A DNA stretch of 64,000 nt, from contig NZ_AP019547.1 in assembly GCF_013168275.1 (NCBI RefSeq), positions 1,054,001-1,118,000 of the forward strand, written 5' to 3'. This DNA comes from Candidatus Nitrotoga sp. AM1P. Lineage in GTDB: Bacteria; Pseudomonadota; Gammaproteobacteria; Burkholderiales; Gallionellaceae. A program made the translations under genes and the position numbers. The notes under the pieces were generated by a model. It was not told the DNA's origin. It did not search any database and saw only the letters and a program-made list of their open reading frames with translations. Position 1 is the stretch's first letter. Every line of letters starts with the position of its first letter. This document shows positions 1-64,000 of this stretch, one piece after another.

Positions 1-899
1 ATTGGGAATTGGCACTTGCCGCTTACAACTGGGGCGAAGGCGCAGTACAGCGAGCACTCGCACATAACCGCAAACTCGGTCTGCCGGAAAATTACGCCAG
101 CCTGAAAATGCCATCCGAAACGCGCAACTATGTACCCAAGCTGCAAGCAATAAAAAATATTATCAGTGATCCAGCCAACTTCGGCCTGGCTCTACATCCT
201 GTTCCGAATCAACCGTATTTCGTTGCTGTCAGTACATCAAACAATATTGACATGGAGCTTGCCGCAGGATTAGCAGACGTTACGCTGGATGAATTTCGCG
301 CGCTGAATCCCGCCCATAACCGCCCGGTTATCCTGCAAGAAAATTCTGAGGTGCTATTGCTGCCCGTGGATAAGGTGGAAACTTTTCGCGCCAATCTGGC
401 AAACAACAACTTGCCACTCGTATCCTGGCAGGCTTATAAGAGCAAGAAAGGTGAACACTTAAACGGACTTGCGACACGCTTCGGACTGTCTCCAGAAACA
501 CTTCGATCTATCAACAGCCTGTCAACGCAAACCAAGGTGAGTACCGGGCAGATGCTACTGGTACCCCTTAATGGCAAAAATACAGACAATGAATTCGAGG
601 CGTTTAATACACACCCTGTCCTTGCCAACCAATTGCTTAAAAATGCTATTAGATACACGGTGCGCAAAGGCGACACTTTGAGCGCTATTTCTCGCCTCTA
701 CAAGGTAAGTGTGGAAAAGCTGCAAGAGTGGAATAACAACATAAAAACACTCAATCCCGGTCAACACATCTTCATCGTAAAACTCGACAAAACGCCTCGC
801 TTATCTCGTGCCGATAAGAACCGCGGCAAACTTGGCATGGCCAGCAAAAAGACGAAGAAGTTTATGTACAAGACGCAACGCATTGCTCAATATCCTTAG
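1..899 (+). CDS. mltD: Membrane-bound lytic murein transglycosylase D, 3' part
   Basis: The reading frame is already open at base 1, so the gene begins before the window and only its C-terminal ~298 residues are present. The first residues, ELALAAYNWGEGAVQRA, are the last catalytic-domain motif of the SLT/MltD lysozyme-like fold, which cleaves the MurNAc-GlcNAc bond of peptidoglycan to leave 1,6-anhydro ends. Two LysM peptidoglycan-binding domains follow: YKSKKGEHLNGLATRFGLS around residue 145 and YTVRKGDTLSAISRLYKVS around residue 215. The tail is Lys/Arg-rich. The N-terminal signal/lipobox and the catalytic Glu lie outside the window, so activity cannot be judged here. Confidence 0.9.
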   Translation, partial: WELALAAYNWGEGAVQRALAHNRKLGLPENYASLKMPSETRNYVPKLQAIKNIISDPANFGLALHPVPNQPYFVAVSTSNNIDMELAAGLADVTLDEFRALNPAHNRPVILQENSEVLLLPVDKVETFRANLANNNLPLVSWQAYKSKKGEHLNGLATRFGLSPETLRSINSLSTQTKVSTGQMLLVPLNGKNTDNEFEAFNTHPVLANQLLKNAIRYTVRKGDTLSAISRLYKVSVEKLQEWNNNIKTLNPGQHIFIVKLDKTPRLSRADKNRGKLGMASKKTKKFMYKTQRIAQYP

Positions 900-985
900 G
901 CTTTTCTTGCTTTACGCTGTACCTCTATTTTTTTGACAATTCAGTATGGGTGTTCTGCTCATATATAGTGCAAATTACATAACTT

Positions 986-3064
986 TTACTTCGCTGCAAG
1001 ATAACAATGCACGCGGTGCGTGGTGGTAATTATGGTCTCACTTGGATAAACTTCGTGACATTCCGCCATGGCTTGTGCGCATCGTGTATGAAAGTGGCAG
1101 CCCTGCGGCGGATGGGAGGGAGAGGGCGTTTCACCAGGCAAACGAATAGTTTTCATCCCCTGACCATCTATTCTCGGCACTGCAGACAGCAAGGCCTGCG
1201 TGTAAGGGTGTTTAGGGGCATGCAATACTTCCCCTACCGTGCCACGCTCGACAATGCGTCCCAGATACATTACGTATACCTCGTGCGCGAGATATTCCAC
1301 CACCGCCAGATTGTGCGAAATAAACAGGTAGCTTAATCTTAATTGCTGCTGCAATGATTTCAGCAAATTTAAGATTTGCGCTTGCACCGAAACATCCAGC
1401 GCGCTAGTCGGTTCGTCGCAAATCAGCAAATTCGGATTAACTGCCAACACCCGGGCAATAGCGATACGCTGCCGCTGCCCGCCGGAAAACTCATGCGGAT
1501 ATCGCCACTTAGAGGCTTTCTCCAACCCAACCTGTTCCAACAATTCATCTATGCGGCGTTGCCGCTCATCGCTATTTTTAGCAATAGACAGTGCATCCAT
1601 GCCCTCCTGTAAAATCTCCGCTACGCGCATTTTTGGGTTTAAAGATGCATAAGGATCCTGAAATATCATTTGCATCCCGGCACGATGTTTGCGCAATTGT
1701 CCCGCATTAATGCCAATAAGTTCGTGGCCCGCAAAACGCACGCTGCCAGCGGTAGGTGTAATGAGTTGCAGCAGCGCCTTACCCACTGTGGTTTTACCGC
1801 AACCTGATTCACCTACCAGGGCCAGCGTACGCCCCTCTGGAATGTTCATTGATACCCCATCTACCGCTTTAACGTGACCGACTGTGCACTGTAATATACC
1901 TTTGCGGATGGGAAAATGGACTTGCAGGTTTTCCACTTGTAAAAGTGAAGTGCCCCTCCCTTCTTCCCCAATCTCTTCCGCACTTACGGTAGATGGGCCG
2001 GAGAAGAGGGAGGTTTTCAAGTTTAATTTCTCACTCCCCGTTTGCGATGTGTACAGATGGCATCTTACCCCCTGCCCGTTTTCCAGCTGCGTCCACTCCG
2101 GCACCTGCTCGTGGCATAGCGCCCACGCTTTATCGCAACGCGGAGCAAATCTGCAAGCTGCCAGTGGCGCACCCAATGGGGGTACATTGCCCGGAATGGC
2201 CGCTAATGGTTGCCCACTGCGTCCCGCATCCGGCAATGCGGCAAATAGTTTTTGCGTATAAGGATGAGCGGGGCGTGCGAACAATTGCTCACGCGACGCC
2301 TGCTCAATAATTTGTCCGGCATACATCACCCCAATCTGATGTGCCATTTGAGCGACGACGCCCAGATCATGGGTTATCAGCAACAACGCCATACCGGTTT
2401 CCTGCTGCGTATCGCGCAATAGTTTAAGCACCTGCGCTTGTATGGTCACGTCGAGAGCGGTAGTTGGTTCGTCTGCGATCAACAACTTGGGTTGCCCGGC
2501 CATTGCCATTGCAATCATCACGCGTTGTTTCATGCCACCGGAAAGCTGGAATGGATATTCAGACGCACGGCGAGGGGCATCAGAAATACCCACCTGTTCC
2601 AGCAATTCAACACAACGCGGGCGAACCTCTTTGCCACGCAGTTGCTGATGCAATGTCAATACCTCGGCAATCTGATCGCCGACCGTCATCACTGGGTTCA
2701 AACTCAACCCCGGTTCCTGAAAAATCATTGCCATCTGACCACCGCGCACATTGCGCATGGCATATTCTGGCAGCGCCAAAATATCTTCTTCGTCAAGTTT
2801 AATATCACCGCTGGCGACACGTATTCCATCCGGCAGCAAACGCATTAGTGATAATGCCGTCATAGATTTGCCACAGCCGGATTCACCAAGCAGCGCAAGG
2901 GTCTCGCCCTGCTTAATACTGAACGATATGTCGTCCACAATGCGCGCACCATTGTTCAGGCGCGTCACCAAACCCTCTACCTTCAGTATAAATTCTCCTC
3001 TTCCAATTTCTGAAGGGGCGCCGGGAAGGGGACGAAGTTGATTGAGAGAAAGGGCGGATTTCAT
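986..3064 (-). CDS. yejF: Peptide ABC transporter, fused double ATP-binding subunit (YejF-like)
   Basis: A 692-residue protein with two complete ABC ATPase halves in one chain. Each has a Walker A (GESGCGKS near residue 58, GESGCGKT near 420), an ABC signature (LSGGMKQR, FSGGQRQR) and a Walker B (LLIADEP, LLICDEP). Each half ends in an oligopeptide-transporter C-terminal Cys cluster (CRFAPRCDKAWALC; CHFHTRCAQAMAEC), typical of Opp/Dpp/Yej systems. Such fused subunits power uptake of peptides or microcin-C-like compounds. The start overlaps the stop of the upstream permease gene as ATGA, so translation is probably coupled. It is the last gene of the minus-strand operon. Confidence 0.92.
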   Translation of the reverse strand: MKSALSLNQLRPLPGAPSEIGRGEFILKVEGLVTRLNNGARIVDDISFSIKQGETLALLGESGCGKSMTALSLMRLLPDGIRVASGDIKLDEEDILALPEYAMRNVRGGQMAMIFQEPGLSLNPVMTVGDQIAEVLTLHQQLRGKEVRPRCVELLEQVGISDAPRRASEYPFQLSGGMKQRVMIAMAMAGQPKLLIADEPTTALDVTIQAQVLKLLRDTQQETGMALLLITHDLGVVAQMAHQIGVMYAGQIIEQASREQLFARPAHPYTQKLFAALPDAGRSGQPLAAIPGNVPPLGAPLAACRFAPRCDKAWALCHEQVPEWTQLENGQGVRCHLYTSQTGSEKLNLKTSLFSGPSTVSAEEIGEEGRGTSLLQVENLQVHFPIRKGILQCTVGHVKAVDGVSMNIPEGRTLALVGESGCGKTTVGKALLQLITPTAGSVRFAGHELIGINAGQLRKHRAGMQMIFQDPYASLNPKMRVAEILQEGMDALSIAKNSDERQRRIDELLEQVGLEKASKWRYPHEFSGGQRQRIAIARVLAVNPNLLICDEPTSALDVSVQAQILNLLKSLQQQLRLSYLFISHNLAVVEYLAHEVYVMYLGRIVERGTVGEVLHAPKHPYTQALLSAVPRIDGQGMKTIRLPGETPSPSHPPQGCHFHTRCAQAMAECHEVYPSETIITTTHRVHCYLAAK

Positions 3065-4506
3065 GCAACCGCCTCCGTCCGATTCAAGCGCGGATCAAAC
3101 GCATCACGTACCGCATCAGCAAATAGATTGGCGGCCAACACCAACACCAGCATGAATCCGAACGCAGCCGCCAGCGTCCACCACACCATCGGCTCGCGAC
3201 CCATCTCCATGCGCGCGGAGTTTATCAATGTACCAAAGCTCATGGTACTAGGATCAACCCCCACACCAACATAAGATAGCACCGCCTCGGCCAGTACCAG
3301 GCTGCTGAAATCCATAACCACCGCAATCAGTACGATGTGCATCACATTCGGCACGATATGGCGAGTAAGGATACGAGAAGATGAAACGCCGAATGCCTGC
3401 GCTGCCTGGATGTACTCCAATTCTCGCAACTTAAGTGTCTCGCCACGTAGCAGGCGACATAGTCCGGTCCAACTGGTCACACCAAGAATCAAACACAAAA
3501 ATAATAAGCGTAAATCTGCGCGTGCAGCAGAAGTTTCAAACCATTCGGGATGCATCTCAATATAAACCTGCATCATTAACACGGCGGCCGCAATCAACAA
3601 CACGCTGGGGATAGAGCTTAATACGGTATAAATATACTGGATTACATCATCCACCCAACCACGCAAGTATCCTGCCGCTATACCCAACAGCAAAGCAAAC
3701 GGCAACATCACCAGCGTGGTGACAGTACCGATCACAAGCCCGGTACGAATACTTTTCAGCGCGAGATACAGTACATCTTGCCCCACTTTATCAGTACCCA
3801 GCACGTGGTAAACTGCGGCCAGATTGACAGTTATGCCAAGCAGCATGGCTATCAACAAAACCGTTATCAACAATGCTCTGGAAGGCTTGTTTTTCATCGC
3901 TCCCGTAAAGGTGGATATCCAATTACCTGTACTGATTTCCCGCTTGGTCGATGACCAGACAGTCCTGAATTTGACGAAAAAATGGAATAATATATTACTG
4001 ACTGCAATCAATAACACGCCGATTAGCAACCCCTCTAAAGCACCGATCCCGGTACGTTTCAGCACATCGCCCAGAAGTTCGCGCTGCGGATCAACCAGAT
4101 GGGCTCCACCGTAACGCAAGCGCGGATAATCTCGAAGTATCTTGCCCTCCGGCGTTTCCATACTTTCCTTGGCATACAGATAGGCCGCCAGTGGTGCAGA
4201 ATAGGTTTTCTCGGTACGACTTTTTATGCCTTTGGCAAGTGCATCGAAGACACTCAGCACCTCAGCTGAATACACTGTCTGACCATTACTCTTCTCTGGC
4301 AACGCGGCGCGATAGTGCATGGTGTCGAGTAACCCCACCAGCACGAATAACGACAACAGCAGCAGTGAAACCATGCCCACACTACCCTTAGCCACACGTT
4401 GCCAAGGCAGAACAAGATGAGGACGCTTTCGTATCCACAATGCCGCAACAAGAACCGTTGCGAGCAGCAGGTAGATCATCGCATCTGTCCAAAGAATAAC
4501 GGGCAT
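3061..4506 (-). CDS. yejE: Peptide ABC transporter permease (YejE-like, long N-terminal extension)
   Basis: Inner-membrane permease of the OppC/DppC type. The C-terminal half carries the usual binding-protein-dependent transport fold, including the coupling (EAA) loop around LRELEYIQAAQAFGVSSSRIL that contacts the ATPase. With the ATG at 4506 it is 481 residues, well above the ~340 usual for YejE. The extra N-terminal ~130 residues hold two further hydrophobic stretches (DAMIYLLLATVLVAALWI; GMVSLLLLSLFVLVGLL) separated by a soluble part. An in-frame GTG at 4587 would add 27 hydrophilic residues; the ATG was preferred because it starts just before the first membrane segment and has GGGG upstream. 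The stop overlaps the yejF start. Confidence 0.87.
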   Translation of the reverse strand: MPVILWTDAMIYLLLATVLVAALWIRKRPHLVLPWQRVAKGSVGMVSLLLLSLFVLVGLLDTMHYRAALPEKSNGQTVYSAEVLSVFDALAKGIKSRTEKTYSAPLAAYLYAKESMETPEGKILRDYPRLRYGGAHLVDPQRELLGDVLKRTGIGALEGLLIGVLLIAVSNILFHFFVKFRTVWSSTKREISTGNWISTFTGAMKNKPSRALLITVLLIAMLLGITVNLAAVYHVLGTDKVGQDVLYLALKSIRTGLVIGTVTTLVMLPFALLLGIAAGYLRGWVDDVIQYIYTVLSSIPSVLLIAAAVLMMQVYIEMHPEWFETSAARADLRLLFLCLILGVTSWTGLCRLLRGETLKLRELEYIQAAQAFGVSSSRILTRHIVPNVMHIVLIAVVMDFSSLVLAEAVLSYVGVGVDPSTMSFGTLINSARMEMGREPMVWWTLAAAFGFMLVLVLAANLFADAVRDAFDPRLNRTEAVA

Positions 4507-4653
4507 ATTACTTACCCCGACATTGAGTACTGAAAATCGCTCGTTCTGAGCATCGAATGGAATTGAAACATGGACAGCTTGTTTCACACATTAAACTCGA
4601 TTTGAACTTATCTAATGACTCATTGCGAACAGGAAATATATTGATAAAGGCGC

Positions 4654-5631
4654 TCATTGCAGCCTCACTCGCGGGTCAACGATGGTATACGAGATATCTG
4701 TCAATACTAAACCAGCGATATACAACATCGAACCAAGAAATACCATGGCACGCACTACACCAAAGTCCTGCGCATTAATTGCGTCTATGGTGTAACTACC
4801 CAGACCGGGGATGCCGAAGAATGATTCGGTCAACAAGCTCCCCATGAACAGCAGCGGTATTACCACCACCACACCGGTTAAAATCGGGATCATTGCATTC
4901 TTCAGCACGTGACGGAATAACACGCGCAATTCCGACAGACCCTTGGCGCGAGCGGTTCGCACATAGTCCTTACCGATCTCTTCCAAAAAAATCGTTCGAT
5001 ACCAACGGCTACTGGCACCGACACTACCCATTACACCAATCAACACAGGCAGCAGCACAAACTTGATACTGTCCAACCCACCCGCATAGCCAGAAATCGG
5101 CACCCAGTGCCACAATTTACTTGCCACGAACTGGCCGCCAATAATGTAAAACAGACCGGAGATGGACATCAGCAATACACATAGTGATACCCCCAGCATA
5201 TCCAGGGCAGTCGCTCTGAACAATGTCATCAATAGCGCGAAAGTAATATAAATGAGCAGGCCAATAAGAAAAGTAGGTAGCGCGATAGCGAGACTAGGCA
5301 TCATGCGGGTCTGGATTTCACGCGCGACATTACGCCCGTCGTTGGATGAACCAAAATCAAATGCAAACATTCTGGCTGACTTCTGGAAAAAAATCGTATC
5401 GCTGATTTTTCTCACGCCCTCTGCATGGGCATTAAATAGTAGCGGTTTGTCATAACCATGCTGTTGCTTCCATTTTTCGATCGCTTCAGGCGTAACACGC
5501 TTCATACCCAATTGCATCCGCGCCATATCGTCTGCCGTATTCACTACGAAAAAAAGAGAAAAGGTGAGCAGGTTTACACCGATTAAAATCGGAATAGCAT
5601 ATAAAATGCGGCGGATAAGATAGGCGATCAT
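4654..5631 (-). CDS. yejB: Peptide ABC transporter permease (YejB-like)
   Basis: A 325-residue OppB/DppB-type inner-membrane permease that pairs with the YejE-like subunit to form the import channel. It starts with the typical first membrane helix (IAYLIRRILYAIPILIGVNLLTF). A large periplasmic loop follows, then the transport domain with its EAA-type loop (GKDYVRTARAKGLSELRVLFRHVLKNA) and closing helices. The protein ends VDPRVRLQ, a common ending in this family. It lies upstream of yejE with a short gap. The gene for the solute-binding protein is further upstream, separated by a small secreted-protein gene and about 330 bp of non-coding DNA. Confidence 0.92.
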   Translation of the reverse strand: MIAYLIRRILYAIPILIGVNLLTFSLFFVVNTADDMARMQLGMKRVTPEAIEKWKQQHGYDKPLLFNAHAEGVRKISDTIFFQKSARMFAFDFGSSNDGRNVAREIQTRMMPSLAIALPTFLIGLLIYITFALLMTLFRATALDMLGVSLCVLLMSISGLFYIIGGQFVASKLWHWVPISGYAGGLDSIKFVLLPVLIGVMGSVGASSRWYRTIFLEEIGKDYVRTARAKGLSELRVLFRHVLKNAMIPILTGVVVVIPLLFMGSLLTESFFGIPGLGSYTIDAINAQDFGVVRAMVFLGSMLYIAGLVLTDISYTIVDPRVRLQ

Positions 5632-5966
5632 TGAGAGAGAGCTGTAGGGTACACTTACCCACCATAATGAATGAGAGACGATACATAAACGTATCTATGT
5701 TCGCCAAAGAAAATGAGTTACAAATTTTAAGTTAACAACTTGCCGTTTCTTTAATACAAGCAAGGTGTTATTCACATTCCCACCATCCTAAACGGACCGC
5801 GAGGCTTGACCAACCTTCTTTCAAGTACTTCTTCAAGAACTTCTTCAAGTACAGGCTACCGCCTTGATCGTCTGCCTCTGTTCCAATCAACCTGGTTTGC
5901 CAGCTTGTTTAGTGTGCAGCGCGCTGGTTCAGCATCGTCCAGCCCAGCTTCCGTTTTCCTTTATTC
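5632..5966. other. Gene-free gap inside the yej region, with a 12-bp tandem repeat
   Basis: No convincing ORF. Around 5822-5851 there are about two and a half copies of a 12-bp unit (CAAGTACTTCTT, CAAGAACTTCTT, CAAGTAC...). The minus-strand yejB promoter presumably lies near 5640-5720, but no clear hexamers are visible. Confidence 0.5.
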
Positions 5967-6281
5967 TTAATTAGCTTTAGCTGGAACGTCATGCTCCAAC
6001 AACAATTTTTGCCTTGCTACATCACGCGGGATGCATACCATTTCCGAACCGACTTTCTGTTCAATTCCTTTAACTCTGGCACAGACCATTATAGGACCTA
6101 CAGGCGTTGCTTTCGGACCGCGGCACCAGCCATCAGAAGGCGTCGTTTTAAAATCTATCCACACTCCTTCAGCTGCCTTGCATTCCTCAGGGTCGGCAGG
6201 ATAAGCGTGACTAATTACGGGCACAATTGCCAAAGTTGCTATCGACACGACTCTAAATATTGTTTTTCCAAAATGACTCAA
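5967..6281 (-). CDS. Small secreted four-cysteine protein, unknown function
   Basis: Not recognised as a known family. Starting at the TTG at 6281, which has an AAAGGAA ribosome-binding site just upstream, it gives 104 residues. A clear signal peptide (TIFRVVSIATLAIVPVISHA, cut before YPADPEE) precedes a mature part of about 78 residues with four cysteines (EEC, GWC, MVC, MVC), suggesting one or two disulphides in the periplasm. An in-frame start further upstream would add 18 residues before the signal helix and is less likely. The gene sits between the solute-binding-protein gene and yejB on the same strand, so it may be co-transcribed with the importer, but no functional link can be shown. 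Confidence 0.6.
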   Translation of the reverse strand: MSHFGKTIFRVVSIATLAIVPVISHAYPADPEECKAAEGVWIDFKTTPSDGWCRGPKATPVGPIMVCARVKGIEQKVGSEMVCIPRDVARQKLLLEHDVPAKAN

Positions 6282-6459
6282 AATTATTCCTTTCTTTAAA
6301 ATTGCGGCAAAAAAGGTGTTGCCGCACACCTGCATGTTACTCTCAAAAAACTTAAAACTTTATCAGGGGCATTCTTATAAAATCGCCTTGCACTTTAACA
6401 CTTAATCCGACATTATCTTCGGCAAACCGGAGGTTTTGTTGTACCGGCAAAGAATATCA

Positions 6460-8598
6460 TCATCGTGCCTCTTCTCGCTGCCGCAACGCACGCCACAACC
6501 ACCAGCCCAATAAGACGAGCGCAGAACCAAGCAACCACAATGGCCACAGTTTCGGCTGATTCCAGCTACTACGCAGTTCATCACGCTGTGCTGCGTCTAT
6601 GCGCAAATATTTAACATTGTTATTTGCCATTTTATTGGGCTTGCTGTTATGCAGCCAAGCATGGCGCAATACATAATCTTTAGGATGTTGCCCCCATATC
6701 CAGGGCGAATCGCGGCGCAAAATTTCCAGCATTCCATCAATTATTTCCTGGCGCGCTGGGCCATTTTCCATGTTTTTCATCTTCTCAAACAGGTGGTCAT
6801 ATTCAGGGCTATTGTAATTCGAGGCGTTCTCACCGCCTTTCACGACCTTGCCTTGCGCACCGTGTAGTAGAAATAAAAAATTCTCCGGGTCGGGATAATC
6901 AGCATTCCAGCCGAGATAAAACATCTGCGTATCGCCTTTACGTAACTTATCCTGAAAGCGGTTGTAGTCAGTGCTGCGCGCCACCAGTTGTAAATTAAGT
7001 TTGTCGAGTTGCTTGCGTAGCCAGTCCAGACGCGATTTGCTGCCCACGCCGGTGGCGGTCGTATCCAGATAGATAATCAACGGCTGTTTTGTTTTTTCAT
7101 CCAAACCACCGGGGTAGCCGGCTTCGGCCAGCAGCTTCTTCGCCTCATCAATTGATTTACGTTGGGGTGCACCATTAACCCAGTCATATACATAATGGTT
7201 GATGCCTGCCTTGCCTTCTCGATAACCAAAAATACCAGGTGGGATAGGCGATTGCGCGCTAATACCCCGACCGTTAGCAAATATGGAGATAAATTCCTCG
7301 AAATCCACCGCGATAGAAATGGCACGACGCAGCTTGGTCGCACGTTCACTCGCCCCTCCCACAACCGGATCGAGCCAATTGAAACCCATATACGAAGTAG
7401 AGGTGGCTACCGAAGTAGAAAGCTTAATGCCTTGTGCTTTCATCTCGTCTGTAACGTTAGTCTCGCCACCCACATTCACCTGTACCGCTTGATCAAAACT
7501 ATCAGAGCTGATGCCCGCCGCATCGTAATAACCTTGCAGAAATTTGTTCCAGTAAGGAATGGTTTCCTTCTCCAGGCTAAACACCACCTTGCTGATTAAC
7601 GGCAGAGCCTTACCCGCGTCAACCAGCAGCCCAGCTTCTTTATCCCCCGCCTCGCCTTCCGTCGGATAGACTTCGCCGGAAAAATGCGGGTTGCGCGTCA
7701 ACACCATACGCTGGTTGGGATTATTTTCCGATAGATAATAGGGCCCACTCCCTACCGGCCACCAATCCAGAACCAGGTTGCGTTCAGACATTCCATCCTG
7801 CGCATAAAAGCGCTCGGCTTCCACTGGCATGGGTGAAAAAAATGTCATCGCCAACCAATAAGCAAACTGCGGATATTTACCGTAAATCTTGATACGGTAA
7901 GTGCGGTCGTCCACCGTTTGCACACCTTCCAGCGGATAGTCGTGGAGATCAAGAAAAGTATTGGGGTTCTTTTTTTTAGCTAGCTGTAAAGTTGCGATGT
8001 ACTCTTTAAGGCCGACGATGTAATCCACCATGAGCCCAGCAATTGGGGAATGAATGGTCGGATGAGCTAGCCGTTTAATCTGATAGGCATAATCCGCCGC
8101 TTTCACTTCACGCGTACCGCTATGCGGGAAATCATTCAATGCATGAATATTACGTAAATCATTGCTTGTAAGCGCATGATATTCCAGTTCACCTTTGGCA
8201 TCGCGCGCAAAAGCCGGATGGGGCTGGTAGTTCAAACCGGCACGCAAATGAATTTCATAAACACTGAACGCCACCTTATCGGCAGGCGCATCATCGGGTA
8301 ACAGCTGATTATTTTTGTCCAGATAACTCACTGTCGGCATTTCACTGGCTGCCTGCGGCACCAGCGTATAGGGACGCTTCAGGAAATGATATTGCAGCGG
8401 CGGTTGATATATCTGCGCAAGGAATATATATTCATTCTCGCTATACGCTGACGCCGGATCGAGATGTTTAGGCCGTTCGGTAAAAGCAGAATAATAAATC
8501 GACTTACCCTTATCGCTGACCGGGTAGGGATTATTCCACAAACCGCCGTCACAGGCCGCAAGTATCAGGAGCAGCGGTAAGTAATGTAAGTATTTCAT
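6460..8598 (-). CDS. Peptide-binding lipoprotein of the Yej/Opp importer (SBP_bac_5 family)
   Basis: A family-5 extracellular solute-binding protein of 712 residues that should capture peptides and hand them to the YejBE channel. The start at 8598 gives a short lipoprotein signal (MKYLHYLPLLLILAAC) with the lipobox Cys at residue 16; the open frame runs 60 codons further upstream but without signal-peptide character. Family features include LVLDWWPVGSGPYYL and FYLGWNADYPDPENFLFLLHG. Unusually, the C-terminus carries a second membrane segment (LWPLWLLGSALVLLGWWLW) followed by positive residues, so the protein may be anchored at both ends or by an inner-membrane helix. At 712 residues it is longer than most (~550-600). 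Confidence 0.87.
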   Translation of the reverse strand: MKYLHYLPLLLILAACDGGLWNNPYPVSDKGKSIYYSAFTERPKHLDPASAYSENEYIFLAQIYQPPLQYHFLKRPYTLVPQAASEMPTVSYLDKNNQLLPDDAPADKVAFSVYEIHLRAGLNYQPHPAFARDAKGELEYHALTSNDLRNIHALNDFPHSGTREVKAADYAYQIKRLAHPTIHSPIAGLMVDYIVGLKEYIATLQLAKKKNPNTFLDLHDYPLEGVQTVDDRTYRIKIYGKYPQFAYWLAMTFFSPMPVEAERFYAQDGMSERNLVLDWWPVGSGPYYLSENNPNQRMVLTRNPHFSGEVYPTEGEAGDKEAGLLVDAGKALPLISKVVFSLEKETIPYWNKFLQGYYDAAGISSDSFDQAVQVNVGGETNVTDEMKAQGIKLSTSVATSTSYMGFNWLDPVVGGASERATKLRRAISIAVDFEEFISIFANGRGISAQSPIPPGIFGYREGKAGINHYVYDWVNGAPQRKSIDEAKKLLAEAGYPGGLDEKTKQPLIIYLDTTATGVGSKSRLDWLRKQLDKLNLQLVARSTDYNRFQDKLRKGDTQMFYLGWNADYPDPENFLFLLHGAQGKVVKGGENASNYNSPEYDHLFEKMKNMENGPARQEIIDGMLEILRRDSPWIWGQHPKDYVLRHAWLHNSKPNKMANNNVKYLRIDAAQRDELRSSWNQPKLWPLWLLGSALVLLGWWLWRALRQREEAR

Positions 8599-8675
8599 GA
8601 CGCGAGAGTTTATCCGAAATACCGCTATCCGTGGTAAAGTTACAATCACTTTTAAACTTATGAATGGGCAGCAAG

Positions 8676-9746
8676 ATGAATTCGATTTGGCAAGATTATT
8701 TGCGGGAACAAGGAGCAGAAATACAAGATGGCATCGTGCAGTATTTCGGTGCCGGGCAAGGCGAACAGGCTGCTGCACAAGATGGCATGGTACTGTGTTA
8801 TTTAAGCCAGCTAGGCGTACTTAAGGTTTCTGGTGAGGATGCTGAAACCTTTCTACAAAATCTGCTCAGCAGCGATGTGCGTGAAGTCACGCCATGGCAT
8901 GCCCAATTCAGCAGCCTGAACAGTCCAAAAGGACGAATGCTGGCCAGCTTCCTTATCTGGCGCAAAGGAGTGCTGGATGACGCAGACAAGGCTTTTTTCC
9001 TGCAACTGCCGCTCAGTTTGTGTGCTGACATCCAGCAACGTCTATCCAAATACATCCTGCGCTCCAAAGTAAAAATTGAGGATGTAACCGATCAACAGAT
9101 CAGTTTTGGTTGGGCCGGAGAAGGTTCAGAGGAACAACTAAAGGAATACTTAGGCTCGGTTCCGGTAGAACCCTGGGGGGCAGAAGAAGTAGGCAATCGG
9201 ATATCGGAACACAATGATACTGGCGTCATTCGTCTCGGTGAACAGCGCTTTCAAATTAACACAACTGCCGAGCACGCATTAGCCCTATGGCAAAAACTCA
9301 TCGTCACCGGACGCCCAGTTGGATCACCCTGCTGGGACTGGCTCACAATCCGTGATGGTATTCCAGTTATTATGCCTGCCACCCAAGAGCAGTTTGTGCC
9401 ACAAATGGCCAACCTGGAACTGATCGGAGGCGTAAACTTTAAAAAAGGATGTTACCCAGGCCAGGAAATTGTGGCGCGCATGCAATATCTCGGTAAACTC
9501 AAGCGCCGTATGTATTTAGCGCATATCGAAAGCGATACGCCTCCGCAAGCGGGTGACGAGCTCTATAGCGCAGATATGGAAGGTCAGGCCAGTGGCATGG
9601 TAGTCAACGCATCACCTGCCCCGAACGGTGGTTACGACATGCTGGTGGTAGTGCAGATTAGTAGCCACAAAGACCAAACTGTCCACTGGAAATCTTTACA
9701 AGGCGCAGCGCTTCGGTTTATGAGGTTGCCTTATCCAATTTATTAA
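8676..9746 (+). CDS. ygfZ: Folate-binding Fe-S cluster repair/assembly protein YgfZ
   Basis: A 356-residue GcvT-like, tetrahydrofolate-binding protein of the YgfZ/IBA57 family, which supports assembly or repair of [4Fe-4S] enzymes in the cytoplasm. The diagnostic motif KGCYPGQEIVAR with its conserved Cys is present about two thirds along. The N-terminal part has the family pattern LSQLGVLKVSGEDAETFLQNLLSSDV. The ATG at 8676 gives the natural N-terminus MNSIWQDYLREQG; an ATG four codons earlier (8664) is also possible. The gene is divergent from the peptide-binding lipoprotein gene, with about 75 bp between starts, so the two share a promoter region. Confidence 0.93.
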   Translation: MNSIWQDYLREQGAEIQDGIVQYFGAGQGEQAAAQDGMVLCYLSQLGVLKVSGEDAETFLQNLLSSDVREVTPWHAQFSSLNSPKGRMLASFLIWRKGVLDDADKAFFLQLPLSLCADIQQRLSKYILRSKVKIEDVTDQQISFGWAGEGSEEQLKEYLGSVPVEPWGAEEVGNRISEHNDTGVIRLGEQRFQINTTAEHALALWQKLIVTGRPVGSPCWDWLTIRDGIPVIMPATQEQFVPQMANLELIGGVNFKKGCYPGQEIVARMQYLGKLKRRMYLAHIESDTPPQAGDELYSADMEGQASGMVVNASPAPNGGYDMLVVVQISSHKDQTVHWKSLQGAALRFMRLPYPIY

Positions 9747-10242
9747 TCTGAATGAAGCCGTTGTTGATGGATCGAATGGGTTTGCTTAAATTCGAACTCC
9801 TTTGCGGTGAAAACGGGGAAGAAAACGCTGCACGACTTGCCTCAACTAATACTTGAAGCGTTTGCGCTTATTGATCCGGCACGAATTGAATTTGACTGCC
9901 GTTCGTGCTGAGCTTGTCGAAGCATAAGAAGCCATTCACATTTCGACAAGCTCAATGCGAACGACTTCTTGCATAAACGGTGCCGTATCAATAATAACAA
10001 CTTGCGTAATACCCAATATGTAAAAATATTCGACTTGAACTAAAGATAACCATCCGATTAATTACCAAACGCGCTGTTGCGATTGCTTCACAGTACACGC
10101 TACAGCAGTCAAATTAACTTACACAATCGCCATAAGACTCCCCTGATTTTAAGAAGCTGCTTGCGTTTGCGCTGGGTTTCCAGCGCTACACCTGTATTAC
10201 ATCCATAGCAATCGCCAATACTGAACTGCCCGAAATCACGCA
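9747..10242. other. Gene-free region upstream of the PEP-CTERM gene
   Basis: No supported gene. It contains the nested inverted repeat at 9868-9994 (listed separately) and a short perfect hairpin at 10169-10186 (GCGCTGG, 4-nt loop, CCAGCGC). Nothing else is recognised. Confidence 0.5.
9868..9994. repeat. Nested imperfect inverted repeat (REP/MITE-like)
   Basis: Two nested pairs of arms are visible. The outer pair is TTATTGATCCGGCAC (9868-9882) and GTGCCGTATCAATAA (9980-9994), complementary at 14 of 15 positions. The inner pair lies at 9900-9922 (core GAGCTTGTCGAAG) and 9941-9963 (core TTTCGACAAGCTC), complementary at about 20 of 23 positions. The inner arm resembles the dispersed TTCGACAAGCTCA-type palindromes common in beta/gammaproteobacterial genomes. 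It carries no ORF and no transposase is near, so it is probably a non-autonomous repeat that moves with outside help. Confidence 0.7.
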
Positions 10243-10342
10243 TGTCGATTTTTTTTACACTTTCCCGGTAATCGTCATTCTGTAATTTCCGTTTCTAACA
10301 TTTACACTATTCAACCTCATGTTATACAACATAATTTACACT
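10243..10342 (+). promoter_or_regulatory. Candidate activator-binding region with three TTTACACT repeats
   Basis: Three direct copies of TTTACACT occur at 10254-10261, 10301-10308 and 10335-10342, upstream of the sigma-54-type promoter of the PEP-CTERM gene. The first copy is inside a 21-bp element (10243-10263, TGTCGA, a run of eight T, then ACACTTT) that recurs exactly at 11204-11224. The position suggests upstream activating sites for a sigma-54 enhancer-binding protein, possibly a PrsR-type regulator of PEP-CTERM genes. That assignment is inference. Confidence 0.45.
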
Positions 10343-10354
10343 GATTTTAATTTC

Positions 10355-10370
10355 TGGCACAATTTATGCT
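10355..10370 (+). promoter_or_regulatory. Sigma-54 (RpoN) type promoter
   Basis: TGGCAC-N5-ATGCT: the -24 GG (10356-10357) and the -12 GC (10368-10369) are separated by exactly 10 nt, as RpoN promoters require. The usual TTGC is ATGC here. Transcription would begin near 10380, leaving a leader of about 94 nt before the PEP-CTERM start codon. Confidence 0.65.
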
Positions 10371-10395
10371 TTAGAGATGGTGGAGTTACCATAAA

Positions 10396-10435
10396 TATTT
10401 TTATATTTTTTAGCTAGCCAAAAAATATAAAAATA
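10396..10435. promoter_or_regulatory. 40-bp AT-rich near-perfect palindrome in the leader
   Basis: The left half (10396-10415, beginning TATTTTTATA and ending TTAGCT) is the reverse complement of the right half at 19 of 20 positions, with no loop. It lies after the predicted sigma-54 start point and 38 nt before the ATG. It could be an operator, or a leader hairpin that stabilises mRNA or affects ribosome access. Confidence 0.65.
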
Positions 10436-10473
10436 CGAACAGTTTGTATATTAATAACTAAGGAATAATAATT

Positions 10474-11130
10474 ATGAAAAAAAACATGATTGCTGCGCTA
10501 CTGGCCGTTAGTGGCTTTGCGGCAGCTGGCAGCGCGCAGGCTAATGTAATTACAGGCTCTTTCCTCAATCCTATGCTGACAACTGAAATCAACCAGAGTG
10601 GTTTGCTGCCGTTGTTCGATATCAGCCTTGGCACGTTGAATTCAGTCACATTGACGCTAGTAGGTAACTCTAGCAGTACAACCAGTCTGACTAATGCTGC
10701 TGCAAACCCTCAATTTTTTAGCTTTCAGTCGATTCTCAATTATTTCTTTACCTTTGATAATGGTGTGTCAGTGGGAGCACCGGCATTTACAACCACATTG
10801 GCAACAACGGGGGGATTCGTCACGCTTGGATCGGGTGCAACATTGAATCTTGGAACAACCACCGATTCCGGCAGCGCAGTAGTAACTGGCCCGCTCGCTA
10901 ACTTTATCGGATCCGGAAATTTCACCGTCGGTTGTACAACCCTTTCAGGCTCTACCTTTAATGGTGGCGGCGCTAACATTCAGAATATTCAGAATACAAC
11001 AGCAAATTGTGGCGCGGATATTAGCTATGACTACACACCTACAACCACGCATGTGCCTGAACCAACCGCATTATGGTTGCTTGGTGTTGGCTTGCTCGGT
11101 CTTGTTGGTGTGCGCAGAAAACTTAGCTGA
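10474..11130 (+). CDS. PEP-CTERM-sorted secreted protein
   Basis: A 218-residue exported protein of otherwise unknown function. An N-terminal signal peptide (MKKNMIAALLAVSGFAAAGSAQA, cut before NVI) precedes a low-complexity Thr/Ser/Asn/Gly-rich body with many short beta-like stretches. It ends in a textbook PEP-CTERM tail: VPEP, a hydrophobic helix (TALWLLGVGLLGLVGV), then RRK. Exosortase (EpsH/XrtA) recognises and processes this tail, and such proteins are tied to exopolysaccharide or surface structures. No exosortase gene is in the window. AAGGA upstream of the ATG at 10474 supports the start. It is monocistronic, with its own promoter region and a terminator. Confidence 0.88.
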   Translation: MKKNMIAALLAVSGFAAAGSAQANVITGSFLNPMLTTEINQSGLLPLFDISLGTLNSVTLTLVGNSSSTTSLTNAAANPQFFSFQSILNYFFTFDNGVSVGAPAFTTTLATTGGFVTLGSGATLNLGTTTDSGSAVVTGPLANFIGSGNFTVGCTTLSGSTFNGGGANIQNIQNTTANCGADISYDYTPTTTHVPEPTALWLLGVGLLGLVGVRRKLS

Positions 11131-11166
11131 TCACCGGCTTTAAGTTCTACTCACAAGTTAGTTCAC

Positions 11167-11217
11167 AAAGCCACCTGCTGATATTGCGATATCAAGGTGG
11201 CTTTGTCGATTTTTTTT
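11167..11217 (+). terminator. Rho-independent terminator of the PEP-CTERM gene
   Basis: A two-part perfect stem: AAAGCCACCT pairs with AGGTGGCTTT, and inside it TGATAT pairs with ATATCA around a TGCG loop. A run of eight T begins 5 nt after the stem. Confidence 0.75.
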
Positions 11218-11224
11218 ACACTTT
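11204..11224 (+). repeat. Second exact copy of the 21-bp element found upstream of the PEP-CTERM gene
   Basis: Identical over 21 bp to 10243-10263 and in the same orientation (TGTCGA, eight T, ACACTTT). Here it overlaps the T run of the PEP-CTERM terminator. The two copies flank the PEP-CTERM gene about 960 bp apart. Confidence 0.7.
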
Positions 11225-11244
11225 TTAAATCAAAAAAACTCAGC

Positions 11245-11530
11245 ATGACTTTTTGGTCAAGTTCATGGCAAATCACCGATCGCACGGTGAAACAATCGCC
11301 AGACTTGGCGTTACGTCTTGGTTTTCCACCAGGCGGAGTTGATGGCCGCATCGACACTTTTCTGAATATGCTTTATCCCTTGGATCGGGATCGGGTGCTA
11401 GAAAAAGTTCTGAACCCCCCTCCTGAACAAAAATGAAATTTCCGCAGACATTCGTATCTGTGACTCAACAAGGCTGCGCTGGTTCGCGTGGCAGGGTGAA
11501 CTATATCGCAATGAATTAGGGCTTCGCTGA
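11245..11530 (+). pseudogene. Decayed PAS-domain fragment with a frameshift
   Basis: The first frame (from 11245) reads ITDRTVKQSPDLALRLGFPP, then GRIDTFLNMLYPLDRDRVLEKV. This follows the PAS_3 pattern (beta strand, 'LGY-P', 'HP-DR--V') and stops at 11436. The neighbouring frame continues, from about 11432, with NEISADIRICDSTRLRWFAW and a QGELYRNE-like end, matching the second half of a PAS_3 domain, and stops at 11530. One frameshift therefore splits a single PAS domain. No GGDEF, EAL or kinase part follows and no good start site precedes it, so it is probably the relic of a signalling protein. Confidence 0.55.
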
Positions 11531-11610
11531 ACAAGCCCCACAATGCCAGCGCGGTAATGCGCGACCGGCGTTCTTGGCTAAACTACGGTTGTGAGATCGG
11601 TGGATCTTTA

Positions 11611-11994
11611 TCAGCGTAGCCTTAAGCGTAACTGCATCTTGATGTGCGGTATGTTGGCGTCCATAAAAATTTCACCAACTTCCGCAAAATTAAAACGCAA
11701 GTAGAATGGCACAGCCTGTATCTGAGCACCTAGTTCCACCTGAGCATAGTACTGGCTGCGCGCATAATCAAGCAACAACTCCAGAAGTGAACTGCCAACC
11801 CGTTTGCCACGCCATTCTGACAACACGGCTATACGTCCAATATAGCCCTCAGGGGAAATGCGTCCGCAACCAATCGCATCACCCGTGGCACTTAATGCCA
11901 GTACATGGTGGCAGGCTTCATCTAGTCCATCCCATTCCATCTCGGAAGAAACGCCCTGTTCACGCATAAATACAGCTTCGCGTACCGCGCGCAA
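11611..11994 (-). CDS. GNAT-family N-acetyltransferase
   Basis: A GCN5-related acetyltransferase (acetyl-CoA to an unknown amine). The core motif A is visible: ISPEGYIGRIAVLSEWRGKRVGSSLLELLLDYA contains the acetyl-CoA-binding R-G-x-x-V-G loop. MREQGVSSEMEWDGLDE matches the N-terminal signature of the YjcF/ElaA-like subgroup. The first ordinary start is the TTG at 11994, giving 127 residues. However, family-like sequence (FFSVHLLSWDNGQQPL) continues upstream in frame to an ATA at 12051 that sits 8 nt after GGGGAG. The true protein may therefore be about 146 residues with a rare start codon. Confidence 0.75.
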   Translation of the reverse strand: MRAVREAVFMREQGVSSEMEWDGLDEACHHVLALSATGDAIGCGRISPEGYIGRIAVLSEWRGKRVGSSLLELLLDYARSQYYAQVELGAQIQAVPFYLRFNFAEVGEIFMDANIPHIKMQLRLRLR

Positions 11995-12092
11995 TAAAGG
12001 TTGTTGGCCGTTATCCCAAGAAAGCAGATGTACGCTAAAAAAATTGCTTATAACATGCGCTCCCCATCAAACAACCAGATATACACGGTAGA

Positions 12093-12515
12093 TCAGTTGG
12101 CAATATAAACTTCGGTATTGACCGGAACGAGGTCGAACAACTCCAGAAGGTCAGCATTGCGCATACGCACACAGCCCTTGGAGCCAGGTTCGCTGAGCTT
12201 AGTACTATCCGGCGTACCATGTATATAAATATAGCGACGCATGGTATCGCAGGCTCCTAAGCGGTTGAAACCAACTTCACTCCCAGATAACCACAATATA
12301 CGCGTCAGTATCCAATCCCGACCCGGATACTGCGCCCCTAGCTCCGGCGTATAAATTTCGCCAGTGGGACGGCGCCTGACAAACACAGTGTTGAGCGGCT
12401 GGTTTGCGCCAATTTTGGCGCGAATGTTGTGCTTGCCACGCGGCGTGCAATAGCTGCCAAATTTCTCACCCACTCCATTAGCAGCTGTAGAAACCGGATA
12501 ATGATGCAACAACAT
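12093..12515 (-). CDS. L,D-transpeptidase (YkuD family)
   Basis: A YkuD-domain protein that forms 3-3 cross-links or attaches proteins in peptidoglycan. The catalytic motif is intact: the IYIHGTPDSTK His, then PGSKGCVRMRNADLLELF with the nucleophilic Cys and the following Arg. From the ATG at 12515 it has 140 residues. The usual family N-terminus (here KIHIATQTLELLDDAG) lies upstream in the same frame without ATG, GTG or TTG; an ATA at 12572, 7 nt after AAGG, would give 159 residues. No signal peptide is visible, as is common in this short subgroup. Its minus-strand neighbour is the GNAT gene. Confidence 0.82.
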   Translation of the reverse strand: MLLHHYPVSTAANGVGEKFGSYCTPRGKHNIRAKIGANQPLNTVFVRRRPTGEIYTPELGAQYPGRDWILTRILWLSGSEVGFNRLGACDTMRRYIYIHGTPDSTKLSEPGSKGCVRMRNADLLELFDLVPVNTEVYIAN

Positions 12516-12572
12516 GCCTGCATCATCAAGTAACTCAAGCGTCTGCGTGGCGATATGAATTTTAATTTTTAT

Positions 12573-12865
12573 AATCTAACCTTACACGACTGTGAACGAA
12601 TCAGTTTGTGATGTTTCAAGAATATCAAATTAACTAAATTTATAAAATGCTTAAACGTAATTTTCAAACATCGCAATCCACAAAACAGTTCCATAAGCAA
12701 AAACTAGAACTACGATGAACTATACGGTAATAATCAACGTTTAACCTCCATAAGTGCCCTACCGCACAGATTTCCTATTCAACAAGAATAATAATTCCTC
12801 CCGCAATGATGCGTTGAAAGATTGAATCTTTGTTCTCATCAGGTATTGTCTACAGCGAGTAAATA
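12573..12865. other. Gene-free AT-rich gap
   Basis: About 290 bp without a supported gene, upstream of the L,D-transpeptidase on one strand and the proline-rich ORF on the other. Promoters for both presumably lie here, but none is clear. Confidence 0.4.
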
Positions 12866-13021
12866 ATGTCACAAAACTTCCCAAGTCCTCACCCCGATCA
12901 AGAACCTAGAATACCTCCAGAGCCACACATACACCCGAAACCCCACCCCATTAACGATCCACCGCCTTACGATCCAGATCCTTCTCCGTGGAATCCAGAT
13001 GATGATCCGCCAACCGAATAA
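12866..13021 (+). CDS. Proline/aspartate-rich 51-residue microprotein (hypothetical)
   Basis: A small ORF from ATG to TAA of 51 residues, 19 of them proline and 7 aspartate, with His-Pro and Asp-Pro steps (HIHPKPHP; PPPYDPDPSPWNPDDDPP). There is no signal peptide or membrane segment. Its strong composition bias, unlike the surrounding AT-rich DNA, suggests selection on a coding sequence. The ribosome-binding site (GCGAG) is weak. Function unknown; it could be a disordered linker-like or metal-binding peptide. Confidence 0.45.
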   Translation: MSQNFPSPHPDQEPRIPPEPHIHPKPHPINDPPPYDPDPSPWNPDDDPPTE

Positions 13022-13571
13022 CAGGGAAAAAACTAGTTAATCCTATGTTCACATGTAGACTCTGGTTCAGTATTTTTCTCATGCGGCTCGTTATCTAAAA
13101 GAAGCATTTTTTGGTTGCTCCAATTAAAAATTAATAACATTAATCGTAAGCGAATTATTTTACGGCTATCGCTTCATGCTTCCAGCTACCCAAACCAAAA
13201 AATCCAAAAGATCCAAAAGATCTGAGCCCCAAAAACAAGCAATGAATTCAGGTATTTCCAAAAAATTATTAAGGCAAAAAAAATCCGCTATCTATCACAA
13301 TGAAGAGAGCGGAATTTAAGAATACTCTCCGCTTAATGCGTGTCAGGGGAGACTTCGAGCTACAAATAACTATTGGGGAAATTATCTGCACTCACTAGCA
13401 AGAAGCGGGAGTGATTGCAGAATAGTTGAACCGTGATTAATTATCCGTGCGGTACCGCACTTTATTTATTAATTTCACGTAAATAGACGATAAAGATTAA
13501 ATTGAGAAGGAAAATAAAGAGGGGGCGAACATTGAGTTTGAAAGATCGACTCCTTTTCACTTTAAAAATAG
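13022..13571. other. Gene-free region
   Basis: No ORF with protein-like character. Short direct repeats (ATCCAAAAG twice near 13203-13220) and a weak hairpin (AGCGGA near 13309, TCCGCT near 13328) are the only visible structures. Confidence 0.45.
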
Positions 13572-14114
<543 letters not shown>

Positions 14115-14325
14115 TCAATTCCAGCCCTATTGAGGTTGGAACCTAAATTTGTATAACAGTGTATAGCGTAGCACTTGGGCTTTCACCATACTAATCCTTG
14201 TTATCATCACGACTTTTATGCTTATAGGCATAGCATTTCCCAATTCAGGTATTCGCCTGAAGCAGCTTAGGATTGACAATAGATGAACTACCATCCCGTC
14301 ACAGCCCACTTTATGTGAACAGTCT

Positions 14326-15300
14326 ATGAATCGGACAGAACGTTTTTACAAAATTGAGCAACTACTAATTTCACGTCGGATCGTACCAATTTCCATCTTT
14401 CTCGAAGTGCTTGGAATTTCGCTGGCTACATTTAAGCGTGATCTGGAATATCTGCGTAACCGAATGAATATGCCCATCGAGTGGGATCGAAACGTCAGAG
14501 GATATCGGTATGTAACAATCAATCCCAATGACAGATCCTCCACCTTACCTGGATTGTGGTTCACTGCCTCAGAAGTGCATGCCCTTTTGACGATGCAACA
14601 CCTGCTCACCAATCTTGGCAATGGTTTATTGAGCAGCCATATCGCACCATTGCAGACCCGCCTTAAAGCCTTGCTGGGCAGTGCTGACCATAGTGTTGAA
14701 GAAGTCGAGATGCGTATCAAGTTGGAGCACGCCACCAGGCGCACCCTGCCACTTCAATGTTTTGAGACGATCGCCACGGCAACGTTGCAACGCAAGCAAT
14801 TGCAGATCACCCACTTCAACCGCCAGAACGGACAAGAAAACACGCGCATTATTTCCCCCCAGCAACTACTGTTCTATCGGGATAACTGGTACGTCGACGC
14901 ATGGTGCCATCTGAGAGCAAGCATCCGCAGCTTTTCCATTGATGCCATCCGTCATGCGGAATTGGTAGAGGCACCCGCAATTGAATTACCGCAACCTGAA
15001 CTCCAGGATTATTTCAAAAAGGGCTACGGCATATTCTCAGGCACGAAGGTAGCTTGGGCAAAACTCAGGTTTACCCCAGAGCGGGCGCGATGGGTCGCCA
15101 CTGAACAATGGCATCCCGAGCAAAAATCTCGTTTTGATAAAGAGGGATATTATTGCTTGGAAGTCCCCTATTCCGATGACCGCGAACTATTGATGGACAT
15201 ACTCAAGCACGGTACTGAAGTCGAAGTAATAACACCTAAGGCACTGAGAGGTAGCGTCAGCAAATTGCTTGAATCTGCTTTGGCGCAATATAAAATCTAA
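14326..15300 (+). CDS. WYL-domain transcriptional regulator next to cas genes
   Basis: A 324-residue regulator. It has an N-terminal winged helix of the HTH_11/DeoR type (RFYKIEQLLISRRIVPISIF with recognition helix SLATFKRDLEYLRNRM), a central WYL domain (core residues 140-225, with FYRDNWYVDAWCHLR as the WYL signature, here NWYV) and a C-terminal WCX region. WYL domains sense nucleic acids or small ligands, and such regulators are repeatedly found beside CRISPR-cas operons, usually as repressors or activators. It is in the same direction as cas3, about 300 bp upstream, so control of the cas genes is likely but inferred. Confidence 0.88.
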   Translation: MNRTERFYKIEQLLISRRIVPISIFLEVLGISLATFKRDLEYLRNRMNMPIEWDRNVRGYRYVTINPNDRSSTLPGLWFTASEVHALLTMQHLLTNLGNGLLSSHIAPLQTRLKALLGSADHSVEEVEMRIKLEHATRRTLPLQCFETIATATLQRKQLQITHFNRQNGQENTRIISPQQLLFYRDNWYVDAWCHLRASIRSFSIDAIRHAELVEAPAIELPQPELQDYFKKGYGIFSGTKVAWAKLRFTPERARWVATEQWHPEQKSRFDKEGYYCLEVPYSDDRELLMDILKHGTEVEVITPKALRGSVSKLLESALAQYKI

Positions 15301-15382
15301 AATTTATTTCAGTGGCTCACGCCATGAGCTACTACCCCCATTATCATGGGTTCATCCAAATTAATTCAACAAGGAGAAACCC

Positions 15383-15478
15383 ATGTGGAAAGAAATCAAA
15401 ATTAACCCAGACCGGCTGGTATTTTTTGGATGCATGTCCGGGGGAATTGTGTTGGCCGTTGTTAATTTGATGTATTGA
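15383..15478 (+). CDS. 31-residue putative membrane microprotein
   Basis: A tiny ORF with a strong ribosome-binding site (AAGGAG, 7 nt before the ATG). The product starts MWKEIKINPDRLVFF and continues with a short hydrophobic helix (GCMSGGIVLAVVNLMY). Size and layout resemble single-span small membrane proteins. It lies between the WYL regulator and cas3 in the same direction. Function unknown. The quality of the initiation site is the main evidence that it is translated. Confidence 0.45.
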   Translation: MWKEIKINPDRLVFFGCMSGGIVLAVVNLMY

Positions 15479-15503
15479 AAATGTGGAGTGTTGAATAGAT
15501 AGC

Positions 15504-15555
15504 GCAACGTTGCTAGCAATGGCGAATACTCTAGATTGGTGAATAGTTAATTCAC
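15504..15555 (+). promoter_or_regulatory. Candidate cas3 promoter with two palindromes
   Basis: A possible -35 (TTGCTA, 15510-15515) and -10 (TAGATT, 15532-15537) are 16 nt apart. The perfect palindrome GCAACGTTGC (15504-15513) overlaps the -35. An inverted repeat GTGAAT-N5-ATTCAC (15539-15555) covers the likely start point. This layout suits repression, perhaps by the WYL protein. Confidence 0.35.
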
Positions 15556-15595
15556 GGCAAATTTTGGAGATTCGCTTTATTTAAAGGACGAATGA

Positions 15596-18253
15596 GTGAG
15601 CGAACTGGAATCGTATTATCGTTATTGGGGCAAAGCACAACCATCCGAGGATGGCCAGGCAGCGTTTCACTTGTTGCCGTTTCATTGTCTGGATGTGGCG
15701 GCAGTGGGTGCTACTTGGTGGAAACAGAGCACTTCCTTACGGCGTCAGCTTGCAAGCCAGGTGCAACTTGATGCGACGTCACCGATATTAAAAGCATGGG
15801 TACTTTTTTTCATTGCCTTGCATGATCTTGGTAAATTGGATGTGCGATTTCAGATGAAGGCGCCCAGCGTGCTCAACCATCTCCAAACAATCAATGACCC
15901 AGACGACTTACCTTACCGCAGTGAATCTGAAAAATACTTTCACGGAGAAGCAGGTTATGACTGGTTTTTAAAGGAAGGGCATTTTTACCTCGGATTAGAA
16001 AAAACTTCAATGTATGAAGATCTACGAGATGCATGGCGACCCTGGCTGGGTGCAGTCGCTGGGCATCATGGCCACATCGTTAGGCAAGAAAATGGCATGC
16101 ATCCGCCGGATGCAGAGGATTATTTAGTTTTACAAGATAGCTTCGTGCGAAAGGCATGGATGGAAGCATTGGCGGCAATTTTTCTGGCGCCTGCGGGTTT
16201 GTCTTTACACGATCAACCTCCCGTGTTGAATCGTGAGGATATGCCCTATCTGGCCGGTTTCTGTGCCGTTTGCGACTGGCTTGGCTCCAACGAAACATGG
16301 TTTCGCTATACCGGCGATGAATGTGTAGAGCTGAAAAAATATTTTGATGAGCGTTGCCGCGATGTCGAAGAGCAAAGCCTGATTGAACATTGTGGTTTGA
16401 TGCATCAGGCGGCACCTTATAGCGGCATTGCAGCGTTGCTCAATGCGAATGAATTCCCGCGTCAGCTCCAAACGGTTATCAATGCACTGCCGCTACAAAC
16501 TGGCCTCACATTGGTGGAAGCCCCTACTGGCTCTGGTAAAACGGAAACTGCCCTGGCTTATGCCTGGCGGTTACTCGATGCAGGTCTTGCCGACAGCATT
16601 GTTTTTGCCCTCCCTACGCAAGCCACGGCAAATGCGATGTGGGAAAGGCTCAATCATTTTGCCGATATCTTGTTTGGTGCGAATAGCAATCTAGTCTTGG
16701 CGCACGGTCGCGCACGCTGGCATGACGGTCATGCGCAACTCAAAGAGGCTGCTTCTCAGCGCAGTGCGCAAACCACGGAGGATATTCGTGTGCAATGCGG
16801 TGAATGGATTGCCGAAAGCCGTAAGCGGGTTTTCCTCGGGCAGATTGGAGTTTGTACTGTCGATCAGGTGCTGTTATCTGTTTTGCCGCTGCGCCATAAA
16901 TTTGTACGTGGGTTCGGCGTAATGAAGTCGGTACTAATCGTCGATGAAGTACACGCTTACGACCACTATATGTACGGCTTGCTGCACAGCGTGCTGAGCC
17001 AGCAACGTCGGGCGGGTGGCAGTGCAGTGCTACTCTCAGCAACATTACCCGCCAGCCAACGCAATCAATTGGCGCTGGCTTGGTGCAGTGCAAGCACTTT
17101 GCCCGCCGATGCGCCTTATCCATTGTTAACGCACATCGCTGCCGATGGAAAAATCACCCCGGTACAAATTACCGATTCTGCACAATTACCACCTGAAAGA
17201 ACGGTTACCATCGAATGCATCCAGCAGCCTAATCTCTGGCCAAACGATGAATTACTTGATCGCGTCATCCATGCCGCAGAAGTCGGTGCACGCGTCGTGA
17301 TCATTTGTAATCTAGTGGATAACGCCCAACAACTTGCCCGTCACCTTAGCCAAAAAACCACGACGCCTGTCGATCTATTCCATGCGCGTTATCGCTTCGC
17401 AGACCGGCAAGCGAAAGAGGAAATGGTACTTGCGCAATATGGCCGACATGCTGAGCGCAGCGGCGGGCGCATCTTGGTCGCCACGCAAGTGGTGGAACAA
17501 AGTCTTGATCTTGATTTCGATTGGCTCATTACGCAGCTATGCCCGGTAGATTTACTGTTCCAACGCTTAGGACGGCTGCATCGTCATCAACGTGATAACC
17601 GCCCTGCTGGGTTTGAGCAGCCAACTTGCACGGTACTGACTGCGCCAGATGCAAATTACGGATTGCATAAGCTGATTTACGGCAATACCCGTGTACTTTG
17701 GCGCACGCAGAAATTGCTTGAAGCGCACTCATCCATTTATTTTCCAGCGGCATACCGTGACTGGATAGAGCAAGTGTACGAGCGACCTAGCTGGGAAGGC
17801 GAGCCTGAGCCTATTGCGTTGGACTTTGAAAAATTCCATGTCGTACAAAATGCCAAGCGCGATCTAGCAAAAAGGCTCTCCAACGACACCATGAATCCAC
17901 TGGCCGACAGCGACAATAACGTGCGGGTATTAACGCGTGACGGTGAGATGTCTCTGTCTGTTGTCTTGCTCGATACCGACGATAAGCTACTTTACGATCC
18001 CGATCCATTGCCGCATCCGGATGCATGGGATCGCGCCGAGAAAATTTCTTTGGGTTCGGTCAGCGTACCTCATACATGGGCAAATTCAATGCCAGAACCG
18101 AATAACGCTTACGAAATTTTGCTAATAATGAAATTGCAGGATGGCGTCTGGCGAGGGGAATGTAAAGCTTGTGAATATGCTTACACCCGCATGTATGGTC
18201 TCGAGCGAGAAAAGAAAAGTCCCCGCAAAAGCGGGGAACACAATAATGATTAA
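15596..18253 (+). CDS. cas3: CRISPR-associated helicase/nuclease Cas3 (type I-E)
   Basis: An 885-residue fusion of an N-terminal HD nuclease and an SF2 helicase, recruited by Cascade to nick, unwind and degrade target DNA. HD residues: H30 and the H76-D77 pair (IALHDLGKLD), plus HGEAGYDW and the GHHGH motif. Helicase: Walker A APTGSGKTE near 311, DEVH near 450, SAT near 481 (LLSATLP), and motif VI QRLGRLHRH near 655. Length and motifs are normal for I-E. The in-frame start is the GTG at 15596; an ATG four bases earlier is out of frame and closes soon. The last ~12 codons also encode, on the other strand, a CRISPR-repeat-like hairpin. Confidence 0.95.
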   Translation: MSELESYYRYWGKAQPSEDGQAAFHLLPFHCLDVAAVGATWWKQSTSLRRQLASQVQLDATSPILKAWVLFFIALHDLGKLDVRFQMKAPSVLNHLQTINDPDDLPYRSESEKYFHGEAGYDWFLKEGHFYLGLEKTSMYEDLRDAWRPWLGAVAGHHGHIVRQENGMHPPDAEDYLVLQDSFVRKAWMEALAAIFLAPAGLSLHDQPPVLNREDMPYLAGFCAVCDWLGSNETWFRYTGDECVELKKYFDERCRDVEEQSLIEHCGLMHQAAPYSGIAALLNANEFPRQLQTVINALPLQTGLTLVEAPTGSGKTETALAYAWRLLDAGLADSIVFALPTQATANAMWERLNHFADILFGANSNLVLAHGRARWHDGHAQLKEAASQRSAQTTEDIRVQCGEWIAESRKRVFLGQIGVCTVDQVLLSVLPLRHKFVRGFGVMKSVLIVDEVHAYDHYMYGLLHSVLSQQRRAGGSAVLLSATLPASQRNQLALAWCSASTLPADAPYPLLTHIAADGKITPVQITDSAQLPPERTVTIECIQQPNLWPNDELLDRVIHAAEVGARVVIICNLVDNAQQLARHLSQKTTTPVDLFHARYRFADRQAKEEMVLAQYGRHAERSGGRILVATQVVEQSLDLDFDWLITQLCPVDLLFQRLGRLHRHQRDNRPAGFEQPTCTVLTAPDANYGLHKLIYGNTRVLWRTQKLLEAHSSIYFPAAYRDWIEQVYERPSWEGEPEPIALDFEKFHVVQNAKRDLAKRLSNDTMNPLADSDNNVRVLTRDGEMSLSVVLLDTDDKLLYDPDPLPHPDAWDRAEKISLGSVSVPHTWANSMPEPNNAYEILLIMKLQDGVWRGECKACEYAYTRMYGLEREKKSPRKSGEHNND

Positions 18254-18302
18254 AAAGTTAATCAAAATCCTAACGGTACATCCCTAAAAAATTAAGGAAC
18301 CT
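18213..18302 (-). ncRNA. Solitary crRNA-like RNA (CreR/CreA-type candidate)
   Basis: Read on the minus strand, GGGATGTACCG (ends 18274) matches the 3' end of the local CRISPR repeat (GGGATGAACCG), giving a handle ATGTACCG. Exactly 32 nt follow (18273-18242), the normal I-E spacer length. Then comes GTGTTCCCC-GCTTTTG-CGGGGA (18241-18220), whose first nine bases equal the repeat and whose stem (CCCCGC/GCGGGG) replaces the repeat stem (CCCCAC/GTGGGG) with compensating changes. A T-rich stretch (ACTTTTCTTTTC) follows and could terminate it. A weak promoter (TTGTAG at 18335-18330, TAAAGT at 18312-18307, 17 nt apart) would start RNA near 18300. The pseudo-spacer's first 13 nt match 18359-18347, next to an AAG PAM. 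Confidence 0.75.
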
Positions 18303-18327
18303 AAATACTTTACTAAATCTAGTAGCA

Positions 18328-18389
18328 TTCTACAAGATCTGGTTATATCAAAATCCTAACTTGTAAAAATATAAAAACCAGATTACAGT
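18328..18389 (+). promoter_or_regulatory. Partial protospacer overlapping the probable cse1-operon promoter
   Basis: The 14-bp sequence ATCAAAATCCTAAC at 18347-18360 repeats 18261-18274, the seed end of the crRNA-like spacer. On the minus strand it is preceded by AAG (18362-18360), the classic I-E PAM. Plus-strand promoter options are TTGTAA (18361-18366)/TACAGT (18384-18389) with a 17-nt gap, or a -10 TATAAA at 18370-18375 with its -35 inside the seed match. In both cases Cascade bound at 18328-18362 would block transcription toward cse1. Confidence 0.6.
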
Positions 18390-18418
18390 CCCGTATGTTT
18401 ATTAAATACGGGGACTTT

Positions 18419-18547
18419 ATGAGCTATTTTTTGATCTGGTTGCGTTGCATAGTTCGAGAGGCAAACAAAATACAACCTCACGGCTTAATGTTGTTTGTTC
18501 TGATTTTTGCCAGTTTTATCATTTTATTAATTGGGATAAAGACATGA
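18419..18547 (+). CDS. 42-residue putative membrane peptide coupled to cse1
   Basis: Not recognised. An ATG with GGGGA 4-5 nt upstream opens a 42-codon ORF whose TGA overlaps the cse1 ATG (ATGA), the normal sign of translational coupling. The peptide begins MSYFLIWLRCIV and ends with a hydrophobic segment (LMLFVLIFASFIILLIG) plus IKT, so it could insert in the membrane. Its ribosome-binding site lies in the right arm of a hairpin (GTCCCGTAT at 18388-18396 with ATACGGGGAC at 18406-18415). It could be a toxin held in check by the crRNA-like RNA (CreT role), a leader peptide for cse1, or chance. Confidence 0.45.
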   Translation: MSYFLIWLRCIVREANKIQPHGLMLFVLIFASFIILLIGIKT

Positions 18548-20049
18548 ATTTATACCGCGATGCATGGATTCCCGTTCGTAGCACTGATGCAGACTTTCAG
18601 TTAATCAGCCTAAAGCGACTGCTTTGTCAAGATGAAGCTTGGCAAATTTCCATACCGCGCGATGACATGGAGCTGGCCTGTCTGCAATTACTTATTTCAC
18701 TGGTACAGGTGGCCTTTACACCGACTGACGAAATAGCGTGGCGGCAAAAAATGCGCTCATTGCTGGATGAAGCGGCCTTTGACGCAGACGTTGCGCCTTT
18801 GCGGGACTGGTTCGATTTAGATCATCCCGTGCATCCATTCATGCAAACGCGTGGTGTGAAATCGGCCGAAGCCACACCGATTCAAAAGTTGCTGGTTGGT
18901 CTGCCAGAAGGAAATAATCACACTTTCTTTAACATGCCAGGTGAAGTTAGCCACTTGGGTGCGTCAATGGCTGCTATCGCACTCTTTAATCAGGCATCCA
19001 ATACGCCCAGTTTCGGTGGTGGCTTTAAAGGCGGATTACGTGGTACACCCGTGACTACTTTGATTACCGGTGATGACTTGCGGCAGATCATATGGCGCAA
19101 TGTATTACATGAGGAGATATTGCGGCGAATCATGCCTTGGTATGAGGTTACTAAAAATCAGCCACCTAGCTGGGTTGAGCGGATTAAATCAGGTGACAAA
19201 ATACACGCCAATCAAATTGGGCTGTTGCGTGGCCTGTTTTGGCAGCCCAACTTGGTAGAGCTAATTCCAGCCAACACTGAGCGAAGTTGTGATGTATTGC
19301 AGGGTAAAGCACAAAGTGGATATAGCGGATTCAATAAAGAAAAATTTATATTTGAAGTCATTGGCTTGTGGCCTCACCCACATAGCCCACGTGAATTTGA
19401 AATAAAAAAAGAAGGGCGTACAGAACGCTTTTTGGGCTTCACTACGACTGCACCCGCTTGGACGCAGTGCGGCCATTTTTTATTTGACCAGTTAGGCGCT
19501 AGCCAAGCCAAAGAAGGAAGCAATGCGGCTGCTGTTGTAACGCAATGGCGAGAGTCTGGAGCAAGCAATCTACGCTTGATTATCGGCGGCTATCGCAACA
19601 AGCAAGCCTCAATTTTGCAGCGCCGCCATGAGTCACTGAGTATAGGCGAAGGTTGGCAGAGCCAAAATGGTCAACAAACCATTGAGTGGGCTATCGGGCA
19701 AGCGCTATCTGTCAAAAAACTCCTGCGTGGCAAGTTATACAGTGTCGTGAAAGGCAACCGTGACAAAGGTTTGAAAGCACTGGGTGCTGATATTCACGAA
19801 CTTGGGGAGACGTTTTTTTATCAGCGAACCGAAAACTTGATTCAAACCTGGTTAAAGGAAATGACACGCACCGAAAGAAGGGAAGAAAAAGCGCTGTTCA
19901 CAGCAGACCTTAGCCAGATCTGTCGGAAGATATTTGAAGAAGTTACTGATCCGTATTGCCAAAACCCCGCATTAATTCGTACCGTGGCATTAGCCAAACG
20001 GAGTCTAAATTTTGAATTGAATAAATTGAAGGAGCTAATCGCACAATGA
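18544..20049 (+). CDS. cse1: Cascade large subunit Cas8e (Cse1/CasA)
   Basis: A 501-residue large subunit of the type I-E Cascade complex. It recognises the PAM and recruits Cas3. The start at 18544 (MNLYRDAWIPVR) is the canonical family N-terminus; the frame is open for 33 codons upstream but that part is not family-like. Cse1-type segments include HPFMQTRG, FFNMPGEVSHLG and GGGFKGGLRGTPVTTLI, followed by the C-terminal helical bundle. The start overlaps the stop of the 42-residue ORF and the stop overlaps the cse2 start (ATGA), so it belongs to a tightly coupled operon that begins after the cas3-cse1 gap. Confidence 0.94.
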   Translation: MNLYRDAWIPVRSTDADFQLISLKRLLCQDEAWQISIPRDDMELACLQLLISLVQVAFTPTDEIAWRQKMRSLLDEAAFDADVAPLRDWFDLDHPVHPFMQTRGVKSAEATPIQKLLVGLPEGNNHTFFNMPGEVSHLGASMAAIALFNQASNTPSFGGGFKGGLRGTPVTTLITGDDLRQIIWRNVLHEEILRRIMPWYEVTKNQPPSWVERIKSGDKIHANQIGLLRGLFWQPNLVELIPANTERSCDVLQGKAQSGYSGFNKEKFIFEVIGLWPHPHSPREFEIKKEGRTERFLGFTTTAPAWTQCGHFLFDQLGASQAKEGSNAAAVVTQWRESGASNLRLIIGGYRNKQASILQRRHESLSIGEGWQSQNGQQTIEWAIGQALSVKKLLRGKLYSVVKGNRDKGLKALGADIHELGETFFYQRTENLIQTWLKEMTRTERREEKALFTADLSQICRKIFEEVTDPYCQNPALIRTVALAKRSLNFELNKLKELIAQ

Positions 20050-20519
20050 ACATCGTTCAATCTTCCTCTAAGAAAGCACTGCCGGATTTTGTGGCACTTT
20101 ATAAGCATTACGAAATATTAAGCAAAAATGGTAATTTGCGCTCGCAATTAGGCAAGCGGATTGGCAAGCCAGAGGAGCTACGTGATCGACCTGCCTATTA
20201 TCGTTTATTTCCAGGTGAAAGCCCTCCAAAATGGGGGGAGAGAGTTATCTTCTTAATGCCCTTTTGCACCCATCAGCCAGGTGCGGTTTCGCTAGGACAG
20301 AAACTAGCAGAGGCTAAAATTTCAGAAGCACGCCTTCTGCAAGTCATCCGCGCGGACTACGACAATGATCTGATTCAGTTACGTCGCTTGGTGCAACACG
20401 TTGCACCGCCCGTCGATTGGTCAGCACTGGGCACTACTCTTTATTTCTGGAATGAGAAAGCCAAACGCGAGCTACTTGAAGATTTCTTTATCCATCAATC
20501 TGCCAAACCCAACAAATAA
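20046..20519 (+). CDS. cse2: Cascade small subunit Cse2 (CasB)
   Basis: A 157-residue helical small subunit of I-E Cascade, normally present as two copies that hold the displaced non-target strand. The family pattern is seen in the Arg-rich middle (GKRIGKPEELRDRPAYYRLF), in FLMPFCTHQPG and in ARLLQVIRADYDNDLIQLRRLVQHV. Length is normal for Cse2 (~160). It starts inside the cse1 stop codon (ATGA) and is followed after 14 nt by cas7e, whose GGAG-type ribosome-binding site lies in the gap. Confidence 0.92.
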   Translation: MNIVQSSSKKALPDFVALYKHYEILSKNGNLRSQLGKRIGKPEELRDRPAYYRLFPGESPPKWGERVIFLMPFCTHQPGAVSLGQKLAEAKISEARLLQVIRADYDNDLIQLRRLVQHVAPPVDWSALGTTLYFWNEKAKRELLEDFFIHQSAKPNK

Positions 20520-20533
20520 CGGAGCGCATTTAC

Positions 20534-21655
20534 ATGAACAAAAATTTTGTCAATTTCCACATTCTCATTTCACACAGCCCATCTTGCTTAAACCGTGATG
20601 ATATGAATATGCAAAAAACAGCAACTTTCGGTGGTGCACGACGGGTACGAATCTCCAGCCAAAGCCTGAAAAGGTCGTTTCGTACTAGCGATTATTACCA
20701 TCAGCACTTGGGTGAGCGTTCTATTCGGACGCGGGAATTAGGGCGTTTGTCAGTTGCGCTTACCAGTGCATTGGCAGGCAAATATCCTGATACCGTTATT
20801 CAAAAAACTTTGGGATTGATATCTGGTAAAGAAGAATTTGCCACAGATGCCAAAGCGGATGCCGTCGCACCTTGGTCGCTAGCCGAGTTTGCCAAGCTGT
20901 GTGACCTAGTGCAACAAGCTGAAATCGATGGCATAGATGCTAAAAAGTTAGAAAAGAAAATAGCCGACGAAACGACTGCTCTCAAACAGGCAATGGCAGA
21001 CAACCTCGATATTGCTCTTTCGGGCCGTATGGCCACCAGTGGCTTGATGACCAGCGTAGACGGCGCATTAGCTGTCGCGCATTCCATCACCACCCATACG
21101 GCAGAATCGGATATTGACTGGTTTACTGCCGTCGATGACTTGATAAGCGATGCTGGCGAAGTGGGTGCAGGACATTTGGATACGCAAGAATTTTCCTCCG
21201 GCGTGTTTTATCGCTACGCCAGCCTTAATCTGAAACAGTTGCAGGTGAATTTGGGATTGTTGCCCAACATGAAAGCGGCAGAAACGGAAAATTCACGCAG
21301 CCGCGCGCTAGACATCGCTGCGCATGCGCTGCATTTACTGGCAACCGTAGTGCCAGATGCAAAGCAACAATCCTTTGCCGCCCATAATATGGCTGACTTT
21401 GCACTTGTGAGCCTTGCTGATCAACCGGTCTCTTTGGCCAATGCCTTTGAAAAGCCAGTGATTGGCAAGGGTGGGCTGTTGCAACCGTCCGTTAATACAT
21501 TGGTAGATTACTGGCAGCGTATTCATCATGGTTATGGTTTGGATGAACAAGCGGGTGCGTTCTCCTTGTCTGTGCAGGAAAGTATAGGAGGTTTACATAT
21601 TCACGCAACCTTGTCCGATTTGGAAAAATGGTTGCGCGCTGATGGTCAACGCTAA
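20534..21655 (+). CDS. cas7e: Cascade backbone subunit Cas7e (Cse4/CasC)
   Basis: A 373-residue backbone protein; six copies wrap the crRNA spacer in I-E Cascade. Clear family motifs are the N-terminus VNFHILISHSPSCLNRDD, the RNA-binding stretch TATFGGARRVRISSQSLKRSFR, the central SGRMATSGLMTSVDGALAVAHSITTH region, and DWFTAVDDL with GAGHLDTQEFSSGVFYRYA. It has a good ribosome-binding site (GGAGCG) and follows cse2. Nothing in the sequence suggests damage. Confidence 0.94.
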   Translation: MNKNFVNFHILISHSPSCLNRDDMNMQKTATFGGARRVRISSQSLKRSFRTSDYYHQHLGERSIRTRELGRLSVALTSALAGKYPDTVIQKTLGLISGKEEFATDAKADAVAPWSLAEFAKLCDLVQQAEIDGIDAKKLEKKIADETTALKQAMADNLDIALSGRMATSGLMTSVDGALAVAHSITTHTAESDIDWFTAVDDLISDAGEVGAGHLDTQEFSSGVFYRYASLNLKQLQVNLGLLPNMKAAETENSRSRALDIAAHALHLLATVVPDAKQQSFAAHNMADFALVSLADQPVSLANAFEKPVIGKGGLLQPSVNTLVDYWQRIHHGYGLDEQAGAFSLSVQESIGGLHIHATLSDLEKWLRADGQR

Positions 21656-21664
21656 AGGATTGCC

Positions 21665-22321
21665 ATGTATTCATTTCTCATCTTGAAACTGGATGGTGTG
21701 ATGCAAGCGTGGGGTGACCACACTTACGAGGATTACCGTCCGACGGTTAATTTCCCTACACGTTCCGGTTTGCTCGGGCTGCTTGCCGCTTGCATGGGTA
21801 TTGAGCGTTCGGACGTGGCGGGATTGGCCGAACTGGATAAAAGTCTATGCTTTAGTATTCGTGCAGATTCAGAGAAGACAATCAAGCTGACTGATTTTCA
21901 TACCGTGATGAATGCTCGCAAAGTCGATATTCGTAAATCGGGTGAATACCCGGTTGTGTCACGCCGCGAATATCTTTGTGATGCTAAATTCACGGTGGCG
22001 ATTGGACTGAGTGAACATACCAGCGTCACGTTTGACACCATTCAGCGTGCACTGAAACAACCGGTCTACACCCCAGTTCTTGGTCGTCGATCCTGCCCGA
22101 TTTCCCGTCCATTGCTGGTTCACACTATGGAAGCAGTAGATGCACTGGCCGCGTTGGCGCAGTTTGAACCGAATCAGGGGACGATCTATACCGATTCACC
22201 CGCATTGCGCAATGATCGGCAGATTCGTCTGCGCGATGTACCACGACATGCGCGTGTGCGTCAGTTTGCTACCCGAATGGTGTCTGTCTATCCGAAAGGG
22301 AGCACTCATGTACCTGAGTAA
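21665..22321 (+). CDS. cas5e: Cascade subunit Cas5e (CasD)
   Basis: A 218-residue RAMP protein that caps the 5' handle of the crRNA in Cascade. The family N-terminus (YSFLILKLDGVMQAWGDHTYEDYRPTVNFPTRSGLLGLLAACMGIER) is complete, and the TPVLGRRSCPISRP loop and C-terminal DVPRHARVRQFATRMV are as expected. It starts 9 nt after cas7e with AAAGGA upstream, and its 3' end overlaps the cas6e start by 14 nt, so translation is coupled. Confidence 0.94.
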   Translation: MYSFLILKLDGVMQAWGDHTYEDYRPTVNFPTRSGLLGLLAACMGIERSDVAGLAELDKSLCFSIRADSEKTIKLTDFHTVMNARKVDIRKSGEYPVVSRREYLCDAKFTVAIGLSEHTSVTFDTIQRALKQPVYTPVLGRRSCPISRPLLVHTMEAVDALAALAQFEPNQGTIYTDSPALRNDRQIRLRDVPRHARVRQFATRMVSVYPKGSTHVPE

Positions 22322-22898
22322 AGTGCAGCTTGATTGGAGCGCATCGCGCAATCCTTATGAATGGCATCGGGCCTTATGGCAGCTATTCCCTAATCGCCCT
22401 GATGATGCGCGGGATTTTTTATTTCGCATGGAACAACTGCAAGCGGGAAAAGGCGCAGTGTTGCTGCTGCAATCGGCAATACCCCCGTTGGAATCCATTG
22501 CCAATGCATCTTTAATTGCGCCTACCAAAATGCTTAATTTAAGCAAATTATCTACAGGCCAAGCGTTGCGATTCCGGTTGACGGCCAACGTCATCAAAAC
22601 CATTCGCGATCAGAAAAATCCTGAGAAAAGAGTGCGCGTGCCGTTGGTACGGGAAGATGAGCAACAAGCATGGTTGGCACGGAAATTGGAAGGCGCTGCA
22701 ACGCTTGATGAAGTCACGTTGCAAAAAAATGCGCCATTGCTTTTTCGGCGCGGAGGTAGTGCAGGCAAATTGGTGACGGTGACATTTGATGGGATATTGA
22801 CGGTGACTAACCCAGAGGTCTTTCGTAACTTGGTTGCCAACGGTATTGGTGCTGCAAAAAGCTTTGGCTGCGGTTTGCTTACTATGGCCAGGACATAG
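22308..22898 (+). CDS. cas6e: crRNA-processing endoribonuclease Cas6e (CasE)
   Basis: A 196-residue RAMP endonuclease that cleaves the repeat RNA 3' of its stem, leaving an 8-nt 5' handle. The frame extends 56 codons upstream of 22308, but MYLSKVQLDW is the natural Cas6e N-terminus and GGGAG lies 6 nt before the ATG. The catalytic-region His is present near YEWHRALWQLFP, and the C-terminal Gly-rich loop (NGIGAAKSFGCGLLTMA) is intact. It overlaps cas5e by 14 nt. It should also process the crRNA-like element between cas3 and cse1, which keeps the stem shape. Confidence 0.93.
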   Translation: MYLSKVQLDWSASRNPYEWHRALWQLFPNRPDDARDFLFRMEQLQAGKGAVLLLQSAIPPLESIANASLIAPTKMLNLSKLSTGQALRFRLTANVIKTIRDQKNPEKRVRVPLVREDEQQAWLARKLEGAATLDEVTLQKNAPLLFRRGGSAGKLVTVTFDGILTVTNPEVFRNLVANGIGAAKSFGCGLLTMART

Positions 22899-22901
22899 CA
22901 C

Positions 22902-24090
<1,189 letters not shown>

Positions 24091-24197
24091 TCTGACGTAT
24101 GAGCATGGCCGTTCTTTAACAAACTAAATTGATGTAAAAATTCGGTAGGAAACTGAATCACTATATAAACATTAATAATCAATTTATTATATTTAGT
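24091..24197 (+). promoter_or_regulatory. CRISPR leader with an IHF site
   Basis: A 107-bp AT-rich leader between cas2e and the first repeat. AATCAATTTATTA (24177-24189) fits the IHF consensus WATCAANNNNTTR exactly and ends 8 bp before the first repeat. IHF bending is needed for leader-end integration in I-E systems. Confidence 0.7.
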
Positions 24198-25203
24198 GTG
24201 TTCCCCACACCCGTGGGGATGAACCGGAGCTTCTATGGTTTATGTTGTGGCGGAGGATGTGTTCCCCACACCCGTGGGGATGAACCGCACGTTTGCCGGG
24301 TATGAGGGGAGACTGCACTGTGTTCCCCACACCCGTGGGGATGAACCGGAATATTGGGCTGAGCGGGAAGAGCGGCTTGAGTGTTCCCCACACCCGTGGG
24401 GATGAACCGCCAGCCTTGCCTGAGTGATGATCGCCAGCTTCGTGTTCCCCACACCCGTGGGGATGAACCGAATCCACGCATACGCGCCTTTGATGTAGTT
24501 GCGTGTTCCCCACACCCGTGGGGATGAACCGGCGCTGCATGTTTCCGTCGTTTGTGATCAGGGGTGTTCCCCACACCCGTGGGGATGAACCGGTTCGGTA
24601 AGAACGATATTTTCCGCGTCTTAGGTGTTCCCCACACCCGTGGGGATGAACCGCCTTGGTGCAGGCCCACAAAGCTGCTGTAGATGTGTTCCCCACACCC
24701 GTGGGGATGAACCGGAGACGGCTATGAACACATTTTTACCGATCAGGTGTTCCCCACACCCGTGGGGATGAACCGCTCGATAAATTATTAATTGAATCAT
24801 CTATAAAGTGTTCCCCACACCCGTGGGGATGAACCGGCATAACAACAGGCTTGATAGACCTTGATGCCGTGTTCCCCACACCCGTGGGGATGAACCGCCA
24901 GTAAATTTAATTTTTGATTTTGATATACTGTGTTCCCCACACCCGTGGGGATGAACCGATACTATAAGATACTATTCTCTATTCGTACTAGTGTTCCCCA
25001 CACCCGTGGGGATGAACCGGGCTAACTAAAATGGATCCATTTACTACGCATGTGTTCCCCACACCCGTGGGGATGAACCGGAATGGGGAGCAGGGCAAAC
25101 TTAGTAATCAGAAGTGTTCCCCACACCCGTGGGGATGAACCGCTAGATCGTAGGAGCACACTTTATAGCAAGATGTGTTCCCCACACCCGTGGGGATGAA
25201 CCG
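24198..25203 (+). CRISPR. Type I-E CRISPR array, 17 repeats and 16 spacers
   Basis: A 29-bp repeat (GTGTTCCCC-ACACCCG-TGGGG-ATGAACCG) occurs 17 times, starting at 24198 and recurring every 61 bp; all copies read as identical. Fifteen spacers are 32 nt; the penultimate one (25081-25113) is 33 nt. The repeat folds as CCCCAC/GTGGGG with an ACCC loop and leaves the handle ATGAACCG. The leader side is at the left, next to cas2e. The last repeat is not degenerate, unlike many old array ends. Leader-distal spacers look more AT-rich than leader-proximal ones. No spacer was seen to match the rest of the window. Confidence 0.98.
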
Positions 25204-25211
25204 GGTGAAGT

Positions 25212-25964
25212 ATGGAAAAGAGCAAAAGAAGTCGGAAGCAATATATCCTAGAACAAGGAGCCACTTGTGATAACTGGTTTTGGAGTTGGTCGTTTGTCAA
25301 TCACAGAGACAAGATAATTATCTTTGGCGCATGGGATACAAATTTACAAGGTAGCAAGTGTCTGATATTGGGAAAGAATTGGGAAACAAGGCCTGACGAT
25401 AGAAAGTCTAATGGTTATCCTCAGTCTTTTAGACATATTGGACTTATAGAATATCAAGGCTATAAACTCAAAACGTTTCCTCTTATTTACTCTGATGCAA
25501 ATAAAGATACTTTAGGTCAAGGTCCGGCAAAAATTGACGGATTCATTGAAGATCTTCAGTTGAAAGTTTTGCAGGAGTTATATGACGGATGGTACGCCTG
25601 TGATGAAGATACTGAAACATTAATAGCAGAAGAAATTAATCCTCCTGAGAAGTATATTGAAGGTGCTTCACAAATAGTTTCTGTGAATGCTTATGAACGA
25701 AATCCCAAAGCGAGAGCTGCATGCATAGCTTGTCATGGTTATAAATGTTTCGCTTGCGATTTCGATTTTGAAAAAACATATGGAGATTTGGGGAAAGAAT
25801 ATATCCATGTTCACCATATAGTTCCACTCCATAAAATTAGGAAAAAATACGAGATAAATCCAGAGAAAGATTTGATACCATTGTGCCCAAATTGTCACGC
25901 GATGGTAGACAGAACCAGTCCTGCTCTAAAAATTGAAGAGCTAAAAAAATATTTAAATCGATAG
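25212..25964 (+). CDS. HNH endonuclease directly after the CRISPR array
   Basis: A 250-residue protein with a C-terminal HNH nuclease fold: zinc-type cysteines CHGYKCFAC, then HVHHIVPLHK, DLIPLCPNCHAMVDR and a closing helix. The N-terminal ~130 residues (ATCDNWFWSWSFVNHRDKIIIFGAWD and on) look like a separate recognition domain, as in McrA-like or predicted restriction nucleases; its ligand is unknown. The gene starts 9 bp after the last repeat, with a stop codon in frame just before the ATG. It is clearly more AT-rich than the cas genes, which suggests a later arrival. It may be a second defence gene or a passenger. Confidence 0.82.
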   Translation: MEKSKRSRKQYILEQGATCDNWFWSWSFVNHRDKIIIFGAWDTNLQGSKCLILGKNWETRPDDRKSNGYPQSFRHIGLIEYQGYKLKTFPLIYSDANKDTLGQGPAKIDGFIEDLQLKVLQELYDGWYACDEDTETLIAEEINPPEKYIEGASQIVSVNAYERNPKARAACIACHGYKCFACDFDFEKTYGDLGKEYIHVHHIVPLHKIRKKYEINPEKDLIPLCPNCHAMVDRTSPALKIEELKKYLNR

Positions 25965-26461
25965 CACACATAACGAATAAGGTTAGATTGTGCGAGCGAA
26001 GCGAAGCCACGATCTGAACCGTTTGTTGAAAAATCCCGGTCCCAGGGTGCGGGTCGTGCCTCATAGAAAATATATCTTTTGGAATTATCCTGACCTCAGC
26101 TTATACGAGTTATCGCCTGCTCCAGCATGTTGCGTTGGGAATTAATGATGTGCTTGAAGCCCAACCTGGCCGGTCTCCATCTTCTTCTTCCAAGTTGTTG
26201 CGCCAGTAATTTTTTTATCGGAAACTTTTATCGTTAGCTTGGGCTGCTTGACTAAGCCGTATCAGACGATCGAAATCACGCTTTGTGGCAGCTGCGACTT
26301 CATATAATTTAATATATTGTTGCTGGGATAGTCATGGATAGGATGATAAATCCTGACAATTAACGGGCAGCGTTAACAGGGTAAGTCTCTCCAAGGGGGC
26401 ATTCGTCATTAGAATAGAACTGAGGTGTTTTTCGAAAAGAATGTGCGTTACACTTATCCGC
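25965..26461. other. Gene-free region between the HNH gene and the c-di-GMP genes
   Basis: No complete gene. On the minus strand, about 26326-26213, a 38-codon stretch without a start codon reads YIKLYEVAAATKRDFDRLIR with a polar end. It may be a gene remnant but is too short to name. Confidence 0.4.
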
Positions 26462-28084
26462 ATGAAAACAGAAATTCCTTCCAGCAAACTCAAGATCGGC
26501 ATGTTCGTCTCTGATCTCGATCGGCCGTGGCTTGACACGCCCTTTCTGCTTCAAGGTTTCCTGATCGAAAATGATGAACATATCGAGCAATTGCAAGAGT
26601 ACTGTAAATTCGTTGTAATCGAATGGGACAGATCAATACAAGGGCTGCAAACAGCAAAATCCGTCCCTAAGAAAAAAGTGGAGTCAGACAAACGCGCTTC
26701 CATCGCACCATCTTTCACAAGCCTTAGCGAGGCTCCCGACAGCACCATTCAAACGTCTATCGCCAACCATTCGGCACCCGAATCAATCAAGGAAAAGCCA
26801 GCTGATTTGCAAGCCTCTGACGCCTTGAATGTTAAAGATGCGATGTTCGAATTGGCAGAATTAGGCCATTTAACGCACACCGAGGCAATCCCAAAAAACT
26901 CAAATAAAGACCTACACACGACTCCGGAAACGCAGATTAAAAAAGGATTGCTGGCCTCGTTTTCCGGCAAAATAAAAGATTTCTTTAAAATAAAATCAGA
27001 TTTTAAAGATAAATCTTACGCTCAAAAAAATGCTTTCGATTCCGAGCAACCTTCTACGACACCGGAAGTGCAGATTGTGACTGCCCAGCGACCTGACTTT
27101 ATTCCTGCCAACGTCGAGTTAACCATATACAACGATGTCAGACCGGTTGAGGAAGAGCTTGCTCCAGCGGGCAAGGCTTATACGCTCACAGAAAAAGTAC
27201 TTCATGGCCTTGTTCAAAACCTACGCTCTGACAAAAACCTCGAGATCGAAGAAGTAGAGACTGTGATTCAGGAAGTAGTGGACAGTATGGTGCGGAATCC
27301 TAATGCGTTAATGTTGATCATGCGATTACGTCAACAAGACAATGTCAGCTATGAGTACGGGCTCCAGACAGCCGTTTATCTGATTGCGCTGGGTCGACAT
27401 ATAGGCTTGCCTAAAGACTTTCTCGAGCGCTTGGGCATTACCGGATTGCTACTTGATATTGGAAATATAAAATTACCGAGCGATCTGTTGCTAAAAAATG
27501 AGCGGCTAAATTCGGAAGAATTTGAGATAGTCAAAAGCCACGTAAGGCTGGGCCTTGAAATACTTAAAGAAACGCCTAATCTGCATACCGACATTCTGGA
27601 AGGTATCGCCCAACACCATGAGCGAGAAAACGGGAGCGGCTACCCGGCAGGACTATCTAAAGGTAATATCAGCCTATTCGGACGCATGGCGGCAATCGTT
27701 AATTCATTTACCGCACTGACCAATGCACGTTTTCATACCAAAGCCGTGTCAGCCTATGACGCATTGAAAAGTATAAACACGATGAGCGGCGAGTATTATC
27801 TTGATTCCATGGTCGAGCAATTCATCCAAACCATCGGCATTTTTCCAGTTGGCTCCTTGGTCGAGCTGTCTTCTGGCGAAGTCGCAGTCGTCATCAGCCA
27901 GAGCAAAGTACGCCGACTGAAACCACGGGTGCTGATTATTAGTGGTCCAGACAAAAGCCCGGCACCGAAACCAACTACGCTAGATTTACTGTATCAGTCC
28001 GAAACAACCACGGCTGTTCATATTCTGCGCGGCTTGCCAACGGGCGCTTTCAATCTCGATGCCCGAGAATATTACCTGGCATGA
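26462..28084 (+). CDS. Degenerate HD-GYP domain protein with DUF3391 N-terminus
   Basis: A 540-residue protein. The N-terminal ~60 residues (IPSSKLKIGMFVSDLDRPWL) match the DUF3391 domain found before HD-GYP phosphodiesterases; a long polar linker follows, then the HD-GYP region from about residue 250. The second half is readable (HHERENGSGYPAGL near 383), but key metal ligands are missing. The HD motif reads LLDIGNIKLP instead of HDIGK, and the later Asp is changed (AAIVNSFTALT). It probably no longer cleaves c-di-GMP and may act as a sensor or partner. The stop overlaps the start of the EAL gene (ATGA). An in-frame ATG seven codons earlier is possible. Confidence 0.82.
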   Translation: MKTEIPSSKLKIGMFVSDLDRPWLDTPFLLQGFLIENDEHIEQLQEYCKFVVIEWDRSIQGLQTAKSVPKKKVESDKRASIAPSFTSLSEAPDSTIQTSIANHSAPESIKEKPADLQASDALNVKDAMFELAELGHLTHTEAIPKNSNKDLHTTPETQIKKGLLASFSGKIKDFFKIKSDFKDKSYAQKNAFDSEQPSTTPEVQIVTAQRPDFIPANVELTIYNDVRPVEEELAPAGKAYTLTEKVLHGLVQNLRSDKNLEIEEVETVIQEVVDSMVRNPNALMLIMRLRQQDNVSYEYGLQTAVYLIALGRHIGLPKDFLERLGITGLLLDIGNIKLPSDLLLKNERLNSEEFEIVKSHVRLGLEILKETPNLHTDILEGIAQHHERENGSGYPAGLSKGNISLFGRMAAIVNSFTALTNARFHTKAVSAYDALKSINTMSGEYYLDSMVEQFIQTIGIFPVGSLVELSSGEVAVVISQSKVRRLKPRVLIISGPDKSPAPKPTTLDLLYQSETTTAVHILRGLPTGAFNLDAREYYLA

Positions 28085-29433
28085 TCGGCCACAACCCTCC
28101 TCCGTCGCATCAGTCCAATACCTCAGCGACACAACATCAGTTAACCCACAACCAACTGGTCAATTTCCTGCGTTTTGAAATCGGTAAAGCCGAAACCAGC
28201 GCGACCGCTGTGTTAATCATGAAGTTGAGGCGAGCCAAACGGCTGGATGCCATCATGGGCGACACATCCACACAATCGATCAACCATTACACCAATCAGC
28301 TTCTTGATGGTCTGTTACGTGACGCAGATCGCTATGCACACTTTTCTGATGACCAGATATGTCTTGTTTTGCCCAACCTTGCCAATAATGCTCAAAGCAT
28401 ACTGGCAGCGATCAAGATTCTTTCTGAATTGCATAAACCCTTCATTGCTGATGATTGCCCAGTAATGCTGCGCCCACATATCGGCATTGCCAATTTTCCA
28501 GAACTGGGCCGTGATGCAGGTCAATTATTGATGTATGCCGACATCGCATCAGACGTCGCCGCAACCAATGAACAGGGATACCACGTCTATCAGCCCGAAG
28601 ATCACATTAAGACAGAAACTTATAGCGGCCTAGACATTGAACTTGGCAAAGCCATCAAAGCAAACGAGTTGCATGTTCACTACCAGCCGCAGATCAATAT
28701 CCAGACCGGACGCTGTGTCTCCATGGAGGCTCTAATACGCTGGACAGCGCCAGGGCAACGTGTAATCAATCCGGCCACATTGATCGACATTGCAGAGAAA
28801 ACCGGTCTGATTAACACTTTAACCCTATGGATACTTAACACGGCACTGCGCCATACAGCCGATTTCTTAAAGATGGGTATTGATGTAGGTATAAGCGTCA
28901 ATCTTCCGCCCAAAATGCTTGAAGACCAGGAACTTCCACAAATAGTCCAGCAAGCACTCGATATTTGGGGTGTACCCGCAGCGTACCTTACGCTTGAGAT
29001 CACGGAAAGTTTGGTAATCGATAATTATGAATCCTCCCTCACAATGTTATCCAGACTGAGAGAGCTTGGCATTCGTCTGTCACTTGACGACTTCGGCACC
29101 GGCTATTCATCGCTGGCGTACCTTAAGCGCTTTCCAGTGCAGGAACTGAAGATCGATATGCTTTTCGTTCGGAACATACATAATTCACGCGAGGACAAAA
29201 ATCTCGTCCGTACCATTATTGATCTGGCCAAAAATTTCAATCTGACCACAATAGCTGAAGGGGTGGAAGATCAAGAAACATTCAATCTATTACGCGATCT
29301 CGGCTGCGACCTAGTGCAGGGCTTTCTGTACAGCCGCGCGCTGTCTGACACAGATTTTATCAATTGGTATCGTCAACACACCTTAGTCCTGCATACAATA
29401 TCCTTGGACGCTTCTATAAATCCAAAATCCTAA
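28081..29433 (+). CDS. c-di-GMP phosphodiesterase (degenerate GGDEF plus EAL)
   Basis: A 450-residue protein. Its N-terminal half is a worn-out GGDEF domain; the active site reads AHFSDDQICLVLP, so no cyclase activity is expected. The C-terminal EAL domain looks active: EAL (SMEALIRW, near 214), NLPPKML, EITES, DDFGTGYSSLAYL, the Lys of LKIDMLFV, AEGVE and the final QG. It should hydrolyse c-di-GMP to pGpG. It has no membrane segment. Coupled by ATGA to the degenerate HD-GYP gene upstream, the pair may form one c-di-GMP-responsive unit affecting motility or biofilm. Confidence 0.9.
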   Translation: MIGHNPPPSHQSNTSATQHQLTHNQLVNFLRFEIGKAETSATAVLIMKLRRAKRLDAIMGDTSTQSINHYTNQLLDGLLRDADRYAHFSDDQICLVLPNLANNAQSILAAIKILSELHKPFIADDCPVMLRPHIGIANFPELGRDAGQLLMYADIASDVAATNEQGYHVYQPEDHIKTETYSGLDIELGKAIKANELHVHYQPQINIQTGRCVSMEALIRWTAPGQRVINPATLIDIAEKTGLINTLTLWILNTALRHTADFLKMGIDVGISVNLPPKMLEDQELPQIVQQALDIWGVPAAYLTLEITESLVIDNYESSLTMLSRLRELGIRLSLDDFGTGYSSLAYLKRFPVQELKIDMLFVRNIHNSREDKNLVRTIIDLAKNFNLTTIAEGVEDQETFNLLRDLGCDLVQGFLYSRALSDTDFINWYRQHTLVLHTISLDASINPKS

Positions 29434-29555
29434 GCCACACAAGGCGCGCCATATCAACACAGTATGGCAATGGAGTTTGAATTTATAGGGTTCCCCTGGA
29501 TTCTGGGGTTCATTATCATTTCCTTATTTCAATCCAATCTCGAATCCAAATAAAC

Positions 29556-29569
29556 AATATTGCAATATT
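29556..29569. promoter_or_regulatory. 14-bp perfect palindrome before arsR (candidate operator)
   Basis: AATATTGCAATATT is its own reverse complement and lies 26 bp upstream of the arsR start codon. ArsR proteins commonly bind such short AT-rich dyads over their own promoter. Confidence 0.5.
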
Positions 29570-29594
29570 TCAAATACAATTGCATTATTATAAT

Positions 29595-29966
29595 ATGGAT
29601 AAAATTACTGCAACTTCAGTATTCGAATCACTCTCTTCTGGCGTGCGGTTGGACGTGTTTCGGTTGTTGGTCAAAAAAGGGTTGGACGGTATGGTGGCGG
29701 GCGAAATCGCGACCACACTTGAACTACCGCCCACCAACCTTTCCTTCCATCTGAAAGCATTGACGCAAGCACGCCTGCTAACAGTCCAACAGGAGGGCCG
29801 ATACCAACGTTATCGCGCCAATATCCCCTTGATGCTGGATCTTATTGCTTACCTGACCGAAGAATGTTGTTCCGGCAATCCTCAACAGTGTATTGATTTG
29901 CAGACGGCATCAGTCGGTTCCGCAATCGTACTCCTACCAATTACTCCAACTAAATCAAAACTCTGA
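29595..29966 (+). CDS. arsR: ArsR-family transcriptional repressor
   Basis: A 123-residue winged-helix repressor that normally leaves DNA when it binds arsenite. The helix-turn-helix is clear (MVAGEIATTLELPPTNLSFHLKAL), followed by the wing (ARLLTVQQEGRYQRYRANI). The usual alpha-3 Cys-x-C pair is absent; instead a cysteine cluster lies near the C-terminus (EECCSGNPQQC), a layout known from ArsR types with C-terminal metalloid sites. The ATG at 29595 is preferred over one five codons upstream. It heads the operon, with arsC starting 2 nt after its stop. Confidence 0.9.
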   Translation: MDKITATSVFESLSSGVRLDVFRLLVKKGLDGMVAGEIATTLELPPTNLSFHLKALTQARLLTVQQEGRYQRYRANIPLMLDLIAYLTEECCSGNPQQCIDLQTASVGSAIVLLPITPTKSKL

Positions 29967-29968
29967 AC

Positions 29969-30448
29969 ATGAACGTGCTCTTTCTCTGTACTGGTAATTC
30001 CTGCCGTTCCATCCTCGGTGAAGCGACCTTCAACCATCTTGCTCCAGCTGATTGGCGTGCCATGAGCGCGGGTAGCAAGCCCACCGGCAAGGTGCACCCG
30101 CGTTCGCTGACATTACTGGCGAGTGAGGGCATCTCCACCGACGGCTATTACAGCAAATCCTGGGAGAATCTACCCACCGCGCCCGATATAGTTATCACCG
30201 TTTGTGCCAGTGCAGCCGGAGAAACTTGCCCGGCCTACCTCGGCCCAGTGCTGCGCACCCACTGGGGCGTAGAAGACCCGGCGCATGCCACGGGCACGGA
30301 TGAAGCAATTGATGCGGCGTTCATGAAGGCTTACCGCATCCTGCGTGCCCGCATCGAAGCATTTTTTGCACTGAATCTGAATGTGCTGAAGCATGACAAG
30401 ACCGTTCTCAAGATCGAAATGGACAAGATTGCCAACATCGTTATTTAG
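29969..30448 (+). CDS. arsC: Arsenate reductase, low-molecular-weight phosphatase type
   Basis: A 159-residue cytoplasmic enzyme that reduces arsenate to arsenite. The N-terminal P-loop VLFLCTGNSCRS carries the catalytic Cys and Arg of the LMW-phosphatase fold. The thioredoxin-type redox Cys candidates are in ITVCASAAGETCP, and WGVEDPA holds the Asp-Pro general-acid loop. It begins 2 nt after arsR, and its product would be exported by the Acr3 pump encoded downstream. The last ~18 residues (KHDKTVLKIEMDKIANIVI) look like an extra tail. Confidence 0.92.
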   Translation: MNVLFLCTGNSCRSILGEATFNHLAPADWRAMSAGSKPTGKVHPRSLTLLASEGISTDGYYSKSWENLPTAPDIVITVCASAAGETCPAYLGPVLRTHWGVEDPAHATGTDEAIDAAFMKAYRILRARIEAFFALNLNVLKHDKTVLKIEMDKIANIVI

Positions 30449-30544
30449 AAAGGTTACTCCCTTACTCAAAGATGAGCCTAGTCGGTGTAACGTGTTTACT
30501 GAAACTGGCTTCTGAATAAATACCTTTTCCAAAGGAACCTGTTC

Positions 30545-30592
30545 ATGAGTGAAAGCATTAAAACGTGCTGCTGTTACGTGCTGACAATTTGA
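30545..30592 (+). other. 15-codon ORF with a Cys triplet between arsC and acr3
   Basis: ATG with AAAGGA about 9 nt upstream encodes MSESIKTCCCYVLTI and stops. Three adjacent cysteines in an arsenic operon suggest either a metalloid-sensing leader peptide or the stump of a lost gene. The shifted frame continues ADNLTEKLA, which would fit decay. Confidence 0.3.
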
Positions 30593-30635
30593 CAGAAAAG
30601 CTCGCCTAAATCGTACACATCAAGGGATTAACATC

Positions 30636-31691
30636 ATGAGCATTTTTGAACGCTACCTGACAGTTTGGGTTTTTCTATGCATCATCGTCGGGGTAGTGTT
30701 AGGGCAATTGATCCCCGCACCGTTTCACTGGCTAGGTAAATTGGAGATTGCCAAGGTCAACATCCCCGTTGGACTGCTGATCTGGATAATGATCATCCCC
30801 ATGCTGTTGCGCATAGACTTCATGGCCTTGCACGAAGTGCGCAAACACTGGCGTGGCATCGGTGTCACGCTGTTTGTCAACTGGGCGGTCAAACCATTTT
30901 CCATGGCGTTGCTTGGCTGGTTGTTCATCCGGCAACTATTCGCACCGTATCTGCCAGCCGAGCAACTCGACAGCTACATTGCCGGCCTCATACTGCTTGC
31001 CGCCGCACCCTGCACCGCGATGGTGTTCGTGTGGAGTCGACTGGTAAACGGTGAGCCGCTATTCACTTTGAGCCAAGTCGCGCTCAACGACGCCATCATG
31101 GTGTTCGCCTTTGCGCCGCTGGTGGCGCTGTTGCTGGGCATCTCATCCATCATCGTACCTTGGGATACGCTACTGGTGTCAGTGGTGTTATACATCGTGC
31201 TGCCCGTTTTAGTGGCACAGAGTTGGCGCAAGTACCTGCTGGCACGCGGCGGGATGGCAGCGCTGCAGCATGCCCTGTCCAAACTAAACCCATTCTCCAT
31301 CTCCGCACTGTTGCTCACGCTGATATTGTTGTTCGCCTTTCAAGGCAAAGCCATCGTCGAGCAACCGCTCATTATCGCCATGCTCGCCGTGCCCATCATC
31401 ATTCAGGTTTATTTCAATTCCGGCTTGGCTTATTGGCTGAATCGTCGCTTCGGTGAAGCGCACTGCGTAGCGGGTCCGTCGGCACTGATCGGTGCGAGTA
31501 ACTTCTTTGAATTGGCAGTCGCTGCCGCCATCAGCCTGTTCGGCTTTGAATCCGGTGCGGCACTTGCCACCGTGGTCGGCGTGTTGGTAGAGGTGCCAGT
31601 GATGCTGTCCGTGGTATATCTGGTCAAGCGTAGCCATGGCTGGTACGAAGCGGGAAACAAACACGATGTAAAACCTGACCCGAAAAAATGA
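30636..31691 (+). CDS. acr3: Arsenite efflux transporter Acr3
   Basis: A 351-residue inner-membrane carrier with about ten membrane segments, of the ACR3/ArsB (BASS superfamily) type. It exports arsenite using the proton-motive force. Family marks are IPVGLLIWIMIIPMLLRIDF, the conserved Cys in LLAAAPCTAMVFVWSRL, the NDAIMVF segment and GASNFFELAVAAAISLFG. It is the last gene of the ars operon and ends 38 bp from the convergent chromate operon. A short charged tail (NKHDVKPDPKK) closes it. Confidence 0.95.
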   Translation: MSIFERYLTVWVFLCIIVGVVLGQLIPAPFHWLGKLEIAKVNIPVGLLIWIMIIPMLLRIDFMALHEVRKHWRGIGVTLFVNWAVKPFSMALLGWLFIRQLFAPYLPAEQLDSYIAGLILLAAAPCTAMVFVWSRLVNGEPLFTLSQVALNDAIMVFAFAPLVALLLGISSIIVPWDTLLVSVVLYIVLPVLVAQSWRKYLLARGGMAALQHALSKLNPFSISALLLTLILLFAFQGKAIVEQPLIIAMLAVPIIIQVYFNSGLAYWLNRRFGEAHCVAGPSALIGASNFFELAVAAAISLFGFESGAALATVVGVLVEVPVMLSVVYLVKRSHGWYEAGNKHDVKPDPKK

Positions 31692-31728
31692 TGCAAAGCG
31701 TGCTCCCCATCCACCCCATCGCAGGAGT

Positions 31729-32652
31729 TTATCGATGCAAAGCGGCTTGGACATCCAGCGCTTTTTTAATGCTTTTTGCCAGATCGACTGCCTTGCCCTT
31801 ACCCCAATAATGCAGGAACATGTAGTGCGGCTGCTCCTGCGTCATATGCTGGTGAATCGCCACAATATTGATATCTTCGGCCCGCATAGTCTTTAGGATT
31901 GGTTGTAGTTCGTCTTCGAGCATTGCAAAATCGCCATCGACGACCGCTTCATCATCAGAGCCGGCAAATGCAGCCCAAGTGTTAACACCCATTTGATTGG
32001 CCACAACGATGTCATGCATTTTGGCTTCACGACCCATTACGACTTTGAACATCCCGTTGCTTGTCTGTCCTTTCATGCCAAATACCGCTTCCAAAAGCGC
32101 GGGGGTGATCCAGTTGTCACTGGCGATCACCCCCGGAAATGTTGTGACAGGTATAGGACGAGCAGCACGAATTTCGGCAATCTTGTCATAGACTTTCTTT
32201 ATACCAGTTGCCAACTGATCGACGCTGCTCATGCCGCTGATGTGCATGAAGTAGACCTTGGGTTGATCGAAGAAGAAATGATTGTGGAGCGCGGTAACTT
32301 CAAGACCGGCATTCAAGGCGGTGCTCATGGCCGGATTGACTTCATCCTCGAACACAACCGTATCGCCCATCATCATCACTTGTCCATTATGGGCCGGGGT
32401 AAAAGCAGCCCATGACGTGAGACCCATAAAGGTCGGCATGGCCCATTTATCAACCTGGATTTTTACGTCGCTGCGTGGCTTAGATACCTTGAAAACATTT
32501 TCTTCCTTGGAAAAACTTCCTTTGAGGCCGGTCAACTGCTCAATCTTTGCGGTATCCAAAACGCTCGCTGAATCTGCTGCATAGGCCGTAGCCAAATTGA
32601 GGGCGAGTGCTATCGCAACGATGGCGCGTCTACAAAAAATGAAACGTAACAT
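31729..32652 (-). CDS. Periplasmic DUF1259 (LppY/LpqO) protein in a chromate operon
   Basis: A 307-residue exported protein with a signal peptide (FCRRAIVAIALALNLATAYA, cut before ADSAS). Its two halves resemble each other: each has a ...TSWAAF/NTWAAFAG... element, a 'D--FAMLEDEL / DTVVFEDEV' segment and a His-rich 'ALHNHFFFDQP / AIHQHMTQEQP' motif followed by YFMHISG / YMFLHYWG. This is the DUF1259 duplication. The His motifs suggest metal binding, but the role is not established. GGAG lies before the ATG at 32652. It is the last gene of the chr operon. Confidence 0.85.
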   Translation of the reverse strand: MLRFIFCRRAIVAIALALNLATAYAADSASVLDTAKIEQLTGLKGSFSKEENVFKVSKPRSDVKIQVDKWAMPTFMGLTSWAAFTPAHNGQVMMMGDTVVFEDEVNPAMSTALNAGLEVTALHNHFFFDQPKVYFMHISGMSSVDQLATGIKKVYDKIAEIRAARPIPVTTFPGVIASDNWITPALLEAVFGMKGQTSNGMFKVVMGREAKMHDIVVANQMGVNTWAAFAGSDDEAVVDGDFAMLEDELQPILKTMRAEDINIVAIHQHMTQEQPHYMFLHYWGKGKAVDLAKSIKKALDVQAALHR

Positions 32653-32693
32653 GGGAATCTCCTTGTATTTTGTATATAGGGAAGCGAGGGAAA

Positions 32694-33149
32694 TTAACGC
32701 ATTACAGGGGGCCAGTTATGCGTTTCCTTCTGACAGTGCCTGCACCAAGCATAGAACGCGTCGTACATCACCATGCCATGTTTGAGCATCTCGTGGTCGT
32801 CACTGAAGTTTTGCGACAGACCAAGCGACAGGGCATAAAGTCCTGACGACTGTGGCGTGAGATCGAGCCGCGAGGTGTCCGCGCCGCGCACAATGACGGC
32901 CAATTGCTGCAAAGCATTATTTTCGAGCTTATACTTCTTCAAAAAGGCGTCAAAGCTGCAAAACTCACCGTCATGTGTTAACTCGACGCCCGGTATGTCG
33001 TAGGGGATCGCGCCGGTTTCTTTGGCAACGTGCAATACATCACCGGCGGGTACATACAAAAACTCCGGCTCTTTATCAATAAATTTCGCAATCAACCACG
33101 GGCAAGCAATACGGTCAATCTTCGGGCGTTCACGGGTAATCCATTTCAT
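32694..33149 (-). CDS. Stand-alone ChrB C-terminal domain protein
   Basis: A 151-residue cytoplasmic protein matching the C-terminal domain of chromate-resistance protein ChrB. It has the opening WITRERPKIDRIACPWLIAKFIDKEPEFLYVP, a 'IPGVELTHDGEFCSFDAFLKKY' core and a C-terminal AWCRHC. It shares this domain with the full-length ChrB encoded upstream (VDRLASAWLIRRFIDPQAQLLWL) but lacks the N-terminal regulator part. It may act in chromate reduction or sensing. It lies 8 nt after chrA, in the same operon. Confidence 0.85.
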   Translation of the reverse strand: MKWITRERPKIDRIACPWLIAKFIDKEPEFLYVPAGDVLHVAKETGAIPYDIPGVELTHDGEFCSFDAFLKKYKLENNALQQLAVIVRGADTSRLDLTPQSSGLYALSLGLSQNFSDDHEMLKHGMVMYDAFYAWCRHCQKETHNWPPVMR

Positions 33150-33157
33150 AATTCACC

Positions 33158-34522
33158 TCACAGAATTAGAGTTTGCAGGATCAGACCGACCGCTGCGCAA
33201 GCGACGATCACCTCGATGACATTCCGCTTGAAGCGGAACAAAGCGACGGCTGCTGCCAGCGCGATGACGGCCGAAATCCAGTCGAAGGTTCCAGTAAATC
33301 CCTGCGGCCATAGTACGTGGTAGAGGAAAAACAGCGCCAGATTGAGAATTACGCCCACCACGGCAGCAGTGATAGCCGTTAATGGCGCCGTGAACTTGAG
33401 GTCGCCATGCGTGGATTCGACCAACGGGCCACCCGCCAGGATGAACAGAAATGAGGGTAGGAAGGTAAACCACGTTACCAGCGTGGCCGCCACCACACCG
33501 GCGAGGAACAGGGAGTCCGGGCCGAACAATACTTTCACATAACCGCCGACAAAGCCAACGAAGGCCACCACCATGATGAGCGGCCCCGGTGTCGTTTCAC
33601 CGAGCGCCAAGCCGTCGATCATCTGCGTAGGCGTGAGCCAGCCATAATGCCCGACCGCTCCCTGATATACATAAGGCAGCACCGCATAGGCTCCGCCAAA
33701 GGTCAGCAATGCAGCCTTGGTAAAGAACCAGCCCATTTGCGTGAGCGTGTGATGCCAGCCGTAGACGGCATTCAGCAGCCCCATCGGCACAGCCCACAAC
33801 AAGCCGCCCACGACGGCCATCTTGACTAGCTTGCCCCACCTGAAACGTGCATGCTCAGGCGTTGGCGTGTCATCATCGATTAGCGCTGACCCAAAGGATT
33901 TGTCGCCCTTGCCATGGCTGCCACCTGCCTTGAACTTGTCCGGTGCAATGCGGCCTCCGAGGTAGCCGATGATGGCGGCCCCTGCCACGATGGCAGGGAA
34001 CGGCACATTGAGGGCAAAAATCGTAATGAAGGACGCAGCGGCAATTCCCCAAAGCACATTGTTCTTGAGCGTTCGCGAGCCGATGCGATGCGCCGCTTGT
34101 GCCACGATGGCCGTTACGGCGGGCTTGACACCATAAAATAGCCCCGCGACCAGAGCTAAGTTCCCAAAGGCAATATAGATCCACGACAGCGCGATCAAAA
34201 TGAAGAGTGAAGGCAACACGAACAGCACTCCGGCGACGATACCACCCCAAGTGCGGTGCATCAGCCAACCGATGTAGGTAGCGAGTTGCTGCGCTTCCGG
34301 GCCCGGCAAGAGCATGCAGTAGTTCAGCGCGTGCAAGAAACGCCGCTCGGAAATCCAACGTCGGTTCACAACCAGTTCCTGATGCATGAGGGCTATTTGT
34401 CCAGCCGGGCCACCGAAGCTGATGAAACCGAGCTTGAACCAAAAAGCAAAAGCTTGCCGGAAACTCACTGGCTGAGGCTGGGCGTCGGTGCACTCGATGG
34501 CACGCGTATCAGGTTGGTTCAT
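33158..34522 (-). CDS. chrA: Chromate efflux transporter ChrA (long-chain type)
   Basis: A 454-residue inner-membrane protein made of two homologous CHR domains. The first has FWFKLGFISFGGPAGQIALMHQELV and the second FFTKAALLTFGGAYAVLPYVYQ; each carries the FGG motif, and GLALGETTPGPLIMVVAFVGFVGGY is the matching PGP motif (first half MLLPGPEAQQLATYIG). It exports chromate from the cytoplasm. A charged linker (GGSHGKGDKSFGSALIDDDT) joins the halves. The start overlaps the chrB end by 14 bp, so translation is coupled. Confidence 0.95.
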   Translation of the reverse strand: MNQPDTRAIECTDAQPQPVSFRQAFAFWFKLGFISFGGPAGQIALMHQELVVNRRWISERRFLHALNYCMLLPGPEAQQLATYIGWLMHRTWGGIVAGVLFVLPSLFILIALSWIYIAFGNLALVAGLFYGVKPAVTAIVAQAAHRIGSRTLKNNVLWGIAAASFITIFALNVPFPAIVAGAAIIGYLGGRIAPDKFKAGGSHGKGDKSFGSALIDDDTPTPEHARFRWGKLVKMAVVGGLLWAVPMGLLNAVYGWHHTLTQMGWFFTKAALLTFGGAYAVLPYVYQGAVGHYGWLTPTQMIDGLALGETTPGPLIMVVAFVGFVGGYVKVLFGPDSLFLAGVVAATLVTWFTFLPSFLFILAGGPLVESTHGDLKFTAPLTAITAAVVGVILNLALFFLYHVLWPQGFTGTFDWISAVIALAAAVALFRFKRNVIEVIVACAAVGLILQTLIL

Positions 34523-35459
34523 GGGTTGACACTCCTTTGCCGAAGGCGGTGAGCAGACCGTCGAAAATACCGCTCACGCTCACTAACAGTTGATCATCAT
34601 CGAGAATGCTCTCACGCAGACCGGCAAGCACACTCTCCACACCGACAGCCTCGGGTGGCTGAACGCCCCCGACATCAAGATAATGCACCAACGCGCCCAG
34701 CCGCTTGAGAGCTGAACAATCCAGATCAAAACTCACCATCAGCACTTCGAAGGTGACGCGATTATTAACGTGGCTGAATGTTGCACCATCGAAGTCGAAG
34801 CCCAGAGCATTACCTGGGCAGTCGGCCGGGGACGCCAGCCAAAGCAGTTGAGCTTGTGGATCAATAAAACGTCGGATCAGCCAAGCGCTGGCTAACCGAT
34901 CAACCCAGGGGCGACGACGTGTTGCCCAGATGCGTCCTTGATAGTCGGCCATTTGTAAGCGCGTAATTGCGCCTTGAACCGGATGCGGTTCGTCTGGTGC
35001 CAGCGCTCTGGCTATATCCAGTTCAAGATCCTGCAACGCGGCATCTGCCTGTTTTTGAGCCTCTCCTGGAAAGAAATCAATCTCAGCGAGGCTAGTAAAG
35101 GTTTTGCGTAGCTTGCGAGCTTGTTTGAGTAACTCCTGTGCGTCGTCAGCAAAGAGTGCGTCATGCGCCTTTGCAACATCAGTCAGCAACACCGCGAAGT
35201 CCTCGCTACGATCAAATAGCTGAACGAAGTTTGCACCATTCGGTTCCTCGATACGCAATACCAGTGCTGTTCCTTCACCAGCTCGCACGTCAGCAGCAAT
35301 GGCTTCCAGTGTGTTGTTACATGAAGTGCGATCCGGCATCAAATAGACACCATCACGCAACACTATAGCGCCGGAAGCTTTAAGCGCGCGCCACGCCCTC
35401 ATCCGAATCGTAGCGTTCTCGGTAGGAAGGCTGGTAATCAATAAGAGCCAGTTACTCAT
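34509..35459 (-). CDS. chrB: Chromate resistance regulator ChrB
   Basis: A 316-residue chromate-responsive regulator at the head of the chr operon. The N-terminal part (LLLITSLPTENATIRMRAWRALKASGAIVLRDGVYLMP) is the ChrB/PaaX-like winged helix. The C-terminal ChrB domain begins near 180 (RRRPWVDRLASAWLIRRFIDP). The known model is repression of chrBA lifted by chromate. The gene overlaps chrA by 14 bp. Upstream, CTAC-N6-GTAG at about 35470-35483 (inside AATGCTACATATTGGTAG) is a possible operator. Confidence 0.92.
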   Translation of the reverse strand: MSNWLLLITSLPTENATIRMRAWRALKASGAIVLRDGVYLMPDRTSCNNTLEAIAADVRAGEGTALVLRIEEPNGANFVQLFDRSEDFAVLLTDVAKAHDALFADDAQELLKQARKLRKTFTSLAEIDFFPGEAQKQADAALQDLELDIARALAPDEPHPVQGAITRLQMADYQGRIWATRRRPWVDRLASAWLIRRFIDPQAQLLWLASPADCPGNALGFDFDGATFSHVNNRVTFEVLMVSFDLDCSALKRLGALVHYLDVGGVQPPEAVGVESVLAGLRESILDDDQLLVSVSGIFDGLLTAFGKGVSTHEPT

Positions 35460-35851
35460 ATAGCGAATGCTACATATTGGTAGATATCATTGCAAATTAT
35501 TTTTTAGGTATGATTCTTAACTCGCCGATTTAACTCACGAGACGATACCTCCACCCTGTTCAGTAACAATTTCACACTTATCCAGCAAGTTCGAGTTGGG
35601 GCTGTCGCCTGAAAATCTACAAAATTGCGACGTGACGGTAAAATCTTAGCAGCAGAATTTTCTGTAGCATTCTGATTAATATATTATCTACAAGCCCGGG
35701 TAGCACCGCGCGCTAGGGTTATAGCCATTGCAACTGAAGGATTAACAAGGTATCTCTCTCACGCTATGTTGTAAGAGTCGTGGTGAGATTGACCGTTTGT
35801 ATTTTCACGGGTAGCATAGCCGCCTTCGTTGTTTTGAAAGGCTCAGTTAAA
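35460..35851. other. Divergent control region between chrB and tpiA
   Basis: About 390 bp without a gene. It must hold the chr operon promoter on the minus strand and the tpiA-secG promoter on the plus strand. A small dyad near 35470-35483 could bind ChrB. No strong hexamer pairs are seen. Confidence 0.45.
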
Positions 35852-36607
35852 ATGCAACGCAAATTCATTGTCGGCAATTGGAAGATGAATGGCGCGCTGA
35901 CCAAAAATGAAGCTTTGTTGAAAGAGGTGGCAAATGGCGTAGCGCAAATGTCGGGGGTAGATTGCGCAGTGTGTGTGCCTTTTCCCTATCTTGCACAAAC
36001 GCAATCGTTGCTGCATAACACTCCCATAAAATGGGGGGCGCAGAATGCACATCAAGCCAATAAGGGAGCCTACACTGGCGAGGTGGGGGTTTCTATGTTA
36101 CGTGATTTTGGCTGCGATTATGTGATCGTTGGACATTCCGAACGGCGCAACCTGTACGGTGAAAGCAGTCAGCTGGTAGCGGAAAAGTTCGCCGCGGTTC
36201 AGAAGGCAGAGTTGTTGCCCATCCTTTGTGTTGGCGAAACTTTGGAGCAGCGTGAAGCCGGTACGACAGAGGCAGTGGTAGCAGAACAGCTGGCCGAAGT
36301 TATCAAGCTGCGAGGGATACAGTCGTTCCGTACAGCGGTCATTGCCTATGAGCCGGTCTGGGCTATCGGTACTGGCAAGACTGCTACACCAGAACAGGCA
36401 CAAGAGGTACATGCTTTTATACGTAAACGTATCGCCGGTTTTGATGAGGAGTTTGGTCAAGCTTTGTGTATACTTTATGGGGGTAGTGTTAATGCCTCCA
36501 ACGCAGCCGAACTGTTCGTCATGCCGGACATTAATGGTGGGCTGATCGGTGGTGCATCGTTGATTGCTGAAGATTTCTTGGCTATTTGCAACGCTGGGCA
36601 AAAATAA
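35852..36607 (+). CDS. tpiA: Triosephosphate isomerase
   Basis: A 251-residue TIM-barrel enzyme interconverting dihydroxyacetone phosphate and glyceraldehyde-3-phosphate. All catalytic elements are present: NWKMNG (Asn, Lys), the His of VIVGHSERRN, the Glu of AYEPVWAIGTGKTA with the flexible loop, and YGGSVNASNA and GGLIGGASL for phosphate binding. The ATG at 35852 gives MQRKFIVGNWKMNG, the normal N-terminus; the frame is open 24 codons upstream but that part is not family-like. secG follows after 22 bp, the usual arrangement. Confidence 0.97.
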   Translation: MQRKFIVGNWKMNGALTKNEALLKEVANGVAQMSGVDCAVCVPFPYLAQTQSLLHNTPIKWGAQNAHQANKGAYTGEVGVSMLRDFGCDYVIVGHSERRNLYGESSQLVAEKFAAVQKAELLPILCVGETLEQREAGTTEAVVAEQLAEVIKLRGIQSFRTAVIAYEPVWAIGTGKTATPEQAQEVHAFIRKRIAGFDEEFGQALCILYGGSVNASNAAELFVMPDINGGLIGGASLIAEDFLAICNAGQK

Positions 36608-36629
36608 ATTCGATCTTTTGGAGTAGCAC

Positions 36630-36980
36630 GTGGAAATTTTCGTTTGGGTTATACATGTAATAACTGCGATAGTACTGGTTGGTCTGGTGCTGATGCAGCA
36701 TGGCAAAGGGGCTGATATGGGAGCTGCCTTTGGTACAGGTTCAGCTGGAAGTGTGTTTGGCTCAAGTGGCTCAGCCAATTTTCTGAGCCGTAGTACAGCG
36801 GTGGCTACGGGAATATTTTTTATTACCAGTATGTCACTAACTTATATTTATGCTAACCCATCGCAATCTCATGGTGTAATGGACAAGCACGAAGTATCAA
36901 AGTCGGTGCAGACACCACCGGCACCCGCTTCAACACCTGGCGATGCAACGGGTTCAAAGTCGCAAGAAATACCAAAATAA
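36630..36980 (+). CDS. secG: Protein translocase subunit SecG
   Basis: A 116-residue subunit of the SecYEG channel with two membrane helices (FVWVIHVITAIVLVGLVLMQ; STAVATGIFFITSMSLTYIY) joined by the conserved Gly/Ser loop GKGADMGAAFGTGSAGSVFG. The start is GTG at 36630 with TTGGAG upstream. A Pro/Ser/Lys-rich cytoplasmic tail follows, as in other betaproteobacteria. It probably shares a transcript with tpiA and the downstream tRNA. Confidence 0.95.
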   Translation: MEIFVWVIHVITAIVLVGLVLMQHGKGADMGAAFGTGSAGSVFGSSGSANFLSRSTAVATGIFFITSMSLTYIYANPSQSHGVMDKHEVSKSVQTPPAPASTPGDATGSKSQEIPK

Positions 36981-36989
36981 TAAAACTAT

Positions 36990-37074
36990 GCCGATGTGGT
37001 GAAATTGGTAGACACGCTAGCTTGAGGGGCTAGTGGCGAAAGCTGTAGCAGTTCGAGTCTGCTCATCGGCACCA
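36990..37074 (+). tRNA. tRNA-Leu (anticodon GAG)
   Basis: The acceptor stem GCCGATG/CATCGGC is perfect, followed by A and an encoded CCA. The anticodon stem CTAGC/GCTAG frames the loop TTGAGGG, giving GAG. A long variable arm typical of class II leucine tRNA and GTTCGAGTC in the T arm are present. It sits between secG and nuoA, the usual betaproteobacterial position. Confidence 0.97.
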
Positions 37075-37175
37075 AATATTTAAGCCAAAGTTTTCTGGGC
37101 TCTGGTTAATTAAACTAGAAATGCATTCCGTGCGTCAGATTTACAAGGCGCCAAATGGATGAGGGGGAGGCTCAG

Positions 37176-37532
37176 ATGTTGGAAAATTATTTTCCGATCT
37201 TGTTGTTCATATTCGTTGCACTGGCGATGGGCGTGGCGCCGCTGCTGTTAGGCTGGCTGGCTGCGCCTAATCGCCCGGACAATGCAAAGCTCTCGCCTTA
37301 TGAGTGCGGTTTTGGGGCTTTTGAAGACGCGCGGATGAAATTCGACGTGCGTTATTACCTCGTTGCCATCTTATTTATCTTGTTCGATCTAGAAATCGCA
37401 TTCTTATTTCCTTGGGCAGTGGTACTGAAGGAAATCGGCTTGTTTGGGTATATTTCTATGTTAATTTTCTTGGCTATCCTCGTGGTCGGATTTATTTACG
37501 AGTGGAAAAGAGGGGCTTTGGAATGGGAATAG
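37176..37532 (+). CDS. nuoA: NADH-quinone oxidoreductase subunit A
   Basis: A 118-residue complex I membrane subunit with three helices and the conserved loop [41 protein letters not shown], which holds the charged residues near the quinone channel. The ATG at 37176 has GGGGGAGG upstream; the frame opens seven codons earlier without a better start. Its last codons overlap the start of nuoB by 10 bp. It is the first gene of a complete 14-gene nuo operon. Confidence 0.96.
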
Positions 37533-37999
37533 AAGGCGCTCTGGAAAAAGGCATCGTTACCACATCATTGGACGTATTGATTAATTATGCTCGCACGGGT
37601 TCGCTATGGCCAATGACTTTTGGCTTGGCATGCTGCGCAGTAGAAATGATGCAGGCAGGCGCTTCACGTTATGATCTCGATCGCTTTGGCATAACGTTTC
37701 GTCCCAGCCCGCGCCAGTCAGACGTGATGGTGGTAGCTGGCACACTGTGCAACAAGATGGCGCCGGCGCTACGCAAAGTATATGACCAAATGGCTGAACC
37801 ACGTTGGGTAATCTCGATGGGATCTTGCGCTAATGGCGGCGGCTACTACCATTATTCCTATTCAGTCGTTCGAGGTTGTGACCGCATCGTGCCAGTGGAT
37901 GTGTATGTGCCAGGTTGCCCGCCAACTGCTGAGGCACTGTTGTATGGCATTATTCAATTGCAAAACAAAATTAAACGAACTAATACAATTGCGCGCTAA
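37523..37999 (+). CDS. nuoB: NADH-quinone oxidoreductase subunit B
   Basis: A 158-residue peripheral-arm subunit that carries iron-sulfur cluster N2 next to the quinone site. The ligand cysteines are in [26 protein letters not shown] and [15 protein letters not shown]. The start at 37523 ([10 protein letters not shown]) overlaps the nuoA end; the longer open frame upstream is not family-like. A 172-bp gap follows before nuoC, larger than usual. Confidence 0.96.
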
Positions 38000-38003
38000 A
38001 TTT

Positions 38004-38168
38004 ATGTGCAATATTCATGATAAAAAATTTAATGCTATTGGTCTCCGTTCAAATGAGAGCGATGTCTGTCATCTGAAGTGCGCGGACATATCATGCTTTG
38101 ATCTACGTGACTTGCTCATGAACTCAAAAAATGCCATCGTAAAATTGATTCACATGACACCGGTGTAA
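38004..38168 (+). CDS. 54-codon ORF bridging nuoB and nuoC (hypothetical)
   Basis: This ORF fills the nuoB-nuoC gap, starting 4 nt after the nuoB stop and ending 3 nt before the nuoC start. It reads MCNIHDKKFNAIGLRSNESD and includes CHLKCADISC, a four-Cys/His-rich stretch. No ribosome-binding site is obvious. It could be a real small protein or a device that carries ribosomes across the gap. Not recognised. Confidence 0.3.
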   Translation: MCNIHDKKFNAIGLRSNESDVCHLKCADISCFDLRDLLMNSKNAIVKLIHMTPV

Positions 38169-38171
38169 AAC

Positions 38172-38813
38172 ATGGCTGCTAATTTAACCCTCCTGACTAC
38201 TAACTTGACCACGATCTTCGCTAATCAAATAGTGAGCTTGGAAAATATGCTGGGCGAGTTGACTTTAGTCGTGAGTGACATTGACATGCTGGAAGTGCTG
38301 ACACGCTTGCGCGACGATCCCGATCTGCGTTTCGAACAGATGATAGATCTGTGCGGGGTGGATTACTGTACTTATGGGAGTGACATTTGTGAAGGCGGTG
38401 CCTATCTAAAATCTGATATTGCTCCTGATGCCTATCCTTCTCGATTTGCAGTGGTCTACCATCTGTTGTCGTTAACCCATAACATCCGCTTACGCATGCG
38501 CGTATTTGCTGAAGACGATGATCTACCAATCCTGAGTTCCGTAGTGAACATTTGGCCGTGTGCCAACTGGTATGAGCGCGAGGCATTTGATTTGTACGGC
38601 ATTGTGTTTACTGATCATCCTGATTTACGTCGCCTGCTCACTGATTACGGTTTTGTTGGCAACCCTTTCCGCAAGGATTTCCCATTATCAGGCCATGTCG
38701 AGATGCGCTACGACCCTGAGCAGCAGCGCGTAATATATCAACCGGTGTCGATTGAACCCCGTGAACTCGTTCCTCGCATCATTCGTGAAGAACATTACGG
38801 GGGTTTAAAATGA
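38172..38813 (+). CDS. nuoC: NADH-quinone oxidoreductase subunit C
   Basis: A 213-residue 30-kDa peripheral-arm subunit. Conserved parts are [34 protein letters not shown], the [29 protein letters not shown] signature and the Pro-rich C-terminus. It ends with TGA overlapping an ATG that opens the next small ORF. Its length is normal for separate (non-fused) NuoC of betaproteobacteria. Confidence 0.95.
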
Positions 38814-38926
38814 AAGCCAGAACCTTGAACGACGTAGGCACGGGCACGCAAATAACGACTCCCCTCGAAATTTTGTACCCCTCTTCTTTTTTAGGCAACA
38901 GGGGCGAAGGCTTTTATCATGGCTGA
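38810..38926 (+). CDS. 38-codon ORF bridging nuoC and nuoD (hypothetical)
   Basis: It begins in the nuoC stop codon (ATGA) and ends 8 nt inside nuoD. The product, starting [20 protein letters not shown], has no recognised domain. GGGG lies 6-10 nt before its ATG. Overlap at both ends suggests translational bridging of the 105-bp gap; a chance ORF cannot be excluded. Confidence 0.3.
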
Positions 38927-40172
38927 AATAAAAAATTACACCATGAACTTTGGGCCGCAGCACCCATCCGCACACGGCGTGTTGCGCCTGGTTCTGGAAC
39001 TGGACGGTGAAGTAATTGAACGGGCGGATCCGCATATTGGCTTGCTTCACCGCGGTACTGAAAAACTGGCTGAGCATAAAACGTATCTGCAATCGCTCCC
39101 TTATATGGATCGCCTCGACTACGTGTCGATGATGTGCAACGAGCATGCCTACGTCATGGCCATCGAAAAACTGCTTGCTCTCGAAGTGCCACTGAGGGCA
39201 CAGTATATTCGGGTCATGTTCGACGAAATTACCCGAGTAATGAATCATCTGTTGTGGCTTGGAGCACATGCACTGGATATTGGTGCAATGACCGTGTTTT
39301 TATATGCTTTCCGTGAGCGCGAAGACCTGATGGACGTATACGAGGCGGTATCTGGCGCACGGTTGCATGCAGCCTATTACCGTCCAGGCGGGGTTTATCG
39401 AGATTTACCTGATTCAATGCCCATGTATCAGGCATCCAAGATTCACAATGCCAAAGCTGTAAAAAAGATGAACGAGAACCGTGAAGGTTCCTTGCTTGAT
39501 TTTATGGAAGACTTTACCAATCGTTTTCCCACCTGTGTTGATGAATACGAGACTTTGCTGACTGACAACCGAATCTGGAAACAACGTACCGTCGGCATCG
39601 GTGTGGTCACTCCGGAACGCGCGCTAGCGCTCGGCTTCAGCGGCCCCATGCTACGCGGTTCCGGTATTGTTTGGGACTTGCGCAAAAAACAACCTTACGA
39701 AGTATATAACCGCCTCGATTTCGATATTCCTGTGGGAGTCGAAGGTGATTGCTATGACCGTTATCTGGTGCGTGTAGAAGAGATGCGCCAGTCAAACCGT
39801 ATTATCAAGCAATGCATTAACTGGTTACGTCAGAATCCCGGTCCGGTGATAGTAAATAATTTCAAAGTCGCGCCTCCCAAACGCGAATCGATGAAGCAGA
39901 ATATGGAAGAGTTGATCCACCATTTCAAGCTGTTTACTGAGGGTATGCATGTTCCGTCCGGCGAGGCTTATGCGGCAGTAGAACATCCTAAAGGTGAGTT
40001 TGGTATATACATAATTTCCGATGGGGCGAACAAGCCTTATCGCCTGAAAATTCGTGCTCCCGGTTTTGCCCATATTGCTGCGCTGGATGAAATGGTGCGT
40101 GGTCATATGATTGCCGATGTAGTAGCGATTATTGGTACGCAAGATATAGTTTTTGGAGAAGTTGATCGCTGA
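38919..40172 (+). CDS. nuoD: NADH-quinone oxidoreductase subunit D
   Basis: A 417-residue 49-kDa subunit that forms the quinone pocket with NuoB. Hallmarks are [22 protein letters not shown] (His of the quinone site), [31 protein letters not shown], and a C-terminus ending [29 protein letters not shown] precedes the ATG. The next small ORF begins in its stop codon. Confidence 0.97.
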
Positions 40173-40276
40173 TGAATACCTTTAATAATTCTGAATTCGT
40201 CATTTCCGTGAACGTTCAATCAAAAAGCCAAATCTTCGCTTTTATTGTGACAACGGTATTTTTAGAGGTTCTTTGA
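40172..40276 (+). CDS. 34-codon ORF bridging nuoD and nuoE (hypothetical)
   Basis: Starts within the nuoD stop (TGATG) and its own TGA shares one base with the nuoE ATG (TGATG). The product starts [15 protein letters not shown] and ends in a short hydrophobic part (IFAFIVTTVFLEVL). Its two exact overlaps make it the clearest of the three bridging ORFs, yet no family is recognised. Confidence 0.32.
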   Translation: MNTFNNSEFVISVNVQSKSQIFAFIVTTVFLEVL

Positions 40277-40755
40277 TGCTATCCGAGCAAGTTCGAGCAA
40301 AAACAGATCGTGAGCTGAAAAAGTATCCGCCCGACCGGAAGCAGTCTGCAGTTATGTCTGCATTGCGTTTCGTGCAAGATGAAAAGGGCTGGATAAACAC
40401 CGACGACATGGCCGATGTTGCGGCCTATCTCGACATGCCTCAGATGAGTGTGTATGAGGTGGCGACTTTCTATAACATGTATAACCTGAAGCCCATGGGA
40501 CGGCACACACTTACAGTGTGTACTAATCTGTCCTGCCAATTAGTGGGCGCCACGGAAACATTAAATTATATTAAGAACAAGCTCGGAATCGGAGTTGGCG
40601 AAGTGACAGCTGACGGTAAGTTCGGTCTGCGTGAAGGCGAATGCCAGAACGTCTGTGATGAAGCACCGCTATTTATGATCAACAACAAAAAGACGTGCGG
40701 TCATCTCACTAAGGAAAAGATCGATCAAATTTTGGCGGAATTGGATAAGGAATGA
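40276..40755 (+). CDS. nuoE: NADH-quinone oxidoreductase subunit E
   Basis: A 159-residue 24-kDa subunit with a thioredoxin-like [2Fe-2S] cluster (N1a). The four ligand cysteines are in [12 protein letters not shown] and [28 protein letters not shown] is the family signature. The ATG at 40276 follows a TTG one codon upstream. Its stop overlaps the nuoF start as ATGA. Confidence 0.96.
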
Positions 40756-42023
40756 GCACCCCCATTCTTCTTAATACCATGCATTTTGACCAGCCATGGA
40801 CGCTGGAAAATTACCTCAAAGTGGGTGGCTACCAGGCGCTGCGCAAAATACTGGCGGAAAAGATGACGCCCGAGTCTATCATCGCCGAAGTCAAGAGTTC
40901 CGGCTTGCGTGGTCGTGGAGGGGCTGGTTTTCCTACTGGCCTGAAATGGAGCTTTATGCCGCGCAACTACCAGGGCGATAAATATCTGGTATGCAATTCT
41001 GATGAGGGCGAGCCAGGTACCTTCAAGGACAGAGACATTCTGCGCTACAACCCGCACATTCTCATCGAAGGCATGGCTATCGCCGCCTATGCCATGGGAG
41101 TCAAGGTAGGCTACAACTATGTACACGGCGAAATTTTCGAGGCCTATGAACGCATGGAAGCAGCGGGTGAAGAAGCCCGTACGGCGGGCTATCTAGGTAA
41201 CAATATATTTGGCAGCGATTTCAGTTTCGACCTGCATAATCATCTGGGCTATGGTGCTTATATTTGTGGCGAAGAAACGGCTTTGCTCGAATCCCTTGAA
41301 GGCAAAAAAGGTCAGCCGCGCTTCAAGCCACCGTTCCCGGCAAGTTTTGGTTTGTATGGCAAGCCGACCACCATAAACAACACCGAAACCTTCGCCAGCA
41401 TTCCTTACATTATTATTAACGGCGGACAACAATTCCTTGAGCTGGGCAGGCCGAACAATGGCGGAATTAAATTATTTTCCATTTCCGGTCACGTTAACAA
41501 GCCAGGAAATTTTGAGGTTCCGCTCGGAACACCATTCAAAACATTGCTGCAAATGGCCGGGGGCATGCGTGGCAACCGTAAGTTAAAGGCCTGTATACCC
41601 GGTGGATCTTCCATGCCAGTTTTACCTGGCGAAATTATGATGGATCTCGACATGGACTATGATTCCGTCGCCAAGGCGGGTTCTATGCTAGGCACAGGTG
41701 CGATTATCATCATGGACGACACAACCTGTATGGTGCGCGCACTGGAGCGCCTGTCCTATTTTTATTTTGAAGAATCATGTGGTCAATGCACGCCATGCCG
41801 TGAAGGCACTGGCTGGTTATACCGAATCATAAACCGTATCGAAAAAGGGGAAGGACGTCCGGAAGATCTAGATCTTTTGCTTGACCTGTGCGAGAACATT
41901 GCAGGCCGCACTATTTGCGCGCTTGGCGATGCTGCCGCTTGGCCAGTGCAGGGCTTCCTTAAGCATTTCCGTAGCGAGTTTGAATATCACATCGAACACA
42001 AACGTTGTTTGGTGCAAGACTGA
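40752..42023 (+). CDS. nuoF: NADH-quinone oxidoreductase subunit F
   Basis: A 423-residue 51-kDa subunit that binds NADH, FMN and cluster N3. The nucleotide loop [16 protein letters not shown] and the FMN part [17 protein letters not shown] are intact, as is the cluster motif [15 protein letters not shown] with the later Cys in [14 protein letters not shown]. It overlaps nuoE by 4 bp and is followed by nuoG after 14 bp. Confidence 0.97.
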
Positions 42024-42037
42024 CGGTTAGGTGAGCA

Positions 42038-44392
42038 ATGATCAACATTGAAATTGACGGCAAGCACATTGAAGTCGAAAACGGATGCTCTGTGATCGAT
42101 GCAGCAGATCGATTGGGTATTTATATTCCCCACTTTTGCTACCACAAGAAATTATCCATCGCGGCTAATTGTCGCATGTGTTTGGTGCAAATAGAAAAGG
42201 CGCCTAAGCCGCTACCCGCTTGTGCCACGCCAGTGGCCGAAGGCATGAAAGTTTTTACTGCCTCCGAACAAGCGGTGAAAGCGCAAAAAGGTGTAATGGA
42301 ATTTTTACTGATCAATCACCCATTGGATTGCCCGATATGTGATCAGGGCGGGGAATGCGAGTTACAGGATTTAGCAGTCGGCTATGGTGGCAGCGCCTCG
42401 CGTTACAACGAAGAGAAACGCGTCGTGTTGCACAAGGATATTGGACCCTTGGTAGCTGCGGAAGAAATGAGTCGCTGTATCAACTGTACCCGTTGCGTGC
42501 GTTTCGGCATCGAAATTGGTGGTGCGATGGAACTGGGACAAGCTTTCCGAGGTGAACATGCGGAAATTATGGCTTTCATGTCCGACACGGTAGATTCCGA
42601 ACTGTCCGGTAATATGATAGACCTCTGCCCGGTCGGCGCGCTTACCAGCAAACCATTCCGCTATAGTGCCCGCACTTGGGAGCTATCGCGCCGTAAATCT
42701 ATTAGTCCGCATGATAGCTTAGGTTCTAACCTGGCGGTGCAGGTCAAAAACAACCACGTGATGCGTGTACTGCCAATTGAAAATGAAGATATCAATGAAT
42801 GCTGGCTGTCCGATAAAGATCGCTTTAGCTACGAAGGGTTGAACTCGGCTGAACGTCTTACCAAACCGATGATCAAGCAGGGCGGAAAATGGCTGGAAGT
42901 AGAGTGGCAAGTCGCGCTGGAGTATGTGGCTAACGGGCTGCGTCAAATTGCTCATGAGGCGGGTGCAGAATACATAGGCGCATTAGCTACGCCACATTCC
43001 ACGCTGGAAGAACTCTATTTATTGCAGAAACTGGTGCGCGGCTTAGGCAGCAATAACGTGGATTTCCGTCTGCGACAGTCTGATTTCAGCGCCGACGGCA
43101 AGCAGGCCGGTGCACCTTGGCTAGGTATGGCAGTGGCAGATATTAATTATGTTGACCGCTTCCTGTTAGTAGGCAGTTTCTTGCGCAAAGACCACCCGCT
43201 ACTGGCGTCACGCGTGCGTCAGGCAACGAAAAAGGGCGCGCAAGTTAATCTGATACATGCTGCCGATGACGATCTGCTCATGCCGCTCGCCAACAAGGAG
43301 ATAGTTCCACCAACCGAAATGACTACGGTATTGGCGCAAGTGTTAAAGGCGCTAGCCATAGCCAAGCAAGCGACTCTGGATACTAGCCTACAACAAGTCA
43401 TACAGTCTGTAACGCCGTCAGCCAGCGCGCAGGCAATGGCTGATAGTCTTGCCAGCGGTGAGCGTGTTGCCATTTTGCTCGGCAACTTCGCACAGCAGCA
43501 TCCCCAAGCCTCACAACTGCAACTGCTGGCACAGCACATTGCCGCGCTCTGCGGAGCAACGTTTGGCTTCTTCGGCGAAGCAGCCAACAGTGTGGGTGGG
43601 TATTTGGCGCAAGCGGTGCCTTTCACCGGTACTGCACAAGGCATGAATGCCTCTACTATGCTAACCGCGCCGCGCAAGGCTTATATCTTGCTTAATGTCG
43701 AAGTAGAACTGGATACGCAGAACCCCCAACAGGCATTAGCTGCAATGCGTGCCTCAGACATGGTTGTGGCGTTGAGCGCTTACAAACACCATGCTGTCGA
43801 GTACGCCGATGTGTTGTTGCCGATTGCTCCATTTACTGAAACCTCCGGGACTTTTGTCAGTTCCGAAGGGCGTGCGCAAAGCTTCAAGGGTACAGTCCAG
43901 CCCTTAGGCGAGGCGCGTCCAGCATGGAAGGTTCTCCGCGTCTTGGGAAACCTGCTGAATCTATCTGATTTTGATTACAACAACAGCGAAGCTGTCCGCG
44001 ATGAAGTTCTGAGCGGCACAGACCTGTCTGCCAAACTTGGCAACGTCTTGCATGGTATATCGGCGCAAGCTGCAACTTGGAATGTCGCTGGGTTACAGCG
44101 CGTCAGCGATGTGCCGATCTATGCTACTGATGCCATTGTGCGCCGCGCCGCTTCGCTACAAAAAACCCGCGATGCTGCCACTCCGCATGCGCTAATGCAT
44201 AGCGTGGAACTGGAAAAGCTCAACCTGCGATCCGGTGAAATGGTCAAGTTAACGCAAGGACATGGCAGTGCGCGGCTATCTGTAATCGCAGACGACAGCT
44301 TACCCCATGGTATTGTGCGCGTGGCCGCGGGCCATGCCGTCATGGCAGAACTGGGCGCAATGTTTGGAGATATTATGGTGAATCGCGCATGA
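42038..44392 (+). CDS. nuoG: NADH-quinone oxidoreductase subunit G
   Basis: A 784-residue 75-kDa subunit with several clusters. The N-terminal [2Fe-2S] ferredoxin part has [15 protein letters not shown] and ACATPV; then come the His-Cys3 cluster [18 protein letters not shown] and the [4Fe-4S] motif [11 protein letters not shown] molybdopterin-oxidoreductase-like domain without cofactor use fills the C-terminal two thirds. Its stop overlaps nuoH (ATGA). Confidence 0.96.
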
Positions 44393-45429
44393 CAGAACTG
44401 CTGCAGTACTTGCAAAACCTGCTTGGTGTCGCTTGGCTTCCGATCTGGACAGTGGTCAAAATTCTGGTCATCGTTGTGCCCATCATGCTGACTGTGGCCT
44501 ATCTGACTCTGGCAGAACGCAAGGTAATTGGCTACATGCAGGTACGCATCGGTCCTAATCGGGTCGGCTATTTTGGACTGCTACAACCGCTCGCCGACGG
44601 CCTTAAACTGCTGCTCAAAGAAATTATCATCCCGTCTGGGTCGAATAAATTTCTGTTCGTAATCGCACCCGTCCTTGCGCTGACGCCTGCTTTGGCGGCT
44701 TGGGCCGTTGTCCCGTTCGCCGATGGCATGGTGCTGGCCGACATCAATGCTGGTTTACTCTATATCCTGGCGATGACATCACTTGGCGTGTACGGCATAA
44801 TCATCGCGGGGTGGGCATCAAACTCTAAATATGCCTTCATAGGTTCGTTACGCTCGGCCGCACAAATTGTGTCCTACGAAATCCCCATGGGTTTTGCCTT
44901 GGTATGTGTGCTAATGGTCTCGCAGAGCATGAATTTAGGTGACATAGTACTGGGTCAAAAAAGCAGCACGGGGTTATTCGGCTGGTATTTCATCCCGTTG
45001 TTCCCGATGTTCGTGGTGTACTTTATCTCCGGTGTAGCAGAGACTAATCGTGCGCCCTTCGACATGGCCGAAGGAGAATCTGAAATTGTAGCCGGCTTCC
45101 ACGTAGAATATTCCGGTATGGCGTTTGCGCTATTTTTCCTGGCTGAATACGCAAACATGATTTTGATTGCCATACTCACCGCGATTATGTTCTTGGGCGG
45201 TTGGTTACCTCCATTTGACATTGCCCCATTTAATTTACTACCGGGAATATTCTGGCTACTAGCCAAAACGTCCTTTGTGCTGTTTCTGTTTTTATGGTTC
45301 CGTGCCACCTTCCCACGCTATCGCTATGACCAATTGATGCGCTTAGGTTGGAAGGTATTTATTCCTCTCACGCTGGTCTGGGTAGTAGTCATTGGTGCTT
45401 GGATGCAAACTCCCTATTGGCTATGGTAA
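44389..45429 (+). CDS. nuoH: NADH-quinone oxidoreductase subunit H
   Basis: A 346-residue, eight-helix membrane subunit that couples the quinone site to proton pumping. Signatures include [37 protein letters not shown], the charged loop [27 protein letters not shown], and the C-terminal [18 protein letters not shown]. It begins in the nuoG stop codon and ends 20 bp before nuoI. Confidence 0.97.
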
Positions 45430-45449
45430 CAGCCAAGGATATAAAATAA

Positions 45450-45938
45450 ATGGAAAAAATCGCAAATTTCTTCAAAACTTTCCTATTACTGGAACTAGTG
45501 AAAGGCATGGCCTTGACCGGGCGACATTTTTTCGCACGCAAAATCACAGTGCAATTTCCCGAAGAAAAAACACCACAAGGTTTTCGTTTTCGTGGCCTGC
45601 ATGCGCTACGTCGCTATGCTAATGATGAAGAACGCTGTATCGGCTGCAAATTATGCGAAGCGGTATGTCCGGCGCTGGCTATCCATATTGAAACCGAAGA
45701 GCGCACTGATGGTACACGCCGTACCACACGCTATGACATTGATTTGGTCAAGTGTATTTTTTGCGGTCTATGCGAAGAAGCTTGCCCGGTGGATGCCATT
45801 GTAGAAACTCGCATTCTGGAATACCACGGTGAGAAACGCGGCGACCTGTACTACACCAAACCAATGTTACTGGCAGTGGGCGAAAAACATGAAGAACAAA
45901 TTGCCAAGGATAAGGCGTTAGACGCAAAGTACCGTTAA
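45450..45938 (+). CDS. nuoI: NADH-quinone oxidoreductase subunit I
   Basis: A 162-residue peripheral subunit with two [4Fe-4S] ferredoxin motifs (clusters N6a/N6b): [16 protein letters not shown] and [16 protein letters not shown]. The N-terminal amphipathic part ([17 protein letters not shown]) lies on the membrane. Length is normal. A 171-bp gap follows with two chained short ORFs (45967-46002 and 45999-46097, ATGA overlap) of unknown meaning. Confidence 0.96.
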
Positions 45939-46109
45939 GAACATCTTTAAAATCACTGTCATTCCTATGAAGATATGTATCCAGCTCGTTATTTTAAAAT
46001 GATACTCCTGAAGCCTGCGTTGAATTGGCTTTTCATAGACGGAATGCTCACTTCAATGATTTATATAGGTGACCTTCATGGTTCCAAACACAGTTAAGGG
46101 TTTGAGAAT

Positions 46110-46730
46110 ATGTTGATGAGTTTTAATACATTAGTTTTTTATATGTTTGCCGCAATTACCGTGTTTGCCGCACTGCGCGTAATTACTGCACGCAACCCGG
46201 TACATGCTGCGTTGTTCTTGGTGTTGGCTTTTTGTAGCTCGGCTGGCATCTGGATATTACTGGAGGCAGAATTCCTAGCTATTACCCTTGTTCTAGTGTA
46301 CGTCGGCGCGGTGATGGTGCTTTTCCTGTTTGTGGTAATGATGTTGGACATCAATCTGGAGCAATTGCGCGAAGGTTTCTGGCGCTGGTTTCCGTTCGGT
46401 GCAATGCTGGCTGTCGTCATGGTATTTCAGATGATATGGGTACTGGGCAACCGCCAAACGGCTGAAACTGGTGCAAAAATGATCAAGCACGCTGCCAATT
46501 ACAGTAACACCAAAGAACTTGGACGTTTGATTTACACCGATTATGTGTACCCATTTGAACTAGCGGCTGTACTTCTTTTAGTAGCGATTGTAGCTGCCAT
46601 CGCACTCACCTTGCGCCGTCGTAAAGATGCTAAATCGCAGGAACCGAATAAGCAGGTGTTGGTGAAGAAAGCAGACCGCCTTCGTATTGTATCGATGGTG
46701 ACAGAAGGTAAAGAGGACAGCGCGCAGTAG
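46110..46730 (+). CDS. nuoJ: NADH-quinone oxidoreductase subunit J
   Basis: A 206-residue five-helix membrane subunit. Conserved parts are RNPVHAALFLVLAFCSSAGIWILLEAEFLAITLVLVYVGAVMVLFLFVVMMLD, which contains the pi-bulge helix region. A charged tail follows. The second ATG at 46116 is an alternative start. Downstream lies a 152-bp gap with a perfect hairpin. Confidence 0.94.
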   Translation: MLMSFNTLVFYMFAAITVFAALRVITARNPVHAALFLVLAFCSSAGIWILLEAEFLAITLVLVYVGAVMVLFLFVVMMLDINLEQLREGFWRWFPFGAMLAVVMVFQMIWVLGNRQTAETGAKMIKHAANYSNTKELGRLIYTDYVYPFELAAVLLLVAIVAAIALTLRRRKDAKSQEPNKQVLVKKADRLRIVSMVTEGKEDSAQ

Positions 46731-46740
46731 TGGGTGATAT

Positions 46741-46786
46741 ATACCTCTGCATCATTGCTACAGAGGTATGAATCTAGTGTTTTTTT
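46741..46786 (+). terminator. Hairpin plus T tract between nuoJ and nuoK
   Basis: ATACCTCTG (46741-46749) pairs perfectly with CAGAGGTAT (46761-46769) around an 11-nt loop; a run of seven T begins 11 nt later (46780-46786). It is weak as a terminator because the T run is displaced. It may attenuate or process the nuo transcript. Confidence 0.45.
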
Positions 46787-46882
46787 ACAAAAGGTGTTGT
46801 TGAATTATTAATCGCCTTGGATGACTGATCGCAGTGTAGCGGCATCTGTCATGATTACATGAAGATTCAATAAGGAAAGTAT

Positions 46883-47194
46883 ATGTTGAACTTGAGTTTG
46901 TCGCATTATTTAGTATTCGGAGCAATCTTGTTTGCTATTGGCGTGGTGGGCATTTTTCTAAATCGGAAAAATATCATCGTACTGTTAATGTCGATTGAAT
47001 TGATGTTGCTCGCAGTAAATACAAATTTTATCGCCTTCTCACATTATCTGAATGACATATCTGGGCAAATATTCGTATTCTTTATCCTCACCGTAGCTGC
47101 CGCTGAAGCAGCCATCGGCTTAGCGATTCTGATAGTGTTATTTCGTAATCTGCGTACCATCAACGTAGATGATCTCGGCAGCTTGAAAGGCTAA
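46883..47194 (+). CDS. nuoK: NADH-quinone oxidoreductase subunit K
   Basis: A 103-residue three-helix membrane subunit. Family marks are [34 protein letters not shown], with the buried Glu needed for proton transfer, and [23 protein letters not shown] with the second Glu. AAGGAAAG precedes the ATG. nuoL follows after 8 bp. Confidence 0.97.
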
Positions 47195-47202
47195 CAGCGC
47201 AA

Positions 47203-49248
47203 ATGAGTACTATGGAAAATCTGTATTTGCTGGTTCCTTTGGCTCCCTTAGTTGGTGCAATAATCGCCGGACTGTTTGGCAAACTACTGGGGCGGACATG
47301 GACGCATCGCATTACTATTCTGCTGGTGGCTGTGTCTTTTAGTGCCTCACTGCTAATTTTTCAGGATGTCATGGCAGGACATACATTCAACGGCACAGTT
47401 TATCAATGGCTGACTGCGGGTGATACGCGGTTCGAGGTTGGTTTCCTGATTGACCGCCTGACCGTAATGATGATGTTGGTGGTAACTTTTGTGTCTTTGA
47501 TGGTGCATATTTATACTATAGGTTATATGGTTGACGATGCTGGCTATCAACGCTTCTTTAGTTATATTTCGCTATTTACCTTTTCCATGCTAATGCTGGT
47601 AATGGCCAATAACTTTCTCCAGCTATTTTTTGGCTGGGAAGCGGTCGGTTTAGTCTCTTATTTATTAATTGGTTTTTGGTATACACGCCCTACGGCAACT
47701 TACGCCAACCTTAAGGCTTTCTTAGTCAACCGTGTAGGAGATTTCGGTTTTTTACTCGGCATCGGCTTGGTACTGATGGTATTTGGCACACTGGATTATG
47801 CTTCAGTATTTGCCAGCTCACACCTTTACGCCAACGATATAGCGCCAATCCCTGGTGTATCGTGGAATGTAATTAGCGCGATCTGTATCCTGCTGTTCAT
47901 TGGTGCGATGGGTAAATCCGCGCAATTTCCACTGCACGTCTGGCTACCGGACTCGATGGAGGGCCCCACTCCAATTTCCGCACTGATCCACGCTGCGACG
48001 ATGGTAACTGCCGGAATCTTTATGGTGGCACGCATGTCACCGCTGTTTGAACTATCCGACACAGCGTTATCCTTTGTTATGGTGGTCGGTGCTATTACTG
48101 CGCTGTTCATGGGCTTTCTCGGTATTATCCAGAACGATATTAAGCGTGTAGTGGCCTATTCCACGTTGTCTCAACTAGGCTACATGACGGTAGCACTGGG
48201 TGCCTCTGCTTATTCAGTAGCGATTTTTCATCTAATGACCCACGCTTTTTTCAAAGCCTTGCTTTTCCTTGCCGCTGGTTCGGTGATTATCGCCATGCAT
48301 CATATTCAAGACATCCGCCAGATGGGGGGCTTGCGTAAATATATGCCGATCACTTGGTTCACCTTTCTGATCGGCTCCTTGGCGTTAATTGGCACGCCGT
48401 TCCTATCCGGTTTCTATTCCAAAGACAGCATCATCGAAGCGGTGGCGTTATCGCATCTTCCCGGGTCCGGTTTTGCCTATTTTGCAGTGGTGGCCGGTGT
48501 TTTCGTGACTGCCTTCTATTCGTTCCGCTTGTATTTCTTGGTGTTTCATGGCGAAGAGCAATTTGGCAAAGCTCATTCTGTTGCACATGGCTCTCAAAAT
48601 ACGTCTCACGACGACCATGCTGACATCCATGTTGCACACGACGATCATCATGGTTTAGCTCCAGGCCAGAAGCCACACGAAACCTCATGGGTAGTCTGGA
48701 TACCTTTGGTGTTACTCGCGATCCCTTCTGTGATCATTGGTTACCTTGCTGTCGAGCCGATGTTGTTTGGCGACTATTTCAAGGGGGCAATTTTTATCAA
48801 CCACGAGTTGCACCCGTCCATGGAAGAACTGAGACACGAGTTCCACAGCGCTTGGGCCATGACAATACATGGGCTATCTTCTTTACCATTTTGGCTGGCA
48901 ATGGCCGGGGTATTGATGGCGTGGGTTTTTTACCTGAAAATTCCGAGTATTCCTGAAGCGATCAAACAAAAATTTAGTTTCATCTATACAGTGCTGGACA
49001 ACAAGTATTATTTTGACCGTTTTAATGATTGGTTCTTTGCCTCTGGTGCCCGCAAGGCGAGTGGCCTCTTATGGAAATTTGGCGATATAAAACTGATTGA
49101 TGGCCTAATGGTAAACGGCACTGCGCGTTTGGTCGGCATGTTCTCCAACGTATTGCGTCACATTCAGACTGGTTACATTTACCACTATGCGTTTTCCATG
49201 ATTATCGGCGTGTTTCTGCTGCTTACGATACGCACTTGGTTCGAATAA
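47203..49248 (+). CDS. nuoL: NADH-quinone oxidoreductase subunit L
   Basis: A 681-residue antiporter-like proton-pumping subunit. The conserved GWEAVGLVSYLLIGFWYTR, the Lys-containing MGKSAQFPLHVWLPDSMEGPTPISALIHAATMVTAGIFMVAR and VAYSTLSQLGYM are intact. The C-terminal lateral helix region is present. A His/Asp-rich loop (HDDHADIHVAHDDHHG, about residue 470) is richer in histidine than usual and could bind metal; this may be a lineage feature. Confidence 0.97.
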   Translation: MSTMENLYLLVPLAPLVGAIIAGLFGKLLGRTWTHRITILLVAVSFSASLLIFQDVMAGHTFNGTVYQWLTAGDTRFEVGFLIDRLTVMMMLVVTFVSLMVHIYTIGYMVDDAGYQRFFSYISLFTFSMLMLVMANNFLQLFFGWEAVGLVSYLLIGFWYTRPTATYANLKAFLVNRVGDFGFLLGIGLVLMVFGTLDYASVFASSHLYANDIAPIPGVSWNVISAICILLFIGAMGKSAQFPLHVWLPDSMEGPTPISALIHAATMVTAGIFMVARMSPLFELSDTALSFVMVVGAITALFMGFLGIIQNDIKRVVAYSTLSQLGYMTVALGASAYSVAIFHLMTHAFFKALLFLAAGSVIIAMHHIQDIRQMGGLRKYMPITWFTFLIGSLALIGTPFLSGFYSKDSIIEAVALSHLPGSGFAYFAVVAGVFVTAFYSFRLYFLVFHGEEQFGKAHSVAHGSQNTSHDDHADIHVAHDDHHGLAPGQKPHETSWVVWIPLVLLAIPSVIIGYLAVEPMLFGDYFKGAIFINHELHPSMEELRHEFHSAWAMTIHGLSSLPFWLAMAGVLMAWVFYLKIPSIPEAIKQKFSFIYTVLDNKYYFDRFNDWFFASGARKASGLLWKFGDIKLIDGLMVNGTARLVGMFSNVLRHIQTGYIYHYAFSMIIGVFLLLTIRTWFE

Positions 49249-49278
49249 TACGCACAGCGAGAAACTGAAGGAATAAGC

Positions 49279-50763
49279 ATGATTTTTGGATTTCCCCTAT
49301 TAAGCGTTGCCATCTGGCTGCCCATTATTTTTGGTATGCTGGTTCTAGCCACTGGCAACGATCGCAATGCACCGTTAGCGCGTGTCATTGCACTTGTTGG
49401 TTCAATTCTTGGCTTTCTGGTTACTATTCCGCTGTATGTTGGTTTTGACAAGATGACCAGTGCCATGCAGTTCGTGGAATTGCATAACTGGATTACCCAT
49501 TTCAACATCCACTATCACCTCGGCGTAGACGGCATTTCGGTGCTGTTCGTCCTGCTTAACAGTTTCTTTACCCCGCTGGTTGTAATCGCTGGCTGGAAAG
49601 TAATCGATAAGCGTGTAGCACAATACCTTGCTGCATTTCTCATCATGTCCGGCTTGGTCAATGGCGTATTTGTCTCGCTCGACGCGGTGCTGTTCTATGT
49701 GTTCTGGGAAGCCATGCTAATCCCGATGTTCATCATTATTGGTGTATGGGGCGGCTCTAATCGCGTTTATGCAGCGGTCAAGTTTTTTCTGTATACCTTT
49801 TTCGGTTCGGTACTAATGCTGATTGCACTGCTATACCTATACATCCAGTCCGGTGGTAGCTTCGCGATTCTCGATTATCACCAGATGGCTATCCCGATGA
49901 CTGCGCAGATACTAATATTTATTGCCTTCTTTATGGCATTCTCGGTAAAAGTACCCATGTTCCCGGTGCATACTTGGTTGCCCGATGCCCACGTAGAAGC
50001 GCCTACCGGTGGCTCTGTGGTGCTGGCGGCGATCCTGCTGAAAGTCGGAGCGTATGGCTTTATTCGCTTTTCCATGCCTATCGTGCCGGATGCCAGCCAC
50101 TACCTTGCTGGCGTGATGATCGCGCTGTCGCTGATCGCAGTGGTATATATTAGTCTGGTTGCATTGACCCAAACCGACATGAAAAAACTGGTGGCGTACT
50201 CCTCTATCTCGCATATGGGTTTCGTTACGTTGGGTTTTTTTATTTTTAATGCCTACGGCATGGAGGGCGCGCTATTACAGATGATTTCGCATGGCTTTAT
50301 ATCAGGTGCGCTATTTCTGTGTATAGGTGTGTTGTATGACCGCATGCATACACGCAATATCGCCGACTATGGCGGCGTGGCCAACAAAATGCCAGTGTTC
50401 GCCGCATTCTTTATACTATTTGCCATGGCAAATGTCGGACTACCCGGCACCAGCGGTTTTGTCGGTGAATTCATGGTGATAATGGGTACGGTCAAAGTTA
50501 ATTTCTGGTACGCCTTCGCTGCCGCTAGCATACTGATTTTCGGCGCAGCCTACACGCTGTGGATGATAAAACGAGTGATCTTCGGCGCGGTGACCAACCA
50601 GCACGTAGCACAATTAACCGACATTAATTTGCGCGAAAAGCTGATGTTCGTTATTTTGGCACTGACCGTGCTGGGCATGGGCCTGTATCCATTACCATTC
50701 ACCGAAATCATGCACGCATCCGTAAACGACTTGCTGGTCCATATTGCCCGCTCCAAGTTATAA
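49279..50763 (+). CDS. nuoM: NADH-quinone oxidoreductase subunit M
   Basis: A 494-residue antiporter-like proton-pumping subunit. [18 protein letters not shown] holds the key Glu, and [38 protein letters not shown] and [18 protein letters not shown] are the central signatures. AAGGAATAAGC precedes the ATG. The nuoN gene starts 22 bp after its stop. Confidence 0.97.
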
Positions 50764-50785
50764 GCTATCACCCACCGAGGAATTT

Positions 50786-52237
50786 ATGAGTTACTTGTCC
50801 ACCCTATCCTCCGCCTACGCAGAAATTTTTCTGCTGGTGATGGCGAGTTCGATCCTGATCGTGGATCTGTTTGTCACCCACCCGCATAAAACGCTGACCT
50901 ACATATTAGTGCAACTGACCCTTCTAAGTTGCGCACTGATTACCGTGATAACCCATGAACCCGGCGTGGTTCACCTTTTCAATAATATGTTCGTGGACGA
51001 CTTAATGTCCGATGTACTCAAACTATTAAGCTATCTTACTGTATCCATGGTGCTGGTATATTCACGTAGCTATTTGATATTACGTGGACTATTCACGGGC
51101 GAGTTCATGGTGCTGACATTATTCGCCCTGCTCGGCATGATGGTGATGATTTCCGCTACTCACTTCCTTACTCTGTACATTGGGCTGGAATTGCTATCGC
51201 TCAGCCTGTACGCGATGGTTGCGCTGCAACGCGACTCCGCCATTGCCACTGAAGCAGCGATGAAATATTTCATTTTAGGCGCACTTGCTTCCGGCTTGCT
51301 ATTGTACGGAATGTCCATGTTATATGGCGCTACCGGCACACTTGGCGTTACGGCGATCTCCGATGCCATCACGCACGGTGTGGAAAACAAGGCACTGCTC
51401 GTGTTCGGCTTGGTATTCATTGTGGCGGGCCTAGCTTTCAAGCTTGGCGCCGTTCCATTTCATATGTGGGTGCCGGACGTTTACCACGGCGCACCAACTG
51501 CTGTAACCATGCTGATCGGCTCCGCGCCCAAGCTAGCCGTCTTCGCTTTCGTTATGCGAATTTTAGTGGACGGCTTACAGCCGCTGGTGATGCACTGGTC
51601 CGGTATGCTGGCTATCCTCGCTGTGCTGTCTATGGCTATTGGCAACATTACCGCTATTGCACAGACTAACCTTAAACGCATGCTGGCTTACTCCACGATC
51701 GCGCATATGGGCTTTTTTTTGCTAGGCGTATTGAGTGGCGGCATTGATGGTTACAGTTCCGCCATGTTCTACGTAGTGATTTATGTGTTAATGAGCCTTG
51801 GTGGTTTTGGTATGATCATGCTGCTATCGCGTGAAGGTTTCGAGGCGGACATGCTCAACGACTTTAAGGGACTTAACCAGCGCAGCCCATGGCTCGCTTT
51901 CATGATGCTTATACTAATGTTCTCTATGGCAGGGGTACCCCCAACGGCAGGCTTCTACGCCAAACTTTCTGTTCTACAGGCAGTAGTGGGCGCCGGGTAT
52001 GTTCCTCTTGCTGTGATAGCGGTGCTGTTCTCGTTAATAGGCGCATTTTATTATTTGCGTATTGTCAAATTAATGTATTTCGATGCCCCAGAAACTCATC
52101 TCCCGATTTCCATCCAGCCTGACAACGGCCTGCTGATTTCCATTAACGGGCTGGCGATATTGGCCTTGGGTATGATGCCCAGCGCATTGATAACAGTATG
52201 CGCAGTGGCAGTGCAGAAATCATTGATGTTGCATTAA
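50786..52237 (+). CDS. nuoN: NADH-quinone oxidoreductase subunit N
   Basis: A 483-residue antiporter-like subunit and the last gene of the nuo operon. [53 protein letters not shown] and [17 protein letters not shown] are typical. The ATG at 50786 has CGAGGA upstream; the frame is open 14 codons earlier inside nuoM but that part is not membrane-like. Confidence 0.97.
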
Positions 52238-52490
52238 GCATATCTACAATATCAAAAATAAAAAATTGGTACGTTATCCCCGCTTGTGCCGGTTGCTGGT
52301 TTCCAGCGCAAGTACAAACCCATCCGTTATCATTGTGTAAAATTGCCGACCCTCGGACAATTGACCCATTTATCTTGAAGTTTGAGTATTTGTCATCTCC
52401 AAGAAGCGATTTAATCAGATATGTACTTAATTAAAAAATTAAATACAATAAATTAAACAAACAAACAGGGTTTACCAAGGTGAACATCCA

Positions 52491-53339
52491 GTGAACGTCA
52501 TCACGATTCCTTTGCTTGCTACATTATTGCTAATATTTGCTAATTCTGAAACGCAGGCGGCTGGCAATAAGAAAAAAGCTGCTACGCCTTCTGTGCAGAA
52601 AAAAGAATTAACGCCAAAAGATGAGTTTCTGTTGTTACAGAAATCTGCTGCTCAGGGAGTTGCTGAGGCGCAATACAATTTAGGTTGGATATATTCCAAG
52701 GGTGAAGGCGTGCCCAAGGATGCTGCCAAGAGTTTTGAGTGGTTTCAGAAAGCAGCTGCTCAGGGGCACGTCGAAGCGCAATTTTTCCTCGGCGTGATGT
52801 ATGCAAAAGGGGAAGGAATACCCAAGGATTCTGCTAAAGCTATTGAGTGGTTCCAGCAAGCGGCTACTCAAGGACATGCTGAAGCGCAATTCTTCCTTGG
52901 AATAATATATTCCTATGGCGAAGGCGTCACCAAGGATGTTACGAAAGCAATAGAGTGGTATCAGAAGGCGGCGGCTCAAGGGCATATTGAAGCGCAATAT
53001 AACCTTGGCTGGGTGTATTCCAATGGCGAAGGGGTTACTAAGGATGCTGCCAAAACTTTTGAGTGGTTTCAGAAAGCAGCTGCTCAGCAACATGCCGAAG
53101 CACAATACAATCTAGGCGTGATGTATCGAAATGGTGAAGGCGTACCAAAGGATCCTGTTAAAGCCATTGAATGGCTCCAGAAATCGGCTGCTCAACAACA
53201 TCCCGAAGCACAATACACTCTAGGCGTGATGTATCGGGATGGTGAAGGCGTACCCAAAGACGCTGCAAAAGCCATTGAATGGCTTCAAAAAGCGGCTAGT
53301 CAAGGACATGCCAAAGCACAATTCTTACTCAACACGTAA
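52491..53339 (+). CDS. Secreted Sel1-repeat protein
   Basis: A 282-residue exported protein. A GTG start gives a signal peptide (MNVITIPLLATLLLIFANSETQA). After a Lys-rich linker there are six full and one partial 36-residue Sel1-like (TPR-related) repeats of the form AAQGHxEAQxxLGxxYxxGEGV, ending KDxxKAIEWxQKA. The repeats are also very similar at DNA level (108-bp period), so the gene can shrink or grow by recombination. Sel1 proteins act as protein-binding scaffolds in the periplasm. The partner is unknown. It stands alone after the nuo operon. Confidence 0.88.
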   Translation: MNVITIPLLATLLLIFANSETQAAGNKKKAATPSVQKKELTPKDEFLLLQKSAAQGVAEAQYNLGWIYSKGEGVPKDAAKSFEWFQKAAAQGHVEAQFFLGVMYAKGEGIPKDSAKAIEWFQQAATQGHAEAQFFLGIIYSYGEGVTKDVTKAIEWYQKAAAQGHIEAQYNLGWVYSNGEGVTKDAAKTFEWFQKAAAQQHAEAQYNLGVMYRNGEGVPKDPVKAIEWLQKSAAQQHPEAQYTLGVMYRDGEGVPKDAAKAIEWLQKAASQGHAKAQFLLNT

Positions 53340-53465
53340 GTGTGTCCTGAATTTTGTGTAACGGAATTGGTTTATGCTACAGGATCTGTTTCCCCATACT
53401 GGATAAGTAAGCAATCAAGCGCACCTTTACAGCCCCCGATGAGCTCTCCGCTTTCCCATCTTTTC

Positions 53466-55928
53466 TTAAACAGATTGCAACACCTGTAACGGTGACATCT
53501 GCGCCACACGCCGCGTAGCCAACCATCCTGCCAAGGTCACCGTAACGATCCCCCCTCCCACACCAACCAACCAGATTAACGCGCTGGGATGATAAGGAAT
53601 TTCCAGAACTTTAATTGCCAACACCCAACCCAGCAAGGTTCCACCTGCGGCTGCGAATAGGCCACTCAATGCGCCTAACACGGCAAATTCAGTCAGGTGC
53701 AATCGCCGCAAATAACGACTGTCGGCCCCCAAAGTACGCAGAATGGCGGCCTGTTGAATGCGTTCATCTTGCGTAGCGAGCAGTGCAGCATAGAGCACAG
53801 CCAAGCCACTTAACAGGGTAAACAAGAAAACCGCGCTCATGGTTTGAGCTATCTGGTCCATAATTTGGCGCACTTGTTCGATCACCGCATCGGTATCTAT
53901 CAGCAGCAGGCTGGGGAAGGCTTTAATCAACGCATCGCTTGCCTGCGCCTTGTCAGCTGGCAAATAGAAGCTGGTCAAATAACTGGCCTGATAATCTATC
54001 AGCGTATTAGACGCAGTGATTACGTAAAAATTTACCTGCATGGAATCCCACTGCACCTTGCGCAGGTTTACCACTTGCGCACTGAACGGACTGCCCGCCA
54101 CGTCGTAAGTCAGAGTGTCGCCCATGTTGATACCCAACGTTTTGGCAATACCCTCTTCCACCGATAACACTGATGACGCGCCCTGCTTCCACCATACACC
54201 CTGTACTAAAGCATTATCAGTTGGCAAATGATCTGACCAGGATAGATTGAACTCACGTTCCACTAGCGCACGTGCACGCGCCTCGGAGTAATTGTTCCCG
54301 CTGATCGCGTGATTATTGATTGCGATCAGCCGCCCCCGCACCATGGGAAATAATTGTGGCGCAGGTAATTGTCGCTGTATGAAGAAATTTTTTATCGCGG
54401 CACGCTGATCGGGCTGGATGTTGACAATAAAACGATTCGGCGCATCCGGCGGCATGCGCCCGCGCCAGCTTTCCAGCAGGTCGGCACGCACAAAAGTAAG
54501 CAGCAGCAAGGCCATGCCGCCTAAACTCAGTGCCACAATTTGCAGCGCATTAGTGCGCCCGTGCCTGGCCAAATTCGCAAAGGCATAGCTTCCGCGCAGG
54601 GGTAGCCATGTCAAAGTACGCACGGCAAGCCAGGCCATCAGGCCGAACAACAGCATGCCAGCTGTCAAGCCCCCCAACACGGTCAAGCCCAGCTTGAGCG
54701 AACCAGCCTGCCATAGAAATAACACGCTCAGCACCGCAGCACCTGACACATACAGTAAGCCGGTACGCGCCGGGGGCATGCCCAATTCACGGCGAATAAC
54801 ACGCAACGGAGACACTTTTTTCAACTGCCACAACGGCAAAAAGACAAAGCCAAGTAACAGTGCCATGCCGCTGGCCGCAGCCTGCCACAATGGCAGCCAG
54901 CCGGGCTGGGGCAAAGCAGCCTCACGCATGCTCTCGATGGACTGCACCAGCGCAAATTGAGCCGCATAACCAAGTAAATCACCCAACAATACGGCAAATA
55001 CGCCCAGCAGCAAAAACTGGTACATGAAAATACGCAATACCTGCCCCTGCGTTGCTCCCAAACAGCGCATCATGGCGCAGGTATCGAGATGGCGCATGAT
55101 GAAATGGCTCGCGGCCAGCGCCATAGCCACACCTGCCAGCACTACGGCAGTAAGCGCTGCCAGCCCTAAAAAATGTTCGGCACGCTCCAACGCAGTTCGA
55201 ATTTCCGGGCGCGCGTCGCGCACGTCCTCCAACTTTTCACCCATTACCAGCTGTTTTTTTAGCCAGGCACGCAAGTTGGCAAGCTGTTCCGAGTCGCCTG
55301 CAAACAGAATTTTATAGCTGATACGGCTGCCAGGTTGAACTAGGCCGCTAGCTGGCAAATCGGCCGCATTTATCTGCACGCGCGGTGCAAAACTGGCGAA
55401 GCCGACAGACTGATCCACGTCGCGTACCATGCGCGCAGCCACGCGCAAGTGCAGCGCGCCAATAATAACTTCATTACCCAGCTGCAAGCCCATGCGTTGC
55501 AGCAAACGCTTATCCGCCCATATTGTGCCGGGTACCGGTATGCCTTGCGCGACATGCTGCGTGCCATCGTCAATATGAATTTGACCGCGCAACGGATAGC
55601 CTTCTTCCACCGCCTGAATTTCCGCCAACACATTTTGTTGGTCATAAACCACCATGCTGGGGAAAGTAGCAATTTCGACCACGCGCAGACCCCGTTGCAA
55701 TGCGGCTGCCCGATAAGCTGGTGGGAATGGATGGGTAGAGACAAGGCGCAGATCGGCACCCAAAAGGCTAGTAGCTTCCTGCTGCAGAGCCAAGCCAACC
55801 CGATTGGCAAACAGTCCCACTGTAGCAATACTACCCACCGCCAGCACCAAAGCAATAAGCAGCACACGCCATTCCCCAGTGCGCCAGTCCCGCCGCAGCA
55901 TGAGCCATGACAAATACAACGTATTCAC
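53466..55928 (-). CDS. ABC exporter permease, FtsX/MacB type (YbbP-like)
   Basis: An 820-residue membrane protein with an N-terminal helix (VLLIALVLAVGSIATVGLFA), a large periplasmic domain, a first FtsX block (AALTAVVLAGVAMALAASHFIMRHLDTCAMMRCLGATQGQV), central helices, a second periplasmic part, and a last FtsX block (LLSGLAVLYAALLATQDERIQQAAILRTLGADSRYL). This is the YbbP family, paired with YbbA and usually adjacent to tesA. The GTG at 55928 overlaps the ybbA stop (GTGA) and gives [19 protein letters not shown], the family N-terminus. The substrate is unknown, probably a lipid or lipoprotein. Confidence 0.88.
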   Translation of the reverse strand: MNTLYLSWLMLRRDWRTGEWRVLLIALVLAVGSIATVGLFANRVGLALQQEATSLLGADLRLVSTHPFPPAYRAAALQRGLRVVEIATFPSMVVYDQQNVLAEIQAVEEGYPLRGQIHIDDGTQHVAQGIPVPGTIWADKRLLQRMGLQLGNEVIIGALHLRVAARMVRDVDQSVGFASFAPRVQINAADLPASGLVQPGSRISYKILFAGDSEQLANLRAWLKKQLVMGEKLEDVRDARPEIRTALERAEHFLGLAALTAVVLAGVAMALAASHFIMRHLDTCAMMRCLGATQGQVLRIFMYQFLLLGVFAVLLGDLLGYAAQFALVQSIESMREAALPQPGWLPLWQAAASGMALLLGFVFLPLWQLKKVSPLRVIRRELGMPPARTGLLYVSGAAVLSVLFLWQAGSLKLGLTVLGGLTAGMLLFGLMAWLAVRTLTWLPLRGSYAFANLARHGRTNALQIVALSLGGMALLLLTFVRADLLESWRGRMPPDAPNRFIVNIQPDQRAAIKNFFIQRQLPAPQLFPMVRGRLIAINNHAISGNNYSEARARALVEREFNLSWSDHLPTDNALVQGVWWKQGASSVLSVEEGIAKTLGINMGDTLTYDVAGSPFSAQVVNLRKVQWDSMQVNFYVITASNTLIDYQASYLTSFYLPADKAQASDALIKAFPSLLLIDTDAVIEQVRQIMDQIAQTMSAVFLFTLLSGLAVLYAALLATQDERIQQAAILRTLGADSRYLRRLHLTEFAVLGALSGLFAAAGGTLLGWVLAIKVLEIPYHPSALIWLVGVGGGIVTVTLAGWLATRRVAQMSPLQVLQSV

Positions 55929-56593
55929 GACACAATCCGCCCTGCAGCCAGATGCAACTGCCGACCACACTGTTGTGCCAACACATTATCGTGAGTCACT
56001 AATATGAGAGTGGTGCCCTGCGCACTGTTTAACTCCAACATCAGATCAATAATCTGACCGCCCGTGGCGGCATCGAGGTTGCCTGTGGGTTCGTCTGCGA
56101 ACAGGATTTTTGGCTGCACAACAAACGCACGCGCCATCGCCACGCGCTGTTGCTCGCCACCGGACAAATGTTTGGGTAAATGGCTCAGACGCGCGGCCAA
56201 CCCCACGCGCTGCAAGGCAGCCATAGCACGCTCGCGCGCATCGGACGCGCCATGCAATTCCAGTGGCAGCATCACGTTTTCCAGCGCGGTCAAGGCTGGC
56301 AGCAACTGAAATGATTGGAAAACAAAACCTGCCAGACGACCACGTAAACGTGCGCGTTCATCCTCATCGAAAGAAAAAATATCAACTCCGTCGAGGTATA
56401 CTGTCCCACTACTGGGCACATCCAGTCCAGCTAACAGTCCCAACAGAGTAGACTTACCGGAACCAGACGCACCCAAAATAGCAAGACTATCACCCGGCTC
56501 GACGGTAAAATTGACCTCGTGCAAGATAACAAGAGGCTGGCCACCACTTTCTACTTGCTTACCCAGATTCATTGCCTGCAAAATAGACGCCAT
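55925..56593 (-). CDS. ybbA: ABC exporter ATP-binding protein (YbbA/LolD-like)
   Basis: A 222-residue ATPase with Walker [10 protein letters not shown], signature [14 protein letters not shown] and Walker [13 protein letters not shown]. The [11 protein letters not shown] form is typical of the MacB/LolD/YbbA group that drives FtsX-type permeases. The start at 56593 ([14 protein letters not shown]) is preferred; the longer open frame upstream runs into the divergent tesA gene. Its ATG overlaps the tesA ATG by two bases on the opposite strand. The stop overlaps the permease start. Confidence 0.92.
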
Positions 56594-57221
56594 GAAATTT
56601 TCAACTTTCTTTAAATCAATTTTATTATGTGCATGTTGCCTGCTATCTGGGGTAAGTGGCGCACAACAACAAACCATACTGGTGCTTGGCGATAGTTTAT
56701 CGGCGGCGTATGGCATTCCACGGGCATCGGGCTGGGTCAACCTGTTGCAGCAAGAATTACAACGCAGCCATCCACAATATAAAGTAGTTAACGCCAGCAT
56801 CAGCGGCGAAACAGCCAGTGGCGGACGGCAGCGCATTGCCCCCGCTTTGCGCCAGCATTCCCCCAGCATTGTCATTCTGGAGCTGGGGGCCAATGACGGC
56901 CTGCGCGGCACGCCTATCGCTGACATAGAGACCAATCTCAGCGCTCTTATCCAACAATCGCAGAAAGACAACAGAAAAGTGCTGCTAATTGGGATTCAGT
57001 TACCACCCAATTATGGCAAAAACTACACCGATCAATTCAAGGCGCTTTATTCCCGGTTGGCGCAGCGGCACAAGGTGGAGCTGGTGCCGTTCATGCTGAA
57101 AAATATTCAGCCGGAGCAATTTCAGACCGACAACTTGCACCCCACAGCGTCGGCGCAAGCACAAATCCTTCAAACTATTCTGGACAAACTGAAACCCCTA
57201 TTGAAGGCGAACACTCTCTAA
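56592..57221 (+). CDS. tesA: Arylesterase/acyl-CoA thioesterase I (SGNH hydrolase)
   Basis: A 209-residue periplasmic GDSL/SGNH hydrolase that acts on thioesters, lysophospholipids and esters. A signal peptide ([24 protein letters not shown]) precedes the blocks: GDSLSAAYG (Ser), the Gly of SISGETASGG, GANDGLRG (Asn) and DNLHPTA (Asp and His). All four are intact. The ATG at 56592 overlaps the divergent ybbA ATG, and no good ribosome-binding site precedes it. Confidence 0.94.
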   Translation: MKFSTFFKSILLCACCLLSGVSGAQQQTILVLGDSLSAAYGIPRASGWVNLLQQELQRSHPQYKVVNASISGETASGGRQRIAPALRQHSPSIVILELGANDGLRGTPIADIETNLSALIQQSQKDNRKVLLIGIQLPPNYGKNYTDQFKALYSRLAQRHKVELVPFMLKNIQPEQFQTDNLHPTASAQAQILQTILDKLKPLLKANTL

Positions 57222-57232
57222 AGGCGCAGTGT

Positions 57233-58180
57233 TTAACGAAGCTTGATGCCAGCCTGTGTAGATAAACCCGGAAAAGCGCTCGCCATTCCTGCACCGAAAC
57301 GCTTGGCGAGGCGCTCTGCGATACCTTCATGAGTAGTGAAATCGACAATATCCTCTGCCTTGATTACATCGCGCGCCACACTTTCCATATTGCCCATGCT
57401 ATCCGCCAAACCAAGCTCAATGCTCTTTTGACCGGTCCAGATCAAGCCACTGAATATATCAGGTGATTCCTTCAAACGTTTACCACGTCCTTGTTTCACT
57501 ACCTCAATAAATTGCTGGTGAATTTCGGCGAGCATATTTTTAGCATGTTCCTGCTGTCCAATATTGACTGGCGAAAATGGGTCCATAAAACCCTTGTTCT
57601 CACCCGCCGTCATCAAACGGCGCTCCACACCCAGCTTGTCCATCGTTCCAGTAAAACCAAAACCATCCATCAACACACCAATTGACCCAACCAGGCTCGC
57701 TTTATTGACAAAAATTTTGTCTGCTGCCGCCGCCACGTAATAGCAACCGGAAGCGCATATATCCTCAATCACTACGTACAACGGGATTTTTGGGTACTTG
57801 GCACGTAAACGGTGAATTTCATCATTAATATAACCCGATTGCACCGGACTACCGCCAGGGCTATCCATACGCAAAATTACCCCTTGCGTGTGGCTATCCT
57901 TGAATGCATCCTGCAGGCTGGTCATAACACTGTCGGCATTGGCTGCGGTCTCTGCCGCAATCACACCATGCATATCCACCAGTGCGGTGTGCTTGCCGCT
58001 TAACGGCGACTCGGATTTCCCTATCCAACCGAGAAACAGAAATAGCAGGACGCATAAATAGCCAAACGTCAACACTTTGAAAAAAATACTCCAGTGACGC
58101 GCCCGGCGCTGCTCCTGAATGGCCGACATAGCAAGCTTCTCCAGCACGCCACGTTCCCAGTTGCTATTTTGTTCTGACAT
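57233..58180 (-). CDS. sppA: Signal peptide peptidase, S49 family (SppA short form)
   Basis: A 315-residue inner-membrane protease that digests cleaved signal peptides. One N-terminal helix (VLTFGYLCVLLFLFLGWIG) anchors it. RMDSPGGSPVQSGYI, the catalytic Ser in DICASGCYYVAAAADKIFVN and the region SLVGSIGVLMDGFGF are as in SppA. GENKGFMDPFSP follows. Short SppA enzymes like this one work as oligomers. It lies next to the HAD phosphatase, rluC and rne genes, an order seen in other betaproteobacteria. Confidence 0.93.
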   Translation of the reverse strand: MSEQNSNWERGVLEKLAMSAIQEQRRARHWSIFFKVLTFGYLCVLLFLFLGWIGKSESPLSGKHTALVDMHGVIAAETAANADSVMTSLQDAFKDSHTQGVILRMDSPGGSPVQSGYINDEIHRLRAKYPKIPLYVVIEDICASGCYYVAAAADKIFVNKASLVGSIGVLMDGFGFTGTMDKLGVERRLMTAGENKGFMDPFSPVNIGQQEHAKNMLAEIHQQFIEVVKQGRGKRLKESPDIFSGLIWTGQKSIELGLADSMGNMESVARDVIKAEDIVDFTTHEGIAERLAKRFGAGMASAFPGLSTQAGIKLR

Positions 58181-58213
58181 AATTATTCCTCAATAAAAAC
58201 TGCATCCAGTATA

Positions 58214-58870
58214 TCAGGCGTATTCTTTAAACCATGCACGCAGTCCGACAAAATCGTCCAGCAACGCTAGCGGTTTCAAAACACGCAACTGGTCTACCGG
58301 GTGCGCACCATGCGTCATGCCAATCGCGTCCACGCCGGCGTTACGCGCCATCTGCAAATCATGTGTGGTATCACCCACCATCAGCACACGCGGCGCTATA
58401 ACGCCAAGCTCATCCATAATTTCCAGCAGCATCGCTGGGTGCGGCTTGGAAAATGTTTGGTCTGCAGTGCGGGTAGCATGGAAGTAACATTCCATCCCGC
58501 TTGTCTGCATGGCCCGCTTTAACCCCTGCCGGCTTTTGCCCGTTGCCACTGCCAGCCAGTGCCCCGCAACGTGGAGCTCCGCAATGGTCTGCTGCGCTCC
58601 CTCGAACAATGGAATAGCCTCATCCTGTGCAAGGAAATGATGGCGGTAACGTGCCACCAGATCATCGCGCTGATTCTCCTGTAAATCCGGCACGGCTTGG
58701 CGTAGCGCCTCATGCAACCCCAGGCCAATTACATACCTCGCAACGACATCGCTAGGCTCGGTTAAGCCCAAATCCCGACATGCAGCCTGGATTGAACCCG
58801 CTATCACAGCGGTGGAGTCCATCACTGTGCCATCCCAGTCAAACACAATCAAATCATAATGTTTCGCCAT
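58214..58870 (-). CDS. HAD-family phosphatase (phosphoglycolate phosphatase-like)
   Basis: A 218-residue HAD hydrolase. Motif I is FDWDGTVMDS (nucleophile Asp), motif II VATGKSR, motif III SKPHPAM and motif IV MVGDTTHDLQMARNAG. The cap is a small helical type, as in Gph. It removes phosphate from phosphoglycolate or a similar small molecule; the exact substrate cannot be read from sequence. It stands between rluC and sppA on the same strand, as is frequent in betaproteobacteria. Confidence 0.88.
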   Translation of the reverse strand: MAKHYDLIVFDWDGTVMDSTAVIAGSIQAACRDLGLTEPSDVVARYVIGLGLHEALRQAVPDLQENQRDDLVARYRHHFLAQDEAIPLFEGAQQTIAELHVAGHWLAVATGKSRQGLKRAMQTSGMECYFHATRTADQTFSKPHPAMLLEIMDELGVIAPRVLMVGDTTHDLQMARNAGVDAIGMTHGAHPVDQLRVLKPLALLDDFVGLRAWFKEYA

Positions 58871-58951
58871 TAGAATCTACCAAAAAATGAGGCGCGGATA
58901 TTAGCATTTTTGGCGGCATCACTATTCAATTAGCGTGCAACACTTTATTCG

Positions 58952-59893
58952 TCACAAAGTTTTTCTATTCAACTCATCCATAAACCCTTGCAATTCCTTC
59001 GGCAACGGCGCACTCAGTTGCATAGCCTCAGCCGTCAACGGATGGGCCAAAGTAATGCTGTGCGCATGCAGGAACATGCGCTTTAAGCCCTGCTTAATCA
59101 ATTCTTTGTTTCGCGCGAAATCGCCGTACTTATCATCGCCCGCGATAGGAAAGCCCAGATGAGAAAGATGCACACGAATTTGGTGGGTGCGTCCAGTTTT
59201 AAGCTGAGCTTCAAGCAAGCTGAATTCAGGCCAACTTTTTTGCAGGGTAAAGATAGTGTGCGAGGTTTGCCCATCTTCGCGCACCATTACGCGTTTTTCA
59301 CCATTCTGAGTGTTAAATTTGTGGAGTGGTAATTTAACGTGCTGTTTAACATTCTGCCACTTGCCTAATACTAAGCACAGGTACCGCTTGTCGTTTTTTC
59401 CATCGCGCATTTGCTCGTGCAGGTTGATCAGGGCAGAGCGCTTCTTCGCCAGTAGTAGCACGCCCGAAGTTTCACGATCCAGGCGATGAACCAGTTCCAG
59501 AAATTTGGCTTGCGGACGGGCACTACGCAATTGCTCAATAATGCCGAAGCTAACTCCACTTCCGCCATGTACCGCTACTCCAGATGGCTTGTCGATCACC
59601 AACAGCGCATCGTCTTCATATAAGATAGGAAACTCAAGTGCTGGGACATAGTCACGATCTTGCGCTTCAGCTACCCGCACCGGTGGAATACGCACATGAT
59701 CGTCCAGTTGTAGGCGATAAGTTTGATCCACGCGCTTTTTATTCACGCGCACTTCACCACTACGCAGAATACGATAGATGTGACTCTTGGGAACCCCTTT
59801 AAGATATTTACATAGAAAATTATCAATGCGCTGATCGCAACTACCCTCGTCGATCTTAGTCCAGGTTACAGATTCTTTGCGTAAATTATTCAT
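58952..59893 (-). CDS. rluC: 23S rRNA pseudouridine synthase RluC
   Basis: A 313-residue RluA-family enzyme with an N-terminal S4 RNA-binding domain (QRIDNFLCKYLKGVPKSHIYRILRSGEVRVNKKRV) and a catalytic domain. HRLDRETSGVLLLAKK holds the catalytic Asp, and KTGRTHQIRVHLSHLGFPIAGDDKYGD is the second signature. It isomerises uridines in 23S rRNA (positions 955, 2504 and 2580 in E. coli RluC). It is divergent from rne, as in many proteobacteria. Confidence 0.93.
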   Translation of the reverse strand: MNNLRKESVTWTKIDEGSCDQRIDNFLCKYLKGVPKSHIYRILRSGEVRVNKKRVDQTYRLQLDDHVRIPPVRVAEAQDRDYVPALEFPILYEDDALLVIDKPSGVAVHGGSGVSFGIIEQLRSARPQAKFLELVHRLDRETSGVLLLAKKRSALINLHEQMRDGKNDKRYLCLVLGKWQNVKQHVKLPLHKFNTQNGEKRVMVREDGQTSHTIFTLQKSWPEFSLLEAQLKTGRTHQIRVHLSHLGFPIAGDDKYGDFARNKELIKQGLKRMFLHAHSITLAHPLTAEAMQLSAPLPKELQGFMDELNRKTL

Positions 59894-60267
59894 TATGCTT
59901 ATACTTCCCGATAACGCGTATTGGCTAACGGAAAAACGGGATGCGAATTCCCCGTGAGTGTGGAGCAGGCAACAATGCCGCCGCCCCGATCCAACGCAAT
60001 CCGGTTAATGTCACTCACCGGAAGAAGCAGTGATAGTAATTGATTTGCGCGCTCAAAGCACCTGTGGATTTTTTTCCGTGTCGCCCCTATAACAAACTAT
60101 TGGCGGCACCCGTTGATTATTAACAAGCTAATAACGAGAACAATATTTTGAACAACCGTCGACATCGCTATATCAGCATTGTTTGCACGACTCTTATTCA
60201 CTTTCTCGCGCGCGGTTAGCCGTGTGTAGACTTGTTCTGCCCGTGTCAGAGCGCGGGAGAAAATATA
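59894..60267 (+). promoter_or_regulatory. rluC-rne divergent region and rne leader
   Basis: About 370 bp without a gene. Near its end, CTCGCGCGC (60205-60213) can pair with GCGCGGGAG (60251-60259) in eight of nine positions. The right arm holds the rne ribosome-binding site (GGGAGA), so the hairpin could mask it and help RNase E regulate its own mRNA, as is known in E. coli by a different leader structure. Confidence 0.5.
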
Positions 60268-62706
60268 ATGAAACGCATGTTATTCAATGCGACACAAGCG
60301 GAAGAACTCCGTGTCGCCATTGTCGACGGTCAAAAATTGATCGACCTCGACATTGAATCCGCTAGTAAAGAGCAACGCAAAAGTAATATATACAAGGCCA
60401 TAATTACCCGTATCGAACCCAGCTTGGAAGCAGCCTTCGTCGAATATGGTGGCAACCGCCACGGTTTCCTGCCATTCAAAGAAGTTTCCCCCATTAATTA
60501 TCTGAATCAAGAAGGTAGCGGCCGTCCCAGCATCAAGGAAGCATTACGCGAAGGCCAGGAACTACTTATTCAGGTGGAAAAAGACGAGCGCGGCAATAAG
60601 GGGGCCGCACTAACTACTTATATTAGTCTGGCTGGCCGCTACATTGTGCTAATGCCCAATAATCCCAGCGGTGGCGGCGTATCTCGCCGTGTCGAAGGTG
60701 AAGAGCGCAATGAACTGCGCGACATCCTGTCACAATTAGAAGTGCCGCAAGGTGCAAGTATTATTGCGCGCACTGCTGGAATTGGCCGTAATCTAGAAGA
60801 GCTGCAATGGGATCTCAACTACCTCAAACAATTGTGGGATGCCATTGAAAGCGCAGCAAAAACCGAAAAAGCACCCTCGCTGATCTACCTCGAAAGTAGC
60901 TTGGTGGTACGCGCCATACGCGACTATTTCCACCCTGAAATCGGTGAAATTCTAATCGACACGGATGATATCTATCAGCAGGCTCGCGCTTTCATGAGCA
61001 CGGTCATGCCAAACAATGTCCATGTGATCAAACGATATCAAGATGACGTACCTTTATTCTCGCGCTTCCAGGTTGAGCATCAGATCGAATCAGCACATGC
61101 ACGCCAAGTAAATCTTCCCTCCGGTGGCGCTATTGTTATTGATCATACCGAGGCACTCACTGCAATCGATATCAACTCAGCACGCGCCACGCGCGGCGCA
61201 GATATAGAGTCGACCGCGCTCAACACCAACCTGGAAGCTGCCGAAGAAATTGCACGGCAGATGCGTCTGCGCGATTTGGGTGGTCTGATCGTAATCGATT
61301 TTATCGATATGGAGAGCACCCGCAACCAACGTGAAGTGGAAAATCGCCTGCGCGATGCATTACACTATGACCGTGCGCGTGTGCAGACGGGGAAAATCTC
61401 GCGCTTCGGCCTGTTGGAATTATCGCGCCAACGCTTACAACCCAGCCTGGAAGAAACCAGTCACACCCCCTGCCCCCGTTGTAACGGCATCGGCCATATC
61501 CGCGGCATCGAATCTTCCGCCTTGCACATCCTGCGTATCATTCGGGAAGAAGCGATGAAAGAACACAGTGCCGCTATCCACGTGCAAGTGCCATTAGATG
61601 TCGCCACCTTCTTGCTTAATGAAAAGCGCGCTGAAATCCACCAAATCGAATCACGGCTAACGGTGGTCATTACGCTGATTCCCAATGCAAATATGGAAAC
61701 GCCGCACTATACCGTGACTCGTTTGCGCCAAGACGACATGACCGCCGAAAACTTGCAAGCCAGCTACAAGTTAGTGGCGATACCAGAAGCAAACCATGTC
61801 ACTGCCAAAGCCGCGCAAGAAACCAAACCACAGCGCCCCCAAGCGGTAGTTCAAGGTGTCACGCCCCCACAGCCCGCTCCAATGCGAGCAGTCGGGGGGG
61901 CCTCGCAACCTTCTATTTTTACTAAGCTGATAGGCTGGTTCAAGTCACTGGGTGCGGAAAAAACGCCCGAAAAGGTGATCACCAAACCGCGCACCAATAA
62001 CCCACCTCGACGTGAACGAGAAAACCGTAACTCAAGTGGTAATCGCCCGGATAGTAATCGACCAGAAGGCAACCGTCAGCGCAATAATCCACGTCGTGAC
62101 CGTGAAGAAGTTCATCCACGCGTAGAAAAAAATGGGCAAACAGCACCCAAAACACAAGAACCGCGCGCTGCACGTCCGCCCCGGCCACCGCGCGTACCAG
62201 TCGAAACAGCGGTATTAGAAAGCATCGCAAAAGTTGCCCCTGTGACTGAACCAACAGAAGAAAATAGCCAGAGCACTGGACGTAAGCGCGGTCGGCGCGG
62301 TGGCCAGCGCGAACGCGAACGGCGTGATCAACAGGCAGCGGGACAACTACTAGCCAGTGAAGAACCTATCCTGACCGAAACCACGCCTAATGCGGTAATG
62401 AACGCCGTTGAAATCACACGCCATAGTGAAACCGCAGAACCAAAAAATATTCAAAATATAGAACCGCGCCAGCTTTTTGTTGAGCAGGTACATACATCAA
62501 CTCAAGCCAGCTCAACAACCAATGGCAACGGATTGTTGGTGCAGATTGAAACTGACGCAGTCAAACGTTCTTCAGCAGCGGCAGCCGCTGCCCAGGTTGA
62601 AACTGCACCGCCAGTATCACGTCGCCGCTCACGTCCACGTGAAATTTACAGTATGGAAAACAACGAGCCGTTGGTACAGATCGAGACTCAACAAACTTTG
62701 AGCTGA
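60268..62706 (+). CDS. rne: Ribonuclease E
   Basis: An 812-residue endoribonuclease that starts mRNA decay and processes rRNA and tRNA. The ATG at 60268 gives MKRMLFNATQAEELRVAIVD; the open frame upstream is not family-like. The S1 domain lies within residues 35-120, the RNase-H-like and DNase-I-like parts follow (active-site Asp in TAIDINSARATRG and VIDFIDM), and the zinc link is TPCPRCNGIGH near 405. The C-terminal ~270 residues are Arg/Pro/Glu-rich and unstructured (NRPDSNRPEGNRQRNNPRRD; GRKRGRRGGQRERERR), the RNA-binding and degradosome scaffold. A strong terminator follows. Confidence 0.95.
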   Translation: MKRMLFNATQAEELRVAIVDGQKLIDLDIESASKEQRKSNIYKAIITRIEPSLEAAFVEYGGNRHGFLPFKEVSPINYLNQEGSGRPSIKEALREGQELLIQVEKDERGNKGAALTTYISLAGRYIVLMPNNPSGGGVSRRVEGEERNELRDILSQLEVPQGASIIARTAGIGRNLEELQWDLNYLKQLWDAIESAAKTEKAPSLIYLESSLVVRAIRDYFHPEIGEILIDTDDIYQQARAFMSTVMPNNVHVIKRYQDDVPLFSRFQVEHQIESAHARQVNLPSGGAIVIDHTEALTAIDINSARATRGADIESTALNTNLEAAEEIARQMRLRDLGGLIVIDFIDMESTRNQREVENRLRDALHYDRARVQTGKISRFGLLELSRQRLQPSLEETSHTPCPRCNGIGHIRGIESSALHILRIIREEAMKEHSAAIHVQVPLDVATFLLNEKRAEIHQIESRLTVVITLIPNANMETPHYTVTRLRQDDMTAENLQASYKLVAIPEANHVTAKAAQETKPQRPQAVVQGVTPPQPAPMRAVGGASQPSIFTKLIGWFKSLGAEKTPEKVITKPRTNNPPRRERENRNSSGNRPDSNRPEGNRQRNNPRRDREEVHPRVEKNGQTAPKTQEPRAARPPRPPRVPVETAVLESIAKVAPVTEPTEENSQSTGRKRGRRGGQRERERRDQQAAGQLLASEEPILTETTPNAVMNAVEITRHSETAEPKNIQNIEPRQLFVEQVHTSTQASSTTNGNGLLVQIETDAVKRSSAAAAAAQVETAPPVSRRRSRPREIYSMENNEPLVQIETQQTLS

Positions 62707-62753
62707 TAGTTGAACCAGTAGCATTGCTACAAAATAATGTAGAACGTAAAATT

Positions 62754-62797
62754 AATAAAGCCGCGCAATATAATAACTGCGCGGCTTTATTATTTTC
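62754..62797 (+). terminator. Strong bidirectional rho-independent terminator after rne
   Basis: AATAAAGCCGCGCA (62754-62767) and TGCGCGGCTTTATT (62778-62791) form a perfect 14-bp stem with a 10-nt loop, followed by ATTTT. The A-rich left flank lets it also serve the convergent phosphatase gene. Confidence 0.9.
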
Positions 62798-62845
62798 CTA
62801 CATCATTCAACATCAAAAACATACGCAACAACACAACCTACCACT

Positions 62846-63325
62846 TTACATTAAAGTCTTCTGAATATGTCGTAATAAACCATCTGACGCATCCTCCACC
62901 ATATCAAGTACACGCTCGAAACCGTCTACTTCACCATAATATGGATCGGGAACTTCACGCTCATTATGTCGGCTGGCATATTCCAAAAACAATCCCAAAC
63001 GCCCCCGCGCTTTCACTGGGCATAAACGTTGCAGAATGCCAAGATTGGCATCGTCCATCGCCAGCACATAATCAAAACGAGTAAAATCGGCAACCTCAAC
63101 CTGTCGCCCACGCAGCATGCTCATGTCGTATCCACGCTGTAACGCAGCACGCTGAGTTCGCGGGTCCGGCGGATTACCAATATGATAATCATGCGTACCT
63201 ACCGAATCAATCAGGATATGCTGTGCCAACCCCGCTTCCTCAACGCGTGCGCGGAACACTACTTCAGCGGTGGGTGACCGACAAATATTTCCCATGCAGC
63301 AAAATAAAACGCTAACTTTTTTCAA
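62846..63325 (-). CDS. Low-molecular-weight protein-tyrosine phosphatase
   Basis: A 159-residue cytoplasmic phosphatase. The P-loop VLFCCMGNICRSP has the catalytic Cys and Arg, and the general-acid loop is VPDPYYGEVDGFERVLDMVE. It is of the classical LMW-PTP type rather than ArsC (compare the ArsC at 29969, which has CTGNSCRS). Such enzymes often control tyrosine kinases of polysaccharide synthesis, but no kinase gene is near. It is convergent with rne across the terminator. Confidence 0.92.
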   Translation of the reverse strand: MKKVSVLFCCMGNICRSPTAEVVFRARVEEAGLAQHILIDSVGTHDYHIGNPPDPRTQRAALQRGYDMSMLRGRQVEVADFTRFDYVLAMDDANLGILQRLCPVKARGRLGLFLEYASRHNEREVPDPYYGEVDGFERVLDMVEDASDGLLRHIQKTLM

Positions 63326-63385
63326 TTATTCTACTCATTACAATAAAACCGTATTGTAATGTATCGGTAATTCAAATTCTCTAAC

Positions 63386-64000
63386 TCACAGTGGGGACAT
63401 AAATACACTCTCCCGCAGCTTCTTCAATTGATCGCGCAATTCACTGGCACGCTCAAATTCGAGGTTTTTCGCTGCTTGCAGCATCTCTTTTTCCAGCCGT
63501 TTAATTTCCTTGGCAAGATCACGTTCACTCATCGCCAAGTATTTTTCCTGATCTTGCTCTATTTTCAATTGCTTGCGCGCAGCGTCTGGCTCATAGCTGC
63601 CCTCAATAATGTCTTTTATGCGCTTCTGCACACCTTGGGGAGTAATGCCATGCAGTTCATTGTGCAATAACTGCTTGTTCCGCCTGCGCTCAGTTTCGTC
63701 GATAGCGCGGCGCATCGAATTGGTAACTTTATCAGCGTAGAGTATTGCGCTACCGTTAATATGGCGCGCAGCGCGGCCTATGGTTTGAATGAGTGCACGC
63801 TCCGAACGCAAAAAGCCTTCCTTGTCAGCATCAAGTATCGCTACCAGTGACACCTCGGGGATGTCCAACCCCTCACGCAGCAAATTAATACCGACCAGCA
63901 CGTCAAACATGCCCAAACGCAAATCACGAATGATTTCCACCCGCTCCACGGTCTCAATATCTGAATGCAGGTAACGCACTTTAATACCGTGCTCGGAAAA
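63386..64000 (-). CDS. uvrB: Excinuclease ABC subunit B, C-terminal part
   Basis: The frame is open to the window edge, so the N-terminal two thirds are missing; 204 residues remain. [72 protein letters not shown] covers helicase motifs V and VI of UvrB. The C-terminal UVR domain ([35 protein letters not shown]), which binds UvrC, is complete. It is part of nucleotide-excision repair, loading at damage after UvrA. Confidence 0.96.

Follow-up and report, generated by a model that had tools for sequence, protein, structure and literature searches.

What does the gap between cas3 and cse1 encode in the type I-E locus of Candidatus Nitrotoga sp. AM1P? The gap measures about 290 bases, with the cas genes identified by Pfam, and lies in a 64,000-nucleotide stretch of DNA that was analysed as a whole and is called the window here. 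The initial annotation had proposed a crRNA-like RNA on the minus strand between the two genes, with a seed that matches the promoter region of the cse1 operon. In this study, we analysed the gap, searched related loci for the same arrangement and compared it with known systems. The features of the locus are as follows.

15596..18253, plus strand: cas3, from the ORF list and Pfam.
18274..18302, minus strand: psiR1, a degenerate 29-nt repeat, 17/29 against the array repeat by eye, and by its fold.
18281-18274, minus strand: handle ATGTACCG, the end of psiR1, 7/8 against the array repeat by eye.
18242..18273, minus strand: 32-nt guide, its first 13 nt being the seed match, read directly.
18213..18241, minus strand: psiR2, a degenerate repeat that by eye keeps 15/21 bases of the array repeat as far as the predicted Cas6e cut.
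18328..18362, minus strand: target, AAG at 18362-18360 and protospacer at 18359-18328, paired over 18359-18347.
18361..18389, plus strand: candidate promoter TTGTAA-17-TACAGT, weak (8/12).
18419..18547, plus strand: 42-aa ORF, from ORF reading; its stop overlaps the cse1 start.
18544..20049, plus strand: cse1 (PF09481), the first Cascade gene after the target.
24198..25203, strand not given: CRISPR array with native repeat GTGTTCCCCACACCCGTGGGGATGAACCG, 17 copies counted by eye.

On the minus strand of the gap, psiR1 (18302-18274), the guide (18273-18242) and psiR2 (18241-18213) follow in this order, and the 3' end of cas3 overlaps psiR2 and the guide end in antisense (window 18214-18253). Direct reading of the coordinates bore out the earlier description of a minus-strand handle followed after exactly 32 nt by a repeat-like hairpin. 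Compared by eye with the array repeat, psiR1 agrees at 10/21 positions before the handle and at 7/8 in the handle. All six pairs of its stem form (CG, CG, TG, TA, AT, AT), and the pairing is kept despite changed bases. The psiR2 hairpin starts with GTGTTCCCCGCTTTTGCGGGGAC at 18241, a start that matches the array repeat 9/9 by eye; its stem also forms 6/6 pairs, and the Cas6e cut is predicted after 18221. For the RNA from 18302 to 18213, the predicted folding energy is -30.4 kcal/mol (z -5.17 relative to 200 shuffles). The window thus has the crRNA-like gene of a CreR, in which repeat-like elements of the linked system flank a guide. An Rfam search of window 15000-26000, read up to E 0.1, matched no family. 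In the surroundings, a WYL-domain regulator gene (window 14326-15300) lies immediately upstream of cas3, and an ORF at window 25212-25964, HNH-like by eye, starts just past the last CRISPR repeat. Relatives such as L003 are without the cas3 C-terminal tail that runs through the psiR2 antisense (18214-18253).

AAG is a PAM of type I-E. After the AAG, the target reads TTAGGATTTTGAT (18359-18347), which equals the first 13 guide bases, and the match ends at guide position 14. This confirmed that the start of the guide recurs behind AAG and that complementarity then stops, as had been noted. The limited, PAM-flanked guide complementarity of a CreR is therefore found in front of this cas operon. 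The 13-mer occurs exactly at two places, guide and target, in the 3,008,303-base genome. The pattern of AAG plus seed with up to 2 mismatches occurs at three places in the window, which does not exceed the number in shuffles; these are the target, the guide itself (2 mismatches, in the handle) and 63305-63318 (2 mismatches).

One alternative is that the gap holds nothing more than a terminator hairpin for cas3 and a direct repeat that arose by chance. The psiR2 element does score as an intrinsic terminator (18237-18220, T-rich tail), albeit on the minus strand, and was the sole terminator-like site when both strands of 18150-18560 were scanned. When 18213-18543 was resampled 20,000 times (first-order), 102 of the resampled sequences contained a 13-mer repeat and 38 contained a 14-mer. 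The earlier chance estimate of below one in a thousand was slightly optimistic, because the resampling gives the repeat alone in about 2 in 1000. Against a terminator with a chance repeat stand the handle, the 32-nt spacing, the AAG, the uniqueness in the genome and the co-variation between loci described below, and its probability is close to nil. Judged from the sequence, chance is untenable when the repeat is taken together with the handle, the length, the AAG, the hairpin and the comparative data.

We investigated whether other type I-E loci carry the same arrangement. Cse1 searches matched 6/158 genomes at the family level, 22/399 in the order (31/399 with PF09481), 25/369 in the class, 20/398 in the phylum and 11/56 in the family of genome G1013; these sets overlap. 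The loci scanned were 79, then 10 more, then 13 plasmid stretches taken from the records matched (28 in one search and 41 in another). A module was scored when a handle at most 2 mismatches from ATGAACCG and an AAG were found with at least 9 of the 10 seed positions (1-5 and 7-11) matching; the rule reaches no further than about 750 nt ahead of cse1. One locus, L110, is a CRISPR array and was dropped from the first set, and L110 and L137 were dropped from the count over all loci. Loci whose match did not include the cse1 start, and duplicates, were left out of the counts (L010, L029, L113, L114, L126 and doubles of scored places).

In the first set, 13 of 78 loci were positive, where 0.14 hits were expected, and all hits lay on the strand opposite cse1. 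These 13 AAG-flanked hits came from 2,089 trials (P ~1e-21, with trials within a locus not independent). As controls, AAG was tried 4,241 times on the cse1 strand with no hit, and other trinucleotides gave 29 hits in 437,286 trials. Over 100 loci, there were 18 hits in 2,758 trials opposite cse1, 1 hit in 5,355 trials on the cse1 strand (L130, a Roseomonas plasmid) and 34 in 534,515 other trials, and 17 loci were positive. Three loci were added by hand, namely L040 (with AAA) and L051 and L134 (8/10 seed positions), so that 20/102 loci were counted as CreR-positive; 82/102 are without the module by the rule. The positives are not all independent, since L041 and L062 share a genome, L050 and L061 a genus, and L097, L117, L123 and L124 a family. 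The relatives L011 and L013, with Cse1 identities of 58% and 53%, both carry the module. In L003, L005, L006, L012 and L014, cas3 and cse1 overlap, and no AAG hit was found in these loci. A DNA match in genome G044 (L002) was rejected; it is a terminator-like hairpin that is not ahead of cse1 within the stretch examined. A scan of the viral_contigs set with the Cse1 alignment confirmed no locus. In L123 and L124, each guide has two AAG-flanked targets, and the one nearer the guide lies as if the guide also repressed its own promoter. CreR-like pairs on the cse1 strand were seen on two alphaproteobacterial plasmids, p1318-5 of Roseomonas marmotae (L130) and pACRY02 of Acidiphilium cryptum (L134).

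The survey also bears on whether the gap holds a functionless relic mini-array, a leftover repeat-spacer-repeat with a spacer taken from or directed against neighbouring DNA by chance. Both psiR1 and psiR2 are degenerate, as such a relic would be. However, the guides differ between loci and still match AAG-flanked targets nearby that differ as well, and stem pairs are maintained through changed bases, which makes a relic very improbable. A comparison of related I-E loci for handle, length and seed-target pairing had been suggested earlier. In the CreR-positive loci, guide and target co-vary between species, and the guide length varies. By the best-fitting hairpin, the guide measures 31-33 nt in 11 loci and 20-25 nt in 9, and exactly 32 nt is therefore no hallmark.

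Cascade leaves every sixth base unpaired. Across 15 guide-target pairs, the numbers matching at positions 1-16 were 15, 15, 14, 15, 14, 4, 15, 15, 13, 14, 14, 4, 14, 11, 9 and 7. The high rates at positions 1-5 and 7-11 are partly built in, because these positions were selected for by the rule. Positions 12 and 13 lie outside the selection; 12 is at chance level (4/15) and 13 matches in 14/15, and the match fades past 14. Positions 6 and 12 match in 4/15 each, and on this alignment the mismatches there are the six-base rhythm of Cascade pairing. These results strongly support a predicted crRNA-like RNA aimed just ahead of its own operon through a short AAG-flanked seed.

CreR is a Cas-regulating RNA (Liu et al. 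2023, Cell Host Microbe 31:1481, as cited in PMC13131331 and PMC12737573), and CreRs are described as acting in autorepression in I-B, I-E and V-A systems through partial promoter complementarity (PMC13131331). CreR, CreTA and CrePA are covered together in PMC12737573. The window resembles CreR, as outlined in these sources, in having a predicted crRNA-like RNA with limited complementarity to the region before the cas operon, and differs in having a small membrane-peptide ORF between the target and cse1. The module had been assigned to a CreR/CreTA type. CreR fits better, and the CreTA name could still apply because of the small peptide ORF, which the initial annotation did not mention. We conclude that the guide module very probably represses its own type I-E cas operon in the manner of a CreR. 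Autorepressors of this class are on record for I-E, and the first proposal is right in essence.

We infer that a short antisense RNA would be transcribed in the cas3-cse1 gap and cut by Cas6e at both degenerate repeats, giving a crRNA-like guide with a predicted length of 61 nt (18281-18221). Cascade loaded with this guide would bind the AAG-flanked seed match ahead of cse1. Because pairing ends at position 13, no cutting by Cas3 is expected, and the complex would only block transcription while bound. When Cascade is low, when array crRNAs compete for it, or when an anti-CRISPR protein is present, the promoter would be freed and more Cascade would be made. The same transcript probably starts with a 42-aa amphipathic membrane peptide, which would be made with Cascade.

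The position of the target relative to a promoter was also considered. In the window, another -10-like hexamer lies across the AAG complement as an alternative. A stricter promoter scan of 18150-18560 found none at 9/12 in the window, and shuffles average 1.4. A TTGACA-like hexamer starting from the second base of CTT, the AAG complement, matches at 4/6 or better in 8/18 loci, and this offset had the most TTGACA-like matches of all offsets tried. In the window it leads to the weak candidate TTGTAA-17-TACAGT (18361-18389). A TATAAT-like hexamer from the third base of CTT matches at 4/6 in 9/18 loci. The target therefore probably overlaps the -35 element in some loci and the -10 element in others. 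An inverted repeat, GTCCCGTAT..ATACGGGGAC, at window 18388-18415 overlaps the candidate -10 and the start region, and its right arm carries an SD-like GGGGA ahead of the small ORF. A 20-bp perfect inverted repeat was seen by eye at the equivalent place in L046.

The 42-aa ORF lies between the target and cse1. Like the mini-ORF of a CreTA, it follows the target and runs divergently to the guide. An in-frame ATG upstream at 18395 would extend it to 50 aa. The predicted peptide is built as an amphipathic helix, a hinge at proline P20 and one membrane helix; AlphaFold2 from the single sequence gave helices at 2-18 and 20-41 (mean pLDDT 82, pTM 0.47). The N-terminal halves of the small membrane ORFs have hydrophobic moments of 0.63-0.88. 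Searched against Pfam as far as E = 1, the 42-aa peptide matched no family, and thus no KilA-N domain as is typical of CrePA. Other library matches fell below threshold, for example the window peptide to Sec61beta (E 0.048), and are best taken as noise. Family libraries gave nothing above cut-off for the small membrane ORFs (two of the scans ran without L117 and L123/L124). In tblastn on plasmids and phages, where such a short query has little power, no relative of the window or L117 peptide was found.

Membrane ORFs were scored as 25-70 aa with hydropathy of at least 2.3 over 17 residues, a rule set after the peptides had been seen by eye. Six of the 20 CreR-positive loci have one (L013, the window, L097, L117, L123 and L124), four of the six being from one family, against 1/21 CreR-negative loci with a gap above 120 nt or of unknown length (P 0.045). 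The ratio among all CreR-negatives is 1/82 (P 0.0002), a biased comparison because gaps of up to 60 nt were not scored for the ORF, so that 1/21 is the fairer figure. Resampled gaps gave a membrane ORF by chance in 74/4,000. The rule misses the L075 peptide; the small frame of L011 is interrupted and was not counted as peptide-positive. Aligned against half-wise shuffles, the window peptide resembles those of L013 (z 5.6), L117 (5.6) and L097 (4.2), and scores z 2.4 with that of L124; its similarity to L075 (z 1.4) and L123 (z -0.1) was no greater than that of shuffles. Between the L097 and L117 peptides (z 11.2), the first codon position differs in 9 of 27 codons, the second in 3 and the third in 19, which by sequence comparison shows codon-level constraint. 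A 28-aa membrane ORF that the membrane rule picks up also lies upstream of cse1 on a Thioclava plasmid (L136), which has repeat-like remnants and no CreR pair by the rule. The CreR-positive loci L040, L041, L062 and L051 have another type of small ORF, which is cationic and amphipathic and overlaps cse1. The L040-L062 pair is clear (z 11.2), L051 less sure (z 4.6 and 3.8), and between L040 and L041 the first codon position differs in 6 of 21 codons, the second in 3 and the third in 11; the ATG frame of L041 meets a stop after three codons, and another frame is open.

The 42-aa ORF of the window raises the alternative of a CreTA/CrePA-like addiction or abortive module, in which the guide would be an antitoxin and the 42-aa peptide a toxin freed upon Cascade failure. 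Acinetobacter I-F CreTA, as described in PMC10097628, sits in the cas3-csy1 gap, and one CreA-target pair there is mismatched at positions 6, 11 and 18. The window is like it in the gap between cas3 and the first Cascade gene, the psiR1-psiS-psiR2 order, the PAM-flanked target and the divergent mini-ORF past the target. However, the CreTA mini-ORF is 33 bp with an RNA as the toxin (PMC10097628), whereas the window has a predicted 42-aa peptide that overlaps the Cascade operon. Elsewhere, CreT mini-ORFs are described as sequestering rare tRNAs (PMC8501985), and the psiR1 of CreTA as more diverged than psiR2 (PMC9458426). CrePA (Shu et al. 2025), as summarised in PMC12737573, is similar in having a predicted protein product under guide-Cascade repression; unlike the typical KilA-N-containing CreP, the window peptide is short and membrane-type. 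The similar membrane ORFs in 6/20 positive loci, the L097/L117 codon constraint and the amphipathic N-terminal half also favour a toxin. However, the ORF runs into cse1 with no plus-strand terminator-like site in 18150-18560, and the peptide would therefore be made alongside its own repressor; moreover, 14/20 CreR-positive loci are without such an ORF by the rule. We consider an addiction or abortive module unlikely.

With the CreR-type autorepressor as the preferred reading, the same promoter appears to drive the 42-aa peptide together with Cascade. We infer translation of the peptide and a role for it, most simply as a leader or small regulator, which we rank before a membrane effector. A CreT/CreP-like membrane effector is a bold alternative that we hold to be doubtful. 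The ORF, as predicted, makes the locus a CreR variant with an added element that is new here. A word search of the literature at listing level, outside the primary CreR and CrePA papers, returned no paper on such an ORF, and a small membrane-peptide ORF at the head of a presumed repressed operon may be undescribed.

The window locus suggests how a type I-E system may gauge the amount of Cascade that it has. The comparative set provides ready guide-target test pairs, including those on plasmids pACRY02 (accepted by hand) and p1318-5. Similar small membrane peptides are predicted next to CreR-type guides in some other bacteria, and if the peptide acts on the membrane, one promoter would be common to autoregulation and abortive defence. 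More speculatively, and with rather low probability, the guide-repressed promoter and its one transcript, with a membrane-active peptide before Cascade, may form a two-stage switch. If so, a mild Cascade shortage would lead to Cascade being restored, and under a lasting block, for example by an anti-CRISPR, the peptide would accumulate and the cell would halt. Such a switch would join CreR autoregulation to a CreT/CreP-like abortive arm and would define a new small-membrane-protein family.
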